This document shows, one piece after another, positions 1 through 64,000 of a stretch of DNA of 64,000 nucleotides. This stretch comes from Chthonomonadaceae bacterium (GTDB taxonomy: Bacteria; Armatimonadota; Fimbriimonadia; Fimbriimonadales; Fimbriimonadaceae): positions 744,001-808,000 of the forward strand of contig CP054189.1 in NCBI GenBank assembly GCA_015709495.1. The letters are read 5' to 3'. Below the pieces are notes generated by a model. That model did not search any database and was not told the DNA's origin. It worked only from the letters and a program-made list of their open reading frames with translations. Each line of letters starts with the position of its first letter. Position 1 is the stretch's first letter. A program made the position numbers and the translations under genes.

Positions 1-1
1 C

Positions 2-280
2 TTGGCGCCGTTCCTCTTGCTGATGGCCCCTCGAACGAAGGCAGTGCCACGATTGCTGATGCTGATGGCGAGCTGGATTCTCTTGATGAGAGTTGTCGAC
101 GTGTTCTGGATCGTCGCGCCGTTCTTCCGCAAGAACGGGGTGGAAGTGGTCTGGACCGACTTTGCAGCGTTCGGCTTCATGGGATGCCTCTGGCTGTTCG
201 TGTTCGCTCGCAGCGCCCTCCAAGGCTCCCTGATCCCCACGCACGACCCCCGCGTGAAGGAGGCTTATCACCATGCATGA
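2..280 (+). CDS. actF: C-terminal end of alternative complex III subunit ActF (partial, cut by window edge)
   Basis: Last 92 residues of a membrane protein whose start lies upstream of the window. Two hydrophobic segments are visible (about residues 18-40 and 52-70), followed by a short cytoplasmic tail ending HDPRVKEAYHHA. A tail of this type, with a conserved DPR motif, closes the ActF quinol-binding membrane subunit of alternative complex III, which passes electrons from quinol to cytochrome c. The position directly before a small membrane protein, Sco and caa3 oxidase genes is the usual place for this complex. The stop overlaps the next gene by 8 bases. Family assignment rests on the tail and the context, so another polytopic respiratory subunit is possible. 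Confidence 0.6.
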   Translation: MAPFLLLMAPRTKAVPRLLMLMASWILLMRVVDVFWIVAPFFRKNGVEVVWTDFAAFGFMGCLWLFVFARSALQGSLIPTHDPRVKEAYHHA

Positions 281-776
281 GATGGACAACGAAGCCATCA
301 ATGCGGGCACGCAGGCTGAGGACGGCTACGAAAAGCGCGACATCGAAATCGTGCCGCTGATCAAATGGACCGCGGGCTTCTTTCTTGGGACCACGCTCAC
401 GATCCTCGCGGTCGTTTACATCTTCAAGGGCGTCGAAGTGTTCTCAGGTAGCGTGGTGGAAAGCCGATCTGTGGAGGTGGAACTCCCTCCCTACCCGAAC
501 CCGATTCTGCAGTCCAACATCACGGCCAAGAAAGACATCATGCAGATGCTTCGCGAGCAGGACCATGCGCTGAACTCTTACGGTTGGGTGGACCCAGAGC
601 GCGGCGTCGCCCATATCCCGATCCAACGCGCGATGCAGATTCTCGCCACCCAAGGTATGCCCGAAATCGGGCGGCCCATGACGCGCGAGGAGGCCCGCTC
701 GGAAGAACAACCCGCCGGCGACCAGCCCCGGCCCGCGCGGCCCGCGGCCGGAGCAAGCTCAGGAACGACTCTATGA
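273..776 (+). CDS. Small single-pass membrane protein of the ACIII/cox operon
   Basis: 167 residues. The start at 273 is supported by an AAGGAGG ribosome binding site at 257-263, nine bases upstream. A charged N-terminus is followed by one membrane helix at about residues 34-55. An external domain of about 70 residues then includes the stretch LNSYGWVDPERGVAHIPIQRAM, whose SYGWVD and IPI-RAM elements recur in small proteins beside cytochrome oxidase and alternative complex III genes in many phyla. The tail is rich in Pro, Ala and Glu. No enzyme motif is visible. It overlaps the upstream gene by 8 bases and the Sco gene by 4, so it is translationally coupled. The likely role is assembly or stabilisation of the respiratory supercomplex, by context only. 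Confidence 0.85.
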   Translation: MHEMDNEAINAGTQAEDGYEKRDIEIVPLIKWTAGFFLGTTLTILAVVYIFKGVEVFSGSVVESRSVEVELPPYPNPILQSNITAKKDIMQMLREQDHALNSYGWVDPERGVAHIPIQRAMQILATQGMPEIGRPMTREEARSEEQPAGDQPRPARPAAGASSGTTL

Positions 777-1636
777 CGACACGAATCTCGCACTTCGGCT
801 GGACGCACCTCGCAGGGATCGCCCTTGTTTGCGCGCTCCCAGGGGTGCTGCTGGCCCAACGCGGCAAGACCCCGATTACGGACAAGATCGGGCTCGACCA
901 GAACCTCGGCGCGCAGGTGCCCCTCTCGGCTGAGTTCCTCGACGAGTCCGGCAAAAAGGTAGCGCTCGGCGACTACTTCAAAGAGAAACCGGTCGTTCTC
1001 GTGCCCCTTTTCTATGGCTGCAAGGGCTCCTGCCTCCTGATCCGCGACGGCGTCATCAAGATGCTGAACGCGCAGAAGAAGATCAAGCCGCGCGAGGACT
1101 TCGAGGTCGTGATTCTCAGCGTTCACCCGAAGGAGACGCCCCAAATGGCCGCCGATGCGAAGGCTTTTTGGATGGAGGTCTACAAGGAGGACGGTTTTGA
1201 GGATGGATTCCACTTCCTTTCGGGGCGTTGGGACGCAATCCAGTCGGTAACCAAGCCGGTCGGATTCCGATACGTCTACGACTTCGAAACCGACGAGCTC
1301 GCGCACCCTGCCGGAATCGTCGTTCTGACGCCGCAAGGACGCACCAGCCAGTACATTTTTGGCGTGACGTATCCGGCCAAAATCTTCATGGATTCCGTTT
1401 CGGCGGCCCAAAGCAACCAGATCGGGGAGCGAAGCGAAGAGCTTCTTTTCGGCTGCTGGAAGTACGACCCTAAGTCGGGCAAATACCGCATCGTCGTCGA
1501 GAACGTGCTCAAAGCGCTAGGCGCCGCGACGGTGTTGATCCTCGGAATCTCGATCGGGTTCCTTTCCTACAAGTACCGGACCGCCCCCGCCCAGAAGGCC
1601 GAAAACGCCGACGAAGGAGGAGAAACAGCCGAGTAG
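773..1636 (+). CDS. sco: Sco1/SenC copper chaperone for the CuA centre
   Basis: 287 residues. The chosen ATG at 773 overlaps the upstream stop as ATGA; the frame stays open further upstream, but a signal anchor begins right at this start. After the hydrophobic segment at residues 11-29 comes a thioredoxin-fold domain with the copper ligands of the Sco family: the CxxxC pair Cys83 and Cys87 (YGCKGSC) and His178 (DELAHPAG). A second hydrophobic helix near residues 253-275 anchors the C-terminus, so the protein may span the membrane twice with the copper site outside. Sco proteins deliver copper to the CuA site of cytochrome oxidase subunit II, which is the next gene. Confidence 0.95.
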   Translation: MTTRISHFGWTHLAGIALVCALPGVLLAQRGKTPITDKIGLDQNLGAQVPLSAEFLDESGKKVALGDYFKEKPVVLVPLFYGCKGSCLLIRDGVIKMLNAQKKIKPREDFEVVILSVHPKETPQMAADAKAFWMEVYKEDGFEDGFHFLSGRWDAIQSVTKPVGFRYVYDFETDELAHPAGIVVLTPQGRTSQYIFGVTYPAKIFMDSVSAAQSNQIGERSEELLFGCWKYDPKSGKYRIVVENVLKALGAATVLILGISIGFLSYKYRTAPAQKAENADEGGETAE

Positions 1637-1652
1637 CCCTCGGGTCGCTGCC

Positions 1653-2654
1653 ATGTTTAACCTTCCCATCGCCCCGGAACAAGCGTCCGAATTCGCCAAG
1701 CAGTATGACCTGCTGTTTTGGGCGACCACGGCGCTCACGGTGTTTTTCACCACGGTCGTCCTCATCATGGTCCTGGGGTTTGCGATCCGCTACCGCAAGG
1801 GCGCCAAGGTCAACCGTAAGAACGCGCCGACGTCGCACATGCTGCTCGAAGCCACCTGGACGGTGATTCCGCTCGTGCTGGGCGTGATGATGTTCTTCTG
1901 GGCCGCAAAGCTGTTCGTCGACGCGCGCGTTCCGCCGAAGGACGCGATGGACATCTACGTGATCGGAAAGCAATGGATGTGGCACATCCAGCATCCGAAC
2001 GGCGTGAGAGAGAACAACACCTTGCACGTGCCGGTCGGCAAGCCCGTGCGACTCATCATGATCTCGCAAGACGTATTGCACAGTTTCTTCATCCCTCAGT
2101 TCCGAACGAAGCAGGACGTGATCCCAGGCAGGTACACGCTTCAGTGGTTCACGGCGACGAAACCCGGCAAGTACAACCTGTTTTGCGCCGAATACTGCGG
2201 GACTCAGCACTCCGAAATGGGCGGATATGTGTATGTGATGGAACCCTCCGAATACGAAGCGTGGCTGGCGAACGAGGGAACGAAGATCGCGGCAGCGAAC
2301 CGGACTCCCGTCGCCAACGGCAAGAGGCTTTGGGATCAGTTTCGATGCGGCTCGTGCCATGGCCCCCAAGATAGCCTCGAAGCGCCTTCGCTCTTCAATT
2401 GGACCGGAACGGCGCATCCGATCGCTGACGGGTCGACGGCCAACGGGGACCTGACCTACTTCCGCGAGTCGCTCCTGGATCCCTACCGCAGACTCACTCG
2501 GGGCTATGGGAAGACGATGCCGGACTACGGCCAGCAGCTTTCAGAGGACCAGGTCTTGGAGCTCTTCGCCTATGTCCAGACGCTCGGAGCCGCTCCCGAA
2601 AAGCTCGCAGTCACGAAGTCTGAAGCGGATGCGCAAGGTGGTGAAAGTCGATGA
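1653..2654 (+). CDS. coxB: Cytochrome c oxidase subunit II with fused cytochrome c domain (caa3 type)
   Basis: 333 residues. Two N-terminal membrane helices (about 20-45 and 68-90) precede the cupredoxin domain that carries CuA. The ligand motif is [12 protein letters not shown] with Cys178, Cys182, His186 and Met189. A C-terminal class I cytochrome c domain follows, with heme motif CGSCH (Cys232, Cys235, His236) and a probable axial Met in KTMPDYG. Such a fusion marks a caa3 oxidase, in which the tethered heme c receives electrons, here probably from alternative complex III. The start has no strong ribosome binding site. The stop overlaps coxA as ATGA. Confidence 0.97.
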
Positions 2655-4345
2655 GCACGGTTTCTACGCAACACGGCGCGGCTGAACCCGCCGCCCCTCA
2701 GACCAACTACCTGACCAACGGCAACACGATCGCATCGTGGCTCCTCACGACCGACCACAAGCGAATCGCCCTGCTGTACCTCGTTTCGATCACCGTGTTT
2801 TTCACGGTCGGCGCGTGGGCGGCTTCGATGATCCGCCTCGAACTGATGGTGCCGAAGGGCACACTGATGGAGAACGACACCTACAACAAGATTTTCACCA
2901 TGCACGGCGTGGTGATGGTGTTCTTCTTCCTCATCCCGATGATCCCGGCCACGCTGGGGAACTTCCTGATCCCCATGATGATCGGCGCGCGCGATCTCGC
3001 GTTTCCCCGACTCAATCTGCTGAGTTGGTACGTGTACGTCGCAGCGGGCGTCCTTGCGGTCATCGCCATGCTCACCGGAGGCGTCGACACGGGCTGGACG
3101 TTCTACACGCCCTACAGCAGCATCTACAGCAACTCGCAAGTCGGCTTGACGATCGGCGCCGCGTTCCTTGCCGGGTTTTCCTCGATCTTCACGGGGATCA
3201 ATTTCATTGTTACGATCCACAAGATGCGCGCGCCGGGACTCACTTGGTTTCGGCTTCCGCTCTTCGTCTGGGGGCACTACGCAACCAGCGTCGTCATCAT
3301 CCTCGGCACCCCGGTCATCGCAATCACGCTCCTCATGCTCGCGGGAGAGAGGGTTCTCAAACTGGGGTTCTTCAGCCCCGAACTGGGCGGCGACCCCGTG
3401 CTGTTTCAGCACCTCTTCTGGTTCTATTCGCACCCCGCCGTTTACATCATGATCCTGCCCGCGTTCAGCGTGATGAGCGAGCTCATCACGTGCTTTTCTC
3501 GGCGCAAGATATTCGGCTACAGCTTCATCGCGTTCTCCTCGCTCGCCATTGGGGGGCTGGGGTTTCTGGTGTGGGGCCACCACCTCTTCGTCAGCGGCCA
3601 GTCGATGTACCAAGGGATGGTCTTCTCGATCATCTCGTTCCTCGTCGCAGTGCCTTCAGCGATCAAGATTTTCAACTGGGCTACGACCATCTACAAAGGC
3701 AGCGTCAGATTCAACACGCCGATGTTCTACGCCATCGGGTTCATGGGGCTCTTCTTGATCGGAGGCCTGACCGGGCTCTACCTCTCGTCGATGGCCACCG
3801 ACATCCACCTCCATGACACCTATTTCGTTGTGGCGCACTTCCACTATGTCATGGTGGGCGGCGCGGTGATGGCGATGCTAGGCGGGGTCCACTTCTGGTG
3901 GCCGAAGATGACCGGAAGGATGTACGCCGACAGTTGGGGCAAACTGTCCGCCACGATCATCTTTGTCGGGTTCAACCTCACCTTCTTGCCCCAATTCGTC
4001 CTGGGCTACTTGGGGATGCCCCGACGGTATCACTACTACCACTTCGCGCCCGAATTTCAGGTGTGGCACGTGATGTCGAGCGCGGGCTCTTCGATCTTGG
4101 CAGTCGGGTACGCCATGCCGCTGTTCTATTTGCTTTGGTCGCTCAAGCGCGGCCCCAAAGTCGGCCCCAATCCCTGGGCGGCGAAGGGACTCGAATGGCA
4201 GACCGCGTCGCCACCCCCAACTTTCAACTTCGAAACCACGCCGGTCGTTACCGAAGAAGCCTACGAATACGACCCCGAGGCCGACGAAGAATTGACCACG
4301 GAAGTCGAGCGGATCGCTGCCGGCGACCTTCCTCATGGGAGATAA
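2651..4345 (+). CDS. coxA: Cytochrome c oxidase subunit I
   Basis: 564 residues, about 12-13 membrane helices. It is the catalytic heme-copper subunit that reduces oxygen and pumps protons. Visible ligands are FTMHG (low-spin heme a), WFYSHPAVY (CuB His and cross-linked Tyr), the WGHHLF pair (CuB) and VVAHFHYV (heme a3 and heme a). The YSHPAV version of the helix VI motif, with Tyr-Ser and no Glu, places it in the A2 subfamily of heme-copper oxidases, as in Rhodothermus-type caa3 enzymes. The start overlaps the coxB stop by four bases. Confidence 0.98.
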
Positions 4346-4352
4346 CGGACCT

Positions 4353-5042
4353 ATGGCAGTCGAAGCAATCGCTGAACACACCGAGCAAGGACACGCCGAC
4401 GGCGTTTTCCACCAGTTCGAATCGATCGAACAGCAGAACGAATCCTACATCGTCGGGATGTGGTCGTTCCTCGTCACGGAAGTGATGTTCTTCGGCCCGT
4501 TGTTCTTCGCCTATTTGCTCTACCGCTGGCAGTTCCAGCCCCAGTTCTACTTGGTTCACAAGGAACTCAACGTGGCGCTCGGTGGGCTCAACACGGTCAT
4601 CCTGCTGTTCAGTTCGTTTGCCGTAGCGATGGCCGTCCACTTCGCCCAAAAGAAGGCTCGGCAGAAACAGCTCCTCTGGCTGGGGCTGACTCTCGCCTGC
4701 GCCTTCGGCTTCTTGATCGTCAAGTACTTCGAGTGGGCGCATAAATTTCATGTGGGGCATGTGCCCGGCCCCGGTTTTCGGTGGGAGGCTGCGGGCGAAG
4801 CCGGCGTCGTGCCCGCGGGGATCGCCGAACTGTTCTTCTCGCTGTACTTCGGAATGACCGGCCTGCACGGCCTCCACGTCGTGATCGGCATCATCTGTAT
4901 CGGGACGCTGATGATTCTGACGGCAAGGAAAAGCAAGCTCGTCGAATCCTACATCCCGACGGAAATGGTCGGCCTGTATTGGCACTTCGTCGACCTCGTG
5001 TGGATCTTCCTCTTCCCGCTCTTTTACTTGATGCCGCAGTAA
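4353..5042 (+). CDS. coxC: Cytochrome c oxidase subunit III
   Basis: 229 residues from ATG 4353, which has a GGGAG ribosome binding site at 4337-4341. An in-frame ATG at 4335, inside the end of coxA, is the alternative and would add six residues. It is polytopic. The conserved subunit III features SYIVGMWSFLVTEVMFF near the N-terminus, GMTGLHGLHVVIG, and the final YWHFVDLVWIFLFPLFY are visible. The subunit supports stability and proton uptake by subunit I. It sits between coxA and the small subunit IV gene. Confidence 0.96.
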   Translation: MAVEAIAEHTEQGHADGVFHQFESIEQQNESYIVGMWSFLVTEVMFFGPLFFAYLLYRWQFQPQFYLVHKELNVALGGLNTVILLFSSFAVAMAVHFAQKKARQKQLLWLGLTLACAFGFLIVKYFEWAHKFHVGHVPGPGFRWEAAGEAGVVPAGIAELFFSLYFGMTGLHGLHVVIGIICIGTLMILTARKSKLVESYIPTEMVGLYWHFVDLVWIFLFPLFYLMPQ

Positions 5043-5046
5043 GACC

Positions 5047-5463
5047 ATGAGTGAACAACACCATCACATCACCCCAGTCCGTACCCTCGCGCTCAATCTC
5101 GGGGCGCTGATGGTCTTGATGGTCCTGACCGTCGTCGCGGCCATGGTGCCGCCCTTCCTGCCCAACGACGCTTGGCAAAGCGTGTTCAACAACACCGTCG
5201 CGTTGACAATCGCTTGCCTCAAGGCCACTCTAGTGATCCTGATCTTCATGGGCGTCAAGTACAGTACGCGCCTGACGCAGGTGTATGCGGTCATGGGGTT
5301 CCTGTGGGTTACCCTTCTGGGGATCACGTTCTGCGATTACCTGACGAGAGATTGGGAGCCCATTCCCGGATGGGAGTCTCCTCCGACAGGGAAGTTCACC
5401 CATGGCGAGGCGCCGGGCGACCCCAGACGCGAGGTTCCTCGGCAATACTACGGCGCCCCGTAG
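5047..5463 (+). CDS. coxD: Cytochrome c oxidase subunit IV family protein
   Basis: 138 residues with a His-rich start (MSEQHHHI) and three hydrophobic helices at about residues 16-36, 53-75 and 80-100, the layout of the prokaryotic small subunit IV (CtaF/CyoD-like) of heme-copper oxidases. It lies four bases after coxC and ends the operon. The tail contains a Trp-Glu-Pro-rich stretch. The plsC gene on the other strand ends only two bases away, so there is no room for a separate terminator. Confidence 0.88.
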   Translation: MSEQHHHITPVRTLALNLGALMVLMVLTVVAAMVPPFLPNDAWQSVFNNTVALTIACLKATLVILIFMGVKYSTRLTQVYAVMGFLWVTLLGITFCDYLTRDWEPIPGWESPPTGKFTHGEAPGDPRREVPRQYYGAP

Positions 5464-5465
5464 CC

Positions 5466-6110
5466 TCAGTCGGACTCCGGGTGGACCAGCGAGCGTAGCT
5501 GTCCCTCGACCCAAGCGATATACTCGCCAGCTTGGGCGATCTGTCCGCTCTCTATGGGTTCGCCCCAATTCACCTCGACGCCGCCAAACGCCGGCCTTGG
5601 AATCAGCTTGCCATAGGGCAGAATCCGCTCGGAGCCCACGATCCCCGCGCAGATCGACCGCACCCCCGCCATTCTCGCAATCAGAGCGACGCCGGGCTTG
5701 ATCTCCTGCAAGTCTCCATCCTCCGTGAGTTGGCCCTCAGGAAACACGCACACGCACCGTCCGTCCTTCAGAAGCTCGACGGCCATTCGGATGGCGGCAC
5801 GGTCGGGCTCTCCCCTGCGAACCGCAAAGGCGCCGAAGGATCTCATCACCCGCCCCAAGACTCGCATCTCGAACAGCTCGCTCTTCCCCATGAAATGAAT
5901 CGGCCGCCGACACGCCCACTGCACGAGTACCGGGTCGATGTCGGACCTGTGGTTGCAGAGAACCAACAGCCCGCCCTCGCGGGGCACGCGGTAGCCCCCC
6001 CGAACGCGAATGGGACCGAGAATCCACAGCAGTGGGGTGGCGAAAATGCGCGCAATCCACAGTTGCAGACCCGATACCTGACGCGGGAGATCGTTATTCT
6101 TCGCCATCAT
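5466..6110 (-). CDS. plsC: 1-acyl-sn-glycerol-3-phosphate acyltransferase family protein
   Basis: 214 residues. The acyltransferase signatures of the PlsC family are in order: NHRSDID with the catalytic His54 and Asp59 (HX4D), GKSELF near residue 76, FPEGQ at 123-127, and VGSERILPYG further on. The enzyme transfers an acyl chain to lysophosphatidic acid at the inner face of the membrane during phospholipid synthesis. The N-terminal hydrophobic stretch LWIARIFATPLLWIL may dip into the membrane. The start overlaps the end of purN by 17 bases. It is the last gene of the arsR-arsM-purN-plsC run. Exact acyl acceptor is not determined by sequence. Confidence 0.92.
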   Translation of the reverse strand: MMAKNNDLPRQVSGLQLWIARIFATPLLWILGPIRVRGGYRVPREGGLLVLCNHRSDIDPVLVQWACRRPIHFMGKSELFEMRVLGRVMRSFGAFAVRRGEPDRAAIRMAVELLKDGRCVCVFPEGQLTEDGDLQEIKPGVALIARMAGVRSICAGIVGSERILPYGKLIPRPAFGGVEVNWGEPIESGQIAQAGEYIAWVEGQLRSLVHPESD

Positions 6111-6684
6111 TCAATAACTTCTGCAACGCCTGCTTATAGGCCAAGTGCTCCAGTTCCAGGACTCGCTCCGACAAGCTTTCCGGGGTGTCTCCAGGGAGAA
6201 CCGGACACCGAAGTTGATGAACGATCTCGCCCTCGTCATAACACTCATCGACGAAGTGGACCGTACACCCCGACTCGGAATCGCCCGATTCGAGCACGGC
6301 CTCATGCACCTTCATCCCATACATGCCCTTGCCCCCATACCTGGGCAGGAGCGCCGGGTGGATGTTGAGGACCCTTTGCGGAAACCCTCGGAGCACGTCA
6401 GCGGGAAGCAGCCGCAGGTAACCGGCCAAGCAAATCCAGCCAACCTGAGCCTCACGCAGCGCCCCCAGTAATCGCTCGGCATAACCCTCGCTGCCCGGGT
6501 CCAGGATCGTTACCGGAATGCCGTGATCCCGCGCCCACTCCACGGCGGGCGTCCCGTCGCGGGGTGACACCACCACAGCCACTTCGGCAGTCAGTTCGCC
6601 TGCAAAACACGCAAGGGCAAGGGCTCGCATATTGCTGCCCCTGCCCCTGGGTCCGACGAGTATCGCAAGCCGCGCCTGCTTCAC
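6094..6684 (-). CDS. purN: Phosphoribosylglycinamide formyltransferase
   Basis: 196 residues. PurN transfers a formyl group from 10-formyltetrahydrofolate to GAR in the third step of purine synthesis. The nucleotide-binding start (VGPRGRGSNMRAL), the catalytic stretch NIHPALLPRYGG with its His, and HFVDECYDEGEIVHQ with the catalytic Asp are all present. The start is GTG at 6684, immediately after a GGGAGG stretch, so a slightly different start is possible, though no better one is visible downstream. It lies 7 bases after arsM. Confidence 0.95.
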   Translation of the reverse strand: MKQARLAILVGPRGRGSNMRALALACFAGELTAEVAVVVSPRDGTPAVEWARDHGIPVTILDPGSEGYAERLLGALREAQVGWICLAGYLRLLPADVLRGFPQRVLNIHPALLPRYGGKGMYGMKVHEAVLESGDSESGCTVHFVDECYDEGEIVHQLRCPVLPGDTPESLSERVLELEHLAYKQALQKLLNDGEE

Positions 6685-6691
6685 CTCCCTG

Positions 6692-7543
6692 TTATAGCGG
6701 ATCGGAGGGTTTGGAGGCTCGAATATACGCGCTCAGGACCGCTACGCCGGCGTCCGAAGGCGAGTCGCCCGTTTCCACGAGGTCCTCGCAACAGGTCGCG
6801 CCATCGGGAAGAACCAGTCTTCGCGTGACTTCGATGCTGATGCCGGTGAAGCCCGCTCCAGCGAGCAGGTCGGCGTATTCCTGAGGGGAAACCGCGCCGG
6901 CAATGCATCCGGCAAGGAGCTTCACGTCGTTCTTAGCCTCATTCGACAGTTCGCCCTCGACAAGCATGTCCGACACCGCAAAGCGGCCGCCCGGCCTAAG
7001 AACGCGAAACGCCTCAGCGAGGGCCTTCGGCTTGTCGCCCGAGAGGTTGATCACGCAGTTCGAGATGACGACATCGACGCTGGCGTCGGGCAACGGAATG
7101 TCCTCGAGGTGACCTTTGAGAAACTCGACGTTCGTCAGCCCCGATTCCGCCTTGTGCCTTTCCGCGAGCGCCAGCATCTCCTCGGTCATATCGAGCCCGT
7201 AAACGAACCCGTTGGGGCCGACACGCCTAGCTGAGAGCAAGACGTCGATGCCGCCCCCGCTCCCGAGGTCGAGGACCACTTCGCCCTCGGAAAGCTGGGC
7301 GAGCGCGGTCGGGTTGCCGCACCCCAGCGAGGCTTCGAGCGCGCCCTTGGGAACGATTGCGGCGTCGGAATCCGTGTAGAGCTCCGAACTGATGGGGTCG
7401 GCAGATTCGCAGCATCCGGTCGAGTTGCAGCAGGACGACGAACTGGCCCTTCTTTCGAGGAGTTTGCTCGCGGTCTTGGCGTACTCGGCCTTGACCAGTT
7501 CGCGGATCTGAGGGGGAGAATCGTGGGTCGTTGGTTCTTTCAT
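6692..7543 (-). CDS. arsM: Arsenite S-adenosylmethionine methyltransferase
   Basis: 283 residues from ATG 7543, with a GGAGG site just upstream. Class I methyltransferase fold: SAM motif DLGSGGGID at residues 92-100 and acidic motif YGLDM. The three cysteines used by ArsM to bind As(III) are in the expected places: Cys75 (GCGNP), Cys163 (SNCVINL) and Cys213 (GCIAGA). Extra Cys pairs at 38-39 and 44-45 (CCNSTGCC) may help capture metal. The enzyme methylates arsenite stepwise to volatile or less retained species in the cytoplasm. The ATG overlaps the arsR stop as ATGA, so expression follows arsenic sensing. Confidence 0.96.
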   Translation of the reverse strand: MKEPTTHDSPPQIRELVKAEYAKTASKLLERRASSSSCCNSTGCCESADPISSELYTDSDAAIVPKGALEASLGCGNPTALAQLSEGEVVLDLGSGGGIDVLLSARRVGPNGFVYGLDMTEEMLALAERHKAESGLTNVEFLKGHLEDIPLPDASVDVVISNCVINLSGDKPKALAEAFRVLRPGGRFAVSDMLVEGELSNEAKNDVKLLAGCIAGAVSPQEYADLLAGAGFTGISIEVTRRLVLPDGATCCEDLVETGDSPSDAGVAVLSAYIRASKPSDPL

Positions 7544-7926
7544 GAATTGCCTCCAGGGCAACAAGATTCCATGGCCTGAACATGAGTTTGGAAGTACTCC
7601 GCCAACCTCTTGGCTGCGTCGGCCTCGACCGAGCAGATGTGCCTTCGGCCCGCTTTCTCCATGCGAATCAGCCCAGCGTTTCTGAGCTCCTTGAGGTGGA
7701 AGCTGAGCGTCGATGGGATGCGGTCGGAGCCGAGCACGAAACAGCACACCTCGCCGACCGTCGGCTGGACGGGCCGTCCGCTCGCAGCCTGAGGAAGCTC
7801 GCACGTGGCGGAGCCGTCCTCAAGGATGCCGACGGGGCAAGCGCACCGGCACAAGAACTCGAAAATCCTCAGCCTTGTGGGCTCGCCCAGAGCCTTGAGT
7901 TGAAGAACGATGGAATCCGTCGCCAT
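7540..7926 (-). CDS. arsR: ArsR-family arsenical-responsive repressor
   Basis: 128 residues. A winged helix-turn-helix of the ArsR/SmtB type: LKALGEPTRLRIFEFL in the first helices and STLSFHLKELRNAGLI as recognition helix region. Cysteines cluster at 26, 28 and 30, at 61-62, and at the extreme C-terminus (122-123), all candidate As(III) ligands. Such repressors leave DNA on binding As(III). The gene is coupled to arsM by a four-base overlap. A perfect inverted repeat over the probable -10 box just upstream (7947-7962) is a likely autoregulatory operator. The ATG at 7926 lacks a strong ribosome binding site; the open frame runs upstream without a better start. Confidence 0.93.
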   Translation of the reverse strand: MATDSIVLQLKALGEPTRLRIFEFLCRCACPVGILEDGSATCELPQAASGRPVQPTVGEVCCFVLGSDRIPSTLSFHLKELRNAGLIRMEKAGRRHICSVEADAAKRLAEYFQTHVQAMESCCPGGNS

Positions 7927-7946
7927 GATCCCATTATGCGCGATAT

Positions 7947-7962
7947 TTCTATGATTATAGAA
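7947..7962 (-). promoter_or_regulatory. Probable ArsR operator overlapping the arsR -10 box
   Basis: Perfect inverted repeat TTCTAT-GATT-ATAGAA. On the minus strand it contains TATAAT (plus-strand 7954-7959), a consensus -10 box about 28 bases before the arsR start. No good -35 box is visible at normal spacing. ArsR repressors bind A/T-rich dyads overlapping their own promoter, so this is the natural autoregulatory site. Confidence 0.6.
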
Positions 7963-8043
7963 GTGATAGGTCGTTTGGCCGCTCTTCGGTGATGAGGCTT
8001 GGCTCTCCAATAGGTGCCCCAAAAAGCACTCCCAATTTTGCTC

Positions 8044-8072
8044 TTGACGTTTGGCGGAATGTGTTGTATAAG
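8044..8072 (+). promoter_or_regulatory. Strong sigma-70 type promoter, probably giving a leaderless transcript
   Basis: TTGACG at 8044-8049, a 17-base spacer, then TATAAG at 8067-8072. The predicted start of transcription, six to eight bases later, falls on or next to the ATG at 8080, so the mRNA would have almost no leader. It drives the secreted-protein stump at 8080 and is divergent from the arsR promoter. Confidence 0.65.
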
Positions 8073-8079
8073 TAAGGGC

Positions 8080-8227
8080 ATGAGGGGGCGTGCGCGGAAG
8101 GGGGTTTTCGGCAGGCTCGTCTCGATCGCGCTCGTCTTCAGCCTTGCCTACAGCTCGGGTTCGGCCGGGATCAACGGCGCTTTGCTGGCGGCGGCGGATT
8201 TTGCCCAAAGGGCGCTGCAATCAGGTC
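8080..8227 (+). pseudogene. 5' stump of a secreted-protein gene, cut by IS256
   Basis: From ATG 8080 the frame encodes a basic N-terminus (MRGRARKGVFGR) followed by a hydrophobic core LVSIALVFSLAYSSGSAG, a convincing Sec signal peptide, and about 20 further residues. At 8228 the left inverted repeat of the IS256-type element begins and the frame runs into the element. A large surface protein is expected here. Since Rhs repeats with no start of their own appear at 13081, this may be the original 5' end of that Rhs gene, but no overlapping sequence proves the link. Confidence 0.5.
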
Positions 8228-8248
8228 GTGTCCCAGGACGTGGTGTAG
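8228..8248 (+). repeat. Left terminal inverted repeat of the IS256-type element
   Basis: Begins GTGTCCCAG and ends CGTGGTGTAG; pairs with 9502-9522 at 19 of 21 positions. Confidence 0.85.
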
Positions 8249-8275
8249 TGGGCGCCATCCGCCTGTTCCATGATA

Positions 8276-9448
8276 TCACCATCCGCTTGCTCTTGCGAGC
8301 AGCGCGTCGTTTTTCGTGCTCGGCAGCCCGAGGCTCTCCTTGGGAGCCTGCCGCCGGGAGACTTGCCATTCGTCGTGCTGCTCCATGAGGATCGCTCCCA
8401 CCAGCCGCACCACCCCGGATTCGTTCGGGAATATCTGCACCACGTCCGCGCGGCGCTTCACCTCCCGGTTGAGCCGCTCCAGCCCGTTGGTCGAGGCCAG
8501 TTGCGGCCACAAACCCGGCGGATGCGCCCGGTGCGCCAGCACGTCCTCCATCGCCTCCCGCATGAGCCGAACCGCCTCCGGAAAGGTCTCCTCCAGATGC
8601 GCGGCGACCTCCAGCCACTTGGCCTTGGTGGTCTCTATATCGGCCTGAGCCAGAGCCGTGCGGATCAGGCAGGCCACCATCTCCTTGCGCCCTTTGGGAA
8701 CCCGCGCCAGCACATTGCGCATGAAGTGCACCCGGCAGCGCTGCCACTGGCAGCCCATGCAGCGCTCGATCGCTTTCTTGAGCCCCGAGTGGGAGTCTGA
8801 GACCACCAGCCTCGTCCCCCGAAGGCCCCGGTCGAGGACCGAGCGCAGGAACTCCGTCCAGAACTCCTCCGTCTCGGCGTGCCCGACGCGCATCCCCAAA
8901 ACCTCGCGGCGCCCCTCTTCGTTCAGTCCGATCGCCACCACCGCCGCCTTCGACACGATCCGAGAGCCGTCGCGAACCTTCACGTAGGTAGCGTCCAGCC
9001 AGAGGTAAGGGAAGCTCCCCTCGAGCGGACGCTCCAGGAACTCCCGAACCCGCCCCTCGACCTCCAGGCAAAGGCGAGAGACCTCGCTCTTGGAGATCCC
9101 GGAGCCTCCCAGAGCCTGCACCAGATCGTCCACCGCCCGGGTGGAAACCCCTTGCAGGTACGCTTCCTGAATTACGCTCACGAGAGCCTTCTCCACGCCC
9201 CGGCGAGGCTCAAGAAAGCTCGGGAAGTAGCTGCCCGTGCGGAGCTTGGGAATCCGGAGTTCTACGTCTCCCACGCGCGTCTTCCAACTGCGGTCGCGGT
9301 ACCCGTTTCTCCAGGTCTTCCGGTCTGAAGCCTCCCTTTGAGCCTCCACCTCGAGTTCCATCAGCTCCGAAAGTGCGTCTCTGACCAACTCTCGAAGCAT
9401 GTCCCTAACTTCCGCGCCCTCCAAGAGCGCTATGCTATTGTTTGCCAT
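8276..9448 (-). CDS. IS256-family (mutator-type) transposase
   Basis: 390 residues, starting at ATG 9448 with a GGAGG site just upstream. The mutator-type transposase pattern is complete: first Asp in WLDATYVKV, second Asp in VVSDSHSGL, and Glu in [13 protein letters not shown], with the family's [10 protein letters not shown] stretch between. The N-terminus carries the usual helical DNA-binding region. No frameshift or stop is seen, so the enzyme is probably active. It lies wholly between the terminal repeats. Confidence 0.95.
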
Positions 9449-9501
9449 TCTCGTCCTCCGTTGACTTCTCACAAAGCAACCGGACGGAATGGCGCCTCTT
9501 T

Positions 9502-9522
9502 CTACACCACGAGCTGGGACAC
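9502..9522 (-). repeat. Right terminal inverted repeat of the IS256-type element
   Basis: Reverse complement begins GTGTCCCAG; two mismatches to the left repeat at the centre. Marks the right end of the element. Confidence 0.85.
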
Positions 9523-9683
9523 TAACGCAATCCGGGTGGGGCTTTTCACAGATCGGCCTTTGGAATGCCTGTGCAGGGAGTACTCCCGGCGACCCGCAGG
9601 TTCCTCTGGTAACAGTTACGGCGGGCATAAGATGCGGCGCCTCCCCCCAATCCAAGACCCTGACCCGCGATCGTGCTCTGCAC

Positions 9684-11615
9684 TTAGCGGTCAATGCCGC
9701 CCAATGGAATAGTGCCCCGATAGCCCCGCAGGATGGCATCGATCTGCTCCTTGCTGAGGCTGCTGAGCGCTTGGGGTGAGGGGGCTCTTGTGGGGCGAGT
9801 TCCGAATGGAACGAAGACTGCCTGGCCATTGCGAAAGCTACACTTCAGCCGCAGACGACTTACGCTGACTCGGTAGGCATACTGAGCGAGTACCGCACTA
9901 TCGTCAAGGTCGGGAGGAAGGATTCGCCGCAGGAAGCTCCCGTACTCCCGCGGGTCGAATCGTACCGGAAGAGCTCCAGTCCCTAAGTCGTCCATTGGAC
10001 TGAATTGCTCCCTTTGATCGCTGTCCAAGGAGAAGGTAGCTTGCGACAAGAACTCTTCGGCGGCCATCAGCGCCGGTCTTGGATTTGGACCCTGCTCAAC
10101 GGCATCTATAAAGGGCAGCCACTCTTCGATGATGTCGCGAGCGCTTGTTAGGTCTTCGGCGGTATCTAGGATCGAGACCGCTTCCCCCGCCCGAACCCGC
10201 GTCCAGTAATCTCGCTGAAGCAGCATTTGACAGAGTCGTAAAGGAGGAGTGTCGGAAAGTAGCTCGACTCCACTCCGCTGGCTAAGCCGACGAGTCGCCT
10301 GACACAACACATAGAGATCAGGGCTCCCAGCCGCACCGGAGAGAGCTACAAAGTCGTCGATCGACTCCTGATATCGCGCACCCACGCTATCGACATACCT
10401 CACGGCAGGGTCGGCATTCCACGTCGACGACTCTGAGGCAAGCAAGTTCCGAGGCCTAATGACGATTACGCCGTCGATTTCTAAGACCTCGACCGGCGCT
10501 ACTTCGCTAGCGGCGGCCAATACCTCGAAAAGCTGCCATTTTCCAACGCCCGCAGATCGAATGAGAGGCAGTATCCAGCGTTCCTCGCACACGACCAGCG
10601 CTTCCTCAAATCCCGCATCGTGAAGCGCATCCTGAATCGGACCGGCGAGGAAGCTCCAGGGAGATTTGGCGAACGCGCGAACTGACGAAGCGGAAATCTC
10701 CGCGCCTACCTGTCCTGCCGGTTGACCCGATCCCGGTGCTGCAGCCCGAGAGAGTGCGAGGACGCTTGCGGGCCAACGGACTTGGACGGACCGAATCCGG
10801 CGCATCTTCTCGTCGTCCAAGGCATATCGCGGGGCAGCTTTAAGTTCCGCCTGGAGTCCGAAAGTGTCCTTCACTCGGTTCATCTGGTCGAAGGCGCGAG
10901 CGATCACCGTCCACTTGTCATTGTCTCTGCTGATTCGGACGCCAACGGCTGCGGGTTCGATTCGTTCCTCAGGTGGGAGCCCCGAAGCTTGATCCGCGGA
11001 CTGCATCAAAGCTAAGTAGCCTTCGATCTGTCGAAGCGCCCCAGTCTTGAATTGCCGTTCGAGGCCCTTCTCAGTACGGCCGAATCGTACAAAAGAGCCC
11101 GCCCACAACGCCGCAAGTTCGGACTCATCTGCCTCCAGCAGCGCTTGGAGACAAACTGGAGCCAACTGGCCGGATGACCAAGAAGGACCTCTCTGACCGC
11201 TTCGCAGAGCGGCTGCGATCGCTTCGGCTGCCGTTCGAAATCCGTCGCTTCCCCGCTCAGGGACGCTACCGGTTCCTTGGGACGCCAACTGCTGCTTCGC
11301 ACTTCGGAAGTCCTCGAGCGCGGTTGCCTGCAACTTGCGTCGCAACTCGCTGGATCGGAACCATGATGGGGTTTCCTGGTCCCTTTCGAGGTGCAGAGCG
11401 TGCTCGAAGAGTCCGAGCCGTTCTTCGCCGGGCCTCGTCAAGATTCCGAAGACCGAGAGGCCCCTCGTCGCTTGGGGAAAGCTCACTTCCTTAGCAACGA
11501 TGCGTTCCTCCTTCCACTGGGCGATAAGCGTCCCGAGTGAGGTGCAAAACCTGTCTCCAGCCCCAACTGCGACGGCCAAGGCGATCAACTGCGAGAGAAT
11601 CGAAATCATCGTCAT
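9684..11615 (-). CDS. Unknown 643-residue protein with N-terminal signal or anchor, third gene of the VKOR operon
   Basis: No family recognised. The first 20 residues ([20 protein letters not shown]) are hydrophobic and could be a signal peptide or an anchor. The rest is soluble and mixed, with no transmembrane run, few cysteines and no obvious catalytic motif; several stretches look helical (for example around residues 90-130 and 150-200). The C-terminus contains [24 protein letters not shown]. The ATG overlaps the stop of the VKOR-DsbA gene as ATGA, so it belongs to the same transcript as that gene and the small Cys-rich peptide. A role in export, maturation or surface anchoring of the peptide is guesswork from position only. 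Confidence 0.8.
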
Positions 11616-12715
11616 TGTCGTTGAACAACTGCTTGAGTATTATTGCGTCCCTGGAACGGAACAACAATGACCCTCTTGGCAGACTTCTCAGCTACTATAA
11701 ATACCGCAGGCGTTCCCTGCAGTCCAAAATGGCGTCCTATGGCCACATTCTCTCTCACCCAGTTTGCCGCCTCGGCAATTGAAAACCTCGACTCAAGGCG
11801 CACGCCCGAAAGAATACTGTCAGCGATACTCGAGACCTCGCGTTGAGATTTCGGACGGTGATCTAGACCGTCTTCCATTAATCGCATTAACACCCAAGCT
11901 GACTGGTACTGTTCCGCCACGCAAGCCAAATCAAATGAAACCGAATCCATACTAAGTGGAAAGTGTAATACCGTAACTCGCAAGTTCTCTCCAAACTGCG
12001 CCCTTCTCTTTAAGTTTCTGATCTCCGTAAGGCACGCACCGCATCGCATATCAACGAACATAACTATTTCGGTGGTTCCCTCGCCAAATCTGATGTGGTC
12101 GGAGCGAGTCTCGCCAAAGAGAGCGTCACCCTGAAGCGTAGGAAAGTAACTTTCTAACAACGCCACATGTTCTCTTTCTTCTGCCACGAGGGCGTATACG
12201 AGAGCCAACGCAACGAGCGTAGGCCCCGCAAGCACAATTCGCCCGGGAACGGTGACTTTCGGCGCTCGAACGCCTAACGCCATGCATAACGCGAGAATCC
12301 CACTGGCAAGTGCGGAGCCCAGGCACCTCTCGCAGAGTTCGCCAATTGCGAAATGCATAAGTAACACCAATAAACATGAAGCCACCGTTCCCCCAGCTAC
12401 CAAAAGCGTGGCAAAAAACACAAGACGGGGCCAAAGGCCGGTAAACGACAGCATCAGTAGGACCATCGAATAGTACACTACACCTATGAATGAGATGGGT
12501 ACGCCAGAGAGGTGCGAGTACCGACTGTACGCAACTGCAGAACATGCTTCGCCAGCTGCACATCCCGCACCTAAGCCCGGAATGTAAGGAAAACACGCTT
12601 GGACGGATAGTACAACGCCAAGAACAGACGCAGTCAGTGCAAGCAACCAACAAGCCATACTGGCGACCAGCTTCCAATGTGCAGAGACTGGCGTGTTCCG
12701 CTGTTTTGTCCTCAT
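11612..12715 (-). CDS. Vitamin K epoxide reductase domain fused to DsbA-like thioredoxin domain
   Basis: 367 residues from ATG 12715 (a GTG at 12784 is an alternative). The N-terminal half is a VKOR membrane domain with four to five helices: a loop cysteine pair in GAGCAAGEACSAV and the quinone-linked CxxC in GELCERCLG. After a further helix comes a thioredoxin-like domain with active site RCGAC and the cis-Pro loop GTPAVFI. Fusions of this kind take electrons from protein thiols through the thioredoxin domain to VKOR and quinone, forming disulfides in exported proteins. It lies between a tiny Cys-rich exported peptide and a 643-residue unknown, which suggests dedicated substrates. Confidence 0.93.
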   Translation of the reverse strand: MRTKQRNTPVSAHWKLVASMACWLLALTASVLGVVLSVQACFPYIPGLGAGCAAGEACSAVAYSRYSHLSGVPISFIGVVYYSMVLLMLSFTGLWPRLVFFATLLVAGGTVASCLLVLLMHFAIGELCERCLGSALASGILALCMALGVRAPKVTVPGRIVLAGPTLVALALVYALVAEEREHVALLESYFPTLQGDALFGETRSDHIRFGEGTTEIVMFVDMRCGACLTEIRNLKRRAQFGENLRVTVLHFPLSMDSVSFDLACVAEQYQSAWVLMRLMEDGLDHRPKSQREVSSIADSILSGVRLESRFSIAEAANWVRENVAIGRHFGLQGTPAVFIVAEKSAKRVIVVPFQGRNNTQAVVQRQ

Positions 12716-12768
12716 GCCTTGGGTTATCGCCTGAGGCCCACTATATTGCGATGCAGCCGCCGCCACGA

Positions 12769-12978
12769 CTACCAGTGCTCGCACTCACAAGTTGCCGGTG
12801 CGACTAGGGCACAATAGTATTCTGAGGGACAGGCAGTGGGACTCAAGGAACATTGCTGCGTTTCCGGGTCTATAGGACACCGAATTGGATCGCGCACCTC
12901 TGATAGGGTCAGAGAAAATGCAGCAGAGAGGACAGCGACCGCTCCAAAAAGGGCCAGGATTCTTCGTAGCAGGACCAT
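12769..12978 (-). CDS. Tiny secreted peptide with six cysteines
   Basis: 69 residues from ATG 12978, with a strong GGAGG site seven bases upstream. A signal peptide (residues 1 to about 25, core LALFGAVAVLSAAFSLTL) is followed by a mature part of about 44 residues with six cysteines at 34, 43, 50, 56, 64 and 66. No known peptide family is recognised. It heads the operon whose next gene is an oxidative folding enzyme, so up to three disulfides are likely in the exported form. It could be a bacteriocin-like or signalling peptide, or a structural surface peptide. The gene and its neighbours are visibly richer in A+T than the flanking housekeeping genes. Confidence 0.75.
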   Translation of the reverse strand: MVLLRRILALFGAVAVLSAAFSLTLSEVRDPIRCPIDPETQQCSLSPTACPSEYYCALVAPATCECEHW

Positions 12979-13056
12979 GTTTCCTCCGTCGACGGACGAT
13001 CTCGTATCGGGCAAGCTCAACGTAGCCGGACCCTTCTTATACCGACCGTCGCTCAT

Positions 13057-13062
13057 ATTATA
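13057..13062 (-). promoter_or_regulatory. Candidate -10 box for the Cys-rich peptide operon
   Basis: Minus-strand TATAAT about 80 bases upstream of the peptide start at 12978. No convincing -35 box is seen, so this is a weak call. The box lies immediately before the first recognisable Rhs codons on the opposite strand. Confidence 0.35.
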
Positions 13063-13080
13063 TCGCAGGTTTGCCCAAGA

Positions 13081-15345
13081 CAGGAGAAATCTTCCACCAC
13101 GCTGGGGTACGACACCAGCGGCAACCTCACAGACATCACCGACCCAGAGGACGGGCTGACCGAGATCGCCTACAACTCCCTGGGGTGGGTCACGAGCGTC
13201 ACGGACCCGAACGGCATCACCGAGTCGTTCGCCTACGACGAGTGGGGGCGGCTGTCGGTGATCACCCACGACGACGAGGAGGAGGTTCTTCGCTCCTACA
13301 ACGAGGTGGGGAGGATCACCAGCGTCACCAACGAGCGCGGCAAGGTCACCTCGTATGCCTACGACGACGCGGGCAGGCTCACCCAGGTCACGAACGCCGA
13401 GGAGGAGTCGGGGACCTACGCCTACAACTCGAACGGGTGGCTCACCAGCGTCACCAACGGGCGCGGCAAGACCCGCAACTACGCCTACACCGCAAGGGGC
13501 GAGGTCTACACCCTCACGCTGGCAGATAGCTCGGTCGAGACCTGGAGCTACAACGGCAACGGCCAGGTGTCGGCCTACACCAACCCCCTCTCGCAGACCG
13601 TCTCTTACGCCTACGACGACGCGGGGCGGATGATTGGGGTGGACTATCCCACCGGAACCGACACGGCCTTCAGCTACGACTTCGCCGGGCGGCGCGCCCA
13701 GATGACCGACGCCACCGGCACGACGAACTGGACCTACGACGCCGCTTCGCAGCTCACGCTGCTGGAGACCCCCGAGGGCGAGATCGCCTACGCCTACGAT
13801 GACGCCGGGCGCCGAACGAGCATGGACGTGGACGGGGTGGGGGTGACCACCTATGCCTACGACGACGCGGGACGTCTACTGAGCCTGGAGAACCCGTTCG
13901 AAGAGGTCACGGCGTTTGCCTACGACGCCGGGGGGCGGGTCACCGAAAGGACGCTGGACAGCGGCATGTACGAGACGGTTTCGTACGACGTCCGCAGCCG
14001 CGTGACGCAGGTTCTTTTGAAGAACTCCTCGCACTCCACGGTCCGCACGCAGACCTGGACCTATGATGCGGCTTCGAACGTGCTGACCCACACCACGGGC
14101 GGGGTGCAGACCAGCTACGGCTACGACGACATCGACCAGCTCGTTTCTGAGTCCAGGAACGGCTACTCGGCTTCGTATTCGTACGATGCCAACGGCAACC
14201 GCCTGACTCGGACGGTGAATTCCGTCACCGAGGACTACGTTTACGACGATGCGGACAAGCTGCTGGAGGTCAAGGTCGGGCAGCAGACGGTGAAGGAGTT
14301 CACGTACGATTCGGCCGGGCGGACGACGGCGGTGGAGACCTCGGCCGGGACGACCTCGCTGACCTACGATTATGAGTCGAGGGTGACGGGGATCACCTAC
14401 CCCAACCAGTCGACCAACTCGTTTTCCTACAATGGGCTGGATACCAGGGTGGGGCTGACCGACTCCGGCGGGTCGAAGACCTTCCTTCGCGATGGGGTGT
14501 CGGTGACCTCGCCGGTGCTCTCCGACGGCGCAGCCACCTACACGCCGGGGATCTCGGAGCGGCGCTCCTCTACCACGACCTTCTACCACGCCGGGATCAA
14601 GAACGGGGACTCGCAGTCCAACACCTCTGAAAGCGTCACCGCCAGCGTCCAATACGACGCCTTCGGCAACGTCACCTCGTCCTCAGGAACCTGGTCCGGC
14701 CCCTTCGCCTACGGAGGACCTTACGGCTACCAATCCGACCCGGATTCCGGCCTCAAGCTCCTGGGGCATAGGTATTACGATCCCTCGACGGGGAGGTTCC
14801 TGACTCGGGATATAGTCAAGTCAGAGCGCAACTGGTATTCTTACTGTCACAACAGCCCTCTCCGGTTCGCAGATCCGAAGGGTTTCGACAAGATCATCCT
14901 GCCTAATGACCCGTCAGGCTTGCCCGATGGTTGGAAGGAGATTCCGCATGACGGAAACGAGAAGGGTCATCGGAGATTCATTGCACCGGGCGGAAGAGAA
15001 GGCTTGGACTTCGACGAGGCCAAGCCCGGAGCGGGCGGACACAAAGAGAGAAACCACTGGCACAAGCTCAAGCGAAAGGGACTCAAGCTGAAAAGGGAAA
15101 AGGGAGGCAGAGGCGAGGACGTGCACCTTGACCCCGGCCAGGAAATAGACGTCAACACCGAACCTGTTTGTCCAGCACCCGAGCCTGAGTCAATGTGGGA
15201 CCACGTGGATTGGAACCAGGTGTTCGTAAGAACAGCAATCGTAGTTGCAGTTCTTGCGGCTGTTCTGTTTCCTGAAGCGATACCCGTTATTATCTCCATC
15301 GGTGCCAGAAGTGCGCCCCGCGTGGGCCGCGTCCTTGTCCCATAA
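13081..15345 (+). CDS. Rhs/YD-repeat protein, 5'-truncated, with tip A
   Basis: Rhs repeats are readable in frame from 13081 (QEKSSTTLGYDTSGN), but no usable start codon precedes GTG 13258, so the natural 5' end is missing. About 30 YD repeats of the form YDDAGR-(x)-T run to the conserved core end GLKLLGHRYYDPSTGRFLTRD near 14755-14815. After the core, a new C-terminal tip of about 175 residues begins (NPLRFADPKG type junction at 14860-14884). The tip contains LDFDEAKPGAGGHKERNHWH, an HLDPGQE element and a hydrophobic C-terminal helix; the H-x-H pair at 15055-15063 could be catalytic. Rhs proteins encapsulate such tips as toxins. The stop overlaps the next gene by one base (TAATG). Confidence 0.85.
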   Translation, partial: QEKSSTTLGYDTSGNLTDITDPEDGLTEIAYNSLGWVTSVTDPNGITESFAYDEWGRLSVITHDDEEEVLRSYNEVGRITSVTNERGKVTSYAYDDAGRLTQVTNAEEESGTYAYNSNGWLTSVTNGRGKTRNYAYTARGEVYTLTLADSSVETWSYNGNGQVSAYTNPLSQTVSYAYDDAGRMIGVDYPTGTDTAFSYDFAGRRAQMTDATGTTNWTYDAASQLTLLETPEGEIAYAYDDAGRRTSMDVDGVGVTTYAYDDAGRLLSLENPFEEVTAFAYDAGGRVTERTLDSGMYETVSYDVRSRVTQVLLKNSSHSTVRTQTWTYDAASNVLTHTTGGVQTSYGYDDIDQLVSESRNGYSASYSYDANGNRLTRTVNSVTEDYVYDDADKLLEVKVGQQTVKEFTYDSAGRTTAVETSAGTTSLTYDYESRVTGITYPNQSTNSFSYNGLDTRVGLTDSGGSKTFLRDGVSVTSPVLSDGAATYTPGISERRSSTTTFYHAGIKNGDSQSNTSESVTASVQYDAFGNVTSSSGTWSGPFAYGGPYGYQSDPDSGLKLLGHRYYDPSTGRFLTRDIVKSERNWYSYCHNSPLRFADPKGFDKIILPNDPSGLPDGWKEIPHDGNEKGHRRFIAPGGREGLDFDEAKPGAGGHKERNHWHKLKRKGLKLKREKGGRGEDVHLDPGQEIDVNTEPVCPAPEPESMWDHVDWNQVFVRTAIVVAVLAAVLFPEAIPVIISIGARSAPRVGRVLVP

Positions 15346-16055
15346 TGGAATTCGCTATGGACCGAGCCCTCGACTATTACCGCGCGTCGCTTAAACCCCT
15401 TGAGATAGAATTGTCCAGGGTATCTCCGTACTTCTCATCTGTGATTGTTCGAGGCTTCCCTTTGCCCGAGCACGACGAAGTACTCTGTCCTATGCAGGAC
15501 CAAGGAGCATCACTTGTACCCCGTTTGTTTTGTGAGCTCAGTAAGAAATCCAGGGCACTGATATTGATGGGATCCGGTGGAAGGGAAGGTGACTCTCCGG
15601 AGAGGTTTTTCGGTGGAGACCTCTCAACGGGGGCCACAGTCACTTATTTCCATTATCATACAACGTTCTACTGTGCTACAGACAAGCTTCCAAGTATCTA
15701 TGTACTACCAAATTCAAGGGAGCTGTCATGCGGCGAATGGGGATATGCAATCAATGTGGAATGTGTTGCCGCATTTGTACCTCCTAACTCATTGTCAGCG
15801 ATGGACGTGTTGAACGCATTGTTACGCAAAGAGACGGAACTTGGCGTGCTTTACAATAGCATGGGCGCCACGGAGTTTCACAACACAGCCATAGGCATGG
15901 CGATTCGATTTACGCAAGCGGTAATTCTTACTCAAGACGACGGAATGACTGTGGAGTTTCATGGATACCAAGTGGCCGATATTCTGCCATACCTAGAAAT
16001 CCTGCAAGGGTGTATGGCTCAGTTGAATGGTACCCCTAAGACTGACCAGCCTTGA
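15345..16055 (+). CDS. Putative immunity protein for Rhs tip A
   Basis: 236 residues, soluble, no signal peptide and no family recognised. It starts inside the stop of the Rhs gene (TAATG), the coupling expected of a toxin/immunity pair. Composition is clearly richer in A+T than the Rhs core, as is usual for exchanged tip-immunity modules. Notable stretches are ILMGSGGREGDSPERFFGG and FHYHTTFYC. Being cytoplasmic, it would suit a toxin acting in the cytoplasm. Function is inferred from position alone. Confidence 0.6.
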   Translation: MEFAMDRALDYYRASLKPLEIELSRVSPYFSSVIVRGFPLPEHDEVLCPMQDQGASLVPRLFCELSKKSRALILMGSGGREGDSPERFFGGDLSTGATVTYFHYHTTFYCATDKLPSIYVLPNSRELSCGEWGYAINVECVAAFVPPNSLSAMDVLNALLRKETELGVLYNSMGATEFHNTAIGMAIRFTQAVILTQDDGMTVEFHGYQVADILPYLEILQGCMAQLNGTPKTDQP

Positions 16056-17497
16056 GTTTGACTTTTTTAGTCGGCGGGTGGCCATCCCATGAGTTGGGTC
16101 TACAACTTACGGGTGGCACCCCAAACTCGTTTTGGGGTGTTTCGGGTGCGGGAGCAAAGCGCGGAGCAAGCTTCGCGCACTCGACGATTTCGTCGGAAAG
16201 CTACGAATACGACGCGGCGGGGAATCTGGTGGAAAAGAGCGTGAGCTCGGTGATGACGGAGTACGCATACGACGACATCGACCAGTTGGTTTCCGAGGTC
16301 AGAAACGGGTACTCGGCGAGCTATACCTATGATGCGAACGGGAACCGGACCTCGAAGGCGCTAAACGGCACGACCCAGAACTACGTGGTGGACGATACCG
16401 ATAAGCTGACCAGCATCACGCAAGGCGGGAATACGGTGAAGAGCTTTACCTACGATGCGGCCGGGAGGACCACAGCGGTCACCGTCGGCAACGACACGAC
16501 TACGCTCGCCTACGATTATGAATCCCGCATCACGCAGATCACGTATCCGAATCAGAGCACGAACAGTTTCAGCTACAATGGACTCGATACCAGGGTGAGC
16601 AAGGTGGATTCGACCGGAACCAGGACCTATCTCAGGGACGGGGCGTATGTCACGGACCCCGTGCTCTCGGATGGGGCAGCGATGTACACACCTGGGATCT
16701 CGGAGCGCAGGTCGAGCGCCACGAAGTTCTATCACCCCGACCGCCTGGGCACGACCGAGAGGCTCACCGACACCAACCAGTCCACGACCGACACCCGTCA
16801 GTACGACGCGTTCGGGTTGCTCACTTCCTCCTCAGGTAGCACCTCTACTCCCTTTGGCTTCGCAGGGGCCTGGGGCTACCAAGAGGACCCCGACTCCGGC
16901 CTGAAGCTCCTCGGGCATAGGTATTACGATTCGAGCACGGGCCGATTCCTGACCAGGGATCCCATCAAGGATGGGAGGAACTGGTATGGGTATTGCGAGA
17001 GTAATCCAATAGATCGCGTGGACCCGGCTGGCGACCAGTCGAGAGGCACGGTAGCCGCTGAGCGAGCGGAGGGCGCGGTCGGCAAGGGCCCTAAGGATTG
17101 TGAGGATTGGATTCGCAAACACGTATACCCAGGCGAATGGACCGATTGCAGAGCGCACGAACTTCCATCGAAACTCGATAACCTAACAAATTGGGATACC
17201 GTCACTAATGATGGCAGGTTTCAGCCCGGCGATTTAATCTGCATTGATAAGGGCGACATGAACAATGGGCACGTTCTGGTGGTAGGAAACAAACGCCGAG
17301 TCGTCAAGCGAAAGATCCAGATCGTGGAAAACGGAAAAAAGGTCAACCGCACCATTGATGTCAATCAAATTGATGTGATCGACGCCTCCCTCGATACCCG
17401 TAATGGCACGAGACATTGGATTGACGACGGGACGCCCTATGTTGACCCTTGGAAGAAACGAAACGGCGCTATCAAAGTGTACCGGCCTAGAGACTAG
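16052..17497 (+). CDS. Orphan Rhs core cassette with NlpC/P60- or CHAP-like tip B
   Basis: 481 residues in frame from TTG 16052, which overlaps the upstream stop (TTGA). The first 45 codons are dispersed-repeat sequence, and Rhs repeats start only near 16195, so a dedicated start is doubtful. The core ends in GLKLLGHRYYDSSTGRFLTRD and RNWYGYCESNPIDRVDPAG. The tip of about 160 residues has Cys350 (KDCEDWIRK), PGDLICID and His407 (NNGHVLVVG), the Cys-then-His order of papain-fold NlpC/P60 or CHAP peptidoglycan hydrolases. A peptidoglycan-cutting toxin is the likeliest reading. Its core is more diverged from the other two. Confidence 0.75.
   Translation: MSLTFLVGGWPSHELGLQLTGGTPNSFWGVSGAGAKRGASFAHSTISSESYEYDAAGNLVEKSVSSVMTEYAYDDIDQLVSEVRNGYSASYTYDANGNRTSKALNGTTQNYVVDDTDKLTSITQGGNTVKSFTYDAAGRTTAVTVGNDTTTLAYDYESRITQITYPNQSTNSFSYNGLDTRVSKVDSTGTRTYLRDGAYVTDPVLSDGAAMYTPGISERRSSATKFYHPDRLGTTERLTDTNQSTTDTRQYDAFGLLTSSSGSTSTPFGFAGAWGYQEDPDSGLKLLGHRYYDSSTGRFLTRDPIKDGRNWYGYCESNPIDRVDPAGDQSRGTVAAERAEGAVGKGPKDCEDWIRKHVYPGEWTDCRAHELPSKLDNLTNWDTVTNDGRFQPGDLICIDKGDMNNGHVLVVGNKRRVVKRKIQIVENGKKVNRTIDVNQIDVIDASLDTRNGTRHWIDDGTPYVDPWKKRNGAIKVYRPRD
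16076..16139 (+). repeat. Dispersed repeat copy 1 with perfect 9-bp hairpin
   Basis: Bases 16076-16120 recur at 20674-20718 with two mismatches out of 45. Bases 16117-16139 form a perfect hairpin CACCCCAAA-CTCGT-TTTGGGGTG; the same stem with another loop occurs at 21055-21077. The copy sits exactly at the junction between immunity gene A and Rhs cassette B. Confidence 0.75.
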
Positions 17498-17534
17498 GCG
17501 TGTCGCGTACCTTGGGCACCAGGCAGGAAACGTC

Positions 17535-18446
17535 ATGAAGAGTTGGTTTATCCTACAAATGGTAAGGGGCTTTGTTGCAGGTGCCTGCATGACAGTTCCT
17601 TGTTGTGCACCAACAGATGGGGCAGCACTCTATGTAGCTTCGATTTCGGTCAGCCCCGATAGAGTTGCGCACATCAGTGCTGGTGGGTCTGCAAGCAAGG
17701 TGAGTATTTACAGCCTATCGCCCTGGGTGGAGGCCTGGCGTGGGTTTGCTGCACAAGACGACAAAGGGCGAATCCTCTCAGTAGGCGTAAGCGGCCAAAC
17801 GGTTGTCCGCTCACCAGCACAAGAATTTATGGAATCTGGCACTTGGGCCATTTCGAGCGACGGGAGGTGGATAGCGTTTATCGATCAAGATGCGCGCACC
17901 GTGATATGCCACGCTATTGGCGCGGATATCGATCGCAGGTTTCAGATTGATGCAAAGCAACTGGAGGAGGCAGGTGTCTTGTGGGGAAGGAGTGAACCTT
18001 CTCTTGTCGGGTTCGTCTGGGCAGACGACGGACAGACTTTCGGATTTACTGTTCCCATTGACGGGTCCGAAGACTCCGGTGGGATCGCTGATGTCAGTAC
18101 GGTTGTTGCAAGCGCCAATGGCGATATTGTTGGGACACTGCGAGGTGTGGCGCCTGTCTTGATTACGTCAAATGGGGTCGTAATAGGAGTCACGGATCGA
18201 TGGGAGGGAGAGTATCGGCTAGTTAAAGCTCTTACGCGTGAGGGCAAGGAGCTTTGGCGGTTCGGGCCTGCTTGTGCTGTGGCTTCTGGTTTGAGAGAGC
18301 TAGGAGTCTTGCAGGTTCGTGGAGATCGCTGCTCTTGGCAACTGGTCGATCGATTGACAGGGAAGCGGATTCGATCTCTTCTTGATTCGTCTGAGTCGCC
18401 TGCAGTTTACATGGGTTATGAGGCAGTATTTGGAGTAGTGCGATAG
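17535..18446 (+). CDS. Putative immunity protein for Rhs tip B (exported, beta-propeller-like)
   Basis: 303 residues from ATG 17535, preceded by AGGAAA. The N-terminus is hydrophobic and Cys-containing (LQMVRGFVAGACMTVPCCAP), compatible with an exported protein or lipoprotein. The remainder shows repeated strand-rich units with SSDGRWIAFID and WADDGQTFGFTV motifs, reminiscent of WD40-like/PD40 propellers. The mixed A+T-rich composition matches other cassette tips. An exported location would suit protection against a wall-degrading toxin, but the pairing is inferred from gene order. Confidence 0.55.
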   Translation: MKSWFILQMVRGFVAGACMTVPCCAPTDGAALYVASISVSPDRVAHISAGGSASKVSIYSLSPWVEAWRGFAAQDDKGRILSVGVSGQTVVRSPAQEFMESGTWAISSDGRWIAFIDQDARTVICHAIGADIDRRFQIDAKQLEEAGVLWGRSEPSLVGFVWADDGQTFGFTVPIDGSEDSGGIADVSTVVASANGDIVGTLRGVAPVLITSNGVVIGVTDRWEGEYRLVKALTREGKELWRFGPACAVASGLRELGVLQVRGDRCSWQLVDRLTGKRIRSLLDSSESPAVYMGYEAVFGVVR

Positions 18447-18448
18447 CT

Positions 18449-19879
18449 GTGGCGAGAGTTGTTTCTTATTGCGTGAAGCTGGCCGTACAGTTTCAAAGCC
18501 GCGTGACGCAGGTTCTTCTGAAGAACTCCTCGAACCAGACGGTCCGAACGCAGACCTGGACCTACGACGCCGCGTCGAACGTGCTGACCCACACCACGGG
18601 CGGGGTGCAGACGAGCTACGGCTACGACGACATCGACCAGCTCGTTTCTGAGTCCAGGAACGGCTACTCGGCGAGCTACGCGTACGACGCCAACGGCAAC
18701 CGCCTGACGCGGACGGTGAACTCGGTCACCGAGGACTACGTTTACGACGACGCCGACAAGCTGCTGGAGGTCAACGTCGGGCAGCAGACGGTCAAGGAGT
18801 TCACCTACGACTCGGCCGGGCGGACGACCGCGGTCGAGACCTCGGCCGGGACCACCTCGCTGACCTACGACTATGAGAGCCGGGTGACCGGGATCACGTA
18901 CCCCAGCCAGTCGACGAACTCGTTTACGTACAACGGGCTCGATACCAGGGTGGGGATGACCGACTCCGGCGGGTCGAAGACCTTCCTTCGGGATGGGGTT
19001 TCGGTGACCTCGCCGGTGCTCTTGGACGGCAGCGCGGACTACACCCCCGCAATCTCAGAGCGTCGCTCCTCTACGACGACCTTCTACCACGCAGGAATCA
19101 AGAACGGGGATTCCCAGACCTCGACCGGCCAATCCGTCACAGGCTCAATCCAGCACGACGCCTTCGGCAACGTCGCCTCGTCTTCGGGAACCTGGTCCGG
19201 CCCCTTCGCCTACGGCGGCCCTTACGGCTACCAATCCGACCCGGATTCTGGCCTGAAGCTCCTGGGGCATAGGTACTACGATCCTTCTACGGGGAGGTTT
19301 CTGACTAGGGACCCGGTAAAGGATGGGCGGAATTGGTATGGGTACTGTGGAAGCGCAGCATTAGTTCGCACTGACCCTACTGGGACGGTTACACTGGTCT
19401 TCAACGGAACCAAACTCAAGTGGTTTCGCGATGATGGTACCTTAGTTGACTCTGTACCGGCCTTTTCAGGCGCACCTGGTAAGGGCCGTCGCGACCAAGG
19501 GCAGAGGGGCGGACCCATACCTGAAGGAACCTACTCCATAGATCCTAATGAGGATCAATACGCAACATATAACATCTTTGCCTATCCCTGGGCTGGATAT
19601 CCACCCAGCCCCGCTTGGGGCGATCGAAGGATCCCCCTCAAGGGAGGGCCGGATGTTCCAGGGCGAACTGGAGGGTACTTTCTTCACGGTGGGGAGTTTG
19701 TCGGTTCAATTGGATGCATCGATATCGGGCCGAACGATATAAAGATCATTGATAAACTTGGTAAACTAACTAAGAAAATAAAACTCGTTGTGGATTACAT
19801 GGATTGGAATGGGACCGTACCCTCGTCAGATAACAATAAACCAGTCAAATGGAAAGAGTACTTGCAGCAGCGACAATGA
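18449..19879 (+). CDS. Orphan Rhs core cassette with L,D-transpeptidase/Tlde1-like tip C
   Basis: 476 residues from GTG 18449. The first 16 codons are not Rhs; from 18497 the sequence matches the Rhs core at 13994-14860 almost residue for residue. The core ends RNWYGYCGSAALVRTDPTG. The tip (about residues 308-476) has GGPIPEGTYSI and the active-site stretch HGGEFVGSIGC with His413, Ser420 and Cys423, matching the HGG-x-GSxGC pattern of YkuD-type L,D-transpeptidases and Tlde1/DUF2778 effectors, which alter peptidoglycan stems. The stop is overlapped by the next gene (ATGA), a membrane protein that is the probable immunity partner. Confidence 0.8.
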   Translation: MARVVSYCVKLAVQFQSRVTQVLLKNSSNQTVRTQTWTYDAASNVLTHTTGGVQTSYGYDDIDQLVSESRNGYSASYAYDANGNRLTRTVNSVTEDYVYDDADKLLEVNVGQQTVKEFTYDSAGRTTAVETSAGTTSLTYDYESRVTGITYPSQSTNSFTYNGLDTRVGMTDSGGSKTFLRDGVSVTSPVLLDGSADYTPAISERRSSTTTFYHAGIKNGDSQTSTGQSVTGSIQHDAFGNVASSSGTWSGPFAYGGPYGYQSDPDSGLKLLGHRYYDPSTGRFLTRDPVKDGRNWYGYCGSAALVRTDPTGTVTLVFNGTKLKWFRDDGTLVDSVPAFSGAPGKGRRDQGQRGGPIPEGTYSIDPNEDQYATYNIFAYPWAGYPPSPAWGDRRIPLKGGPDVPGRTGGYFLHGGEFVGSIGCIDIGPNDIKIIDKLGKLTKKIKLVVDYMDWNGTVPSSDNNKPVKWKEYLQQRQ

Positions 19880-20331
19880 CGGCCCGCTATCAACTGAAGA
19901 TGCGCTACGCACAGCTAATCTGTGGAATGGTGTTCGCATTTGCATTGTCAGTTGATTCGGCTGATCTTCAGATCATATTTCCATTTGCAGACTTTCTTAC
20001 AATAGATTCTTTGCTTAGGGCAGTAGTTATTGTGTGTGTCGTTCTTTTGCTCATCGTTCCGGTCTTTGTTCGGTTTGATGGACTGTCTCTACGTGGTATT
20101 GCTGTCGCATCGTGTGCGATCGGGGTTTTGGCAGTGGGAGCGAGTAAATGGATTTCGTTCCTTGCCCATCAATACGAGCATCCCTACGGTTTCGAGCTGT
20201 ACCTAGTGCAATACGTTTGGCAGTTTGCAATTCCTAGTGTGGTTGTTGCGCTATTATGCGGGTTGTTGTTCTTCGCTAACAAGTGGTGTGAGAAGCTTTT
20301 CAGGATACTCAGGCGACGAGCGAAGCAGTAG
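19876..20331 (+). CDS. Putative membrane immunity protein for Rhs tip C
   Basis: 151 residues from ATG 19876, which overlaps the Rhs stop as ATGA. Three to four membrane helices are visible (around residues 14-30, 48-68, 74-96 and 112-135) and the C-terminus is strongly basic (KLFRILRRRAKQ). No known family. An inner-membrane immunity protein is plausible against a toxin working on periplasmic peptidoglycan. The sequence is A+T-rich relative to the Rhs core. Confidence 0.6.
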   Translation: MTARYQLKMRYAQLICGMVFAFALSVDSADLQIIFPFADFLTIDSLLRAVVIVCVVLLLIVPVFVRFDGLSLRGIAVASCAIGVLAVGASKWISFLAHQYEHPYGFELYLVQYVWQFAIPSVVVALLCGLLFFANKWCEKLFRILRRRAKQ

Positions 20332-20376
20332 GCTGTTCCCGGCAATTTCAGCGTCTCTGGCCAGGGGGAGCGGGCA

Positions 20377-20498
20377 ATGTGCGCGCAGTCAGCAGAGGTG
20401 ACGGTCAAGTCATTCACCTACGATGCGGCCGGGAGGACGACCGCGGTCACCGTCGGGAACGATACGGCCACGCTCGCCTACGACTATGAATCCCGGAT
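20377..20498 (+). pseudogene. Short Rhs core fragment
   Basis: About 34 codons of Rhs core (VKSFTYDAAGRTTAVTV and following) that match the core of cassette B around 16436-16535. The fragment is cut at its right by an IS3-type end at about 20499 and at its left joins non-Rhs sequence. It marks the broken end of the cassette array. Confidence 0.75.
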
Positions 20499-20672
20499 TG
20501 GTCTGCCCCCCAGAATTGAAGACGTCAGAAAAGTAGTTCTCTGGTTCAAACTGGAGGCAATCATGAAGAGATCGAAGTTCACCGAGGAGCAGATCGTGAG
20601 GATTCTGCAGGAGGCCGCATCGGGCCAGAAGACGCAGGCCTAACTCTGTCGCGACCACGGAGCCAGTCCGGG
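20499..20672 (+). mobile_element. Remnant of the left end of an IS3-family element
   Basis: Begins TGGTCTGCCCCCCAG and contains the start of an orfA gene at 20563 (MKRSKFTEEQIVRILQEA), the hallmark of IS3-type transposase subunit A. The frame is broken by TAA at 20641, where a Gln codon is expected (continuing LCRDHGAS), and the sequence stops at about 20672, where the dispersed repeat begins. No right end or orfB is present, so it is dead. Confidence 0.85.
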
Positions 20673-20673
20673 C

Positions 20674-20718
20674 GGGTGGCCGTCCCATGAGATGGGTCTA
20701 CAACTTACGGGTGGCACC
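20674..20718 (+). repeat. Dispersed repeat copy 2
   Basis: 45 bases matching 16076-16120 with two mismatches. It begins exactly where the IS3 remnant ends. Confidence 0.8.
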
Positions 20719-20842
20719 CGGATGGGGTCTCCGGGAGCCCTGCCGGGGAGAGTGCCTGTCCCCTTCTGCCGCGCTCCTTGGGGTGCTCGTGTTACTTGGC
20801 CCGCGAGCCGCGGGCGCTCCCAGAGACGCGGGGCATCCCAGC
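20709..20842 (+). repeat. Imperfect direct repeat, left copy (about 134 bp)
   Basis: Matches 21074-21206 over its length with scattered mismatches and small indels; the core GCTCGTGTTACTTGGCCCGC and following bases are identical. The two copies are about 365 bases apart. Confidence 0.75.
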
Positions 20843-21054
20843 CTTTGGCCCCCGGCTAACGACCTGCATCCCCTCCGGGGACTTGTTTCAGCAAGCTCCT
20901 GGGCTTTTCCGGCCTGCTCTACAAGTCAGACCGGGCCACCCGGTGCTGAAGGAAGCGCGTTCGTTTCCCCGGTCTGCCCTTCGTGTCCGACGGGGCCACC
21001 CGGCACTGAGGGAAGGGCGCCCGCCGCGGGATCGCGCAAGGGGGCGGTGAGCTG

Positions 21055-21077
21055 CACCCCAAAGCAAGTTTGGGGTG
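21055..21077 (+). repeat. Hairpin CACCCCAAA-N5-TTTGGGGTG, second copy
   Basis: Perfect 9-bp stem with loop GCAAG. The same stem with loop CTCGT occurs at 16117-16139, so the stem is conserved while the loop differs. Confidence 0.75.
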
Positions 21078-21206
21078 GCACCCAGATTTGGGTCTCACAG
21101 GGCCCTGCCGAGGAGAGTGCCTGCCTCCTTCTGCCGCGTCCTTCGGGGTGCTCGTGTTACTTGGCCCGCGAGCCGCGGGCGCTCCCAGATACGCAGGGCA
21201 TCCAGC
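21074..21206 (+). repeat. Imperfect direct repeat, right copy
   Basis: Partner of 20709-20842; begins GGTGGCACCC and ends in GGGCATCC. It starts inside the hairpin element at 21055-21077. Confidence 0.75.
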
Positions 21207-21379
21207 GCCCTTCCCACGGCTCCGACGATGGGATTCAGAACCTTCCCGGGCAAACGGCACGAACCCTCCGCGTGTCCGACCCACCCGGCACCGAGGGGAG
21301 AAGGGAGTCAGACACCCTGCTCGAGGTGGAAGAGGGGAGACTTTGACCCCGCACGAAACGGGTTCAGCCAAGACGCCGA

Positions 21380-21473
21380 TGGCGGGAATGTGTAGGAATC
21401 GAACCCACCCGTCCCCGTAAGAGGACACACCGGTTTTGAAGACCGAGGGGCACACCAGCACCCATCCACTCCC
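21380..21473 (-). tRNA. selC: tRNA-Sec (anticodon UCA)
   Basis: 94 bases including encoded CCA. Reading the minus strand: acceptor GGGAGTGG with 3' ACATTCCC (seven pairs plus one mismatch), six-pair D stem GGGTGC/GTGCCC with a four-base TGGT loop, anticodon stem TCGGT/ACCGG around loop CTTCAAA (anticodon TCA, plus-strand 21437-21439), long variable arm with six-pair stem GTCCTC/GGGGAC, T stem GTGGG/CCTAC with loop TTCGATT, discriminator G. The six-pair D stem, tiny D loop and long variable arm are the hallmarks of selenocysteine tRNA. The host should therefore encode SelA, SelB and SelD elsewhere. It borders the right side of the accessory island. Confidence 0.92.
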
Positions 21474-21649
21474 GCACGAGATCGTACCCCCAGGTTCCCT
21501 TGAGGCGAGCCCGCGCGTTGCCTTAAGAGTCTGCTGAAAACCGATGTCGGCGGGTTCTGTCGTCCCGGTTCATTGAACTGTGCCTTGGCCGGCAGCGAGC
21601 CAGAAACGCCCACTTTTGGCCTTTTCGGAACTGCTCTTCAGCGGGGTCC

Positions 21650-22174
21650 CTAGGCTTGGCGAGGGGGACGGAGCCCAGCAAGCGACTCCCGAACCAACAA
21701 GAGCCCGACTCGAAACGTCTCGAACTCGAAGCTCAACTTCCGATACAGCGGGGCCTCGGCATCGAAAGGCACATAATCGAAGCTGCTCACGATCTCGTAG
21801 CTTTCGCTTCCTTGACGAACGGCGTCTGGGATCGTGGGAGCTCCGGTCGCGTTCGGGAGGTGTTCGGGGAACATGCCCGACCAGAAAAGCAGGTAGTCGC
21901 CAATGTGGCGATGCACTTCGCGCTCGCGCTCGAAGGTCATGGCATTCTGCCGGATATCGCCTTCGGGAAGCATATCGTCGATGCGTTCGAGCTGGTTGCC
22001 GTCACAGTCTCGAAGCGCGAAGAGGCGCTCCCGATGCGCGAACCGCACCAGCATCGCGGCAAGGTACGATTCGACGTCTTCGTATCCGGGCATCCCCAGC
22101 TTATGAGCGAGCGAGCGATGCACGGCCTCTTCGAAGAACGCCTGGATCGGATGTTCGGACGGCCTGGGGTTCAT
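21650..22174 (-). CDS. Conserved-looking hypothetical protein, 174 residues
   Basis: Not recognised. Soluble, acidic, no signal peptide. It begins MNPRPSEHPIQAFFEEAVHRS and has a mid section with LLFWSGMFPEHLP and a C-terminal SFDYVPFDAEAPLYRKLSFEFE. The ATG at 22174 has an AGGAAG site upstream. The region is mostly helical by eye, with His and Glu residues scattered but no clear metal motif. It stands alone between tRNA-Sec and a plus-strand gene cluster, transcribed towards the tRNA. Confidence 0.75.
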   Translation of the reverse strand: MNPRPSEHPIQAFFEEAVHRSLAHKLGMPGYEDVESYLAAMLVRFAHRERLFALRDCDGNQLERIDDMLPEGDIRQNAMTFEREREVHRHIGDYLLFWSGMFPEHLPNATGAPTIPDAVRQGSESYEIVSSFDYVPFDAEAPLYRKLSFEFETFRVGLLLVRESLAGLRPPRQA

Positions 22175-22310
22175 GTTCGTCAGCTTCCTGCGTCAAATTC
22201 TTCGATTCGCTGTATATTCTATGTACGTTATTCCGCACTTTCGGGATCGCGGGCATCCCGATCGACCTGGCAAACGCAATCCCAAGCCGGATCGACTCGT
22301 CTAAGAAGTT

Positions 22311-23246
22311 ATGAACTGCCCTCGCTGTGGCCGCCAACTCGCCTCTGGGGCTGCCTTCTGCATGCATTGCGGGCAGATGCTGGCCTCGAGCGGAGGCTCG
22401 ATTCCCCTTGTCGATGCGACGCCGCACGCGAACGGTCGGCGGCTCATCGTCGGGGTGATCGGGGCAATCTTGGTCCTTGCGGGACTCCTGTTCGCCCTGG
22501 ACGAAACGGGACTTTTGAGGGCAGCCGGGAGCGTCTTTCGGCCTCAATCGCTCGCCGCGCAAGGGCAATCGGGGCAACCCCCGGCCCTGCCCGCAGAGGG
22601 TTCAGCACAAGATTCAAGGATGCTTTCGTCGCCGGGGCAAGCGGGCGGCTCGAGTTTGCCCATTCCGGACTCAAAACGGTTCATGCCCGACGACGTCCGG
22701 AGGTGGTTGGAACACCTCGAACGGATCGAGCGCAAGCGGGGTGATCTCTCCCGTGAGCATCTCGCCACGGCGATCACGACGATGACAGCACTGCAACTCG
22801 GGGGTTCGATGTCCGAAATCGAGGCTTTGCTTCGTGGCGACCTGGAGGGCTTGGACGAGAACCAGACGCCTCCCACCATCGAGAAGGCGACAACCGACAT
22901 GGAGTCGATGACGCGCGCGTGGGTGTCGCTCAACGACGAGTTCCTTTCGGTTCCTCCGCCCGAAGAGTGCGTGCCGATCCGCAACCAGTACGATCAGGTC
23001 TTGCGCGAAACCGGCGCGATGATCCTCGACATCGTACAGGCTGTGGATAACGCATCGACCGACCGGGAAGGCGCTTTGCAGGCCCTCCTCTCGATGAAGG
23101 GGAAGAGCGAGGAGCGGATCGGACGCCCCGCGGAGCGTACCGATCAGGGCGTCACGCAGATTTGCGACAAGTACGAGACTCGGAAGTGGTTCAGTATTTC
23201 GAGGGACTTTGGCGGAGGAGGGTTGTTGAAGAGCCTCGGTATGTAG
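22311..23246 (+). CDS. Zinc-ribbon membrane protein of unknown function
   Basis: 311 residues. An N-terminal zinc ribbon (CPRCG at residues 3-7, CMHCG at 18-22) is followed by one membrane helix at about 45-65 and a soluble, probably external, domain of about 240 residues. This domain has helical segments (RRWLEHLERIERKRGDLSRE and following) and a Cys pair. Zinc-ribbon plus single helix proteins of this layout are common and rarely characterised. No catalytic motif is visible. The next gene, a SprT-like protein, follows 34 bases later on the same strand. Confidence 0.85.
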   Translation: MNCPRCGRQLASGAAFCMHCGQMLASSGGSIPLVDATPHANGRRLIVGVIGAILVLAGLLFALDETGLLRAAGSVFRPQSLAAQGQSGQPPALPAEGSAQDSRMLSSPGQAGGSSLPIPDSKRFMPDDVRRWLEHLERIERKRGDLSREHLATAITTMTALQLGGSMSEIEALLRGDLEGLDENQTPPTIEKATTDMESMTRAWVSLNDEFLSVPPPEECVPIRNQYDQVLRETGAMILDIVQAVDNASTDREGALQALLSMKGKSEERIGRPAERTDQGVTQICDKYETRKWFSISRDFGGGGLLKSLGM

Positions 23247-23280
23247 GCGCCGCCTTGCGCGGACAACGATCGATCCGGCC

Positions 23281-23796
23281 ATGGCCACGAGGGTTTACCC
23301 GCCCCCAAGCGAGGAGTTGGGACGATACGCCAGCGAGCTTCTCGCAGGGCTGCTCGTTCGGTTTCCGTTGAAGCACTCGCCAGTGCTCGAATGGGCGCCC
23401 TATCGGGTGACGGCGGGAATGGCGATCTACGACCCACCGGGGATTCGCCTGAGCCGGCTCGTGCTGGACGACCTCCAGAAGGTCCACGATACGCTCGTGC
23501 ATGAGTTCGCCCATCTCCTTGCGCTTGAGCGGGCGGGGCGAGCGGGCCGAGGGCATGGACCTGCGTGGAAGCTCGCGATGTCCGACCTTGGCGCAGAGGC
23601 CAAGGTCCATCACGACTTCGGTGTGAGGCGAAACACCAGCAGGTCCGAGGTGCGCTACACTTGTGACAAGTGCGGCACTCACCTTCGCCGCAAGCGACGC
23701 CTTCCGCGAAATAGGAAGTACTTGCATGTGGGCTGCGGGGGCGTCGTTCGCTTCGCCGGACGCTATTCGGCGAACGATGCAGAAGGCGACGCGTAG
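23281..23796 (+). CDS. SprT-like zinc metalloprotein
   Basis: 171 residues. The HEFAH motif (VHEFAHLLALER), a further His in GRGHGPAWK, and a C-terminal zinc ribbon (YTCDKCGTHL with a later HVGCGG) match the SprT-like family. Eukaryotic SPRTN of this family degrades DNA-crosslinked proteins; bacterial members are mostly uncharacterised. Residues needed for zinc binding and the catalytic Glu are present. Located between the zinc-ribbon membrane protein and nnr. Confidence 0.88.
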   Translation: MATRVYPPPSEELGRYASELLAGLLVRFPLKHSPVLEWAPYRVTAGMAIYDPPGIRLSRLVLDDLQKVHDTLVHEFAHLLALERAGRAGRGHGPAWKLAMSDLGAEAKVHHDFGVRRNTSRSEVRYTCDKCGTHLRRKRRLPRNRKYLHVGCGGVVRFAGRYSANDAEGDA

Positions 23797-23818
23797 TACG
23801 AAATGAACTCAACCAACC

Positions 23819-25360
23819 ATGTGGATCGCCTCTTCTAAACACGCGCAAGACCTCGACGCCCTTGCCCGCTCCAAGTACAAGCTCTCAGCGGCCACGCTGA
23901 TGGAGCGCGCGGGGAAAGAGGTGCTCAAGGCCCTCAAGGCGATGCTTCCCGAGCGGGGCCGGATCGCCGTGTTTTGCGGCAAAGGCAACAACGGCGGCGA
24001 CGGCTTTGTGGTGGCACGTCTCGCCAAGCAGGCTGGATACACCGTCGATGTGTTTGTCGCGGCAAAGCCCTCCGAACTGGGGGCCGACTGCAAGAAGCAA
24101 TTCGATAAAGCCGAGAAGGCCGGGATCGAGTGCCGGTTTGCGGACCATCCTGATTGGGAGGAAAAGCTGGACTGCCTGGGGTGTCGCGACTTGGTCGTGG
24201 ATGCGCTCTTGGGCACTGGCGCGAAGGGCGCCGTTCGCGGTCCGATTCGCGAGGCGATTCGGGCGATCAATTGCAGTGGAGTTCCAGTCGTGTCGGTCGA
24301 TATCCCGAGCGGCATCGATTGCGATTCGGGCGAAGAAATGGGCGAGAGCGTTTGGGCCTTGCGGACGATCACGTTCGGCTTGCCCAAGAAGTTCCTCTTT
24401 CAGGGAGCCGGACTCGAAAGGGCCGGATATTGGACGGTCGCCGATATCGGCCTGCCGCAGGAGCTCCTGCAAACCCCCACCGACGCTCGCCTGATCGACG
24501 AGGAGGAAGTGGGGGACATTCTCCCCGAACGCATGAAGGGCGGGCACAAGCGCGATAACGGCTCGGTCTTGATCATCGCAGGAAGCTCGAGGATGCCGGG
24601 CGCAGCCGCGCTCGCGGCACTCGGAGCGCTCCGGTCGGGCGCAGGGCTGGTTTCGGTCGCGGGGGTCGCAGACGTATGTAGGGCGATTTCGACGAACATG
24701 CCGGAGGTCGTGCTGCTACCGCTCAGCGAGGAAGGCGGCGTTCTCGGTCCGTCAGCCGCGCAGGAATTATTGTCGTTCGATCCCAAGTTCGATGCGGCGG
24801 TGATCGGGCCAGGTCTCACCCAAGGGGAGGCCGTTCAGGGATTCCTCAAGGAGCTTTGGAAGGACTGGCGAGTTCCTACGGTCGTGGACGCCGATGCCTT
24901 GAACGCGGTCGCGAAAGGCGTAAGGCTTCCTCGCGGGGAAGTCGTACTCACTCCTCACGTGGGCGAGCTGAGTCGGTTGCTCGAGTTCAGCGTCGCAGAG
25001 ATCGAGTCCGACCGGTTTGGCACACTCGAAGCGGTGCTGGACAAGTTCGGCAGTTGCGCTCTGGTGAAGGGCGCGCACACGCTCGTCGGCTATCCGGGCT
25101 TTCCCGCTTTCGTCAACACCACAGGCAACCCTGGGATGGCGAGTGGCGGCATGGGTGACGTCCTGAGCGGAGTGATCGGCACGCTTCTTTCTCAGGGTCT
25201 TCCGTGCATCGACGCAGCGTTGTGCGGGGTGTATTGGCATGGCCTTGCGGCGGATTACTGCGCCTGTACGGTGGGGAATGTCGGATACTTGGCGACCGAA
25301 GTTGCAGAAATGTTGCCCCGCGCCCGTGCTACCATAACTTCAAGTTGCGAAGACGAGTAG
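23819..25360 (+). CDS. nnr: Bifunctional NAD(P)H-hydrate epimerase / ADP-dependent dehydratase
   Basis: 513 residues, full length for the fused enzyme. The N-terminal epimerase (YjeF-N) has GKGNNGGDGFVVAR and VVDALLGTGAKG. The C-terminal dehydratase has AGSSRMPGAAALAALGALRSGAGL, VIGPGLTQ, DADALN, LTPHVGELSRLL and GGMGDVLSGVIG. Together they repair damaged NADHX and NADPHX in the cytoplasm. The last 16 bases overlap the next gene, whose TTG start lies inside it. Confidence 0.96.
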   Translation: MWIASSKHAQDLDALARSKYKLSAATLMERAGKEVLKALKAMLPERGRIAVFCGKGNNGGDGFVVARLAKQAGYTVDVFVAAKPSELGADCKKQFDKAEKAGIECRFADHPDWEEKLDCLGCRDLVVDALLGTGAKGAVRGPIREAIRAINCSGVPVVSVDIPSGIDCDSGEEMGESVWALRTITFGLPKKFLFQGAGLERAGYWTVADIGLPQELLQTPTDARLIDEEEVGDILPERMKGGHKRDNGSVLIIAGSSRMPGAAALAALGALRSGAGLVSVAGVADVCRAISTNMPEVVLLPLSEEGGVLGPSAAQELLSFDPKFDAAVIGPGLTQGEAVQGFLKELWKDWRVPTVVDADALNAVAKGVRLPRGEVVLTPHVGELSRLLEFSVAEIESDRFGTLEAVLDKFGSCALVKGAHTLVGYPGFPAFVNTTGNPGMASGGMGDVLSGVIGTLLSQGLPCIDAALCGVYWHGLAADYCACTVGNVGYLATEVAEMLPRARATITSSCEDE

Positions 25361-26541
25361 CAGCGCTTCTTTTGGGTGCGGTCGTCGCGTCGTCCTCGGC
25401 GCAGACGCCCAGAACCGTCGAGTTTCAGCCGCAGGAAGGGGCCCGGCTCAAGGCTTGGGTTGCGAGCGAGCTTCCCTCCTCTGCGCCGGAATCTGCGTCC
25501 GTACTCGAGGCCCCTAGGTTCAGCTTCGCGCTGCAAGACGCCAAACCCGAAGACAGGCTCTTGGTCTGGGATGAGATTTCGGGCAACGCGCATTCGCTGG
25601 CCGTCAAGGAGTTGAAGTCTCCTTGGCCGCTCAAGCCGGAGTCGTTTGGATTCGCGGCGAAGGTCGAAGTTCGCGTGGAGTACAAGGGCCGTCCGGTGGA
25701 AACGGCGCAAGTCGAGATCGACGATGGGGGCCGGGAGCAAACCCAACTGATCGACTCGAGTTCGAAGGGCATCGCCGAGTTTTGGTTTGTCCGGTTGGGC
25801 GAAGCGAAGGTGACGGTGCGGTATCGGTCGGAGGGAGCGGAGGCCGACCCTTCAGTACACCGTTTCGAAGTGTTGCGGGAGAGGAAGGACGCGGTCCCTA
25901 CGCTCGTTTGCTCGCTCCCCAACCCCACGCAAGTCATCGGTTCGGAGGGCGCGCTGGATGCGAACGGCCGAGCGGGTCCTGCGCCCGCGGGCGAGCTTAG
26001 GGTCAATCCGTGGGGGAATGCCGCCGCATTCCTGATCGCGCTCGCGCTGGCGGTGGCTGTCGGTTACGGACTCTATCGCTGGCTCCAGAAGAACCGCGAC
26101 ACGGTGGAGAAGAAGCTCTCGGATTTGGGCGTTGAGATTCCCGGCAAGCCCGAAGACGACCCTGCCCCTCCCCTCGACCCGATCCGCCCTCAGCCTCCTC
26201 CCAAAATCGAACTCGCCGACGCCGAGCCAACGTCGGCCCCAAGCCCAGCCTCTCCCCCAGGTCTCGCCCGCCTCATCGACTCTTCGGGCGACGCGTTTGC
26301 CCTTGAGTCGTCGAAAGTCGTGGTGGGCCGGGATGCGGGCGTGGACTTGATGATCGCGGACGAAAGTTCGGTCTCTCGACGCCATGCCGAGATTCGTGTC
26401 GAAGGCAGCCGCGTGTTCGTCCAAGACCTCGGCAGCACCAACGGCACGTTCGTGAATGGGGTCCGCGTTGCGCAGGAAGTGGAGTTGAAGCCGGGAGACG
26501 AACTGCTGTTTGGCGCGGCGAAGTTCCGGTTCCAGAGGTAG
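25345..26541 (+). CDS. Exported single-pass protein with cytoplasmic FHA domain
   Basis: 398 residues from TTG 25345, which begins a clear signal peptide (RRRVAALLLGAVVASSSAQT). About 200 external residues, probably strand-rich Ig-like modules, precede one membrane helix at about 225-247 and a Pro-rich linker. A C-terminal FHA domain (about 307-398) has GRDAG, SSVSRRHAEI and LGSTNGTFVNG, the complete phosphothreonine-binding loops. The arrangement puts a sensor outside and a phosphopeptide reader inside. It heads a FHA/FHA/vWA gene trio. Confidence 0.9.
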   Translation: MRRRVAALLLGAVVASSSAQTPRTVEFQPQEGARLKAWVASELPSSAPESASVLEAPRFSFALQDAKPEDRLLVWDEISGNAHSLAVKELKSPWPLKPESFGFAAKVEVRVEYKGRPVETAQVEIDDGGREQTQLIDSSSKGIAEFWFVRLGEAKVTVRYRSEGAEADPSVHRFEVLRERKDAVPTLVCSLPNPTQVIGSEGALDANGRAGPAPAGELRVNPWGNAAAFLIALALAVAVGYGLYRWLQKNRDTVEKKLSDLGVEIPGKPEDDPAPPLDPIRPQPPPKIELADAEPTSAPSPASPPGLARLIDSSGDAFALESSKVVVGRDAGVDLMIADESSVSRRHAEIRVEGSRVFVQDLGSTNGTFVNGVRVAQEVELKPGDELLFGAAKFRFQR

Positions 26542-26543
26542 CG

Positions 26544-27941
26544 ATGGGCCAGATATTCTTCAAGTTCCTGGTGGGCGCGGCGATGGGGCTGCTGGCGTGG
26601 GTGATCTGGGAGCGCCAGTTCCCGGTCGAACTCCTCGACCCGACTTGGGAGTCCGTCGAACTCAAGTTCGTGCTCACGCTGGGAGCGCTGATCGGGGGGG
26701 CTCTCGGACTCCTTCATGGGTTCCTCCAAGGCGGCAAGGTTCATTCGTTTCGCGGCCTGGCGATCGGTCTCGGATTGGGTCTCGTGGGAAGTTACTTCGG
26801 ATACCGGTTCGGCGGCGCGCTCCTCCGGCTTTTCCCGCACGACATCTTTGTTGGCGACTACTCGATGGCCCACCGAATCCCCGCCAGGGTGTTCGCTCTC
26901 GCGCCGTTGGGTTTGCTTCTGGGTACCGCGATCGGCATTGGGGGCCTGACGCCCCGAAGGATTCTCGTAGGCGCGGTGGGGGGCTTGCTGGGCGGCGTGG
27001 CGGCCGGGATCGTCTTTGACCCCATCGGCGGGCTGTTGGGAACGCTCGTGCTCGACCTGCGCGGGGGACGGACGACGGTCGTCGACGGCATCCCAACGGT
27101 TCAGGGCGAGGTTGGGATGGTCAGCCGCGCGGTCATGGGCATTGCCATCGGCGGGATGATCGGGCTCTTCGTCGGCATCATCGACCGCGTCACGCGGACA
27201 GCTTGGGTTCGGCTGGTACTGGGGCGGAACGAGGGGAAGGAATGGGCGATCGACGCAACACAGACCTTCCTTGGACGAAGCGAAACTGCCCACGTTCCGC
27301 TTTTTGGCGACCCCAACGTCGCGCCCATGCACGCGTGCATCGTGCGTCAAGGCCAAGCGTACTTTCTCATGGATGGCGGGAGCCCGATCGGAACGGGTCT
27401 CAACGGGCAGAGGATTAGCCAAGCGCAGCTTCTCGACGGGGCACAGATTCAAATCGCAACGCATACTCTCGTGTTCATGCTTCGAAAGGGCTCAGCGCCT
27501 GCCCGCGCGGCCGAGGCGATGCGAGCGGGTCCGTACGCGCCGGCTCCCGCTCAGGTTCCGGCAGCTACCGCCGCCTACGCCGGCGCACAGACGCCCGCGC
27601 CCATGCCACCCTCCCAACCCACGGCCGCCATCCCTCCCCCCTCAGCGCCCATGCCCGCTTCCGGGCCCGCCCTCACACCCCTCGACGGACCCCTCGTCGG
27701 GCAGCGAATCGAAGTGCTCCAACCTCTCGAAATCGGGAGGGAAGGCGCGGGCGTTCGGCTAAGCTATGACCACGCGGCGTCGCGGCGTCATGCGAGCCTG
27801 ACCGCTGGGCCTTCCGGATTGATGATTCAAGACCTCGGCAGCACCAACGGAACGTACGTCAATAATCAGCGAGTGCAGACTGCAATCCTGAAACCGGGAG
27901 ACCTGATTCGGATCGGCACGACGACTTTTCGCGTCGAATAG
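26544..27941 (+). CDS. Polytopic membrane protein with two C-terminal FHA domains
   Basis: 465 residues. About six Gly-rich membrane helices occupy residues 1-228. FHA domain 1 (about 236-315) keeps GRSETAHVPLFG but has MHA in place of the usual RHA, and GSPIGTGLNG instead of GSTNGT, so its phosphopeptide binding may be weak. After a Pro/Ala-rich linker (about 318-378), FHA domain 2 (about 380-465) has GREGAGVRL, ASRRHASL and LGSTNGTYVNN, all intact. Starts two bases after the previous FHA gene. Probably part of a Ser/Thr kinase signalling module; the kinase is not in this window. Confidence 0.9.
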   Translation: MGQIFFKFLVGAAMGLLAWVIWERQFPVELLDPTWESVELKFVLTLGALIGGALGLLHGFLQGGKVHSFRGLAIGLGLGLVGSYFGYRFGGALLRLFPHDIFVGDYSMAHRIPARVFALAPLGLLLGTAIGIGGLTPRRILVGAVGGLLGGVAAGIVFDPIGGLLGTLVLDLRGGRTTVVDGIPTVQGEVGMVSRAVMGIAIGGMIGLFVGIIDRVTRTAWVRLVLGRNEGKEWAIDATQTFLGRSETAHVPLFGDPNVAPMHACIVRQGQAYFLMDGGSPIGTGLNGQRISQAQLLDGAQIQIATHTLVFMLRKGSAPARAAEAMRAGPYAPAPAQVPAATAAYAGAQTPAPMPPSQPTAAIPPPSAPMPASGPALTPLDGPLVGQRIEVLQPLEIGREGAGVRLSYDHAASRRHASLTAGPSGLMIQDLGSTNGTYVNNQRVQTAILKPGDLIRIGTTTFRVE

Positions 27942-27977
27942 AGTACGCCCTGACACGGAACCAGAGAGAAACGACCG

Positions 27978-29345
27978 ATGGATCGAACTGAAAGACTCGA
28001 CCCGAACCGCACGCAAATGACCGGCGCGCCCAGCTCCGATCCGATGCGGACGCAAGCCCTCGGCGCAATGCCGGACGCAGGACGAACAGCGGCCTTGACC
28101 CCGGAAAAGGCCCTGAGCGCGAGCATCGTCCCTGGACGGGCGGTAACCCTCGCCAACGGCCCCGCCCGAGAGCAATTTCTGATCGAGATTCACGCGGTCG
28201 GAAGCGATGCGCCGAGCGGCCTACCCGGCAGCCGCACACCCCTCAACCTGTGCCTTGTGCTCGATCGGTCGGGTTCGATGGAAGGTCCGCCGCTCGAATT
28301 TGCCAAACAAGCCTGCACGCGGCTGGTCGATCTGCTCGGCCCTGAAGACGTACTCAGCATCGTCACCTTCGAAGAAACGGTCGATCTGATGATGCGGCCT
28401 CAGCGCGTCACCGACCGGCAAACGATCAAAGACGCCATCCAGCGGATCGTGCCCGGCAACACGACGAACTTCTATGACGGCATCGCGTATGGGCTACAAC
28501 AGGTCACACAAGTGACCGATCCGGGCCGAGCCACGAGGATGATGGTGCTTTCCGACGGTGAACCGACCGTCGGCGTCAAGGATTACGGCGCGCTCGTTCA
28601 GTTCGCAGGGGACGTCAAGGCGCGAGGGGTGACGATGTCGTTCCTCGGGTTCGGACCCGATTACAACGAGGAGCTTCTCGCGGGAATGGCCAAGAAGTCG
28701 GGGGGCAACTACTATTACATCCCTCAGCCTGAGCTATTGCCCGAGGTCTTTCGCGCCGAAATCGAGAAGCTCATGACCGTCGTGGCGCGCAACCTCGAAC
28801 TCGATCTCCGAATGGCGAGGTGGGTGCAGCTACGCTCCTCCCAAGCTCAGGCCGGAGAACGGGCCGTCACGATTCCGCTCGCCGACCTCGAGCGCGGGGT
28901 TACGATCCAGCACGTAGTCGATTTGGAGTTCCCCAACCACCCCCTCGGGCATTACCGAGTTGCCAACGGGCGTCTCCGCTACGACGATTGCCTGAGCGGA
29001 AGGCAGGAGGTGATCGACCTCGATCTCGTGATCGAGTTTTCTGCCGACGCTGGGGCCTATTCGGTTCCCGTCGACCCGCGGGTTCGACAGGCGGCTGACA
29101 TCGCTCAGACCTCACGGACGGTCGAGAAGACGGTGATGGGGCTCAAGACGGGCCAGGTTACGGTCATGGGCGCGATCCAAGAACTCGAAAAGACCCAGGC
29201 GCTGCTCTTCGCCGAGGGGAAGACAGCCGAGGCGCAGGAAGTGACGCTCGCGCTCAGGGCCCTGCGCCAAGGCGACGCGGGTACGGCGGAAAAAACCCTA
29301 CTCGGAACGATGGTCCAGCTCGATCAGGGCAAGAAAGCGGACTAA
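27978..29345 (+). CDS. von Willebrand factor A domain protein with FHA-docking tail
   Basis: 455 residues, no signal peptide, so cytoplasmic. The vWA domain starts near residue 86 with the metal-site motif DRSGSM, followed by the expected Thr and Asp positions (VLSDGEPTVG). The C-terminal third is helical and may bind partners. The first 40 residues hold Thr4, Thr12, Thr25 and Thr37, all preceded by Arg; three have Leu at +3 (TERL, TQAL, TAAL), as preferred by FHA domains. The two genes before it encode FHA proteins, so a phosphorylation-dependent complex is likely. Confidence 0.9.
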   Translation: MDRTERLDPNRTQMTGAPSSDPMRTQALGAMPDAGRTAALTPEKALSASIVPGRAVTLANGPAREQFLIEIHAVGSDAPSGLPGSRTPLNLCLVLDRSGSMEGPPLEFAKQACTRLVDLLGPEDVLSIVTFEETVDLMMRPQRVTDRQTIKDAIQRIVPGNTTNFYDGIAYGLQQVTQVTDPGRATRMMVLSDGEPTVGVKDYGALVQFAGDVKARGVTMSFLGFGPDYNEELLAGMAKKSGGNYYYIPQPELLPEVFRAEIEKLMTVVARNLELDLRMARWVQLRSSQAQAGERAVTIPLADLERGVTIQHVVDLEFPNHPLGHYRVANGRLRYDDCLSGRQEVIDLDLVIEFSADAGAYSVPVDPRVRQAADIAQTSRTVEKTVMGLKTGQVTVMGAIQELEKTQALLFAEGKTAEAQEVTLALRALRQGDAGTAEKTLLGTMVQLDQGKKAD

Positions 29346-29348
29346 GAG

Positions 29349-29960
29349 TCAGACCTGAGATCGTACGCCGCACCGCAGGACGAAATTGCGTAGCATCGTC
29401 ATTCCGTGTTCGCTGTCGATGGACTCCGGATGAAACTGCACGCCCTCGATCGGGAGCGTCCTGTGCCTGATTCCCATGATCTCGCCGTCGTCCATCGACC
29501 TGGCGGTCACGTCGTACCCTGGAGGCACGGCGTCCGAGAGTACAGCAAGTGAGTGGTAGCGAATAGCCTGAAACGGGCTGGGGATCCCCTCGAACAGCCC
29601 CTTGCCATCGTGCTCGATTTGCGATGCCTTGCCGTGCATGATCGACTTCGCTCTGCCAACTTCTCCGCCCCCCGCGAGACCCATCGCCTGCATCCCCAAA
29701 CACACGCCAAAGACGGGCACGCCCACCAGCGCAGCAGGCGGATGCGGCGAGGTCACGGCCTTCAGAATATCGAGGCATACGCCCGAACGGTCCGGCGAAC
29801 AGGGTCCCGGCGACAGCAAAATCCCCTCAGGGCGCAAACGCGCGATCTCCTCCAGGCCGATCTCGTCGTTCCGTGCGACCTGAACCTCCGCGCCGCACAC
29901 GCCAAGGTACTGAACGAGATTGTAGGTGAAGCTGTCGTAATTGTCGATGACCAGAATCAC
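29349..29960 (-). CDS. trpG: Anthranilate/aminodeoxychorismate synthase glutamine amidotransferase
   Basis: 203 residues. Class I amidotransferase triad: Cys87 in GVCLGMQ, His177 and Glu179 in FHPES, and the oxyanion loop SPGPCSP. It supplies ammonia from glutamine to TrpE or PabB. The start MILVIDNYDSFTYNLVQYL is typical for TrpG/PabA. No partner synthase gene is adjacent, so tryptophan and folate roles cannot be separated; the protein may serve both. It is convergent with the vWA gene. Confidence 0.94.
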   Translation of the reverse strand: MILVIDNYDSFTYNLVQYLGVCGAEVQVARNDEIGLEEIARLRPEGILLSPGPCSPDRSGVCLDILKAVTSPHPPAALVGVPVFGVCLGMQAMGLAGGGEVGRAKSIMHGKASQIEHDGKGLFEGIPSPFQAIRYHSLAVLSDAVPPGYDVTARSMDDGEIMGIRHRTLPIEGVQFHPESIDSEHGMTMLRNFVLRCGVRSQV

Positions 29961-30015
29961 GCGGGGATTGTAGCAGGTGGCGTCGAGGTGCGCGTTCGGC
30001 TATAGTCGGTCCAAG

Positions 30016-31242
30016 ATGCAAGCGCTCCATGCCCTGATCGTTGCCGGAATCGTCGCGGCGAATTCGGCCTTCCCCTCCGCCGAACAAGGCGGCTCAGCAG
30101 TTCGAGTGAGGAACTCCGAGGAACTCCGGAGGGCTCTTCAGAACGCCCCGCCCGGAACCGAGGTCCTTCTTGAACCTGGCGAATACCAGGGGGGACTCCA
30201 CTTCGAGGGTCTTCGGGGCTCCCTTGCACGGCCCATCCTCATCCGCGCATCCGACCCTAAATCTCCGCCCCGATTCGTCGGAGGAGGACTCCAGTTTTCA
30301 AAGGTAAGCCACCTTGAAATCCGGGACTTAGCCATCTCGGGCGCGAAGACCAACGGCCTCAACATCGACGATGGGGGCAATCTGCGCCAACCTTCGCATC
30401 ATGTGGTTCTGAGGAACATCAGAGTTTCCGACCTTCCGCAAGGCAACCATGACGGCATCAAACTCTCCGGAATCGACGATTTCTTGGTCGCCGATTCGGT
30501 GGTGGAGCGATGGGGAGGCTCGGGGATCGACATGGTGGGCTGCCATCGAGGAAAGATCGTCGGCTGCACGTTTCGCGCCGGTGGGGATAGCGGAGTCCAA
30601 GCCAAAGGGGGCTCATCGGAAATCTCCGTCGTGCGCTGCCGGTTCGAAAACCCTGGCCACCGAGGCGTCAACGCAGGCGGCAGTACCGGATTCGAGTACT
30701 TTCGACCGCCCCTTTCGGACATGCCTTCGAACGGAAAGTACGAGGCGAAGTCGATCACCGTAGAGGGCTGCGAGTTTGTCGGAGGGGTCACCCCGATTGC
30801 CTTTGTCGGGGTCGATGGCGCGGTGTTCCGCTTCAACACGGTTTTCGAACCCGAACGCTGGGCGTTCCGCATCCTTCAGGAGACCCGAGAACCGGGATTC
30901 GTAGCCAGTCGCGACGGCCGGTTCGAGAGCAACTTGATCGTATTTCGCTCGGATCGGTGGTTCAGCGGAGGGGTCAACGTGGGGCCGGGCACCCAACCGG
31001 AGTCGTTCAGGTTCGGCCGCAACTTCTGGTACTGTTCCGACAAGCCCTCTTCGAGTCGCCCTCAGCTTCCCACTTCTGAAACCGGAGGAACCTATGGGCT
31101 CGATCCTGGGCTGGTCGATCCTACGAAAGGCGACGTTCGAGTGCGGGAGGGGAGTCCCGCGCAAGCGGTCGGGGCGCACGCCTACCGAACTGCCGACGAG
31201 ACGCTATTCTCGCGGCTGGTCAGTCCGACGCCCGCCAAATGA
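30016..31242 (+). CDS. Secreted right-handed parallel beta-helix protein
   Basis: 408 residues from ATG 30016, which starts a signal peptide (MQALHALIVAGIVAANSAFP). The body shows repeated coil units typical of a parallel beta-helix (LEIRDLAISGAKTNGLNI, DFLVADSVVERWGGSGIDM, GKIVGCTFRAGGDSGV), a fold used by polysaccharide lyases and surface proteins. A PGEYQGGLHFEG stretch resembles the start of chondroitinase-B-like helices. No catalytic residues can be assigned. Its end overlaps the convergent permease gene by 23 bases. Confidence 0.85.
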   Translation: MQALHALIVAGIVAANSAFPSAEQGGSAVRVRNSEELRRALQNAPPGTEVLLEPGEYQGGLHFEGLRGSLARPILIRASDPKSPPRFVGGGLQFSKVSHLEIRDLAISGAKTNGLNIDDGGNLRQPSHHVVLRNIRVSDLPQGNHDGIKLSGIDDFLVADSVVERWGGSGIDMVGCHRGKIVGCTFRAGGDSGVQAKGGSSEISVVRCRFENPGHRGVNAGGSTGFEYFRPPLSDMPSNGKYEAKSITVEGCEFVGGVTPIAFVGVDGAVFRFNTVFEPERWAFRILQETREPGFVASRDGRFESNLIVFRSDRWFSGGVNVGPGTQPESFRFGRNFWYCSDKPSSSRPQLPTSETGGTYGLDPGLVDPTKGDVRVREGSPAQAVGAHAYRTADETLFSRLVSPTPAK

Positions 31243-34200
31243 GAAACTGCCGCCGCAAGGCTTCGAGGAACCGCCGGTTCGTCCGAACCCAATTCGCGGG
31301 TTCTCCGCTCAATCGCCCGATGGCGACCTCGATTCCGAACACGCCCTCGACCTCGGAAGGCTCCGCGCGAATCTCGATCGATTGCGAAACCCCCAAATCG
31401 TAAGGCGCAAGCCAGACCTGGGAGCCAAGGGGCGCCAGCGGCTTGTCCGCCCCTCGGACTTCAGCGGTCACGATGTCACCGATCGTGAAGTCCTCATAGG
31501 CCAGGAGCCACCGCTTGAGATGAGCCAAAAGCGCGTCCACTTCCTCGGCGGAGATTCGGATGGGCAAGGGCACCGTCCATTCGTCTGAATCGGGCGGAGG
31601 CAACCGGAACTCGTCGTCGAGGGCGGGCGCAGCGATCTTTCGCGCGATCCTTGCAGGGTAGAGCGAACTCCCCAAAACAACTCCCGCCACCATCAGCGAG
31701 GCCAGCACCGACGAAGTCGCGCTGAAGTTGACGTACAGGCCCGGAATCGCGTCGGTAGCGATGAGGAACCGGCCCAAGCCCTGCGCGCAGAAATAGCCCA
31801 GTACCGAGCCCAGCACCCCATAGACCAGGGACTCCGCGAAGTAGAGCAGGGCGACATGGTTGGGCGCAAGGCCAATCGCGCTGAAGATTCCGATCTCCCG
31901 CGTCCGCTCGTACACTCCTGCGACCATCGTGTTGACGACGAATAGCAGCGCGATGAGCGCTTGGATGAGCACGAGCGCTACGCCGGAGGCTCGCGACCCT
32001 TGCTGGACGTTGAAGTAACGAGCTTCCAGGCCCCGATCGGTCGGCACGGCCGCAAAGAGATTCAGCCGCAGCCTCGGCATCAGGTTCTCCAACTCGCTTG
32101 AGACCTGATCCGCCGCGCCGAAACCCACCGCCAGCGAGCGAATTTCGCCCCCCAACTCGAGGGCCGATCGAGCCGGAAGCAAAGCCACGGAGGACGGGTC
32201 GAGCCTGAGGTAGCTCCTGAGGGCGTCCGCATGGGCTCCCGTTTGGTCGTGAAGCTGCTTGGAGAGCGTGAAGTCAGCGGGCAAGGGCGGGTCGCCGTCG
32301 AGGTCCATCAGGGCCTTGATCCGTTTCTCGTCGAATAGGCCGATCACCCGAAATCTCTCGCCCGAACAGCTCACCTGCGCCCCGTCGAGGTTCTCCGGCG
32401 AGATGCCGAGTTTTTCAGCCGCGCTTTGGGGAAGTATCACCGCGTCGCGCTCACCTTCTTCGAACCAGCGACCCCCAGGCGCGAGCGCCGAAACCAGCAA
32501 AAGCCGCAAGGGTTCCAAGGGATCGAGACCCATGAACGCGCGCGCCTCCCACGCCTGGGCGCCCCGAAAGAACCGAAACGTGTTCGTGTCGCTGAGGTCC
32601 GCGCCGTAGTACCAGACCCTCCTTGCGACCGACGCGCGACCCGCAAAGTGCTGCTCCAGGATCCTACTTGCGGAATCGGGAAGGGGGTCGAGGTTTGGCT
32701 TTCGCACCACGATCCCGGCGTAGGAGGCGGGCTTGCCGGTCGGAATATCGAACACCTTGAGTTCGGAAACGACCGAGGTCAGGCTCAGTCCTACGAACGT
32801 GACGACTACCAGCACAAGCGTCGTCAGCGTGGTACGCAACCTCCTTCGGCGGAGGTTCTCGACGCCCAACTGAAACGCGATCAAGCCCACGCCGATCCTG
32901 CCGATGTCGAGTTGCCGGACTCCCAATCTCGCAAGGCGATCCACTCGGAGTGAAGTCTCGAACTTGGCGATCACGAACGACCCCACAAGAACGCTCAACG
33001 AGCCCATCACGAACGCAACGAAAATCATCGTCGGGTTGCTCACGATCTCAAACGCCGGGTGTAAGAACCGCAGCGCGAGAAACGCGGCAACGAAAATTGC
33101 CGTGCTGAGGAGGATTTGGCGAGCGAACACCCTCGATCCAAAGAGCAAACGTTCGGCAAAGAAGCTGAACGGCAAGAGCAAAATGAGGTAGTAAACGACC
33201 CCGCTGACCACGTTGTTGGCCACGCCCTGTACGACCGGATGAACTCGAAGCGAGAGCCCCCAGGCCTGCGAGGCGTGTCGGTCGCCCGATTGCGGATCGC
33301 GGTCCGCGAAGGCCGCCGCCGCGAGGTCGATGCTGCCTTTCGCCTGTTGCTGCAACGCAACGACCGAAGGACTGATCATCCGGTACTTGGCAAACGTCTC
33401 GATCCGGGATTGATTGAGCGTCCAAAAATCGCGGGCCGCCGCCAAAGAAGGACTCAGGAGGAGGCTCGCTGAATGGTCTCCGTCCTCCGTGGCGAATCCA
33501 CGTCCGTGGGGCTTGCTCGACGTGGCGTTCGAAAGCAACACCCTAAGCTCACCGGTCTTGGAGTAAAGGAGGAGCTTCCATCGCGAGCCTGGAGCGACGA
33601 ACAGCACCAGCGAGTCTTCAGCCTCCGAGTTCAATCGTGGGTCGTACCACGCAACGTATGCGCCGTAACTCTTGGGCGGGGCGTCGGCTACCGGGTCGAG
33701 AACCTGGGGCAACACCAGGGGTTGAAGGTCGTGGGGATCGGCAAGGTCATAAAGGTCGATGGCCTCACAATCGAAAACGACGAGGGGCGCCTCTCGCCGG
33801 GCGGTCCGAAGCGAAAACCAGTTGGGAAACGACGAAAGCCCCGACTGCCCGACGTTCGGAGCGGCCGTCACGCTGCCCGAAAGTGGGTCGATGCGGTAGG
33901 CCTCCAAGCGGGTCATCGACTGCAGGGTGCGAAATCGTGCGGTGACCGGCGATGCCCCGACAAAGCGGTAGCGAGCCTCCCTTCCGACCGTGGCCTCGAT
34001 CATCGTGGGACGAACGCCCATTTGAGTCTTGTGGTCGTGGACGTTCAGGGCGATCGAATCGGGCACGCTCGTGTCAGGAAGAAAGCTCTTCAGGGGGTCG
34101 AACTCGACAACCCGCCCCGAAAGCTCGACAAACCCTCCGACGAGCGACATCCTCTGGGGTTGGGAGGTCCGCAGCGGGAGCCTGTCCTGGTTCCACGCGT

Positions 34201-35608
34201 CGATATCTGTGGTGTCATTCGCAACGTGGTTGAGGAGGCAGGCCAAGGCTTGAGTCTGCCGGAAGAGCGACTGAGCGTCGACGTGTTCGAGCGTATCGAA
34301 CGGCGTGTCGAAGCGGAAACGCGCGTCGTCGACCGTTCGGAACGTGAGAGCGTTGTACCGAGCCTGAAGAAACGGCTCGCAATCGGCGGCGAACCTGCCA
34401 GGTACGTCGTTCTTCCAGGGCCTTCCATCCGAGTCGTTGACTGCATCGAGCAGAAGCGTTCGCGGGTCCGACACGCCGAGATGCGGCGCGATCCTCTCCG
34501 CGTAAGCGCGCAGTTGCCGCGAGAGGGCGCGAACTTCGTCGGTGGCCTCGGGCCGGACCTCATAGAACCACCCCCTGGCGAACGAGCCGAGCCCGGAGTT
34601 GCCTGTGCTGAGGTCAAGCGTGAGGGCGCAGAGGAGGCTCTGGCGGTCCGTCTCGATCCGCCGCTGAACGAACTCGCGCGCCCCTTTGAGCGCCATTCCA
34701 TGCCCCGATTGGACTAAGAACGTCAGCGGGCGGCGAGGGGGGTTCTCCTTGAAGTACCGGGCGAGTTCGAGCAGCGCGGATAGTCCGGAGGAGGCATCAG
34801 CCCCCGGCGAAAGGCCCGGCACGACGCTCATCGAGTCCGCATAAGCGGCGAGTACGATTCGTTCGTGCTTGGCTCCAGGGTCTGCGCCCGGAAGGTCAGC
34901 GAGAAGGTTGTAGGTTTCCTTGACCACCCACGTCTGGCGGCATCGGAGGCCCGCCACACGTTCCTCGGCAGCCGCAGGAAGCACCCGCGAGGCGGCCTTT
35001 GCGGGCAGCCAGAACCTAGGCGCGTTGTGGGGAGCGGCACTGAACTTGTCCTCGAACTGGAACCGGGTCGCGAAGTCCGGTTCGAGGTAGATGACGGCCT
35101 TGACGCCGAGCCGAAAGAGCGTTTGCCAACGAACCTCTGAATCGAAGTCGATGACGGCGAGCGCGCCTTTCAGGACTTTGCCCTTGAGGTCCGACGGACG
35201 CCCCGCTCCGAGATAGATCAGGCGGCCCGAAAGATCGCTCGTCGAAGTGCGAATCAGGTTCGGCCAGAGGGGATAGAGGGTCGTAGGGACTTCGCTTCCG
35301 AGATCGAGCGCGGCGACGCTTTCAGGTTGGGGGACCGTGATCGTAAAGGCCTCCCGCCGAATGTTCTGGAACCCAAGCTCTCGCAGCCGAGCCTCGGCGA
35401 ACTCAAGCGTCTTGCGCTCGCCATCAGAGCCCGCCAAGCGCGAGCCGAATCCTGCGATTCGCGCGAGGTCTTGAGTGAGATTCTCCTTGGAGACCGACCT
35501 CGCTATGCGGCCGTAATCTCGGGAGGGGGAGCCAGGCGGTTGGGCCGGGATCGATGCCGCGAAGAGGGCGATGGCAACTCCGCACCCGCACCAGCCTCCC
35601 CAATCCAT
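31220..35608 (-). CDS. FtsX-family permease fused to a degenerate M28 peptidase domain
   Basis: 1462 residues from ATG 35608. A signal peptide is followed by an M28 aminopeptidase-like domain (to about residue 470). Its zinc and catalytic residues are changed: AAYADS replaces the usual A-H-Y-D-S, GADASSG replaces GADDNASG, and SGHGMALKG lacks the catalytic Glu pair, so it is probably inactive. A second external region and a membrane block (from about 805) come next. Then follow FtsX/MacB features: LRRRRLRTTLTTL near residue 925, and a C-terminal FtsX block near 1210-1300 with NTMVAGVYERTREIGIFSAIGL. No ATPase is adjacent. It may work with an unlinked LolD/MacB-type ATPase in envelope export. 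Confidence 0.9.
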   Translation of the reverse strand: MDWGGWCGCGVAIALFAASIPAQPPGSPSRDYGRIARSVSKENLTQDLARIAGFGSRLAGSDGERKTLEFAEARLRELGFQNIRREAFTITVPQPESVAALDLGSEVPTTLYPLWPNLIRTSTSDLSGRLIYLGAGRPSDLKGKVLKGALAVIDFDSEVRWQTLFRLGVKAVIYLEPDFATRFQFEDKFSAAPHNAPRFWLPAKAASRVLPAAAEERVAGLRCRQTWVVKETYNLLADLPGADPGAKHERIVLAAYADSMSVVPGLSPGADASSGLSALLELARYFKENPPRRPLTFLVQSGHGMALKGAREFVQRRIETDRQSLLCALTLDLSTGNSGLGSFARGWFYEVRPEATDEVRALSRQLRAYAERIAPHLGVSDPRTLLLDAVNDSDGRPWKNDVPGRFAADCEPFLQARYNALTFRTVDDARFRFDTPFDTLEHVDAQSLFRQTQALACLLNHVANDTTDIDAWNQDRLPLRTSQPQRMSLVGGFVELSGRVVEFDPLKSFLPDTSVPDSIALNVHDHKTQMGVRPTMIEATVGREARYRFVGASPVTARFRTLQSMTRLEAYRIDPLSGSVTAAPNVGQSGLSSFPNWFSLRTARREAPLVVFDCEAIDLYDLADPHDLQPLVLPQVLDPVADAPPKSYGAYVAWYDPRLNSEAEDSLVLFVAPGSRWKLLLYSKTGELRVLLSNATSSKPHGRGFATEDGDHSASLLLSPSLAAARDFWTLNQSRIETFAKYRMISPSVVALQQQAKGSIDLAAAAFADRDPQSGDRHASQAWGLSLRVHPVVQGVANNVVSGVVYYLILLLPFSFFAERLLFGSRVFARQILLSTAIFVAAFLALRFLHPAFEIVSNPTMIFVAFVMGSLSVLVGSFVIAKFETSLRVDRLARLGVRQLDIGRIGVGLIAFQLGVENLRRRRLRTTLTTLVLVVVTFVGLSLTSVVSELKVFDIPTGKPASYAGIVVRKPNLDPLPDSASRILEQHFAGRASVARRVWYYGADLSDTNTFRFFRGAQAWEARAFMGLDPLEPLRLLLVSALAPGGRWFEEGERDAVILPQSAAEKLGISPENLDGAQVSCSGERFRVIGLFDEKRIKALMDLDGDPPLPADFTLSKQLHDQTGAHADALRSYLRLDPSSVALLPARSALELGGEIRSLAVGFGAADQVSSELENLMPRLRLNLFAAVPTDRGLEARYFNVQQGSRASGVALVLIQALIALLFVVNTMVAGVYERTREIGIFSAIGLAPNHVALLYFAESLVYGVLGSVLGYFCAQGLGRFLIATDAIPGLYVNFSATSSVLASLMVAGVVLGSSLYPARIARKIAAPALDDEFRLPPPDSDEWTVPLPIRISAEEVDALLAHLKRWLLAYEDFTIGDIVTAEVRGADKPLAPLGSQVWLAPYDLGVSQSIEIRAEPSEVEGVFGIEVAIGRLSGEPANWVRTNRRFLEALRRQFLIWRASD

Positions 35609-35752
35609 ACTCGGCAGTTCGCCGAAGGCGGGCCCTTGTCCTGCGAATTCGAGCGGACGCAAACGGGATCGGCGCTCCCTGAACCGCTGGATGGCGGCCC
35701 AAGGAGCGCGGATCGTCCTCCGATCCTACGGGGGTTGATCGGGTCTATTTGC

Positions 35753-36361
35753 TTAGTTCTTTCGGAGCCTGCGACCCGCGACTGCGCCGAGGCCCAGCAG
35801 GAGGCCGATCATCGAAGCGGGCTCGGGCACCGGGGACATCTGCGCCTGGCCGGCGTTGAGCGGGTCCGGAACCCAGTAGATCGCGTCGTTGTCGGTTCCT
35901 CGTGCCGAATACACGAGATTCGCAAACGCGAGATCGGCAACATTCGAGGCCTGGAAGTTGCCCGAAGAGAAGTCCGCCACAGCGCCGCCGTCATAGAGGG
36001 CTTCCCAAATCGCCGCCTGCATCGATTGGGCCTTGGCGTTCGAGTCGGCTGCCCCGAAGTAAGCAGCAACCATGTTGCCAGCTTCCTTTAGCGGGCTGGC
36101 AAGAGTCGTGCTGAACTGGGGCGGGAGCGTGTCCCACGGGTTTCCCGGAATCGTGTTCACCAGGTCCACGCAAAACGTCTTGATCGAACCGTAACCGTAC
36201 GACGAATCGGTGAACTTGAGCTTTCCAGCGAAAAAGTTGCCGGTTCGGACCGTTCCGCTTACCGAGAGCGACTGTCCGGTCGACGTGCCGTCGAACGTGA
36301 AGTCGGCCGAAGCAGTCCCGACGATAAGCGCGCCGAGCGCGAGTGTCCATAGTCCTTTCAT
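35753..36361 (-). CDS. PEP-CTERM surface protein with thioester-like motif
   Basis: 202 residues. Signal peptide MKGLWTLALGALIVGTASA and a C-terminal sorting signal VPEPASMIGLLLGLGAVAGRRLRKN: PEP motif, membrane helix, basic tail. The exosortase/PEP-CTERM system removes this signal and anchors or secretes the protein. The domain between has Cys64 (FCVD) and Gln115 (MQAAIWE), the spacing and motif pair of thioester domains, in which a Cys-Gln bond forms. A ribosome binding site AGAGG lies 9 bases before the start. A CGTTC-GTACA-GAACG dyad lies upstream at about 36418-36432. Confidence 0.93.
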   Translation of the reverse strand: MKGLWTLALGALIVGTASADFTFDGTSTGQSLSVSGTVRTGNFFAGKLKFTDSSYGYGSIKTFCVDLVNTIPGNPWDTLPPQFSTTLASPLKEAGNMVAAYFGAADSNAKAQSMQAAIWEALYDGGAVADFSSGNFQASNVADLAFANLVYSARGTDNDAIYWVPDPLNAGQAQMSPVPEPASMIGLLLGLGAVAGRRLRKN

Positions 36362-36518
36362 ACAATCAACCTCTAAGTCAGAATCGAAGTCGCCGCAAGG
36401 CGATCCGTATAATAGATTCGTTCGTACAGAACGTATTTGTGACTGAACCCCGCAGAATTGCTGGGCGACCGCGGTTGCGAGATTGGGGAGGGCTCCCCTC
36501 TACTGTCATACTAGGCCC

Positions 36519-37097
36519 GTGTTGCGCGTCGAGGGATTGGGGCGGAAGTTCTCAGGTCGCTGGATCTTCCGGAACCTCAACTTCGAGTTGGGGGCGGGTG
36601 ACGGGCTTGTCGTAACGGGTCGCAACGGTTCGGGCAAGTCCACCCTTCTCAAGGTGATCTCTGGGCTGCTTTCGCCGAGCGAAGGACGCTCCCAATTCCA
36701 CGGAGACCTCCGGCTCGATTTGGGCTACGCGGGGCTGGAGCTTGCGTTGTATCCGAGCCTAACCGCGACCGAGCATCTTGAGTTCTCCGGCAAGTCGCGG
36801 GGCGTGCCCTCCAGGTCAACCGAGGTGCTCGAAGAGGTGGGGTTGGGGCACGCCGCCGACAAGCGCATCAGCCAAATGTCCTCGGGAATGAAGTCCCGCT
36901 TGCGACTCGCCTTGGCGATCCAGGCCCAGCCGAAGCTCCTCATCCTCGACGAACCTGGCGTGAGCCTCGACGAACTGGGCAAAGAGGTCGTCGAGCGCGT
37001 CTGCGCGGATCAGAAGCAGAGGGGCGCGCTGATCCTCGCCACCAACGACCCCGCGGAGAGGAGGTTTGCCACGCATGAACTCGAGTTGGCGAACTGA
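36519..37097 (+). CDS. ccmA: ABC transporter ATPase, CcmA-like (heme/cytochrome c maturation)
   Basis: 192 residues from GTG 36519. Walker A is GRNGSGKST, the signature loop is SSGMKSRLRLALA (the CcmA-style variant of LSGGQ), and Walker B is LLILDEPGVSLDE. The small size and the two following genes, a CcmB-like permease and CcmC, identify it as the ATPase of the CcmAB complex. It drives release of holo-CcmE in heme delivery for cytochrome c maturation, which the caa3 cytochrome c domain earlier in the window requires. Its end overlaps ccmB by 23 bases. Confidence 0.88.
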   Translation: MLRVEGLGRKFSGRWIFRNLNFELGAGDGLVVTGRNGSGKSTLLKVISGLLSPSEGRSQFHGDLRLDLGYAGLELALYPSLTATEHLEFSGKSRGVPSRSTEVLEEVGLGHAADKRISQMSSGMKSRLRLALAIQAQPKLLILDEPGVSLDELGKEVVERVCADQKQRGALILATNDPAERRFATHELELAN

Positions 37098-37749
37098 AAT
37101 CCTCGCCGTGCTTCGTAAGGAGGCTCAAGTCGAATGGCGAACCCGGAGCGGCCTGATGACCGCGGGCCTGTTCGGTCTCGCCGCGACCGCTGCGACGACC
37201 TTTGCCGCAATGACCGAGAAGCTCACCCCCGGCGTCATCAGCGCCCTGCTTTGGATCACGCTGTTGTTTGCCGCTACCGTATGGCTGCCCAGGGCGTTCT
37301 TGGTCGAATCAGAACAGGGAACGACCGACCTCCTGCGCTTGCTGGTTCGCCCTCATGCGCTCTTCTGGGGCAAGGCGCTCTTCAATCTGGTGTCGATGTC
37401 GATCGGCGCGCTTGGATTGGCGGCTCTTCTCTTGCTCTTGGTGGGGGCGGTTCCCACCCAACCCTTCCTTTTCGTAGTGTGCTTGGTCAGCGGAATCGCC
37501 GCGCTTTCAGGAACGATGACGCTTTGCGGGGCGCTTGCGGTCGATGCCGGCAATCGGTTCCTACTTGCGGGCGCGATCTCGGTTCCGCTCCTGATTCCGC
37601 TCCTTGCGATCGCCGTCGCTGGCACGGGCGCTTCGTTCGAGGTTGCGGCCTCAGGGCAGGCGGTCGTGTCGGCCGTCGGGCTCGTATGCTACGCTGTGGC
37701 AACGTTCGCGCTTGGCCCGCACATTTTCGCAGCCGTCTGGAAGATATGA
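37075..37749 (+). CDS. ccmB: CcmB-like heme exporter permease
   Basis: 224 residues, from ATG 37075 with an AGGAGG site about 10 bases upstream. Six hydrophobic helices; the first part has KEAQVEWRTRSGLMTAGLFG and a SEQGTTDLLRLLVRP loop, both typical of CcmB. It pairs with CcmA to form the ABC module of cytochrome c maturation system I. The stop overlaps ccmC as ATGA. Confidence 0.9.
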   Translation: MNSSWRTEILAVLRKEAQVEWRTRSGLMTAGLFGLAATAATTFAAMTEKLTPGVISALLWITLLFAATVWLPRAFLVESEQGTTDLLRLLVRPHALFWGKALFNLVSMSIGALGLAALLLLLVGAVPTQPFLFVVCLVSGIAALSGTMTLCGALAVDAGNRFLLAGAISVPLLIPLLAIAVAGTGASFEVAASGQAVVSAVGLVCYAVATFALGPHIFAAVWKI

Positions 37750-38492
37750 AGAGCCCGTATTTGGCCGTGACCTCTTTGCTGATCGTCCTCGGAACGGTCT
37801 TAGCGATGGCCGTTTACGATCTGAAGGCATTCCAGGTTCCTGAGCTCGCCCGCATTGTTTTCTTTCATCTGCCGGCAGCCTTGCTCTCGACCGGATACCT
37901 GATGTTTGCGACCTGGCAAGCGTTTCAAGTCGCTCGGTCGTCGGAACTGCGGCACGACCACCGAATGGCGGCGGCTATGAGGCTCGCGTTCGTGTTGGGA
38001 GTCCTGACGCTCGTGACCGGCAGCCTGTTTTCCAAGGTTCAATGGGGCGCTTGGTGGAACTGGGATCCCCGGCAGACCTCGTTCCTGCTGGTGATGTTGA
38101 TCGTCGGAGCGTTCTTCGCGCTGCGCGCGGCCATCCCGGACGAGATCAAGGCGGCAAGGGCATCGGCCGGATACGCGCTTGCAGCCTCGCTTCCGATTCT
38201 CTTTCTCGTGTTCGTGTATCCGAGATTGCCGCAGGTGGTCAGTCTTCACCCCGATGTGGTCCGGCAGGGCAGCATGGATGGCGCTTACTGGGGAGTTCTG
38301 CTCCTGATCCTTGCTGGGATGCTGCTCTTGACCGCGCGAATCTACCGACTCGACGTAGCGTGCTCCGAACTCGAAGCGCGCTGGGAGGATACGAATGGAA
38401 AACTGGATGATAGCGGCCGTCCCGCCCCTACTGGTGTGGTTCGGCCTGTGGATGTATCTGGCCAAGGTGGACCGACGTCTGCGCGACCTTGA
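37746..38492 (+). CDS. ccmC: CcmC heme handling protein
   Basis: 248 residues. Six membrane helices with the tryptophan-rich WWD signature KVQWGAWWNWDPRQTS near residues 98-113 and conserved His residues (FFHLPAA and SLHPD) that bind heme. CcmC loads heme onto CcmE. The C-terminal 35 residues after the last helix are unusual because this DNA also encodes ccmD in another frame. The start overlaps ccmB by four bases. Confidence 0.93.
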   Translation: MKSPYLAVTSLLIVLGTVLAMAVYDLKAFQVPELARIVFFHLPAALLSTGYLMFATWQAFQVARSSELRHDHRMAAAMRLAFVLGVLTLVTGSLFSKVQWGAWWNWDPRQTSFLLVMLIVGAFFALRAAIPDEIKAARASAGYALAASLPILFLVFVYPRLPQVVSLHPDVVRQGSMDGAYWGVLLLILAGMLLLTARIYRLDVACSELEARWEDTNGKLDDSGRPAPTGVVRPVDVSGQGGPTSARP

Positions 38493-38508
38493 CGAAAGAA
38501 TGCGGTAG
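38395..38508 (+). CDS. ccmD: CcmD-like small membrane protein, overlapping the end of ccmC
   Basis: 37 residues. ATG 38395 is preceded by GGGAGG seven bases upstream, a far better ribosome site than most genes here. One membrane helix (IAAVPPLLVWFGLWMYLAK) is followed by a charged coil VDRRLRDLDERMR, the layout of CcmD, the small subunit that stabilises CcmABC with CcmE. It lies +1 relative to ccmC and overlaps the ccmC 3' end by 98 bases, so automatic annotation easily misses it. Confidence 0.8.
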   Translation: MENWMIAAVPPLLVWFGLWMYLAKVDRRLRDLDERMR

Positions 38509-38513
38509 TTCGA

Positions 38514-39287
38514 GTGAGTCGAGATGCCGAAGGCCTAATCTCGGAGGCCAGTTCGTTTCACCGCGTCGCCCCGTTTTACGACGACCTCATGAGGGGCGTG
38601 CCGTATCGAATGTGGGTGAGCTATTATCGTTTGCTCCTCGCGACTCAAGGCGTCGCGCCCACCCAAGTTCTCGACTGCTGTTGCGGCACGGGGATCGTCG
38701 CGGAGATGCTCGCCGAATTGGGCTGGCAGGTGACGGGGTTCGACATCTCTTTGCCGATGATCGAGCAAGCCCGGCAGAAAGCGGAAAGCCAGGGCCTGGG
38801 GATTCGCTACGAGCGCCAAGACGCGGCCGAACTCGACCTCAGCGAGCAGTTCGACGCGGCGTATTCGTTCTTTGACAGTTTCAACTACGTCACCGACCCC
38901 CAGCGCCTCGCCGCGGCCTTCCGCCGAATCGCTCTCCACCTCCGGCCAGGGGCATCGTTCATCTTTGACATGAACACCGCCTTCGCCTTCGAGCAGCGGC
39001 TTTTCAACCAACAGCAGTTGGGGAAGCAGCGGAACCTCCGCTACCGCTGGCGGGGCGATTGGAACGCCGAAACCCGGCTCATCACCGTTCGGATGAAGTT
39101 CTGGGTCGGATATGAGGAGTTTGAGGAAGTCCATGTCCAGCGAGCCTATGAGACCGACGAGATCGTGAACATGCTGGAGCGGGCGGGATTCGAGAACATC
39201 CGCGCGTTCCACAGCTATACCTTGGATCGTCCTCGCGAGGACAGCGACCGAATCCACTTCGTCGCGACCCTTGCCGGCCACGAGTAG
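38514..39287 (+). CDS. Class I SAM-dependent methyltransferase
   Basis: 257 residues from GTG 38514. The fold is recognisable from VLDCCCGTGIVAEMLAELG (motif I), GFDIS (acidic loop) and FDAAYSFFDSFNYV. N-terminal SFHRVAPFYDDLM is common in methyltransferases of small molecules. The substrate cannot be told. It lies five bases after ccmD and could be co-transcribed with the ccm genes. Confidence 0.9.
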   Translation: MSRDAEGLISEASSFHRVAPFYDDLMRGVPYRMWVSYYRLLLATQGVAPTQVLDCCCGTGIVAEMLAELGWQVTGFDISLPMIEQARQKAESQGLGIRYERQDAAELDLSEQFDAAYSFFDSFNYVTDPQRLAAAFRRIALHLRPGASFIFDMNTAFAFEQRLFNQQQLGKQRNLRYRWRGDWNAETRLITVRMKFWVGYEEFEEVHVQRAYETDEIVNMLERAGFENIRAFHSYTLDRPREDSDRIHFVATLAGHE

Positions 39288-39345
39288 GCCTCCAGCAAGG
39301 ATTCGACGCCCCGAGCAAGGGGCGGTGGGAGGGTAAAGTCCCCGC

Positions 39346-40137
39346 GTGCCCCACGACTTCGCTATACCCGGCGGTTGGCTCACGCTGGCGGTTCTCTTCG
39401 TCGTGGGTGGCGTTGCGAGCGCGATCAACACGGTGGCGGGAGGGGGCTCGCTGCTCTCGTTTCCCAGCTTGATCGGGTTCGGGGTTCCCTCGGTCGAGGC
39501 GAACGCCACCAACGCCGCCTCGCTTTGGCCCGGCTCCATCGGCGGGGCGTTCGGCTTTCGAAACCTGCTTTCCGTCGCGGGTCACCACCTCAAGACCCTG
39601 CTGCCACCGACTCTGATCGGGTCCGTCCTCGGCGCAGGGATCCTGATTCGTTCGAGCCCGAAGTCGTTTGATTTCGCGGTGCCGTTCCTGATTCTCCTTG
39701 CATCGCTGATGCTGGCATTTCAAGCGCGAATCAAGTCGTGGTCGATCCGACATAGCCGCGAGGTCTCGCCTCTGGCCGGGATCGTGATTCAGTTCTTCGT
39801 CGCGCTCTATGGCGGCTACTTCGGCGCAGGGATGGGCCTCATGATGTTGGCTTCGTTTACGCTCTACATCGAGGGCACGATCCACGAGCTTAACGCGATG
39901 AAGGTGTGGTTGGGGCTCGTGATCAACTTCGCCGCCACGGTCTTGTTCCTCGTTTCGGGCAAGGTCTTGCTCGTAGCTTGCCTTGCGATGGCGCTGGGAG
40001 GAATCCTGGGCGGATACCTCGCCGCCGTACTCTCGCAAAAGGTCGACTCAGAGAAGCTGCGGATCGCCATCGCGGTTTATGGGTTCGCGATGTCGGCGTA
40101 CTTCTTCTATCGCCTGGTTCAGTCGAACCTTACTTGA
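39346..40137 (+). CDS. TauE/SafE family membrane transporter
   Basis: 263 residues from GTG 39346. Seven to eight helices. The first half has VGGVASAINTVAGGGSLLSFPSLIGFGVPSVEANATN, a family signature, and a second repeat has FFVALYGGYFGAGMGLMMLA. These permeases export sulfite, sulfoacetate or related anions. No sulfur-metabolism genes are next to it, so the substrate is unknown. The end overlaps the convergent S9 peptidase gene by 8 bases. Confidence 0.92.
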   Translation: MPHDFAIPGGWLTLAVLFVVGGVASAINTVAGGGSLLSFPSLIGFGVPSVEANATNAASLWPGSIGGAFGFRNLLSVAGHHLKTLLPPTLIGSVLGAGILIRSSPKSFDFAVPFLILLASLMLAFQARIKSWSIRHSREVSPLAGIVIQFFVALYGGYFGAGMGLMMLASFTLYIEGTIHELNAMKVWLGLVINFAATVLFLVSGKVLLVACLAMALGGILGGYLAAVLSQKVDSEKLRIAIAVYGFAMSAYFFYRLVQSNLT

Positions 40138-42145
40138 GCCAGCGACGCCACCACCCCAGAATCTCGTTCAGCCGATGAAGCCGAAGGTCGGGGGGGCCGC
40201 TGCGCGACATGCCGTGGGACGTGTTGGAGGGATATCGCACGAAGCGGCTCGGAACGCCCTCCTGTTGGAGCGCGGTGAACACCTGTTCGCTCTGCTCGAC
40301 GTTGCACCGGAGGTCGCCTTCCGAGTGGATGATCAGCATCGGGGTCTTGACGCTCTTGAAGTAGGCAATCGGCGACTGCTTCCAAAGTTCTTCGATGTCC
40401 TTGAGATCGCCCCAAGCGGTTCCCTTGAAGTAGGCGTCTTTGTTGAAGGGAAAGTCGCTGTTGCCGGCCATCGAAACCATGTTCGAGACGCACCGGTCGG
40501 TGATCGCAGCCTTGAGCTTTGGCGTTTGCCCCACGACCCAGTTCGTCATGTACCCGCCGTAACTCCCTCCCATCACGCCCATCGAACCCGCATCGATATA
40601 GGGCTGATGCTCCATCCAGTGCAAGACAGTCTGAATGTCGATCCAATCCTTGTTACCCCAATCCCCCTTGATCGCCTCGCAAAACGCCTCGCCGTAGCCT
40701 TTCGAACCCCGGGGATTCGAGTACACGACCACATAGCCCTCAGCGGCGAGGACCTGGAACTCATGGAAGAACGTCCATCCGTATTGCGCGTGCGGGCCCC
40801 CGTGAATCTCCAGAACCGCAGGGTGCGTCTTCTTCGAGCCCGTTTCCGTGGGCTCGATCACCCATACGTGGACTCGGGAACCGTCGGGAGTGTCGAGCCA
40901 GAAGTCCTTCGGCTCGGCGATCTTGAGACCCGAGAGGAGCTTGCCGTTGAAATCGGTCAGGACTTGAGGTTTGCCTTGAGTGCGGTCGAGGTCCAGCACG
41001 GCGACTTCGTGCAGCGTCGTCGCATCTCCCCAGGTGCAACTGACCTTGGACCCATCCTTGGAGACCGTTCCAAGCGCGACGTTGTGCTTGCCTTGCGTGA
41101 GGAACTCGACGCCCCCTTTCTCGCGCGAGACCATCGCCACCTGCTGTTCCCCGTTTGCGCCGATCTGGACGTAAAGGGCGTTCGAATCGGGCGCCCAAAC
41201 AAGGGCGGCCTCGAAACTCGCTTCTTTGGAGTCACCCAGCGTCGCAGCCGTCAGACAGTAGTCGTCGCTTTCAGTAAGACATCGGGGGTCGCCTCCTTCG
41301 GCCGGGACCACCCATAGCCGGTCGTTCTTTACGCCCCAGGGGTCATCCTCCGAAACCCTGCCTGCATAGGCGATCCACTTTCCGTCTGGGGAGACCTTGA
41401 CGCCGCCTTTCGGACCCTTGGGCAATCCGGCGAGCTTCTTGACCTTGCCCTTGAGGTCGACAAGATACATCTGGTCGTTGTCGGGCTCGGCAAACGGCCG
41501 CTTGTTGGCGGTGTGGCAAACGGCGAGCGATTTCGAATCCGGAAACCAGTCGAAGCTGAAGAACCCTGTGGGATCCTTGTCGTAAAGGACCCTGTGCTCG
41601 CCCGTCGCGACATCGACGACGTACAGGGCAAATCGCTGCGGGCCGAAGTAACCGTCGCCGTCCAACCGGTACCAAATGTTCTCCAGTTCCCAAGGCGGGT
41701 CGCTCAGCCCCTTTTCTTCCCGCTCTTTCTTGGCCTTCTCCGTTCGGTTGGGGTGGGTCTCGCGGAAGCTGACGGCGATCATCGAACCATCGGGCGACCA
41801 CGAAAAGGCGCCAATGGAGCCCTCGGGCAGCGATGTGAGCTTTTGGGCCTCTCCCCCCGAGGCAGAAAGAAGGTGAATCTGCTGGGAAGGTTTTTCCCTT
41901 CCCGAAACGAAGGCGATACGATCGCCGGTCGGTGACCACCTCCCCGCGGCGTTGCCCCCTTCACCCGCCGTCCATTGCTTCACCTCGCCGGAGAGCGACA
42001 CCGAGTACAAGTTCGTGATGTACTTGTTCTTTTCGTTGATGTGCTTCTTCGCAAAGAGCACGCACGACCCGTCGGGGCTCATCCGGGCATCGCCGACGTA
42101 CTGAAACTGGAGCAACGTGTCCGGCTGGATCGGCTTCTTGGGCAT
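40130..42145 (-). CDS. S9 family prolyl oligopeptidase-type peptidase
   Basis: 671 residues from ATG 42145 (an ATG at 42178 would add eleven). The N-terminal half is a beta-propeller with WD40-like/PD40 units (SPDGSCVLFAKK, SPTGDRIAFVSGR, SPDGKWIAYAG). The C-terminal alpha/beta-hydrolase domain carries the serine in MGGSYGGYMT, a later Asp in HSEGDLRCN, and the His in NTSHGMS, matching the catalytic triad of acylaminoacyl or dipeptidyl peptidases. No signal peptide is seen, suggesting a cytoplasmic peptidase. It converges with the TauE gene. Confidence 0.94.
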   Translation of the reverse strand: MPKKPIQPDTLLQFQYVGDARMSPDGSCVLFAKKHINEKNKYITNLYSVSLSGEVKQWTAGEGGNAAGRWSPTGDRIAFVSGREKPSQQIHLLSASGGEAQKLTSLPEGSIGAFSWSPDGSMIAVSFRETHPNRTEKAKKEREEKGLSDPPWELENIWYRLDGDGYFGPQRFALYVVDVATGEHRVLYDKDPTGFFSFDWFPDSKSLAVCHTANKRPFAEPDNDQMYLVDLKGKVKKLAGLPKGPKGGVKVSPDGKWIAYAGRVSEDDPWGVKNDRLWVVPAEGGDPRCLTESDDYCLTAATLGDSKEASFEAALVWAPDSNALYVQIGANGEQQVAMVSREKGGVEFLTQGKHNVALGTVSKDGSKVSCTWGDATTLHEVAVLDLDRTQGKPQVLTDFNGKLLSGLKIAEPKDFWLDTPDGSRVHVWVIEPTETGSKKTHPAVLEIHGGPHAQYGWTFFHEFQVLAAEGYVVVYSNPRGSKGYGEAFCEAIKGDWGNKDWIDIQTVLHWMEHQPYIDAGSMGVMGGSYGGYMTNWVVGQTPKLKAAITDRCVSNMVSMAGNSDFPFNKDAYFKGTAWGDLKDIEELWKQSPIAYFKSVKTPMLIIHSEGDLRCNVEQSEQVFTALQQEGVPSRFVRYPSNTSHGMSRSGPPDLRLHRLNEILGWWRRWLK

Positions 42146-42208
42146 GAAACCGAGGTTACCCTTCGGGGCCGCAGTCATTCTTGCCTGGACTTCGCAGCAA
42201 TCGCTCCG

Positions 42209-42225
42209 CTGGCACGCCCCATGCA
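42209..42225 (+). promoter_or_regulatory. Sigma-54 (-24/-12) promoter before the second PEP-CTERM gene
   Basis: CTGGCACGCCCCATGCA matches the consensus YTGGCACGNNNNTTGCW with one change (A for the first T of the -12 box) and correct 10-base GG-GC spacing. The predicted start lies about 12 bases after the -12 GC, leaving a leader of about 23 bases that contains a GGAG ribosome site before ATG 42259. PEP-CTERM/exosortase clusters often carry the sigma-54 regulator PrsR, which makes this a sensible control. Confidence 0.75.
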
Positions 42226-42258
42226 CTCCCTGGAGGGCACAGCAACGGAGAACACACC

Positions 42259-42933
42259 ATGAATCGGCTACCTATCATTGCACTAGCGAGCGCCGCCCTT
42301 TGCGGATCAGCGCTTGCTTTTCCTACGATGAACTTCGACAGCAAAGGAAAGGGCAGGAACGTCAAGATTTCGGTCGACGAAGGCGACCACTACTCTACGG
42401 TCTTCAGCGGCGAACTGAACCTCTGGTTCAACACTTCCGCCACCGACTCCGTCCTTCTGACCGGCTTCTGCACGACGCCCGACGTCGTGATGTCGGGTGG
42501 GACATGGGGAGTGACGGCCACCGACACGACTTTCCTTGGCAGCAAGGGCGGGCAGATCGCTCACCTGGTCAACACCTACGCGCCGTCCATCTTCGCAGCG
42601 GGCGATACTTCGGCGCACAAGGACGCGGCCATGGCCCTTCAACTCGCCGTTTGGGAGATCGCGTTCGAGACCTCCTCGACGTTTGACGTCACCGACGGCC
42701 TGTTCCGCGCCACGAGGACGGACGGAAGCGCGTTCACGACCGCCCAGACCAGCCTCATCAATACGTACCTCAGCGACGATGGATCAGACGTTGCCCCGCT
42801 CTATGCGGCCGCGCTCGATCAACACGGCCACCGCACCAGCCAGGACATCGTCACCCCCGTGCCGGAACCGGCCTCCCTCGGCGCGCTTGCGGTCGGACTC
42901 CTTGGCGTGCTTCGACGCCGCAACGCGAAGTAA
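42259..42933 (+). CDS. PEP-CTERM surface protein with thioester-like motif, sigma-54 promoter
   Basis: 224 residues. Signal peptide MNRLPIIALASAALCGSALA and C-terminal sorting signal VPEPASLGALAVGLLGVLRRRNAK. The domain has Cys71 (FCTTP) and Gln128 (LQLAVWE) 57 residues later, with the same order and similar flanking motifs as in the PEP-CTERM protein at 35753-36361, which suggests a shared thioester-type fold. The gene has its own sigma-54 type promoter and a strong intrinsic terminator, so it is a monocistronic unit. Confidence 0.93.
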   Translation: MNRLPIIALASAALCGSALAFPTMNFDSKGKGRNVKISVDEGDHYSTVFSGELNLWFNTSATDSVLLTGFCTTPDVVMSGGTWGVTATDTTFLGSKGGQIAHLVNTYAPSIFAAGDTSAHKDAAMALQLAVWEIAFETSSTFDVTDGLFRATRTDGSAFTTAQTSLINTYLSDDGSDVAPLYAAALDQHGHRTSQDIVTPVPEPASLGALAVGLLGVLRRRNAK

Positions 42934-42959
42934 CTCTTTCATTGGTTCGCTTGCGCTTT

Positions 42960-42993
42960 GGACCGAGAGCAAATGCTTTCGGTCCATTTTTTT
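42960..42993 (+). terminator. Intrinsic terminator of the PEP-CTERM gene
   Basis: Stem GGACCGAGAGC paired with GCTTTCGGTCC (one G-T pair) around an AAAT loop, followed by ATTTTTTT. Lies 27 bases after the stop at 42933. Strong Rho-independent terminator. Confidence 0.9.
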
Positions 42994-43048
42994 CACTATC
43001 CGCCCAGAGAGGTGACCCAAACGGTGGGACAACCGCACTTGGGCAGAG

Positions 43049-43951
43049 CTACTTGAAGTGCCTTCCGACTTCGTTGGCGTAGTCCTTCCCCAGCCAGTGC
43101 GCATTCTCGGACAGCCAGTCGCTCAGTTTCGTCGAGCACTTCGCGGGCTCGGTGGAAACCAACATTCCGCTCATAAGCCCCCTGACCTCTTCACGGGTGA
43201 GTACCACATCCTTCATCCTGGTTCCAAGTAGAGCGCTCGCCCAGTAGGCGCAGCTTGGAGGCATGTGGACAATCCGCGCAGGGCGCCCGATCGCCTCAGC
43301 GATACGTCGCACCCAATCGCCGAAGGCGAACGCTTCAGGGCCGCAAGCGTCCGTTGTTTCCGAGCCCTTTGCGTCCAGACTTGCCAGCATTAGCGCCGCA
43401 TAGTCCTCCACAAAAGTGGGCTGCATCCCGTATTTCCCGCTTCCGGGCACACCGAAAAGGGGGAGATTCCTCAACACCCACGCGATGTTGTTGATCAACA
43501 CGTCTTCCCTGCCGAAGATCACGTTCGGTCGAAGGATCGTGAATGGGATTCCTGTCGCCTTGAGGTGTTCTTCGACCTGGGCCTTGCCACGGTAGTAGCC
43601 GAGAGGCGATTGGAGCGAGGGGTTCGTGATGCTGGTGTGGACGATTCGCCCGACGCCCGCTCTGCTGGCGGCGTCGAAGAGCAGCTTCGAGTTCTCGACC
43701 GCCCTCTCAAAGGTCATGCCGCGGTAGGGAAAACGAATCCAGTACGTATTCACAAACGCATGCGCGCCCTTCATGGCCTCCACGAGGCCGTCTGGATCAC
43801 TAAAATCCATTCGCGCAACTTCAACCTTGCTTCCAAAGGGGTTGGGGCGGTCAGGGTGTCCGGTGAGAGTACGCACGGGCTCGCCACGCTCGACAAGCAG
43901 CTTTGTGAGGTACTTGCCTGAGTACGAGAATGCGCCGGTGACGATCGTCAT
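43049..43951 (-). CDS. NAD(P)-binding protein, NmrA/atypical SDR type
   Basis: 300 residues from ATG 43951 with an AGGAAG site. N-terminal MTIVTGAFSYSGKYLTKLL is the nucleotide-binding Rossmann start (TGAxxxxG pattern) of NmrA-like proteins, and ILRPNVIFG and AGVGRIVHTSITNP are typical strands. The Tyr of the classical SDR YxxxK is replaced by YYRGKAQVEEHL, so an active dehydrogenase is possible. Substrate unknown. The gene stands alone before the large beta-helix gene on the same strand. Confidence 0.88.
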   Translation of the reverse strand: MTIVTGAFSYSGKYLTKLLVERGEPVRTLTGHPDRPNPFGSKVEVARMDFSDPDGLVEAMKGAHAFVNTYWIRFPYRGMTFERAVENSKLLFDAASRAGVGRIVHTSITNPSLQSPLGYYRGKAQVEEHLKATGIPFTILRPNVIFGREDVLINNIAWVLRNLPLFGVPGSGKYGMQPTFVEDYAALMLASLDAKGSETTDACGPEAFAFGDWVRRIAEAIGRPARIVHMPPSCAYWASALLGTRMKDVVLTREEVRGLMSGMLVSTEPAKCSTKLSDWLSENAHWLGKDYANEVGRHFK

Positions 43952-44064
43952 TTTGGTTCTTCCTGTCCAGCACGGTACCCGGCACCAGGGGAAGCCAAGG
44001 TTCGAATCCAATACCGCACCCTTCCGGTAGAGGTCTTCATTCGAGGAAGCAAGGATTGATCTTG

Positions 44065-46452
44065 CTACTTGGGTCGAATGCTCAGTTTGAGCGTCGAATA
44101 CCCATCGATCTCGAAGTGCTCGATCCGAATCCTGTGCCTGCCGCCAAGCGAAACCTGCGCGGAGTCGAGGGTCGGGCCGTGCCATGTCCAGTTCTCGATC
44201 ACGAGCTTGTCGTCGATCCAGACTTTCACGCCGTCATCGCTCGTGACCTCAAGCACGTATTCTCCAGGGGGAATCTGGAACGTCCCTTCAGCGAGCGTCG
44301 CAAAGAAGTCCGTCGGGAGCCCTGGGCCGATCGCGCCGCCCCATGCATAGTTCAGTTCCTGGACGCGCTCCTCCCGGATCGCCTTGCCCTCCTTGAGCAG
44401 CTTCCTGAAGGCCTCGTACTGAGTCCGAGGTTCCTGCGTGCCCTTGTCGTAAGCGAACCACTTCACGGTCCAATCGATCGGCAAGTGAAACCTCCGATAG
44501 CCGAATCTCACTGGCTGACCCGCGGGGGTGACCCTGCCGCGGAAGTCTGTAGTCGCTTCGCCCACGTACTCGAATTCAAGCTGGCGATCGATCGACTGCC
44601 CGGCCTCGTACTTGACCCTGAGGAACGTGGGGGTTGGGAAGTGGGTCGGCGCATGGCCGATCTCCTTCCAGTTCTCGCCGTCGGCAGAGGTGGCGACGAT
44701 CTTCATGTCCACGGCCCGCAAGAGCCTCGCCATGCCCGGCGGGCCCAACACCTCGAAGACCTGCTCTCCGTTTTCGATCTTCGTTCTGGGCCAGAGCTTG
44801 GGCGACTTGAAGTCGTAGGGCCCCCACTCATCCACGAGAATGTAGCGCCTGCCCCTGAGTTGGCCCGCCTTCAGGAACGGGCGAATGCCGCCCTCGAGGG
44901 GGCGAGGGGCGAACGGCGCGACCGCGCCTTGGAGCGGCTCGACACCTTTGAAATCGCTCGGCATGGGGTACCACGCGACTTGGAACCTCGCAAGGTAGTC
45001 CTCGGTTTTGAGATCGAGCCCCTGGATTACGTTTCCGCTCCCCAACATGAGGGGGGGCGACGGCTTGTAGGAGGGGTCGGTCTCGATCGAGTTATCAACG
45101 CCTTCGGGGATCGGAATAGCCTCCGTGGCGAGCACGAGATTCCCCCGGAACTGGAGTCCCGGCGCTTGGCCGTCCACCTTCACGACCTCTTTCACGCTGC
45201 CAAAGAGGTTGCCAAGGATGCGCGCGCCCTTGGTGTCTCGCAGCCGCACCGCAGTTCCGGCGAGGTCATGGAACTGGTTCTCGTGAAGGTACGGGTCGCG
45301 GCTCGAAGTGTCTCTGTTCTTCGGGTAGCCCCAGTTGGGGTCTTGGCTGGGGTTTTGCCAAAGAACGATCCCGTTCAAATCGCGCCGGAAGACGTTTCGA
45401 TAGAACTCATTGTCCTGCCCGTGCTCGAGGGCGATGCCTTCGGCGTTCAGCCCGAAAGTATTGGCGATCACCTTCGTGTCGTAGCTGTAGCCGCCCCAAA
45501 TCCCGTGCCAGCACTCGAGGATCAGGTTGTTGACGAACGAGTTGCGGCTGAAGGTGGCCTCGATCCCGTTCGTCGGCGCGTGGCTGAAGTCGTTGCCGAA
45601 AAGCAGGTTGTCGTTGCAGCCCCCTTGCCCGGTGTCCATCGTGGTCTGGCCCGCCCACAAAAAGAACCCATCGCCGCCGTGCGTCACGGAGTTGTAGGCG
45701 AACACGTTCTTGTGAGACTGCTCGTAGACGAGGATGCCTGCGGAGTCCTGACCCCTGTTGTAGACGCCGTGACTGTAGCCCCGAACGCACCAGTCGATCC
45801 GGTTGTGGAGGATGCGGTTCGCGCTCGATCGGTACATCGCAAGCCCCACGCCGGAGAGAAACGAGAAGTTGGAGTTCCCCACGAGCCCCTGATCGCACCG
45901 GGTGAGCATGAGTCCGTTGAGCGAGCCGATCACTCGAAGGTTCCGCACCTCGAACCCGTCGCAATCTTCGAGATAGGCCCCACACCCCTTGGCGATCCAC
46001 TCACCCTTTTCGTTGTGGTGATAGCTCATCCAGTCCGCGCCGTCCTCGCGGTCCAGCGTCGAAAGCAAGCGCGGTTTGTAGCCGTAGGAAAAGTCGCAGT
46101 CCAGTACCTTGAGACCCCGGACGCCTCGGGCGAAAAGCCCGATCCTGTAGCCTCGGGCCTTGAGGTTCTTGACCGTAACGTTCGAGCCCTCGACGATCAG
46201 GGCGGTCCCCTTTCTCCGGTCGGGATCGACGTCTTCACCGGTTCCCCGCAAAGTCGCGCCGCCAAAGTCCACGACGATTCCGTCGCCCTGAATGCGGATC
46301 GCCGAGGATTGGGCGTCGTCTGCCGCGTTTGCGAATTCGTACACCTTGGCGACGACTCTGGCCGAGCCCCGAATCACCATTCCGGGCTGAAGTTCGATCG
46401 CTTGTTCCGAACCGGGCGCAAGACTCATGCAAAGGGCGGCGAGGTAGATCAT
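44065..46452 (-). CDS. Large secreted beta-helix protein with PA14 domain
   Basis: 795 residues from ATG 46452, which has a GGAG site and a signal peptide (MIYLAALCMSLAPGSEQ). The first 400 residues show right-handed beta-helix coils with N-rich turns (GGCNDNLLFGNDFSHA, NRILHNRIDWCVRGYSHG). A middle section binds context unknown. The final domain (FQIPPGEYVLEVTSDDGVKVWIDD and following) is a PA14 lectin-like beta-barrel that binds carbohydrate. Probable extracellular polysaccharide-active or binding protein. The spacing of 16 bases to the amidohydrolase upstream suggests co-transcription. Confidence 0.88.
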   Translation of the reverse strand: MIYLAALCMSLAPGSEQAIELQPGMVIRGSARVVAKVYEFANAADDAQSSAIRIQGDGIVVDFGGATLRGTGEDVDPDRRKGTALIVEGSNVTVKNLKARGYRIGLFARGVRGLKVLDCDFSYGYKPRLLSTLDREDGADWMSYHHNEKGEWIAKGCGAYLEDCDGFEVRNLRVIGSLNGLMLTRCDQGLVGNSNFSFLSGVGLAMYRSSANRILHNRIDWCVRGYSHGVYNRGQDSAGILVYEQSHKNVFAYNSVTHGGDGFFLWAGQTTMDTGQGGCNDNLLFGNDFSHAPTNGIEATFSRNSFVNNLILECWHGIWGGYSYDTKVIANTFGLNAEGIALEHGQDNEFYRNVFRRDLNGIVLWQNPSQDPNWGYPKNRDTSSRDPYLHENQFHDLAGTAVRLRDTKGARILGNLFGSVKEVVKVDGQAPGLQFRGNLVLATEAIPIPEGVDNSIETDPSYKPSPPLMLGSGNVIQGLDLKTEDYLARFQVAWYPMPSDFKGVEPLQGAVAPFAPRPLEGGIRPFLKAGQLRGRRYILVDEWGPYDFKSPKLWPRTKIENGEQVFEVLGPPGMARLLRAVDMKIVATSADGENWKEIGHAPTHFPTPTFLRVKYEAGQSIDRQLEFEYVGEATTDFRGRVTPAGQPVRFGYRRFHLPIDWTVKWFAYDKGTQEPRTQYEAFRKLLKEGKAIREERVQELNYAWGGAIGPGLPTDFFATLAEGTFQIPPGEYVLEVTSDDGVKVWIDDKLVIENWTWHGPTLDSAQVSLGGRHRIRIEHFEIDGYSTLKLSIRPK

Positions 46453-46468
46453 GGCGCTCCGCCAGCTT

Positions 46469-48091
46469 TTACCCGGCTTTTCGTACTCTTCGCCCCTCCA
46501 CCCACACTTCGACCGGCCGGATCTGATCCCAGCGGCGGAACGGTCCAAACGGCGACGCATTCAGGATGAGGAAGTCGGCCCGGTAACCCGGCTCGATCTT
46601 GCCGATCTCGTCTTCCATGAACATCGCGTAGGCGGCGTAGGTCGTATAGCAGCGAAGGGCCTCAGCCACCGTCAGGTTTTCTTGCGTCATCCAGAACTTG
46701 CCGTCGAGCGTCTTTCCTGTGACTGCGGCCTCGATTCCGAGGAACGGATTGATGGAAACGACGGGCCAATCGGAGCCGAAGGCCACGATTGCGCCGGAAT
46801 CGAGCAGCGACTTGAAGGCGTAGCTCGCCCTGCATCGACGCTCGCCGATGCGCTCTTCGGCATATCTCCCGTCGTCCGCCTTGTGATAGGGCTGCATGCT
46901 GGCGATCACGCCGAGCGCGCCAAACCGGGGGATGTCTTCGGCCAAGAGGTGTTGCGTGTGCTCGCTCCGGCACCTCGCCGCGCGAAGTTGTGGATAGGCC
47001 TTTTGAAGGATATTGAGCAACACGTGGTTCGCTTCGTCGCCGATCGCGTGGCAGATCGTTTGGAGCCCCGCTCCTTGAGCGTCGCGGCAGTCCTTCTCAA
47101 ACTCGCCTTCGATCATGCCCGGCATCGGCAGGCCGCGCCAGTCTTCTTTTCCGGGCTCGTTATCAGAAAACGGGTCGCGCATATAGGCGGTCCGGGAGCC
47201 GAGCGAGCCATCCATGTACGCCTTGAATCCCCGGACGGCCACCCATCCGTCGCGCCCCTTGAACCCCTTGAGCGCCTCTCTCGCCCCCGAAACCGAACCC
47301 ACGGTCGGGTACAAGGAGAACCGCACCGACAGGCCGCCCTCCTGGGCTAACTTCTCGTAACGCGACAAGTCTCCCAGCCCGGAAATGTCGCTGACGGCCG
47401 TGACGCCGTACTTGTTGGCTTCCTCCATCGCTTGCCGAAGCGCCTTCAGAACCTGACCCTCCGTCGCCGGGGGAATCCTGCGGCCCACGAGGCCCTGAGC
47501 CGTCTCACGGAGAATGCCTGTAGGCTCGCCCGTGGCCGGGTCCTTATCGATCACTCCGCCCGGCGGGTTGGGCGTGTCCTTGGTGATCCCCGCAAGTCGG
47601 AGCGCCGCGGAGTTCGCAAGCCCTGAATGGCCGTCCATCCGGTCGAGCCACAGCGGACGGCCCCCGGTCACGGCATCAACCCACTCCTTGCGCGGAGATT
47701 CGGGCTTGGCCCAGCTTTCAACCGTCCATTGCCCGCCCAGAATCCACTCTTGGGGCCCCAATCTTTCGGCGTACTCCCTAACTTTGCGGATGAAGTCCTC
47801 TTTGTCCGCGGCTTCGCGCAGGATGAGGCGCGACACGTCGAGACCTCCTCCGATCATGTGCGCGTGGGAGTCGATAAGGCCAGGAAGCACCGTCCGCCCT
47901 TGCGCGTCGATCCGCTGGGTCCTGGGGCCGATGTAGGAGCCGTTCCGGTCCCCCACATACACGAACCGGCCCTGCCGAACCGCGGCGAATTCGGCGAACG
48001 TCGGCCTTCCGTCGCTCCAAATCTTAGCGTTCTCGATCACGAGGTCGGCGGGCGCGACGACCCACGGCAGCACAAGGGCAAGGAACGTCAT
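46469..48091 (-). CDS. YtcJ-like metal-dependent amidohydrolase
   Basis: 540 residues from ATG 48091 (possible signal peptide MTFLALVLPWVVA). The amidohydrolase-3 pattern is present: LPGLIDSHAHMIGG (metal-binding HxH), a lysine region in FKAYMDGSLGSRTA, ICHAIGDEANHV (His), RSEHTQHLL and AFGSDWPVVSINP (Asp). Members hydrolyse formamides or N-acyl groups. The actual substrate is not evident. Together with the beta-helix protein it may act on an extracellular N-acylated compound, which is speculation. Confidence 0.92.
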   Translation of the reverse strand: MTFLALVLPWVVAPADLVIENAKIWSDGRPTFAEFAAVRQGRFVYVGDRNGSYIGPRTQRIDAQGRTVLPGLIDSHAHMIGGGLDVSRLILREAADKEDFIRKVREYAERLGPQEWILGGQWTVESWAKPESPRKEWVDAVTGGRPLWLDRMDGHSGLANSAALRLAGITKDTPNPPGGVIDKDPATGEPTGILRETAQGLVGRRIPPATEGQVLKALRQAMEEANKYGVTAVSDISGLGDLSRYEKLAQEGGLSVRFSLYPTVGSVSGAREALKGFKGRDGWVAVRGFKAYMDGSLGSRTAYMRDPFSDNEPGKEDWRGLPMPGMIEGEFEKDCRDAQGAGLQTICHAIGDEANHVLLNILQKAYPQLRAARCRSEHTQHLLAEDIPRFGALGVIASMQPYHKADDGRYAEERIGERRCRASYAFKSLLDSGAIVAFGSDWPVVSINPFLGIEAAVTGKTLDGKFWMTQENLTVAEALRCYTTYAAYAMFMEDEIGKIEPGYRADFLILNASPFGPFRRWDQIRPVEVWVEGRRVRKAG

Positions 48092-48157
48092 GGGACAAGG
48101 TTCCACGCGCCGCTTGCTTCTTCCTTCCCAAAAAGGACCTCGAGCACCCGTCAGAGT

Positions 48158-50770
48158 CTACGGGCGTCGGGCCACTTCGGCCATGTCGTTCCAGTTGGCG
48201 CCGAGCTTCGCGTCGACCTCGATGGGCACGCTAAGTTCCAAGGCCGATTCCATAGCCGAGCGGATCGGCTCGATCAGATCACGCTCTCCTTCGGCGAGTT
48301 CAAAGACCAACTCGTCGTGAACCTGGAGAAGCATCAGGGTTTGGCGTCCTTCGAGCAGGTCTTGCGCGCGGATCATCGCGAGTTTGATGAGGTCGGCAGC
48401 CGTGCCCTGTAAGGGGGCGTTGATGGCCTGCCGCTCGGCATACAGCCTCTCGTTGCGATTCTGCGCGTGGATTTCCGGGAAGTAGCGCCGCCTCCCGCAC
48501 AGCGTCGTGGTGAATCCCTTGGCCCGCGCCTCAGCGATCATCGACTCGGTAAAGGCCTTCACGCTGGGGAAGCGCTGGAAATAGGTCTCAATGAGGGTTC
48601 GGGCTTCGGCGACTGAGAACTCGCCCCCCAACTGATTGGCCAGTCCAAAGTCGGTCACGCCGTAAAGCACCGCGTAGTTGAGCATCTTGGCGTAGCGGCG
48701 ATGCTCCTTCGAAACGGCGTTCTCGGGTTCGCCAAACATGAGCGAAGCCGTCACCGTATGAACATCCTCGCGCCGTTCGAAAGCGCTCACCAGGGCTGGA
48801 TCGTGGCACATGTGGGCAAGCAAACGCAGTTCAACTTGCGAATAGTCGAACGACGCGAGATCAAACCCCTCAGAGGCGACGAACGCCCGGCGAATCTCGC
48901 GTCCCAGTTCGGTTCGAATTGGGATGTTCTGCAAGTTGGGATCGTTCGAACTGAGCCGACCCGTAGCGGCGACCGTCTGGTTGAACGTCGTATGAATCCG
49001 CCCATCCTCCGCGATCATCCTCGGCAAGGCGTCGGCGTAGGTGGACTTGAGCTTCGTCAGTTCCCGCCACGAAAGGACCTCTCGAACGATCGCGTGTTCA
49101 GGCGCGAGGTTTTGGAGCACTTCCGCACCCGTCGCGTAGCCTGTTTTGGTCTTCTTGTCAGAGGGCAGGCCGAGCTTCTCAAAGAGCACCTCGCCGAGTT
49201 GCTTGGGGGAGCCGATGTTGAACTCCTCCCCAGCGAGTTCATAGACCCTCGCCGTGGTCGCCTCGATGTCCTTGCCCAGCTTGGCGGAGAACTCGGTAAG
49301 CACCGCCTTGCTGGTGGCGATGCCGCGCCTCTCCATTTCGGCAAGTAGGGGCGCGAGGGGCTGCTCGATCGAGACCAGAACGGAGAGTTGCGACTCCTTT
49401 TCGAGCCGATCCTTCATTTCCGCCCGCAATCGAAACAACCCGACCGCGGCCTGTTCGGCGGATTCGGGTGGGGGACAGTCGAGGTACCCCTGAATAAGCT
49501 GGCGCAGCGGGTAATCCGAGCGGCCGGGCTGGAGTACGTAGGCCGCAAGCAGGGCGTCAAACGCCACGGGCGACTTCCCAAGCGAGGGCATCGCGCGGAA
49601 AAGCTGCTTGGAGTCGTGGGTGATCACTTGGCTCGGACGCTCTTCAAAGAGCCGCATCGCCCAAGCGAGGGGCGCCCGAAGAACCTTTTCGCCCCTGCAA
49701 ATCCAGGCTTGGGAAGCCTCGTCCGCAAACATCGCTCCCTGGCCTGCCCCTTGGAACTCCGTGAGGAGCGCGAATTCCCGGTCGCCCACAAACTCAACGA
49801 GGGCTTCCCAGTCCGTTGCGTCGGCGGCCTCGGCGCGGAGCGTCTCGCGGACCTCTTCGGCCGTCGCCGCCACAGATTCCGGCGAACCCTCGAGGTAGGG
49901 CGAAAGAACCGTCCCGACCCTCCGCGAGTGATTCCGCATTTCGAACGAATCCAGCATCGCCTTGGCCGCATCGAACTCAGCCGAGGTCAAACGGAACGGC
50001 CGGAAGTCGTACTGGACATCCACATCGCGCACAATCGTGGCGAGCCACTTGGACTTCGGCAGTTGCTCCTTGGCAGGATAGATCTTCTTCTGGTACTTGG
50101 GTTCGACCTGATCGAGATGAGCCAGGATTTCTTCGACCGAAGCCCACTTCTGCAGAAGGTCCGTCGCGCCCTTCGCGCCGATCCCGGGGACTCCGGGGAT
50201 GTTGTCGCTCGGGTCGCCTACAATCGCTTTCCAGTCGGGAAGCCGCTCGGGTTCGACACCGAACCTCTCGATGACGTCTTCGGGGGAGTACACCTTTGTG
50301 TCGGTCACTCCAGTTCGGGGGACGATCACCGACACCGCAGAGTCGACGAGTTGGAGTTGGTCGAGGTCGCCGGTGAGGATCGTGGTCTCGTATCCCTTTC
50401 CTTCGGCAAGCTTGGAGATCGTTCCGATGATGTCGTCGGCTTCGAAGCCTGTAACTTCGAGGGTGGGGATGCCCAGCGCCGAAATGAACTCACGCGCGGC
50501 GACGAGTTGGGAGATCAGCTCGGGTGGGGTCTCCGATCGGGTGCCTTTGTATTCGGAGTACTCCGCATGTCGGAAGGTCTTGCCGGGCGCATCGAGCGCG
50601 ACGACCACGCCATCGGGTCTCAGGTTTTCAAGCGCATAGAACAGCATTCCCGTGAAGCTGAAGAGCGCGTTGGTGGGCCTGCCGTCGCTGGTGCTGAGGA
50701 ATCGAGTGGCGTGGAACGCCCGGAACAGCAGGCTATACCCATCGATCACCAGCAACTTCCGATCCGGCAT
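48158..50770 (-). CDS. polA: DNA polymerase I
   Basis: 870 residues. The N-terminal 5'-3' exonuclease is intact (VIDGYSLLFRAFHA, GFEADDIIGT, TGDLDQLQLVD, GDPSDNIPGVPGIGAKGA). The middle 3'-5' exonuclease-type region, around residues 310-400, lacks the DxE and later Asp that bind metal (seen as EFALLTEFQG), so there is probably no proofreading, as in Thermus-type enzymes. The polymerase domain has motif A DYSQVELRLLAH and motif C QVHDELVFEL. Repair and Okazaki-fragment processing are the expected roles. Confidence 0.97.
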   Translation of the reverse strand: MPDRKLLVIDGYSLLFRAFHATRFLSTSDGRPTNALFSFTGMLFYALENLRPDGVVVALDAPGKTFRHAEYSEYKGTRSETPPELISQLVAAREFISALGIPTLEVTGFEADDIIGTISKLAEGKGYETTILTGDLDQLQLVDSAVSVIVPRTGVTDTKVYSPEDVIERFGVEPERLPDWKAIVGDPSDNIPGVPGIGAKGATDLLQKWASVEEILAHLDQVEPKYQKKIYPAKEQLPKSKWLATIVRDVDVQYDFRPFRLTSAEFDAAKAMLDSFEMRNHSRRVGTVLSPYLEGSPESVAATAEEVRETLRAEAADATDWEALVEFVGDREFALLTEFQGAGQGAMFADEASQAWICRGEKVLRAPLAWAMRLFEERPSQVITHDSKQLFRAMPSLGKSPVAFDALLAAYVLQPGRSDYPLRQLIQGYLDCPPPESAEQAAVGLFRLRAEMKDRLEKESQLSVLVSIEQPLAPLLAEMERRGIATSKAVLTEFSAKLGKDIEATTARVYELAGEEFNIGSPKQLGEVLFEKLGLPSDKKTKTGYATGAEVLQNLAPEHAIVREVLSWRELTKLKSTYADALPRMIAEDGRIHTTFNQTVAATGRLSSNDPNLQNIPIRTELGREIRRAFVASEGFDLASFDYSQVELRLLAHMCHDPALVSAFERREDVHTVTASLMFGEPENAVSKEHRRYAKMLNYAVLYGVTDFGLANQLGGEFSVAEARTLIETYFQRFPSVKAFTESMIAEARAKGFTTTLCGRRRYFPEIHAQNRNERLYAERQAINAPLQGTAADLIKLAMIRAQDLLEGRQTLMLLQVHDELVFELAEGERDLIEPIRSAMESALELSVPIEVDAKLGANWNDMAEVARRP

Positions 50771-50908
50771 GACGGTACGTTACCTCGGAGGGGGAGCCTG
50801 CGGAAGCGCCGTTTCGGGGAGGAAACCGGTCGAGCAGGTAGAATACGGTTTTCTGCGACTTTTGCCAGCGCATTCCAAAGGAGACCGGGACGCTCCCGGA
50901 CTGAACCT

Positions 50909-51241
50909 ATGGTTTACCGGCCCATTCGTTACGAACAGATTATGAAGATCGCTGAGGACTACGACGTTCGCGCGCGTCGCATGTTCAACGGGATGGGCAT
51001 CTACACCGGCGAGAGGATGTTCGCCTTTCTTTACGACGAGGAGATCGGACTCAAGCTCTCGCCCGAGCACCAACAGGAAGCCCTCGCGCTGCCGGGAGCC
51101 GAGCCGCTCCGACCCGACCCGCAAGGCGAGCCAATGAAGGAGTACGTGAAGATGCCCCATGAGGTGCTCGACAACTACGAGGTGTTGGCCCAGTGGATCG
51201 AGCGCAGCACGACGTACGTCCAGCGGAAGATCGCCCGATAG
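50909..51241 (+). CDS. TfoX N-terminal domain protein
   Basis: 110 residues from ATG 50909, no strong ribosome site. It matches the N-terminal TfoX/Sxy domain in order (YEQIMKIAEDYDVRARRMFNGMGIYTGERMFAFLYDEEIGLKLS, RKIAR end). TfoX regulates competence in some gammaproteobacteria, but short proteins with only this domain are widespread with unknown function. It is divergent from polA. Confidence 0.88.
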   Translation: MVYRPIRYEQIMKIAEDYDVRARRMFNGMGIYTGERMFAFLYDEEIGLKLSPEHQQEALALPGAEPLRPDPQGEPMKEYVKMPHEVLDNYEVLAQWIERSTTYVQRKIAR

Positions 51242-51331
51242 GCTGGCGCATCGCTGAATGCAGGGCCGCTTGGCCGTTCTCGCGAATGAGCGAAACTCCG
51301 CGTCGCGCTCGGCCGTAGCTGTTACAGGACC

Positions 51332-52018
51332 ATGCTTTCGATCCTCATCGCTTCCGCCCTTCAAGGTTTGCCGACGAATCTCAGCGTGGATTTTTCGGGA
51401 ATGCCCCTTTTGCGAACCGACGCCCCAGCCTCGTATCGCGTGCTTTCGCATAGCGTCACGCTCGAACTCGTCAAGGGTGAAGTGATCGTGAACTCAACGA
51501 CGCTTTACAAGAACGGGCCTGAGGCCAAGACCCTCACCCTAACCCTACCCCGCAGACGCTTTGGGGACTCGGATTCCGGCGCGGCAGACTTCGCCATCGC
51601 CGGCACTTGGGACCGGCTGGCGATCCCGTTCCGGGCGCTGACGGAAAAGGGCTCCACCAAGACCGAAGGCTCTCACACGCTCTACCGGAGCGACCTCGGC
51701 GCTCAGGTGAAAATGGCGCCGAACGCCACCCATGCGCTCAAGATCGCCTACAAGACGCCGGTCGGAATCTGCGGGTACGAACGCAAGCAACGGATCGTCG
51801 GCTATCAATTCGAGGGTTCGGGGCGCATCGAGCAACTGAACTTCTCGTTCAAGTACACGCAGCAAGAGGTGTTCAACCTCCCTGATCCACGCCCGGAGTG
51901 GCCTTGGCAAATCGGCACGAAAGGCGCTTACATCCGCCGCGAGCCTTTCGACCTCATCGACCGCTTCGTCTACTTCACGTTCTATCCCGGCGGGTTCCGT
52001 CCGACCGACGGAGGATGA
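51332..52018 (+). CDS. Exported hypothetical protein, 228 residues
   Basis: Probable signal peptide in the first 12-15 residues (MLSILIASALQGLP). The rest is mainly strand-rich, with SHSVTLELVKGEVIVNSTTLYKNG resembling the N-terminal region of domains that describe mixed-sign envelope proteins, and a later aromatic stretch FDLIDRFVYFTFYPGGFRPTD. No cysteine pair or catalytic motif. Family not recognised. Confidence 0.75.
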   Translation: MLSILIASALQGLPTNLSVDFSGMPLLRTDAPASYRVLSHSVTLELVKGEVIVNSTTLYKNGPEAKTLTLTLPRRRFGDSDSGAADFAIAGTWDRLAIPFRALTEKGSTKTEGSHTLYRSDLGAQVKMAPNATHALKIAYKTPVGICGYERKQRIVGYQFEGSGRIEQLNFSFKYTQQEVFNLPDPRPEWPWQIGTKGAYIRREPFDLIDRFVYFTFYPGGFRPTDGG

Positions 52019-52055
52019 GCCTGCCTGCGCTCGGATTGGGGTAAACACGCAAGCG

Positions 52056-53132
52056 GTGCCCGAACCTAGGGGCCGGAGTACGCTTTTGTCGCGATTCGAG
52101 ATTTCAAAGGACTACCTCGTCCACACCCTCGTGGACCTCTTGAACACGCCTAGCCCGACCGGAAACACCGACTGGGCCGTGAGCTTTGTCGAGCAAGAGC
52201 TCGAAGCCTTGGGCGTGCCGTACGTCCGGACGCCCAAAGGAGCGGTCGTGGCGACGCTCGAAGGCCTTCGACACGACAGGCCCCGCGCCCTGACCGCCCA
52301 CGTCGACACCTTGGGGGCCGTGGTCAAGGAGATCAAGGCGAGTGGCCGCCTCAGACTTTCTGCGCTGAACGGCGTCGTATGGCCCACGGTCGAAAGCGAA
52401 GGGGTCACGATCTCGACGCGCGGGGGGAGGCAACTCCGAGGCTCGATCGTCTTTGCGAACGGAGCTGCCCACGTCAACAAAGAGGCTCGAACGGCGGTCC
52501 GCGACGACGCCAACCTGGAAGTCAGGATCGACGAGCGAACGAGGTCGGCCGAAGAGACCAGGCTGCTCGGCATCGACGTCGGCGACTTCGTTGCGTTCGA
52601 TCCTCGCGTCGAGGTGCTCGAATCCGGTTTCGTCCGCTCGAGATTCCTTGACGACAAGTCGGCGGTAGCCTGCCTTTTGGCGGCAGTCAAGGCGTTGCGG
52701 CAAGTCGAAATCACCCCTTCTCAGCGCGCGACGCTGCTCTTCAGCAACTACGAAGAGGTCGGGCACGGCGGAATCGACGGGCTGCCTACCGACCTTGCCG
52801 AGCTTGTGGTCGTGGATATGGCCGCTCTCGGTGAGGGACTGCAGGGCGACGAGTTCCACTGCTCGATTTGCGTGAAGGATTCTTCCGGGCCCTACAGCCG
52901 CAGGCTGACGGAGCGGCTGCGAAACCTGGCCGAGCGCGCCGGGATCGACCTCAAGGCCGACGTGTACCCCTACTATTCGAGCGACGGGTCGGCATATTGG
53001 CAGGCGGGTGGCCAAGCCGAGGTGGCTCTGATCGGCCCTGGGGTGGATACAAGCCACGGTTACGAGAGAACGCACATCGACGCTCTGCTGGATACGTCTC
53101 AGCTTCTCGCGGAATACCTGTTCGAAGAGTGA
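52056..53132 (+). CDS. M42 family metallopeptidase (aminopeptidase/CelM type)
   Basis: 358 residues from GTG 52056. Dinuclear metallopeptidase motifs are in the right order: AHVDTLG (first His and Asp), LDDKSAVACLLAA (bridging Asp), NYEEVGHGG (catalytic Glu pair), VVVDMAALG (Asp) and SHGYERTHIDAL (last His). M42 enzymes are cytoplasmic, self-compartmentalised aminopeptidases. No signal peptide is seen. Confidence 0.93.
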   Translation: MPEPRGRSTLLSRFEISKDYLVHTLVDLLNTPSPTGNTDWAVSFVEQELEALGVPYVRTPKGAVVATLEGLRHDRPRALTAHVDTLGAVVKEIKASGRLRLSALNGVVWPTVESEGVTISTRGGRQLRGSIVFANGAAHVNKEARTAVRDDANLEVRIDERTRSAEETRLLGIDVGDFVAFDPRVEVLESGFVRSRFLDDKSAVACLLAAVKALRQVEITPSQRATLLFSNYEEVGHGGIDGLPTDLAELVVVDMAALGEGLQGDEFHCSICVKDSSGPYSRRLTERLRNLAERAGIDLKADVYPYYSSDGSAYWQAGGQAEVALIGPGVDTSHGYERTHIDALLDTSQLLAEYLFEE

Positions 53133-53221
53133 CCTGAAGGTGCTTCCCCCTGCAAAACTTGCGGGGTTCAACCGAAAACTACCGTGGAGCGAAACGCTCG
53201 CGCGGAAGGAAGCAACTCGAT

Positions 53222-53497
53222 ATGCCCAACGAACTCAAGGCGACTCGCGCTAGTCGAGCCGTCAGCATCAGCACAGCGAGCCTCATTACTGGGGTCGAAG
53301 TCCACACGCTTCGGTACTGGGAGCGCGAATTCTCGCCCTATCTCTCTCCAATACGAACGGACGGCGGGCAACGGAGGTATCGGCCGGAGGACATTCAAAC
53401 GGTGTTTCATATCAAGCGGCTATTGCGCGACGAGCTTTTCAGCATTGCCGGGGCCAAGAGGCACCTCGCGCGGATGATTCGAGGAGTGGCTGCCTAA
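53222..53497 (+). CDS. Short MerR-family DNA-binding protein
   Basis: 91 residues from ATG 53222 with GGAAG upstream. A winged helix MerR domain: SISTASLITGVEVHTLRYWEREF, then RRYRPEDIQTVFHIKRLL. There is almost no C-terminal effector domain, so it may bind DNA constitutively or respond through partners, like HspR-type short regulators. The next gene, a glycosyltransferase-TPR protein, starts four bases after its stop. Confidence 0.9.
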   Translation: MPNELKATRASRAVSISTASLITGVEVHTLRYWEREFSPYLSPIRTDGGQRRYRPEDIQTVFHIKRLLRDELFSIAGAKRHLARMIRGVAA

Positions 53498-53501
53498 ACC
53501 C

Positions 53502-55568
53502 ATGGGCGAAATCCACCCTCAGGTCAAGGCCGCGAGAGAGAAATCCCTCGCCAGCGATCACCTCGGCGCTCTTGAGATTCTGGAGCGCGCCCTTTCGTCG
53601 GAGTCCGGCTGCCCGGAACTCCTCGCCGAGCGGGGATTGCTTCTGACCCTGTTGCAGCGCGAAGACGAGGCGCTCGAATGCCTCTTGGCCGCCCCCACCG
53701 CCCCGGAGGCCAGCCGGCTCGCTCAGGTTCTGCGAAACTACTTTTTCTGCCGCGCCTCGATGGCAACGAAGCTCGGCTTCGACGACGCCCTCGGACGCGA
53801 ACTCCAAGGAAGGCTCGACGCTGAGTTTCCCGGCACGCCTACGCCCCAAACGGGCATCCGGCTCTCTGCGTGCCTGATCGTCAAGAACGAGTCGAAACAC
53901 CTCGTCCGCTGCCTCAAATCGATCGCAGGGAAGGTGGATGAGATCGTCGTCGTGGACACTGGATCGACAGACGACACCGTCGAAATCGCGCGCGAGTTCG
54001 GAGCGGTCGTCGGGTTCTTCGAGTGGTGCGACGACTTCGCGGCTGCGCGAAACGAGAGCCTGAGGCTCGCGACCGGGGACTGGGCGCTCTGGATCGACGC
54101 CGACGAGACCGTAGACCCCGGAAGCTGGAACGCGATTCAAGAAGGGCTCATGCGGCCCCAGTTCGGGGGCTATTACCTCGACATCGTCAACTACATGGAT
54201 GAGAGCGGCGAGAACGCATGCTACATCCATGCCCCGGTGCGCCTTTTCCGGCTCCTTCCCGAAACGACTTTCGAAGGCAGGATCCACGAACAGATCATTC
54301 CGAGCCTCGACCGCATGGGGCTGCCCTGCGCCTCGCTCAAGGGCGCGAAGATTCACCACTTCGGCTATCGGCCGAGCGACATGGCCGAGAAACGGAAGGC
54401 GGAGCGGGCCATTCGGATGCTCGAACGGGAGGTGCGCGAATCTCCCGGAGACGCCTTTCAGTGGTTCAACCTGGCGAACGCCTACAGCGTCGTCCAGCGT
54501 CACGAGGATGCGATTCAGGCGGCCCGGAAGTGCATCGCGCTTCTCGACCCTCGGAACGCCTACGCCTCGCTTGCGTATCAGATTCTCAGTTGCGCGTTGA
54601 CGCTCTCAGGACGGCCTGCTGAGGCGCTCTCCGTATGCGAAGAGGCCCGCGAGCGGGGGCATTTCACGGTCCTGAACAGCTTTGAACTCACGCACGCGCT
54701 GTTCCGACTTCGGAGGTTCGAAGAAGCGCTCGAAGCAAGCGACGAGTGCATGGGAATGACTTGGCCCGAAGGTCTGACCGGCGACTTCAGCATCCTCACC
54801 TACAAGCGCCACACGCTGCGCGGTCAGGTTCTCTGCGAATTGGGCAGGTTGAACGAGGCTCTAAGCCTTCTCGACCACTCGCTCTCCCTCGATCCCGAGT
54901 TCGCCATCGCGCGCTTTTCGAAAGGCATCGTGCTCGAGAAGATGGGGCGGACTGAATCGGCCCTCGACCTATACGAAAGCTGCTTCGAATCGCCGGGCAT
55001 CGCCCAACCTGCGCTGAAAGCGGCCGCCAGGGTTTGCCGCTCGCTGGGAAGGGAGGCCGACGCTCGCTCGCTGAGCGAAAGAGCTTGGTATACCGACCCC
55101 GATGACCTCGATAGCTGGTCCGAATGGGTTTCTTCGCTCGAACGAGACCGCAACATCGACGGACTTCTTAGGGCCTACGAGGCGTATGCGAAACTCCGCG
55201 AGCCGAACACGGCGATCCTCATCAATTGGGGCCGGGCTCTTCAGGAGGCAGGTGAGTTCGAGGCCGCGCTACGCTGCTTCGTGCAGGCGATCCAGCAGTC
55301 ACCCGGCGACCCCAACGCTCATTTCAACGCCGGCGACGCGCTGTACCGCATGGATTCCTTCTCGCAGGCAACGCAGTTTTATGAGTCTGGTCTCCGACTC
55401 GATCCGACCAACCCCGAAGGCTGGTTCATGCTTGGAAACGCCATGGGTCAGATCGGGGTGTGGCAGGGCGCGAAGCTTGCCTATGAGCAGGCCCTCAGGT
55501 TCGACCCGAACCACGAAAAGGCGCTCGCCAACCTCTCGGTAGCGGTCGAAGAGTTGGCTGCGGCCTAA
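53502..55568 (+). CDS. Family 2 glycosyltransferase with C-terminal TPR repeats
   Basis: 688 residues. An N-terminal region of about 120 residues with TPR-like helices is followed by a GT2 domain: SACLIVKNESKHLVRCLKSI, VVVDTGSTDDTVEIA, the DxD-type ALWIDADE near residue 200, and CYIHAPVRLFR. From about residue 310 to the end, ten or so TPR units (for example PGDAFQWFNLANAYSVVQRHEDA) form a protein-binding scaffold. This combination is typical of bacterial glycosyltransferases acting on proteins or surface glycans; the acceptor is unknown. Ends three bases inside the convergent maf gene. Confidence 0.93.
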   Translation: MGEIHPQVKAAREKSLASDHLGALEILERALSSESGCPELLAERGLLLTLLQREDEALECLLAAPTAPEASRLAQVLRNYFFCRASMATKLGFDDALGRELQGRLDAEFPGTPTPQTGIRLSACLIVKNESKHLVRCLKSIAGKVDEIVVVDTGSTDDTVEIAREFGAVVGFFEWCDDFAAARNESLRLATGDWALWIDADETVDPGSWNAIQEGLMRPQFGGYYLDIVNYMDESGENACYIHAPVRLFRLLPETTFEGRIHEQIIPSLDRMGLPCASLKGAKIHHFGYRPSDMAEKRKAERAIRMLEREVRESPGDAFQWFNLANAYSVVQRHEDAIQAARKCIALLDPRNAYASLAYQILSCALTLSGRPAEALSVCEEARERGHFTVLNSFELTHALFRLRRFEEALEASDECMGMTWPEGLTGDFSILTYKRHTLRGQVLCELGRLNEALSLLDHSLSLDPEFAIARFSKGIVLEKMGRTESALDLYESCFESPGIAQPALKAAARVCRSLGREADARSLSERAWYTDPDDLDSWSEWVSSLERDRNIDGLLRAYEAYAKLREPNTAILINWGRALQEAGEFEAALRCFVQAIQQSPGDPNAHFNAGDALYRMDSFSQATQFYESGLRLDPTNPEGWFMLGNAMGQIGVWQGAKLAYEQALRFDPNHEKALANLSVAVEELAAA

Positions 55569-56206
55569 GCGCTCGTTGGGTTAGGCGCGAAGAGCCTCGC
55601 GAGTTCCTCTCGCAGGCGTTCTACGGGCAGCCCCGCGACGTTCTTGATCGAACCCTCGACCTCCGCGATGAAGCCCCCTGCCGAGCCCTGAATGCCGTAG
55701 GACCCGGCCTTGTCCATTGGCTCGCCCGACGCTACATAAGCCGCGATTTCACTCAAGGTGAGCTCCCGAAAGCGCACGAGGGACCGTTCGACAAACCCGT
55801 ATTCGCCGTCCGGCCAGAGCAAGTACATCGCCGTAAACACCTCATGGGCCCTTCCGGACAGCTTCTGGAGCATCGCGACCGCCTCCTCGGGCGACTCCGG
55901 CTTGCCCAATATCTCCTTCGTGGAGCCGGAGGTCAGCACCACGAGTGTGTCACCCGCAAGGACGAGGGCCTGAGGCCGACTCCCAAAGGTCGCGAGGGCC
56001 TTCGCTCGCGCCAGTTCGAGCGCAACCTCTTCCGGCGGCAGACCGGGAGGCGGGGTTTCGTCGATCTCGGCAGGGGCCACTTCGAATTCGGGAAATATCT
56101 CACGCAACATCGATTGCCGCCTAGGAGACGAACTCGCAAGAATCACTCGATCGGGCCGGTTTCGCACTCGCGCTAAGATACCGAGCCACGACCCCGCCTT
56201 GTGCAA
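55565..56206 (-). CDS. maf: Maf-like nucleoside triphosphate pyrophosphatase
   Basis: 213 residues from TTG 56206; GTG 56167 is a shorter alternative that starts immediately before the conserved RVILASSSPRR. Maf motifs SSSPRRQSML, VLAGDTLVV and KAGSYGIQGSAGGFI are intact. Maf hydrolyses non-canonical or canonical nucleoside triphosphates to monophosphates and may affect division. It overlaps the glycosyltransferase by four bases (convergent). Confidence 0.9.
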   Translation of the reverse strand: MHKAGSWLGILARVRNRPDRVILASSSPRRQSMLREIFPEFEVAPAEIDETPPPGLPPEEVALELARAKALATFGSRPQALVLAGDTLVVLTSGSTKEILGKPESPEEAVAMLQKLSGRAHEVFTAMYLLWPDGEYGFVERSLVRFRELTLSEIAAYVASGEPMDKAGSYGIQGSAGGFIAEVEGSIKNVAGLPVERLREELARLFAPNPTSA

Positions 56207-56269
56207 TCAGATACAATCTTTCCTCGGGACAAGTCGCTCCGTTGCTCTGCCCCAAAAGAGGTTTTGCGC

Positions 56270-57373
56270 TTGAGAGTTCCCTTCTATGACATCCGCGCCC
56301 AGTACGATGAGTTGAAGGCGCAATTGGACGCAGCTACCAGCGAGGTGCTATCGACCGGCGCGTATGTGATGGGCAAGTACCACAACGGGCTCGAGGCGTC
56401 GATCGCGGAGTGGCACGGGTGCAAGCACGGGATCGCCGTCAACAGTGGAACCGACGCCCTGCGAATTCTCCTCGACGCTGCTGGTGTCGGACCAGGCGAC
56501 GAGGTCATCACAACGGCGTTTACGTTCGTGGCGACGGTCGAAGTGATCGTTCAAGTTGGCGCGACGCCGGTCCTGGTGGACATCGATCCGGGCCACTACC
56601 AGATCGTCCCTGAGAGGGTCGAGGCCAGCATCTCTCCTCGGACGAAGGCGATCATGCCGATTCACCTTTTCGGACAGCTTGCCGAAGTGAATCGGTTGCG
56701 GCAGATCGCGGAGCGAGACGGAATCGTGGTTTTGGAAGACGCCGCCCAAGCGCTCGGTTCTCACCACGAGGGCGTGTATGCGGGCAATTTTGGACTGGGC
56801 GCAGGGTTCAGCTTCTACGTCACCAAGAACCTCGGCGCGGCGGGCGACGGCGGTATGATCTTGACCAACGACGACCAAGTCGCCGCTCGCTGCCGGTCGA
56901 TCCGGGTTCATGGCATGGGTCGGCAGCGATATTACTACGACCACGTGGGCTATACAAGCAGGCTCGCCGAATTGCAGGCAGCCATCCTCGGCGTCAAGTT
57001 GACCCGTCAAGAGGCCTGGAACGCCCGACGCAACGAGATCGCTGCCCTTTATCAAGAGGTTCTCGAAGACAGCCCCGTTACGATTCAGCGGGTTCTCCCA
57101 GGCAACAACACGACGTGGCACCAATTCACCCTCCGCGCCCCCAAGCGAGATGAGCTGCAGGCGTTCCTCAAAGAGCGTGAGGTGGACTCGATGATCTACT
57201 ACCCGGTGCCGTTGCACTTCCATGAGCCGTACCGCCATTTGGCCTCCGGCCCAGGTAGCCTGCCTGAAACGGAGAAGCTCTGCGAGGAAGTTCTGAGCTT
57301 GCCGATTCATCCTCACCTCTCGGACGAGCAAGCGCTATTCGCGGCGCAGCAAGTCCGGGAGTTCTATGGCTGA
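56270..57373 (+). CDS. DegT/DnrJ/EryC1/StrS family aminotransferase
   Basis: 367 residues from TTG 56270, with an AGAGG site 9 bases upstream; the frame also continues upstream. The PLP lysine is Lys186 in FYVTKNLGAAGDGG. Other family landmarks are VNSGTDALRI, ITTAFTFVATVE, PIHLFGQ and GYTSRLAELQAAIL. Such enzymes add amino groups to nucleotide-linked keto-sugars for surface glycan or secondary-metabolite synthesis. The nearby glycosyltransferase gene supports a glycan role. Confidence 0.95.
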   Translation: MRVPFYDIRAQYDELKAQLDAATSEVLSTGAYVMGKYHNGLEASIAEWHGCKHGIAVNSGTDALRILLDAAGVGPGDEVITTAFTFVATVEVIVQVGATPVLVDIDPGHYQIVPERVEASISPRTKAIMPIHLFGQLAEVNRLRQIAERDGIVVLEDAAQALGSHHEGVYAGNFGLGAGFSFYVTKNLGAAGDGGMILTNDDQVAARCRSIRVHGMGRQRYYYDHVGYTSRLAELQAAILGVKLTRQEAWNARRNEIAALYQEVLEDSPVTIQRVLPGNNTTWHQFTLRAPKRDELQAFLKEREVDSMIYYPVPLHFHEPYRHLASGPGSLPETEKLCEEVLSLPIHPHLSDEQALFAAQQVREFYG

Positions 57374-57402
57374 CACCTAGGGCTTGCCCCTTCGCCGGAA
57401 CC

Positions 57403-58086
57403 ATGACCGTACCTCCCTTCATCCCCCAACCCGTTGAGATTCGAAGGAACGTCACGACCGAGCGGTACCCAGTCATGGTGGGGTTCGTAAGGCGAGTTTC
57501 GCTGCTTCACTTCTTGTCGGTCCTGTGCGTCGCGGGCGTGGCGGCATTACCCTCCCCTTGGGTGGACCCTTCGGTTGCGGGCTGGGCCACCTTGGGACTC
57601 CTCGTGGCCCTGAGTTGGGCAAGGACTCTCGCTCGCGGCAGAAGGGTCGAAGTCGTTGTGTCCGGCGTGATCCTTGTTGCGTTCTTGGTCGCCCTGGGGT
57701 CGGCGGTAAGAGTGTGGATCGAAGACGGCTGGCCGTTGGAGTCCCTCCTTGTGGGGGTCGCCTGCGCCGTCGTTTATGTTACGGCCTGCGGCAGGGACCT
57801 CAGCTACGTGGGGATGCTCGTGCTCTCGATTCTCGTATCGAGTGGGCTGATCGTCGCAGGGGGGATTTGGCTACGAACGCCGGGCCTGACGCTTTCCGTC
57901 GCCCTGAGCCTGAACGCCTTGTACCTGATCTTCTACGTTTATGATCTGGCGTCGCTGCTTTCTCGGAGGCGGTTGGGGGAAGAGATCGGGGCCGTCGCGG
58001 ACCTTTATCGGGACGTTCTCAACCTCTTCGGCTACCTGATCCGAGTGGCCCACCATTGGCGGAGGCATAGGATTTGGCTCAAGTGA
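57403..58086 (+). CDS. Unknown polytopic membrane protein
   Basis: 227 residues from ATG 57403 (ATG 57475 would give a shorter form that starts nearer the first helix). About seven hydrophobic helices, no motif that identifies a known transporter, and a tail basic and His-rich (IRVAHHWRRHRIWLK). Its 3' end overlaps a PII-like gene by 13 bases, a coupling that often links PII proteins to the membrane protein they control; this is inferred from context. Confidence 0.75.
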   Translation: MTVPPFIPQPVEIRRNVTTERYPVMVGFVRRVSLLHFLSVLCVAGVAALPSPWVDPSVAGWATLGLLVALSWARTLARGRRVEVVVSGVILVAFLVALGSAVRVWIEDGWPLESLLVGVACAVVYVTACGRDLSYVGMLVLSILVSSGLIVAGGIWLRTPGLTLSVALSLNALYLIFYVYDLASLLSRRRLGEEIGAVADLYRDVLNLFGYLIRVAHHWRRHRIWLK

Positions 58087-58433
58087 GCAAGGGGCTGCTC
58101 CGCATCGTCTGCTATCTTCGATCCCACAAGCTCGAAGAAGTCAAGACCGCGATCGCCGCTACGGGCGTTTCGGGCATGACCGTATCCGACGTGCGGGGTT
58201 GCGGCAATTCCCCCGAATCTGCGGCGTGGTTTGGCACCGAGGGCTTTCTCGTTCCGCTGCCGATCCGCTCGAAGATCGAAGTGGTGATTCCCGAGTCGAG
58301 GAAAGACGATGTAGTGGCGACGATTCTCGAAAACGCGCGGACGGGCGAGCACGGCGACGGTAAAATCTTCGTCGAGAGGATCACCGACGCGATTCGCATT
58401 CGTACGAAAGAACGCGGATCGGCCGCAGTGTAA
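58074..58433 (+). CDS. PII-family signal protein without the T-loop tyrosine
   Basis: 119 residues from TTG 58074 with a GGAGG site at 58061-58065. Matches GlnB/GlnK along its length: LRIVCYLRSHKLEEVK start, GVSGMTVSDVRGCG, and TGEHGDGKIFV and AIRIRT (ATP-binding and core). The T-loop (NSPESAAWFGTEGFLV) has no Tyr at the uridylylation site, so covalent control is unlikely; ligand control by ATP, ADP or 2-oxoglutarate remains possible. The upstream membrane gene is its likely target. Confidence 0.9.
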   Translation: MAQVSKGLLRIVCYLRSHKLEEVKTAIAATGVSGMTVSDVRGCGNSPESAAWFGTEGFLVPLPIRSKIEVVIPESRKDDVVATILENARTGEHGDGKIFVERITDAIRIRTKERGSAAV

Positions 58434-58496
58434 CGAATTATGTGAGGACGCGATGCGTCCATATAGGGACGGCCCGAGAAGGGTCCACGAACAGCT

Positions 58497-60254
58497 ATGA
58501 TGTCTACCGCTTTTGTACTCGCCACGGCACTTCTCCTTGGATCGCCCAAGGTCGAGATCAACGTCAACACCGAGGAAGGCCAGTCGCTCTCCGGAGTTCA
58601 CGTCTTCCGTCTTACGGTGACTTCGGACCACCCGGTCTCCCAAGTGGAGTTTTACGTTGGATCGGACCTGAGAGAAACCGACACGAGCACGCCTTACGAG
58701 TTCATGCTCGACACCCTTACCGAAAAGGACGGCGCGCTCCAGGTGAGCTTCGCCGCCTATACGACCGAAGGGGAAAGCGCGAAGAAGGCTCTTAACGTCC
58801 GGATCGACAACCAGCTTTCCAAGGGCGCGGACTTTCACGTGAACCGAGGGAATGAGCTTCTTGCCGTTAGCAAGTGGGACGAGGCGATTCAGGCGGGCCG
58901 CACCGCGCTCCTCATCGATTCCAACTCGAACCCCGCCCGTTTGGTGATGGCCCGAGCCTACTTGGGTAAAGGGGTGCTCGACCAGGCGCAGCGCTATGCC
59001 GAAGACGCGATCGCTTCGAGCGCCAACTTCCGCGAGGCGAAGGAACTGCTTGCGGCGATCAACTTGCGCCGGGCGTTCGTGACGTTCAACCGCGGCGAAA
59101 ACCGGCAAGAAACGCTTGTGGCGATCCAAACGGCCATGAAGGATGCGATCGAAGTTCGAAAGCAGGTACTCGACGAGGTCGTCGATTCGATGGGAACGCC
59201 TAACGACTCCAATCGAATGGCTTATGCAGACGCCGCAATCCGGGCAGGCCGCTACTCCGCGGCGATTCTCGCGCTGACCCCGGCGTTCCGCTCGACCCCA
59301 GAAGACAGCGCCATCGCCAATCGCCTCGCCTACGCCCAGCTAAGGGCCATGAGGCTGAACGATGCCGCCGCGACCCTCCGCGAGCACCGGCGAAGGACGG
59401 TTCCCGATGCTTTCGGTTGGATGCTCGTCGCGATCCTCGAGGCTCACCAAGGCAACAACAACGCGAGCGATGAAGCCGTCCGCGAGGCGGTCCTCAGCGA
59501 CGCCGAGGACCTCGGTGTCCAGACGGGCCAGGCTTATCTGGCGCTTAAGCGACGCCAGTTCGGGGTTCTGCGCCAACTCATCGCGAGCCTCGCGCGGGAC
59601 GAAAGCCAACGCACGGAAGTGCAGTACTACATCAGCATCGCTTCGTACGCCCTAACCGAGTTCGAACCCTCACGGCAAGCCTTTGAGGCCGCCGTGTTGT
59701 CCGAACCCGCCAACAGCGACATGTACGTTCAACGGGGCAACGAAGCTCTCGCCCTGGTAGCGGCGGGACGGCTCGATGCGGGAGAAAACGAGTTCCAAGT
59801 CAAGGTCGCAAAGGCGTTTTACGAAGCCGCGCTGACGGCCCGTCCGAACGCTCCCGACGCGCTGACGGCCCTCGCAATCGTAAACGTTTACGACAAGAAA
59901 ACAGCCGAAGGGTATCGCTTTGCGAAGGCAGCCGTTGCCGCCAGCCCCGGCTACCCGGCAGGCCATTATGTCCTCGCCATGGTCGCCTCGATACGCGAGT
60001 CCGAACTCAGGGCGGCTGCGGAAGCGATCCGCACGGGCGCAACCGGCGGAGTTCTGACGAGTTCGCAACGCCAAGAGATGGACGGTTATCTCCAAACGGC
60101 TTCGGCGATCGGGAAGGAAGCGGCAGACGCCAACCGAACCGCGGGCGAACTGGACAAGACCTATCTGGCCGGGAGAGTGATCCCCACCAAGCAGGACGCG
60201 TACCAGTATTTCCTGTATCACGGCCGGGTCCCGCTCCTCGTCCCGCCGAAGTAA
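58497..60254 (+). CDS. Exported Ig-like and TPR repeat protein
   Basis: 585 residues. A short signal peptide (MMSTAFVLATALLLGS) is followed by an Ig-like domain to about residue 100 (VSQVEFYVGSDLRETDTSTPYEF), a motif seen in bacterial Ig modules, and then by about twelve TPR-like helical pairs to the end (NELLAVSKWDEAIQAGRTALLI, GYPAGHYVLAMVASIRESELRAA). It probably scaffolds other envelope proteins. No enzyme motif. Confidence 0.88.
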   Translation: MMSTAFVLATALLLGSPKVEINVNTEEGQSLSGVHVFRLTVTSDHPVSQVEFYVGSDLRETDTSTPYEFMLDTLTEKDGALQVSFAAYTTEGESAKKALNVRIDNQLSKGADFHVNRGNELLAVSKWDEAIQAGRTALLIDSNSNPARLVMARAYLGKGVLDQAQRYAEDAIASSANFREAKELLAAINLRRAFVTFNRGENRQETLVAIQTAMKDAIEVRKQVLDEVVDSMGTPNDSNRMAYADAAIRAGRYSAAILALTPAFRSTPEDSAIANRLAYAQLRAMRLNDAAATLREHRRRTVPDAFGWMLVAILEAHQGNNNASDEAVREAVLSDAEDLGVQTGQAYLALKRRQFGVLRQLIASLARDESQRTEVQYYISIASYALTEFEPSRQAFEAAVLSEPANSDMYVQRGNEALALVAAGRLDAGENEFQVKVAKAFYEAALTARPNAPDALTALAIVNVYDKKTAEGYRFAKAAVAASPGYPAGHYVLAMVASIRESELRAAAEAIRTGATGGVLTSSQRQEMDGYLQTASAIGKEAADANRTAGELDKTYLAGRVIPTKQDAYQYFLYHGRVPLLVPPK

Positions 60255-60262
60255 GACCCGAC

Positions 60263-61210
60263 TCAGGAGGTTGCTGCGGAGCGCCAGCGATCGATGGCGA
60301 CCGCTGCGACGATGATGCATCCCGTGACCACCTCTTGCACCCAGTTCGGCAAGAGGACGTGAGAGCAGCCTGACTTGATCGTCGACATGATCAACGCGCC
60401 CAGCAGACTCCCCCAGACCGATCCCGTGCCGCCCGAAAGGCTCGCGCCGCCGATTACCGTGGCCGCGATGACCTCGAGTTCGAGCCCCACCGCCACCGTG
60501 GGATCGCCCACCGTGAGCCGAGAAAACTGAATCAACCCCGCAAGGCCCGCCGTCGCTCCTCCCAAAACGTACACCCACACACGAGTCCGCTCCACGGGCA
60601 CCCCGCTCACCCTTGCCGCTTGCTCGTTGGACCCGACCGCCACGACGTGCCGGCCGAAGACCGAGTTTCGAAGGGAGTAGGCGGCAACGGATGCGAGCAG
60701 AATCAGCGCCCAAACGCCCCAAGGGACGATCATCCATTTCCGATCGGCCCCCAGCTGAGAGATGAGGTCGCTGAGCCAGGTGAGGGGCGCGTCGATCTTC
60801 TGGTCGTGGGCGATCCCCTTCGCAACCCCTCGGATCACGAGAAAACTGCCCAGCGTCACGATGAAGGCGCCCACCCGAAGTTGAGTGATGAGAACCCCGT
60901 TCAAGAGCCCACAAAACGCCGCGCCGGCGACTCCGATCCCGGCAGCGAACGCGGGCGAAAGCCCACGTTCCAGGCTGAATGCGATAAGAACCGTCACGAA
61001 GGCGATCATCGAACCGACCGAGAGGTCGATCCCTCCGCTGACGATCACGTAAGTCATCCCGACGGCGGCGAACCCCACGATCGTCGACTGCCTGAGGATC
61101 GTCTCGAAGTTCTCGCGGCTGGAGAAGTTGTCAGGCGCAAGCAGCGCGAAAACACCAAAGACCGCCAGCCATGCCGTGAGAAGCCCCAGAAAGTTCGCGT
61201 ATCGCTTCAA
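60263..61210 (-). CDS. rbsC: Ribose-type ABC transporter permease
   Basis: 315 residues from TTG 61210. Nine to ten membrane helices, with VSGGIDLSVGSMIAFV and VIGGASLSGGTGSVWGSLLGALIM, signatures of the RbsC/AraH permeases. It receives sugar from the binding protein encoded just upstream (rbsB, 15 bases away). No ATP-binding gene is next to it on either side; the gene converges with a TPR gene after 8 bases. Confidence 0.92.
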   Translation of the reverse strand: MKRYANFLGLLTAWLAVFGVFALLAPDNFSSRENFETILRQSTIVGFAAVGMTYVIVSGGIDLSVGSMIAFVTVLIAFSLERGLSPAFAAGIGVAGAAFCGLLNGVLITQLRVGAFIVTLGSFLVIRGVAKGIAHDQKIDAPLTWLSDLISQLGADRKWMIVPWGVWALILLASVAAYSLRNSVFGRHVVAVGSNEQAARVSGVPVERTRVWVYVLGGATAGLAGLIQFSRLTVGDPTVAVGLELEVIAATVIGGASLSGGTGSVWGSLLGALIMSTIKSGCSHVLLPNWVQEVVTGCIIVAAVAIDRWRSAATS

Positions 61211-61225
61211 GAGGATCAGCCCGAT

Positions 61226-62215
61226 TTACGATTGCGGCGGCGCGAGCAGCTTGGCGATGTCGGGTTCGGAGCGGTTTTCCTTGGTGGCCAACACCGCCCC
61301 AGTGTCGATTCTCTTCTCCACCTGTTCGCCCCGCAGATGGCTTACCAAAGTCTTGACGGCGAGATAGCCCATCTTGTGGGGGTCCTGAAGAACAAGCCCA
61401 TCGATCTCTCCGGCCTCCAACGCCGCGACGAGCTTGGGCGAAGCGTCGAACCCTACGAAGCGGACCTTGCCCGCGAGGCTCGCGCCTTGCAGGGCTCGCA
61501 GCATCCCGAAAGTCGAGCTCTCGTTGGGGCAGAAAATGCCTTCGAGGTCGAGCCCGTCCGCCTTTCGAAAACGAGACAGCAGGTTCTCACTGGCCCGCTG
61601 GGCAGTTTCGACCGTCGCACCCGCGTACTGGTTCGAGGACACTACCTTCAAACCCGCTTCTTGGGCCGCCTTTAGAAACCCCTCCTCGCGCTGGGTGGTG
61701 CTGGCGCTGCCCTCTTGATACCGAAGCACGATCACCCTGCCCGAACCCCCCAATAGTTCGGCCATACGCTCCCCGGCGATCTGGCCGCCGCGGAAACTGT
61801 CGGTCGCAACGAAGCTCACGGTCTCGACGTCCTTCAGCGCGGAGTCGAAAATGAGCACAGGAATCCCCGACTTTTGGGCCGTATCCACAGGCAACCGTAG
61901 CGCCGTATCGTCGAGCGGGGCGAGAACGATTCCATCGACTTTCTGGGTGATGAAGTTCTCGATGACCTTGATCTGCTCTTCTCGGTCGTCCTCCTTCAGC
62001 GGCCCCTTCCAAATCACCTCGACGCCGAATTCGTTGCCCGCTTCCTGAGCCCCGGCATTGACTGACTTCCAAAACTCGTGCGTCGTACCCTTCGGAATCA
62101 CAGCGACGCGCAGCTTGCCCTCGGGCGATACGGGCCCATCCGAGGGCGCATCCGGAGAACCGCAACCCGCCAGCGCCACAACGGGGAGCAGAAAAGCCAG
62201 GACCTGAACTCTCAT
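61226..62215 (-). CDS. rbsB: Sugar ABC transporter substrate-binding lipoprotein
   Basis: 329 residues. N-terminal lipobox VVALAGCGS with acylated Cys. Periplasmic binding protein of the RbsB type: VAVIPKGTTHEFWKSVNAGAQ, VDGIVLAPLDDTAL and VIVLRYQEG, and DLEGIFCPNESS. Binds a pentose or hexose for import with RbsC. The ATG has an AGAGG site eight bases upstream. Lies between galactokinase and rbsC in an operon. Confidence 0.93.
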   Translation of the reverse strand: MRVQVLAFLLPVVALAGCGSPDAPSDGPVSPEGKLRVAVIPKGTTHEFWKSVNAGAQEAGNEFGVEVIWKGPLKEDDREEQIKVIENFITQKVDGIVLAPLDDTALRLPVDTAQKSGIPVLIFDSALKDVETVSFVATDSFRGGQIAGERMAELLGGSGRVIVLRYQEGSASTTQREEGFLKAAQEAGLKVVSSNQYAGATVETAQRASENLLSRFRKADGLDLEGIFCPNESSTFGMLRALQGASLAGKVRFVGFDASPKLVAALEAGEIDGLVLQDPHKMGYLAVKTLVSHLRGEQVEKRIDTGAVLATKENRSEPDIAKLLAPPQS

Positions 62216-62278
62216 CTAAGCACCTCTTCGAGACCCTTCCATTCTAACCGTTCCCAGCAAGAGGGCGGCGGCAACGCC

Positions 62279-63610
62279 TTACGCCAGACGCTCACAAGCG
62301 CGGTCGGGCCGAAAGCTCCAGAACGCCGCCTGGCTCGCGGCCTCAGGGAACTGGTCCTCGTACGTCCGACGCCACTCTCGGAGAAACTCGGGCGCACGGC
62401 CTGCCCGGACGATCGCCCAAACGCTGCCCCCGAATCCCGCGCCGAACGAGGAAGCGGCGTCGGCCCCGGCTTCGTAGGCCCACGCCGCAAGGAACGAGGT
62501 TTCCGGAGTCTGATTTCGCAGGAGCGTCTCTGCCGCGCGCTGCGATTCTTTCGCCAAGCGGCCGAGAAATTCGAAGTCTTCTTGAGTCAACGCGCGGCTC
62601 GCCATGGGAACCCACTCGTTGCTTTCGGACTGAAAGTGCTCCAGTCGCCTTTGGAGATCGGTCCGGTCAGGCGGGATCGACTGGAGCGCGTTCGAATAGC
62701 CCCATACGGCGAGCGCCTCGGCCAGATGGCGAAACTTGCGCCCCGCAGCAGACTCGCAAAGATCGTGAAGCTCCGAGGCGAGCCGGGAAGCCAAGTTGTA
62801 CTCTTCCTTGGCCGCCCCCGCTTTGTGCGCGTGGAGCCCGCTGAAGGCCACCGCGACCACTCGCTCCGATGCCAGTCGGCAGGTCGATTCTCGGTTCGCC
62901 GGCAGGTAGGAGTACGTCGAAAACCGCTCGGCCTCCGAGCAAAGAATCGCAACGTGGTCCTCACTTCCCCCACGGGTGCCGACCCCATCCGCCGAATCCA
63001 GCCCCTCAAACGCGCGCCCAGCTTCGACGCACGCAAGATACTCAGCGAGTCGCGGGAGGTCCTGAAACACACGCAGGAACGCCTCGTAGTCGCGCAGTTG
63101 GGCCGCCGCCAGAGCGCACAGGCACGTCCCGATCAGCAGCGCAGAGGAACTGCTCATCCCAGATTCGGAGGGGAGGTCGCTGGCGAACGAGATCAGCGCG
63201 CCGCCCCGAAAACCGCCGAAATCCGCCGCAAGCCGCCGGAGCCCTACTTCGGAATAGAGCTTCCAGTCGGGCCCCGAAGCCTCCCCTTGCCCCGGGTCGA
63301 TCACGACTTCTTCCCCCCGCACCCGGTCGAAGACTCGGACTCCCGGCTCCTTCGACGGTTGAGCGAGAAAGACCAATGCCCGATCGGAGGCGCAGGTGAT
63401 CGACCTCCCGCCCGCATAGTCCGTATGCTTGCCGAATAGCTCGATCCGTCCCGGAACGCGAAAGATCGCGGCGGGCGCCTCAGGGTCGATTCGTTCCAAG
63501 AGAAGACGGAGGAGCGGCTCTTCCTGCGCCCTCGCCGACGATCCAACCGCCTCCACGCTTTCGGGGGCGCGAATAAGATTAGAGACCGAGGCGGGCGAAG
63601 AAGAGGTCAT
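62279..63610 (-). CDS. galK: Galactokinase
   Basis: 443 residues from ATG 63610. GHMP kinase motifs are in order: FRVPGRIELFGKHTDYAGG (galactokinase signature with Lys for the usual Glu at GEHTDY), DLPSESGMSSSSALLIG (phosphate loop), and GAGFGGSVWAI near the end. Catalyses galactose to galactose-1-phosphate with ATP. The Lys substitution and the longer length mean another sugar kinase of the same family is possible. First gene before the rbsB-rbsC pair, implying use of the imported sugar. Confidence 0.9.
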   Translation of the reverse strand: MTSSSPASVSNLIRAPESVEAVGSSARAQEEPLLRLLLERIDPEAPAAIFRVPGRIELFGKHTDYAGGRSITCASDRALVFLAQPSKEPGVRVFDRVRGEEVVIDPGQGEASGPDWKLYSEVGLRRLAADFGGFRGGALISFASDLPSESGMSSSSALLIGTCLCALAAAQLRDYEAFLRVFQDLPRLAEYLACVEAGRAFEGLDSADGVGTRGGSEDHVAILCSEAERFSTYSYLPANRESTCRLASERVVAVAFSGLHAHKAGAAKEEYNLASRLASELHDLCESAAGRKFRHLAEALAVWGYSNALQSIPPDRTDLQRRLEHFQSESNEWVPMASRALTQEDFEFLGRLAKESQRAAETLLRNQTPETSFLAAWAYEAGADAASSFGAGFGGSVWAIVRAGRAPEFLREWRRTYEDQFPEAASQAAFWSFRPDRACERLA

Positions 63611-63743
63611 GCGAAGTTTCGAAGTCCATCGTGGCAGGCTTTTCGGGATTTGCGCTACGTCCAAGGCGAAGCGCTCTCCCAGCGGGCAAACTCGCTCTCC
63701 AAGACCCTCTTGCGTGCCCCGGAAGCATCGGCTAACATGGATC

Positions 63744-64000
63744 ATGCGATCTTTGTCCCCACGATTGGCCCTGTGGCTTGCTCTGGCCCTCGTCCTTGGG
63801 CCCGCGACGGGCCACGCAGATCCGGCCCGTCCCTACCGGCCCTCGCCAACCGAGGTTCGGGAGAACTACCGCAAGGCGCAGTCCTTGCGGAGCCTCTACT
63901 CGAATAAGGCCCTCAACCTGAACCTGCAAGCAAATTGGTACGACTCGGGCAAGAGGCTCTGGTACCGCCGAGACACCGCCCCCGAGCGAACCGAGTTCGT
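63744..64000 (+). CDS. Start of an exported S9/DPP-IV-like peptidase (partial, cut by window edge)
   Basis: 85 codons. A signal peptide (MRSLSPRLALWLALALVLGPATGHA) precedes a region with ANWYDSGKRLWYRRDTAPERTEF, which resembles the first propeller blade of dipeptidyl peptidase IV type S9 enzymes (pattern W-Y-R-x-D). The catalytic domain would lie beyond the window. Divergent from galK. Confidence 0.6.
   Translation, partial: MRSLSPRLALWLALALVLGPATGHADPARPYRPSPTEVRENYRKAQSLRSLYSNKALNLNLQANWYDSGKRLWYRRDTAPERTEF

Follow-up and report, generated by a model that had tools for sequence, protein, structure and literature searches.

The operon lies in a stretch of DNA of 64,000 nucleotides (the window) from a genome of the class Fimbriimonadia, phylum Armatimonadota, and comprises three open reading frames (ORFs) on the minus strand (Table 1). 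The first encodes a peptide of 69 residues with a hydrophobic N-terminal segment and six cysteines, the second a VKOR fused to a DsbA-like domain, and the third a protein of 643 residues, also with a hydrophobic segment at its N-terminus; all three were named in the initial annotation and all are present. The same annotation described the operon as A+T-rich, which holds for the peptide gene (54% GC) and the VKOR gene (52%) but not for the gene of the 643-residue protein (59%, against 61% for the window). As had also been noted, the last two genes are coupled by an ATGA overlap. Both the VKOR stop codon and the ATGA fall inside a block that exists without VKOR in the sister strain G094, and the coupling may therefore be a by-product of a junction. 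For the VKOR gene, a start at the ATG at 12715 is likelier than one at the GTG at 12784, which overlaps the stop codon of the peptide gene.

Table 1. Features of the peptide-VKOR-partner operon and its surroundings, in positions of the window.
Feature	Position	Strand	Basis
Peptide gene, exported six-Cys (69 aa; mature ~43-44 aa)	12769..12978	-	ORF and translation; Cys framework matches five further peptides
Shine-Dalgarno GGAGG of peptide gene	12983..12987	-	Sequence
Predicted Sec-type signal peptide, residues 1-26	12901..12978	-	Charged n-region then hydrophobic stretch; cleavage site by eye
Mature peptide, C-x8-C-x6-C-x5-C-x7-C-x-C-x3-end	12772..12900	-	Translation, pattern scan
Accessory VKOR-DsbA fusion gene (390 aa from GTG 12784)	11612..12784	-	Pfam PF07884 E 4e-12; tree position among 12 divergent copies
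VKOR loop cysteine pair C75/C81	12542..12562	-	Sequence
VKOR CxxC, CERC residues 151-154	12323..12334	-	Sequence
DsbA-like CxxC, CGAC residues 248-251	12032..12043	-	Sequence
ATGA overlap, VKOR stop / 643-aa start	11612..11615	-	Sequence
643-aa exported partner gene	9684..11615	-	Profile-profile comparison with STN-containing Fimbriimonadia family
First STN/N0-like unit, residues ~21-86	11358..11555	-	AlphaFold model; family member's N-terminal unit matches secretin N0
Putative second STN-like β-α-β-α-β-β unit, residues ~339-388	10452..10601	-	Inferred from AlphaFold secondary structure
Block common with G094 (97.1%), there without VKOR or peptide	9564..11626	-	Strain comparison
Mutator/IS256-type insertion sequence, 21-bp inverted ends, downstream of 643-aa gene	8228..9522	-	PF00872 E 2.8e-113; inverted repeat I7
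Variable region, non-collinear with G094, containing operon and Rhs fragments	8006..20701	.	Collinearity ends at 8005 and resumes at ~20702 elsewhere in G094

The peptide gene has a strong GGAGG ribosome-binding site shortly upstream of its ATG, and all six cysteines of the product fall within the last 36 residues. Export is predicted here, as for the other peptides described below, from simple hydrophobicity rules for signal peptides. A comparison with Pfam gave a sub-threshold lustrin match only (E 0.12), and no match was found among plasmids.

VKOR enzymes pass electrons on to quinone. The VKOR domain of the second protein scores 46.9 bits against PF07884 (cut-off 27.5) and its catalytic cysteines are intact, which bears out the initial reading of a VKOR-DsbA fusion. 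Pfam matches of the C-terminal part to DsbA and thioredoxin fall below the curated cut-offs; a Thr-Pro pair at residues 358–359 occupies the position of the DsbA cis-proline. A profile search with a threshold of 1e-8 found VKOR matches in 155 of the 291 genomes of the phylum, and 122 of these VKORs were taken into a tree. It separates, with a split support of 98, 110 copies that mostly follow taxonomy from 12 divergent ones that include the copy of the window; both groups were drawn up from this same data set, and owing to the long branches of the accessory copies their arrangement within the group of 12 is not relied on. By its place in the tree, the enzyme of the window is an accessory copy of divergent sequence and not the housekeeping one; an ordinary VKOR-DsbA is found in the same genome (G000:C1:189840). 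The accessory copy has no plasmid match.

By the terms of the initial annotation, absence of the triplet from every other genome would have counted against its proposal. The same triad occurs at four further loci, in four genomes, so that the arrangement is conserved, and the pairing of a disulfide-forming enzyme with a tiny exported cysteine-rich peptide recurs there together with a large exported third protein. The order peptide-VKOR-643 of the window genome (G000) becomes peptide-644-VKOR in G094, which belongs to the same species (L186), VKOR-peptide-701 in G046 (L194), VKOR-peptide-702 in G048 (L195) and VKOR-peptide-658 in G075 (L263), where the numbers are the lengths of the third protein. 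This gives five loci with three gene orders among the genomes searched, some of which are fragmented. A sixth peptide of the same type is encoded elsewhere in G000, in a peptide-644 pair without VKOR (L254). The recurrence of the trio elsewhere with a changed gene order argues against accidental adjacency. No paper describing a triad of peptide, VKOR and STN partner was found in the literature.

All six peptides appear exported and share the framework C-x7-12-C-x4-6-C-x5-8-C-x7-10-C-x-C near the C-terminus. Those of G048 and G046 (76 and 77 residues) look exported and carry the cysteine framework of the window peptide on an otherwise different sequence. In a scan of 12,042 distinct frames from 1.42 Mb of fetched DNA the framework matches only the triad loci and the VKOR-less pair of G000, while 0.34 matches are expected from shuffled frames; as the pattern was fitted afterwards to these same peptides, the figure measures specificity and is no blind test. 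An HMM built from two peptides and run across the 291 genomes found its own members alone above noise. The peptide sequences are by themselves too divergent, and gene context is therefore required to find relatives. The second peptide, that of the G094/G000 type, seems to be under constraint in its mature part (dN 0.008, dS 0.087), a comparison that covers few changes.

The enzyme varies between the triads. The VKOR of G046 reads as two ORFs, and that of G075 (L263:1858-3033) has CPAT in place of the DsbA-like CxxC, which may leave it impaired or dependent on one cysteine. In view of these two cases, decay or alteration of the enzyme is possible at some of the loci.

An association of the accessory VKORs with cysteine-rich products is also seen when the two VKOR classes are compared, a comparison that is less circular than the framework scan: an exported cysteine-rich ORF lies within 1.3 kb of 6 of the 12 accessory copies and of 2 of the 110 others (Fisher p 6e-6). 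At five loci (L185, L188, L190, L191 and L192) other accessory VKORs stand near longer exported cysteine-rich proteins of 113–151 residues, together with an exported protein of 350–400 residues with a C-terminal hydrophobic tail, and these loci are possibly a second type of module. Locus L189 (L189:493-5295) contains an exported cysteine-rich protein of 124 residues, a DsbA-like membrane protein of 313 residues, a protein with a peptidase C39 domain and an accessory VKOR. Additional VKOR-DsbA copies that form a second set are located near a PilQ-like secretin and adjoining pilus-type genes in genomes of the Fimbriimonas group (L197–L202).

The third protein was described initially as unrecognised. 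It indeed has no Pfam match, but profile-profile comparison places it, as a remote member, in a large family of Fimbriimonadia proteins that contain secretin N0/STN-type domains. The partners of 701, 702, 644 and 658 residues belong to one family (P0008/P0009 E 6e-111; P0008/P0007 2e-13), whose profile finds relatives in 105 of the 291 genomes, nearly all of them Fimbriimonadia. Members often occur several to a genome and sometimes in tandem, mostly with no such peptide adjoining. Two loci (L270 and L271) contain tandem arrays of several STN-family paralogues, with no peptide in the scanned flanks, and represent a lineage-specific expansion.

The 643-residue protein scores 69.2 in hhalign against a 48-member family profile (E 1.7e-8, 487 columns) and its copy in G094 scores 77, with more than 400 aligned columns for both. 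Among the 178 ORFs tested, which include these two proteins and two fragments of them, the best others are secretins with 43.6 or lower, matching the family solely via their own STN region, and the remaining ORFs score about 30 or lower. Less sensitive searches had not made the link: a five-member HMM gave no match at E 10, pairwise comparison gave no significant identity (a local BLAST E of 0.004 at best), and neither BLAST nor a first three-sequence hhalign run connected the protein to the family, while the 48-member profile connected both copies. Close relatives were found neither by a degenerate-pattern scan of the genome contigs nor among plasmids or PDB sequences.

The AlphaFold model of the 701-residue member (P0008) has a pLDDT of 87.5, and its five best structural matches are all secretin N0 domains, at low Z-scores (3.1–3.8, below 5) over 72–77 residues. 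For the 643-residue protein the model has a pLDDT of 71.4 and contains two units with an STN-like order of strands and helices; as a whole it has no meaningful match in the PDB, the best Z-score, 4.4 over 51 residues, reflecting perhaps just a common arrangement. The Pfam secretin pore domain (PF00263) is absent from P0003 and P0007–P0009, whereas the same search detects it in the true secretins of L197 and L199.

The proposal that the operon moves as a unit is not supported by comparison with G094. There the 643-residue gene, 97% identical, stands alone at another place, and the two strains hold the accessory VKOR at different loci. Between G000 and G094 the dS of the 643-residue gene is 0.040, against 0.010–0.013 for the two genes used as backbone, the ordinary VKOR and the 644-residue gene, suggesting that the 643-residue gene was transferred separately. 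G000 possesses the G094-type peptide and the 644-residue gene and lacks the 1.7-kb piece which in G094 (L186:6344-8058) carries the VKOR and an ORF for a HicB-like antitoxin. This piece is cleanly missing, with a short direct repeat of about 11 bp at the junction, and each strain thus has one accessory VKOR, at different loci. With the 643-residue gene alone in G094, the VKORs at different loci and the surrounding region non-collinear, the complete operon does not act like a single mobile unit of fixed content.

Several further features mark this region. The insertion sequence downstream of the 643-residue gene splits sequence that is continuous in G094. The stretch 3' of the gene (window 8145–9683; L038:14336-14640) is repeated at 10 places in G000 and 6 in G094 (E up to 1, several of them weak); because of these copies, and because the common block has an abrupt start, an integron-type gene cassette was considered as the possible nature of the 643-residue gene. 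A row of several Rhs-repeat ORFs or fragments extends over positions 13100–21000 of the window, with near copies elsewhere in G094, and a tRNA-SeC gene (21380–21473) is located just past the right end of the non-collinear region.

Taken together, the genes are fairly probably a Fimbriimonadia module for making and handling an exported disulfide-rich peptide, in which oxidative folding would be carried out by a dedicated VKOR-DsbA enzyme and an STN protein would act as partner. This mechanism draws on the gene anatomy, on the knowledge that VKOR enzymes reoxidise DsbA-like partners (PMC3792642) and on peptide clusters that encode their own disulfide enzymes (PMC12457901). The peptide would be exported through Sec, after which the fused DsbA-like domain would oxidise its cysteines to three disulfides and the VKOR part would hand the electrons to quinone. 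The partner, which looks like a pore-less secretin reduced to its docking end, might then bind, store or deliver the peptide within the envelope once it is folded. The peptide may finally serve in competition, in signalling or as part of a surface structure. One VKOR could serve more than one locus, as G000 has a second peptide-partner pair with no adjoining VKOR and each strain has one accessory VKOR at a different locus.

Other functions, which cover the bacteriocin, signal and coat roles suggested initially, were considered for the same genes. It is unlikely that the folded peptide is a bacteriocin-type weapon inhibiting related cells, with the STN protein involved in immunity or export. 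Glycocin clusters do pair dedicated disulfide enzymes with small cysteine-rich precursors (PMC12457901), the location, in a region where Rhs fragments and an insertion sequence also lie, varies between strains, and the peptides are so strongly diverged that the HMM search gave no further homologues; on the other hand, the partner is large, many members of its family have no such peptide adjoining, and no immunity protein, ABC exporter, protease or modifying enzyme was recognised in the triads. More broadly, neither a modification enzyme nor a protease-transporter was recognised among the listed ORFs beside the six-cysteine triads, where part of the neighbours was scanned (the C39 protein belongs to the distinct locus L189), and no dedicated transporter, immunity gene or receptor pair was recognised. 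The peptide could also be a pheromone, with the STN protein as receptor or transducer in the envelope, a role comparable to that of STN domains in TonB-dependent transducers. The STN/N0-like domain of the partner would suit such a cell-cell signal, as would the persistence of the peptide with the partner even where VKOR is missing (L254), but the triads showed no gene for a FecR, a sigma factor or a kinase, and the partner has no recognised β-barrel or channel domain, so that signalling is also considered improbable.

Little weight is likewise given to a structural or metal-binding envelope peptide, with the VKOR as redox carrier for many exported proteins. The longer cysteine-rich proteins beside other accessory VKORs (L185, L188, L190–L192) and the secretin and pilus-type genes beside others (L197–L202) are in line with it, but the six-cysteine framework is kept in the triads despite very different sequences, which fits one defined fold better than it does loose metal binding. 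Least probable is an accidental assembly by mobile elements of a short unrelated ORF, a VKOR moved from its place and an orphan gene: in G094 the 643-residue gene does stand by itself, and the region has been rearranged, yet the trio recurs at four further loci, which brings the number of gene orders to three, and the accessory VKORs are enriched for exported cysteine-rich neighbours. The preferred reading of a peptide-folding and -handling module can be extended, as a tentative proposal, to a previously undescribed peptide-secretion or -signalling system of Armatimonadota, in which the VKOR-DsbA would be dedicated to one three-disulfide peptide, the pore-less secretin-like STN protein would carry or sense that peptide, and the components would be exchanged between strains.

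Dedicated disulfide enzymes for secreted bacterial peptides are best known from Gram-positive bacteriocins, the glycocins, while here a VKOR is seemingly tied to one small substrate in a little-studied phylum. The six-cysteine framework, the divergent VKOR and the STN protein together provide a handle for finding further modules, and extra VKOR copies in a genome are suggested as markers of cysteine-rich exported products.

The NVEALA peptides of Bacteroidetes are a possible analogue of the peptide. Defensin-like CS-alpha-beta peptides have C-x3-C and C-x-C spacings; in the common framework a C-x-C is present and the second gap measures 4–6 residues, not 3. The N-terminal domain of the partner family resembles the N0/STN domain of secretins such as PilQ, XcpQ, MxiD and InvG, but the partner contains no secretin pore domain; besides a second STN-like unit it has a large remaining part that matches nothing known. 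Glycocin clusters (sublancin with BdbAB, glycocin F with GccCD; PMC12457901) likewise place a small cysteine-rich precursor beside its own disulfide-forming enzymes, whereas the module described here has a VKOR-DsbA fusion, a Sec-like signal peptide and an STN partner, and no glycosyltransferase or protease-transporter is recognised in it. The architecture of the enzyme, a VKOR reoxidising a DsbA- or thioredoxin-like domain, is the same as in the actinobacterial VKOR/DsbA pair (Rv2968c-Rv2969c) and the cyanobacterial Trx-VKOR fusions (PMC3792642); those systems are general oxidases, while the copy described here is additional and divergent and adjoins one small candidate substrate.
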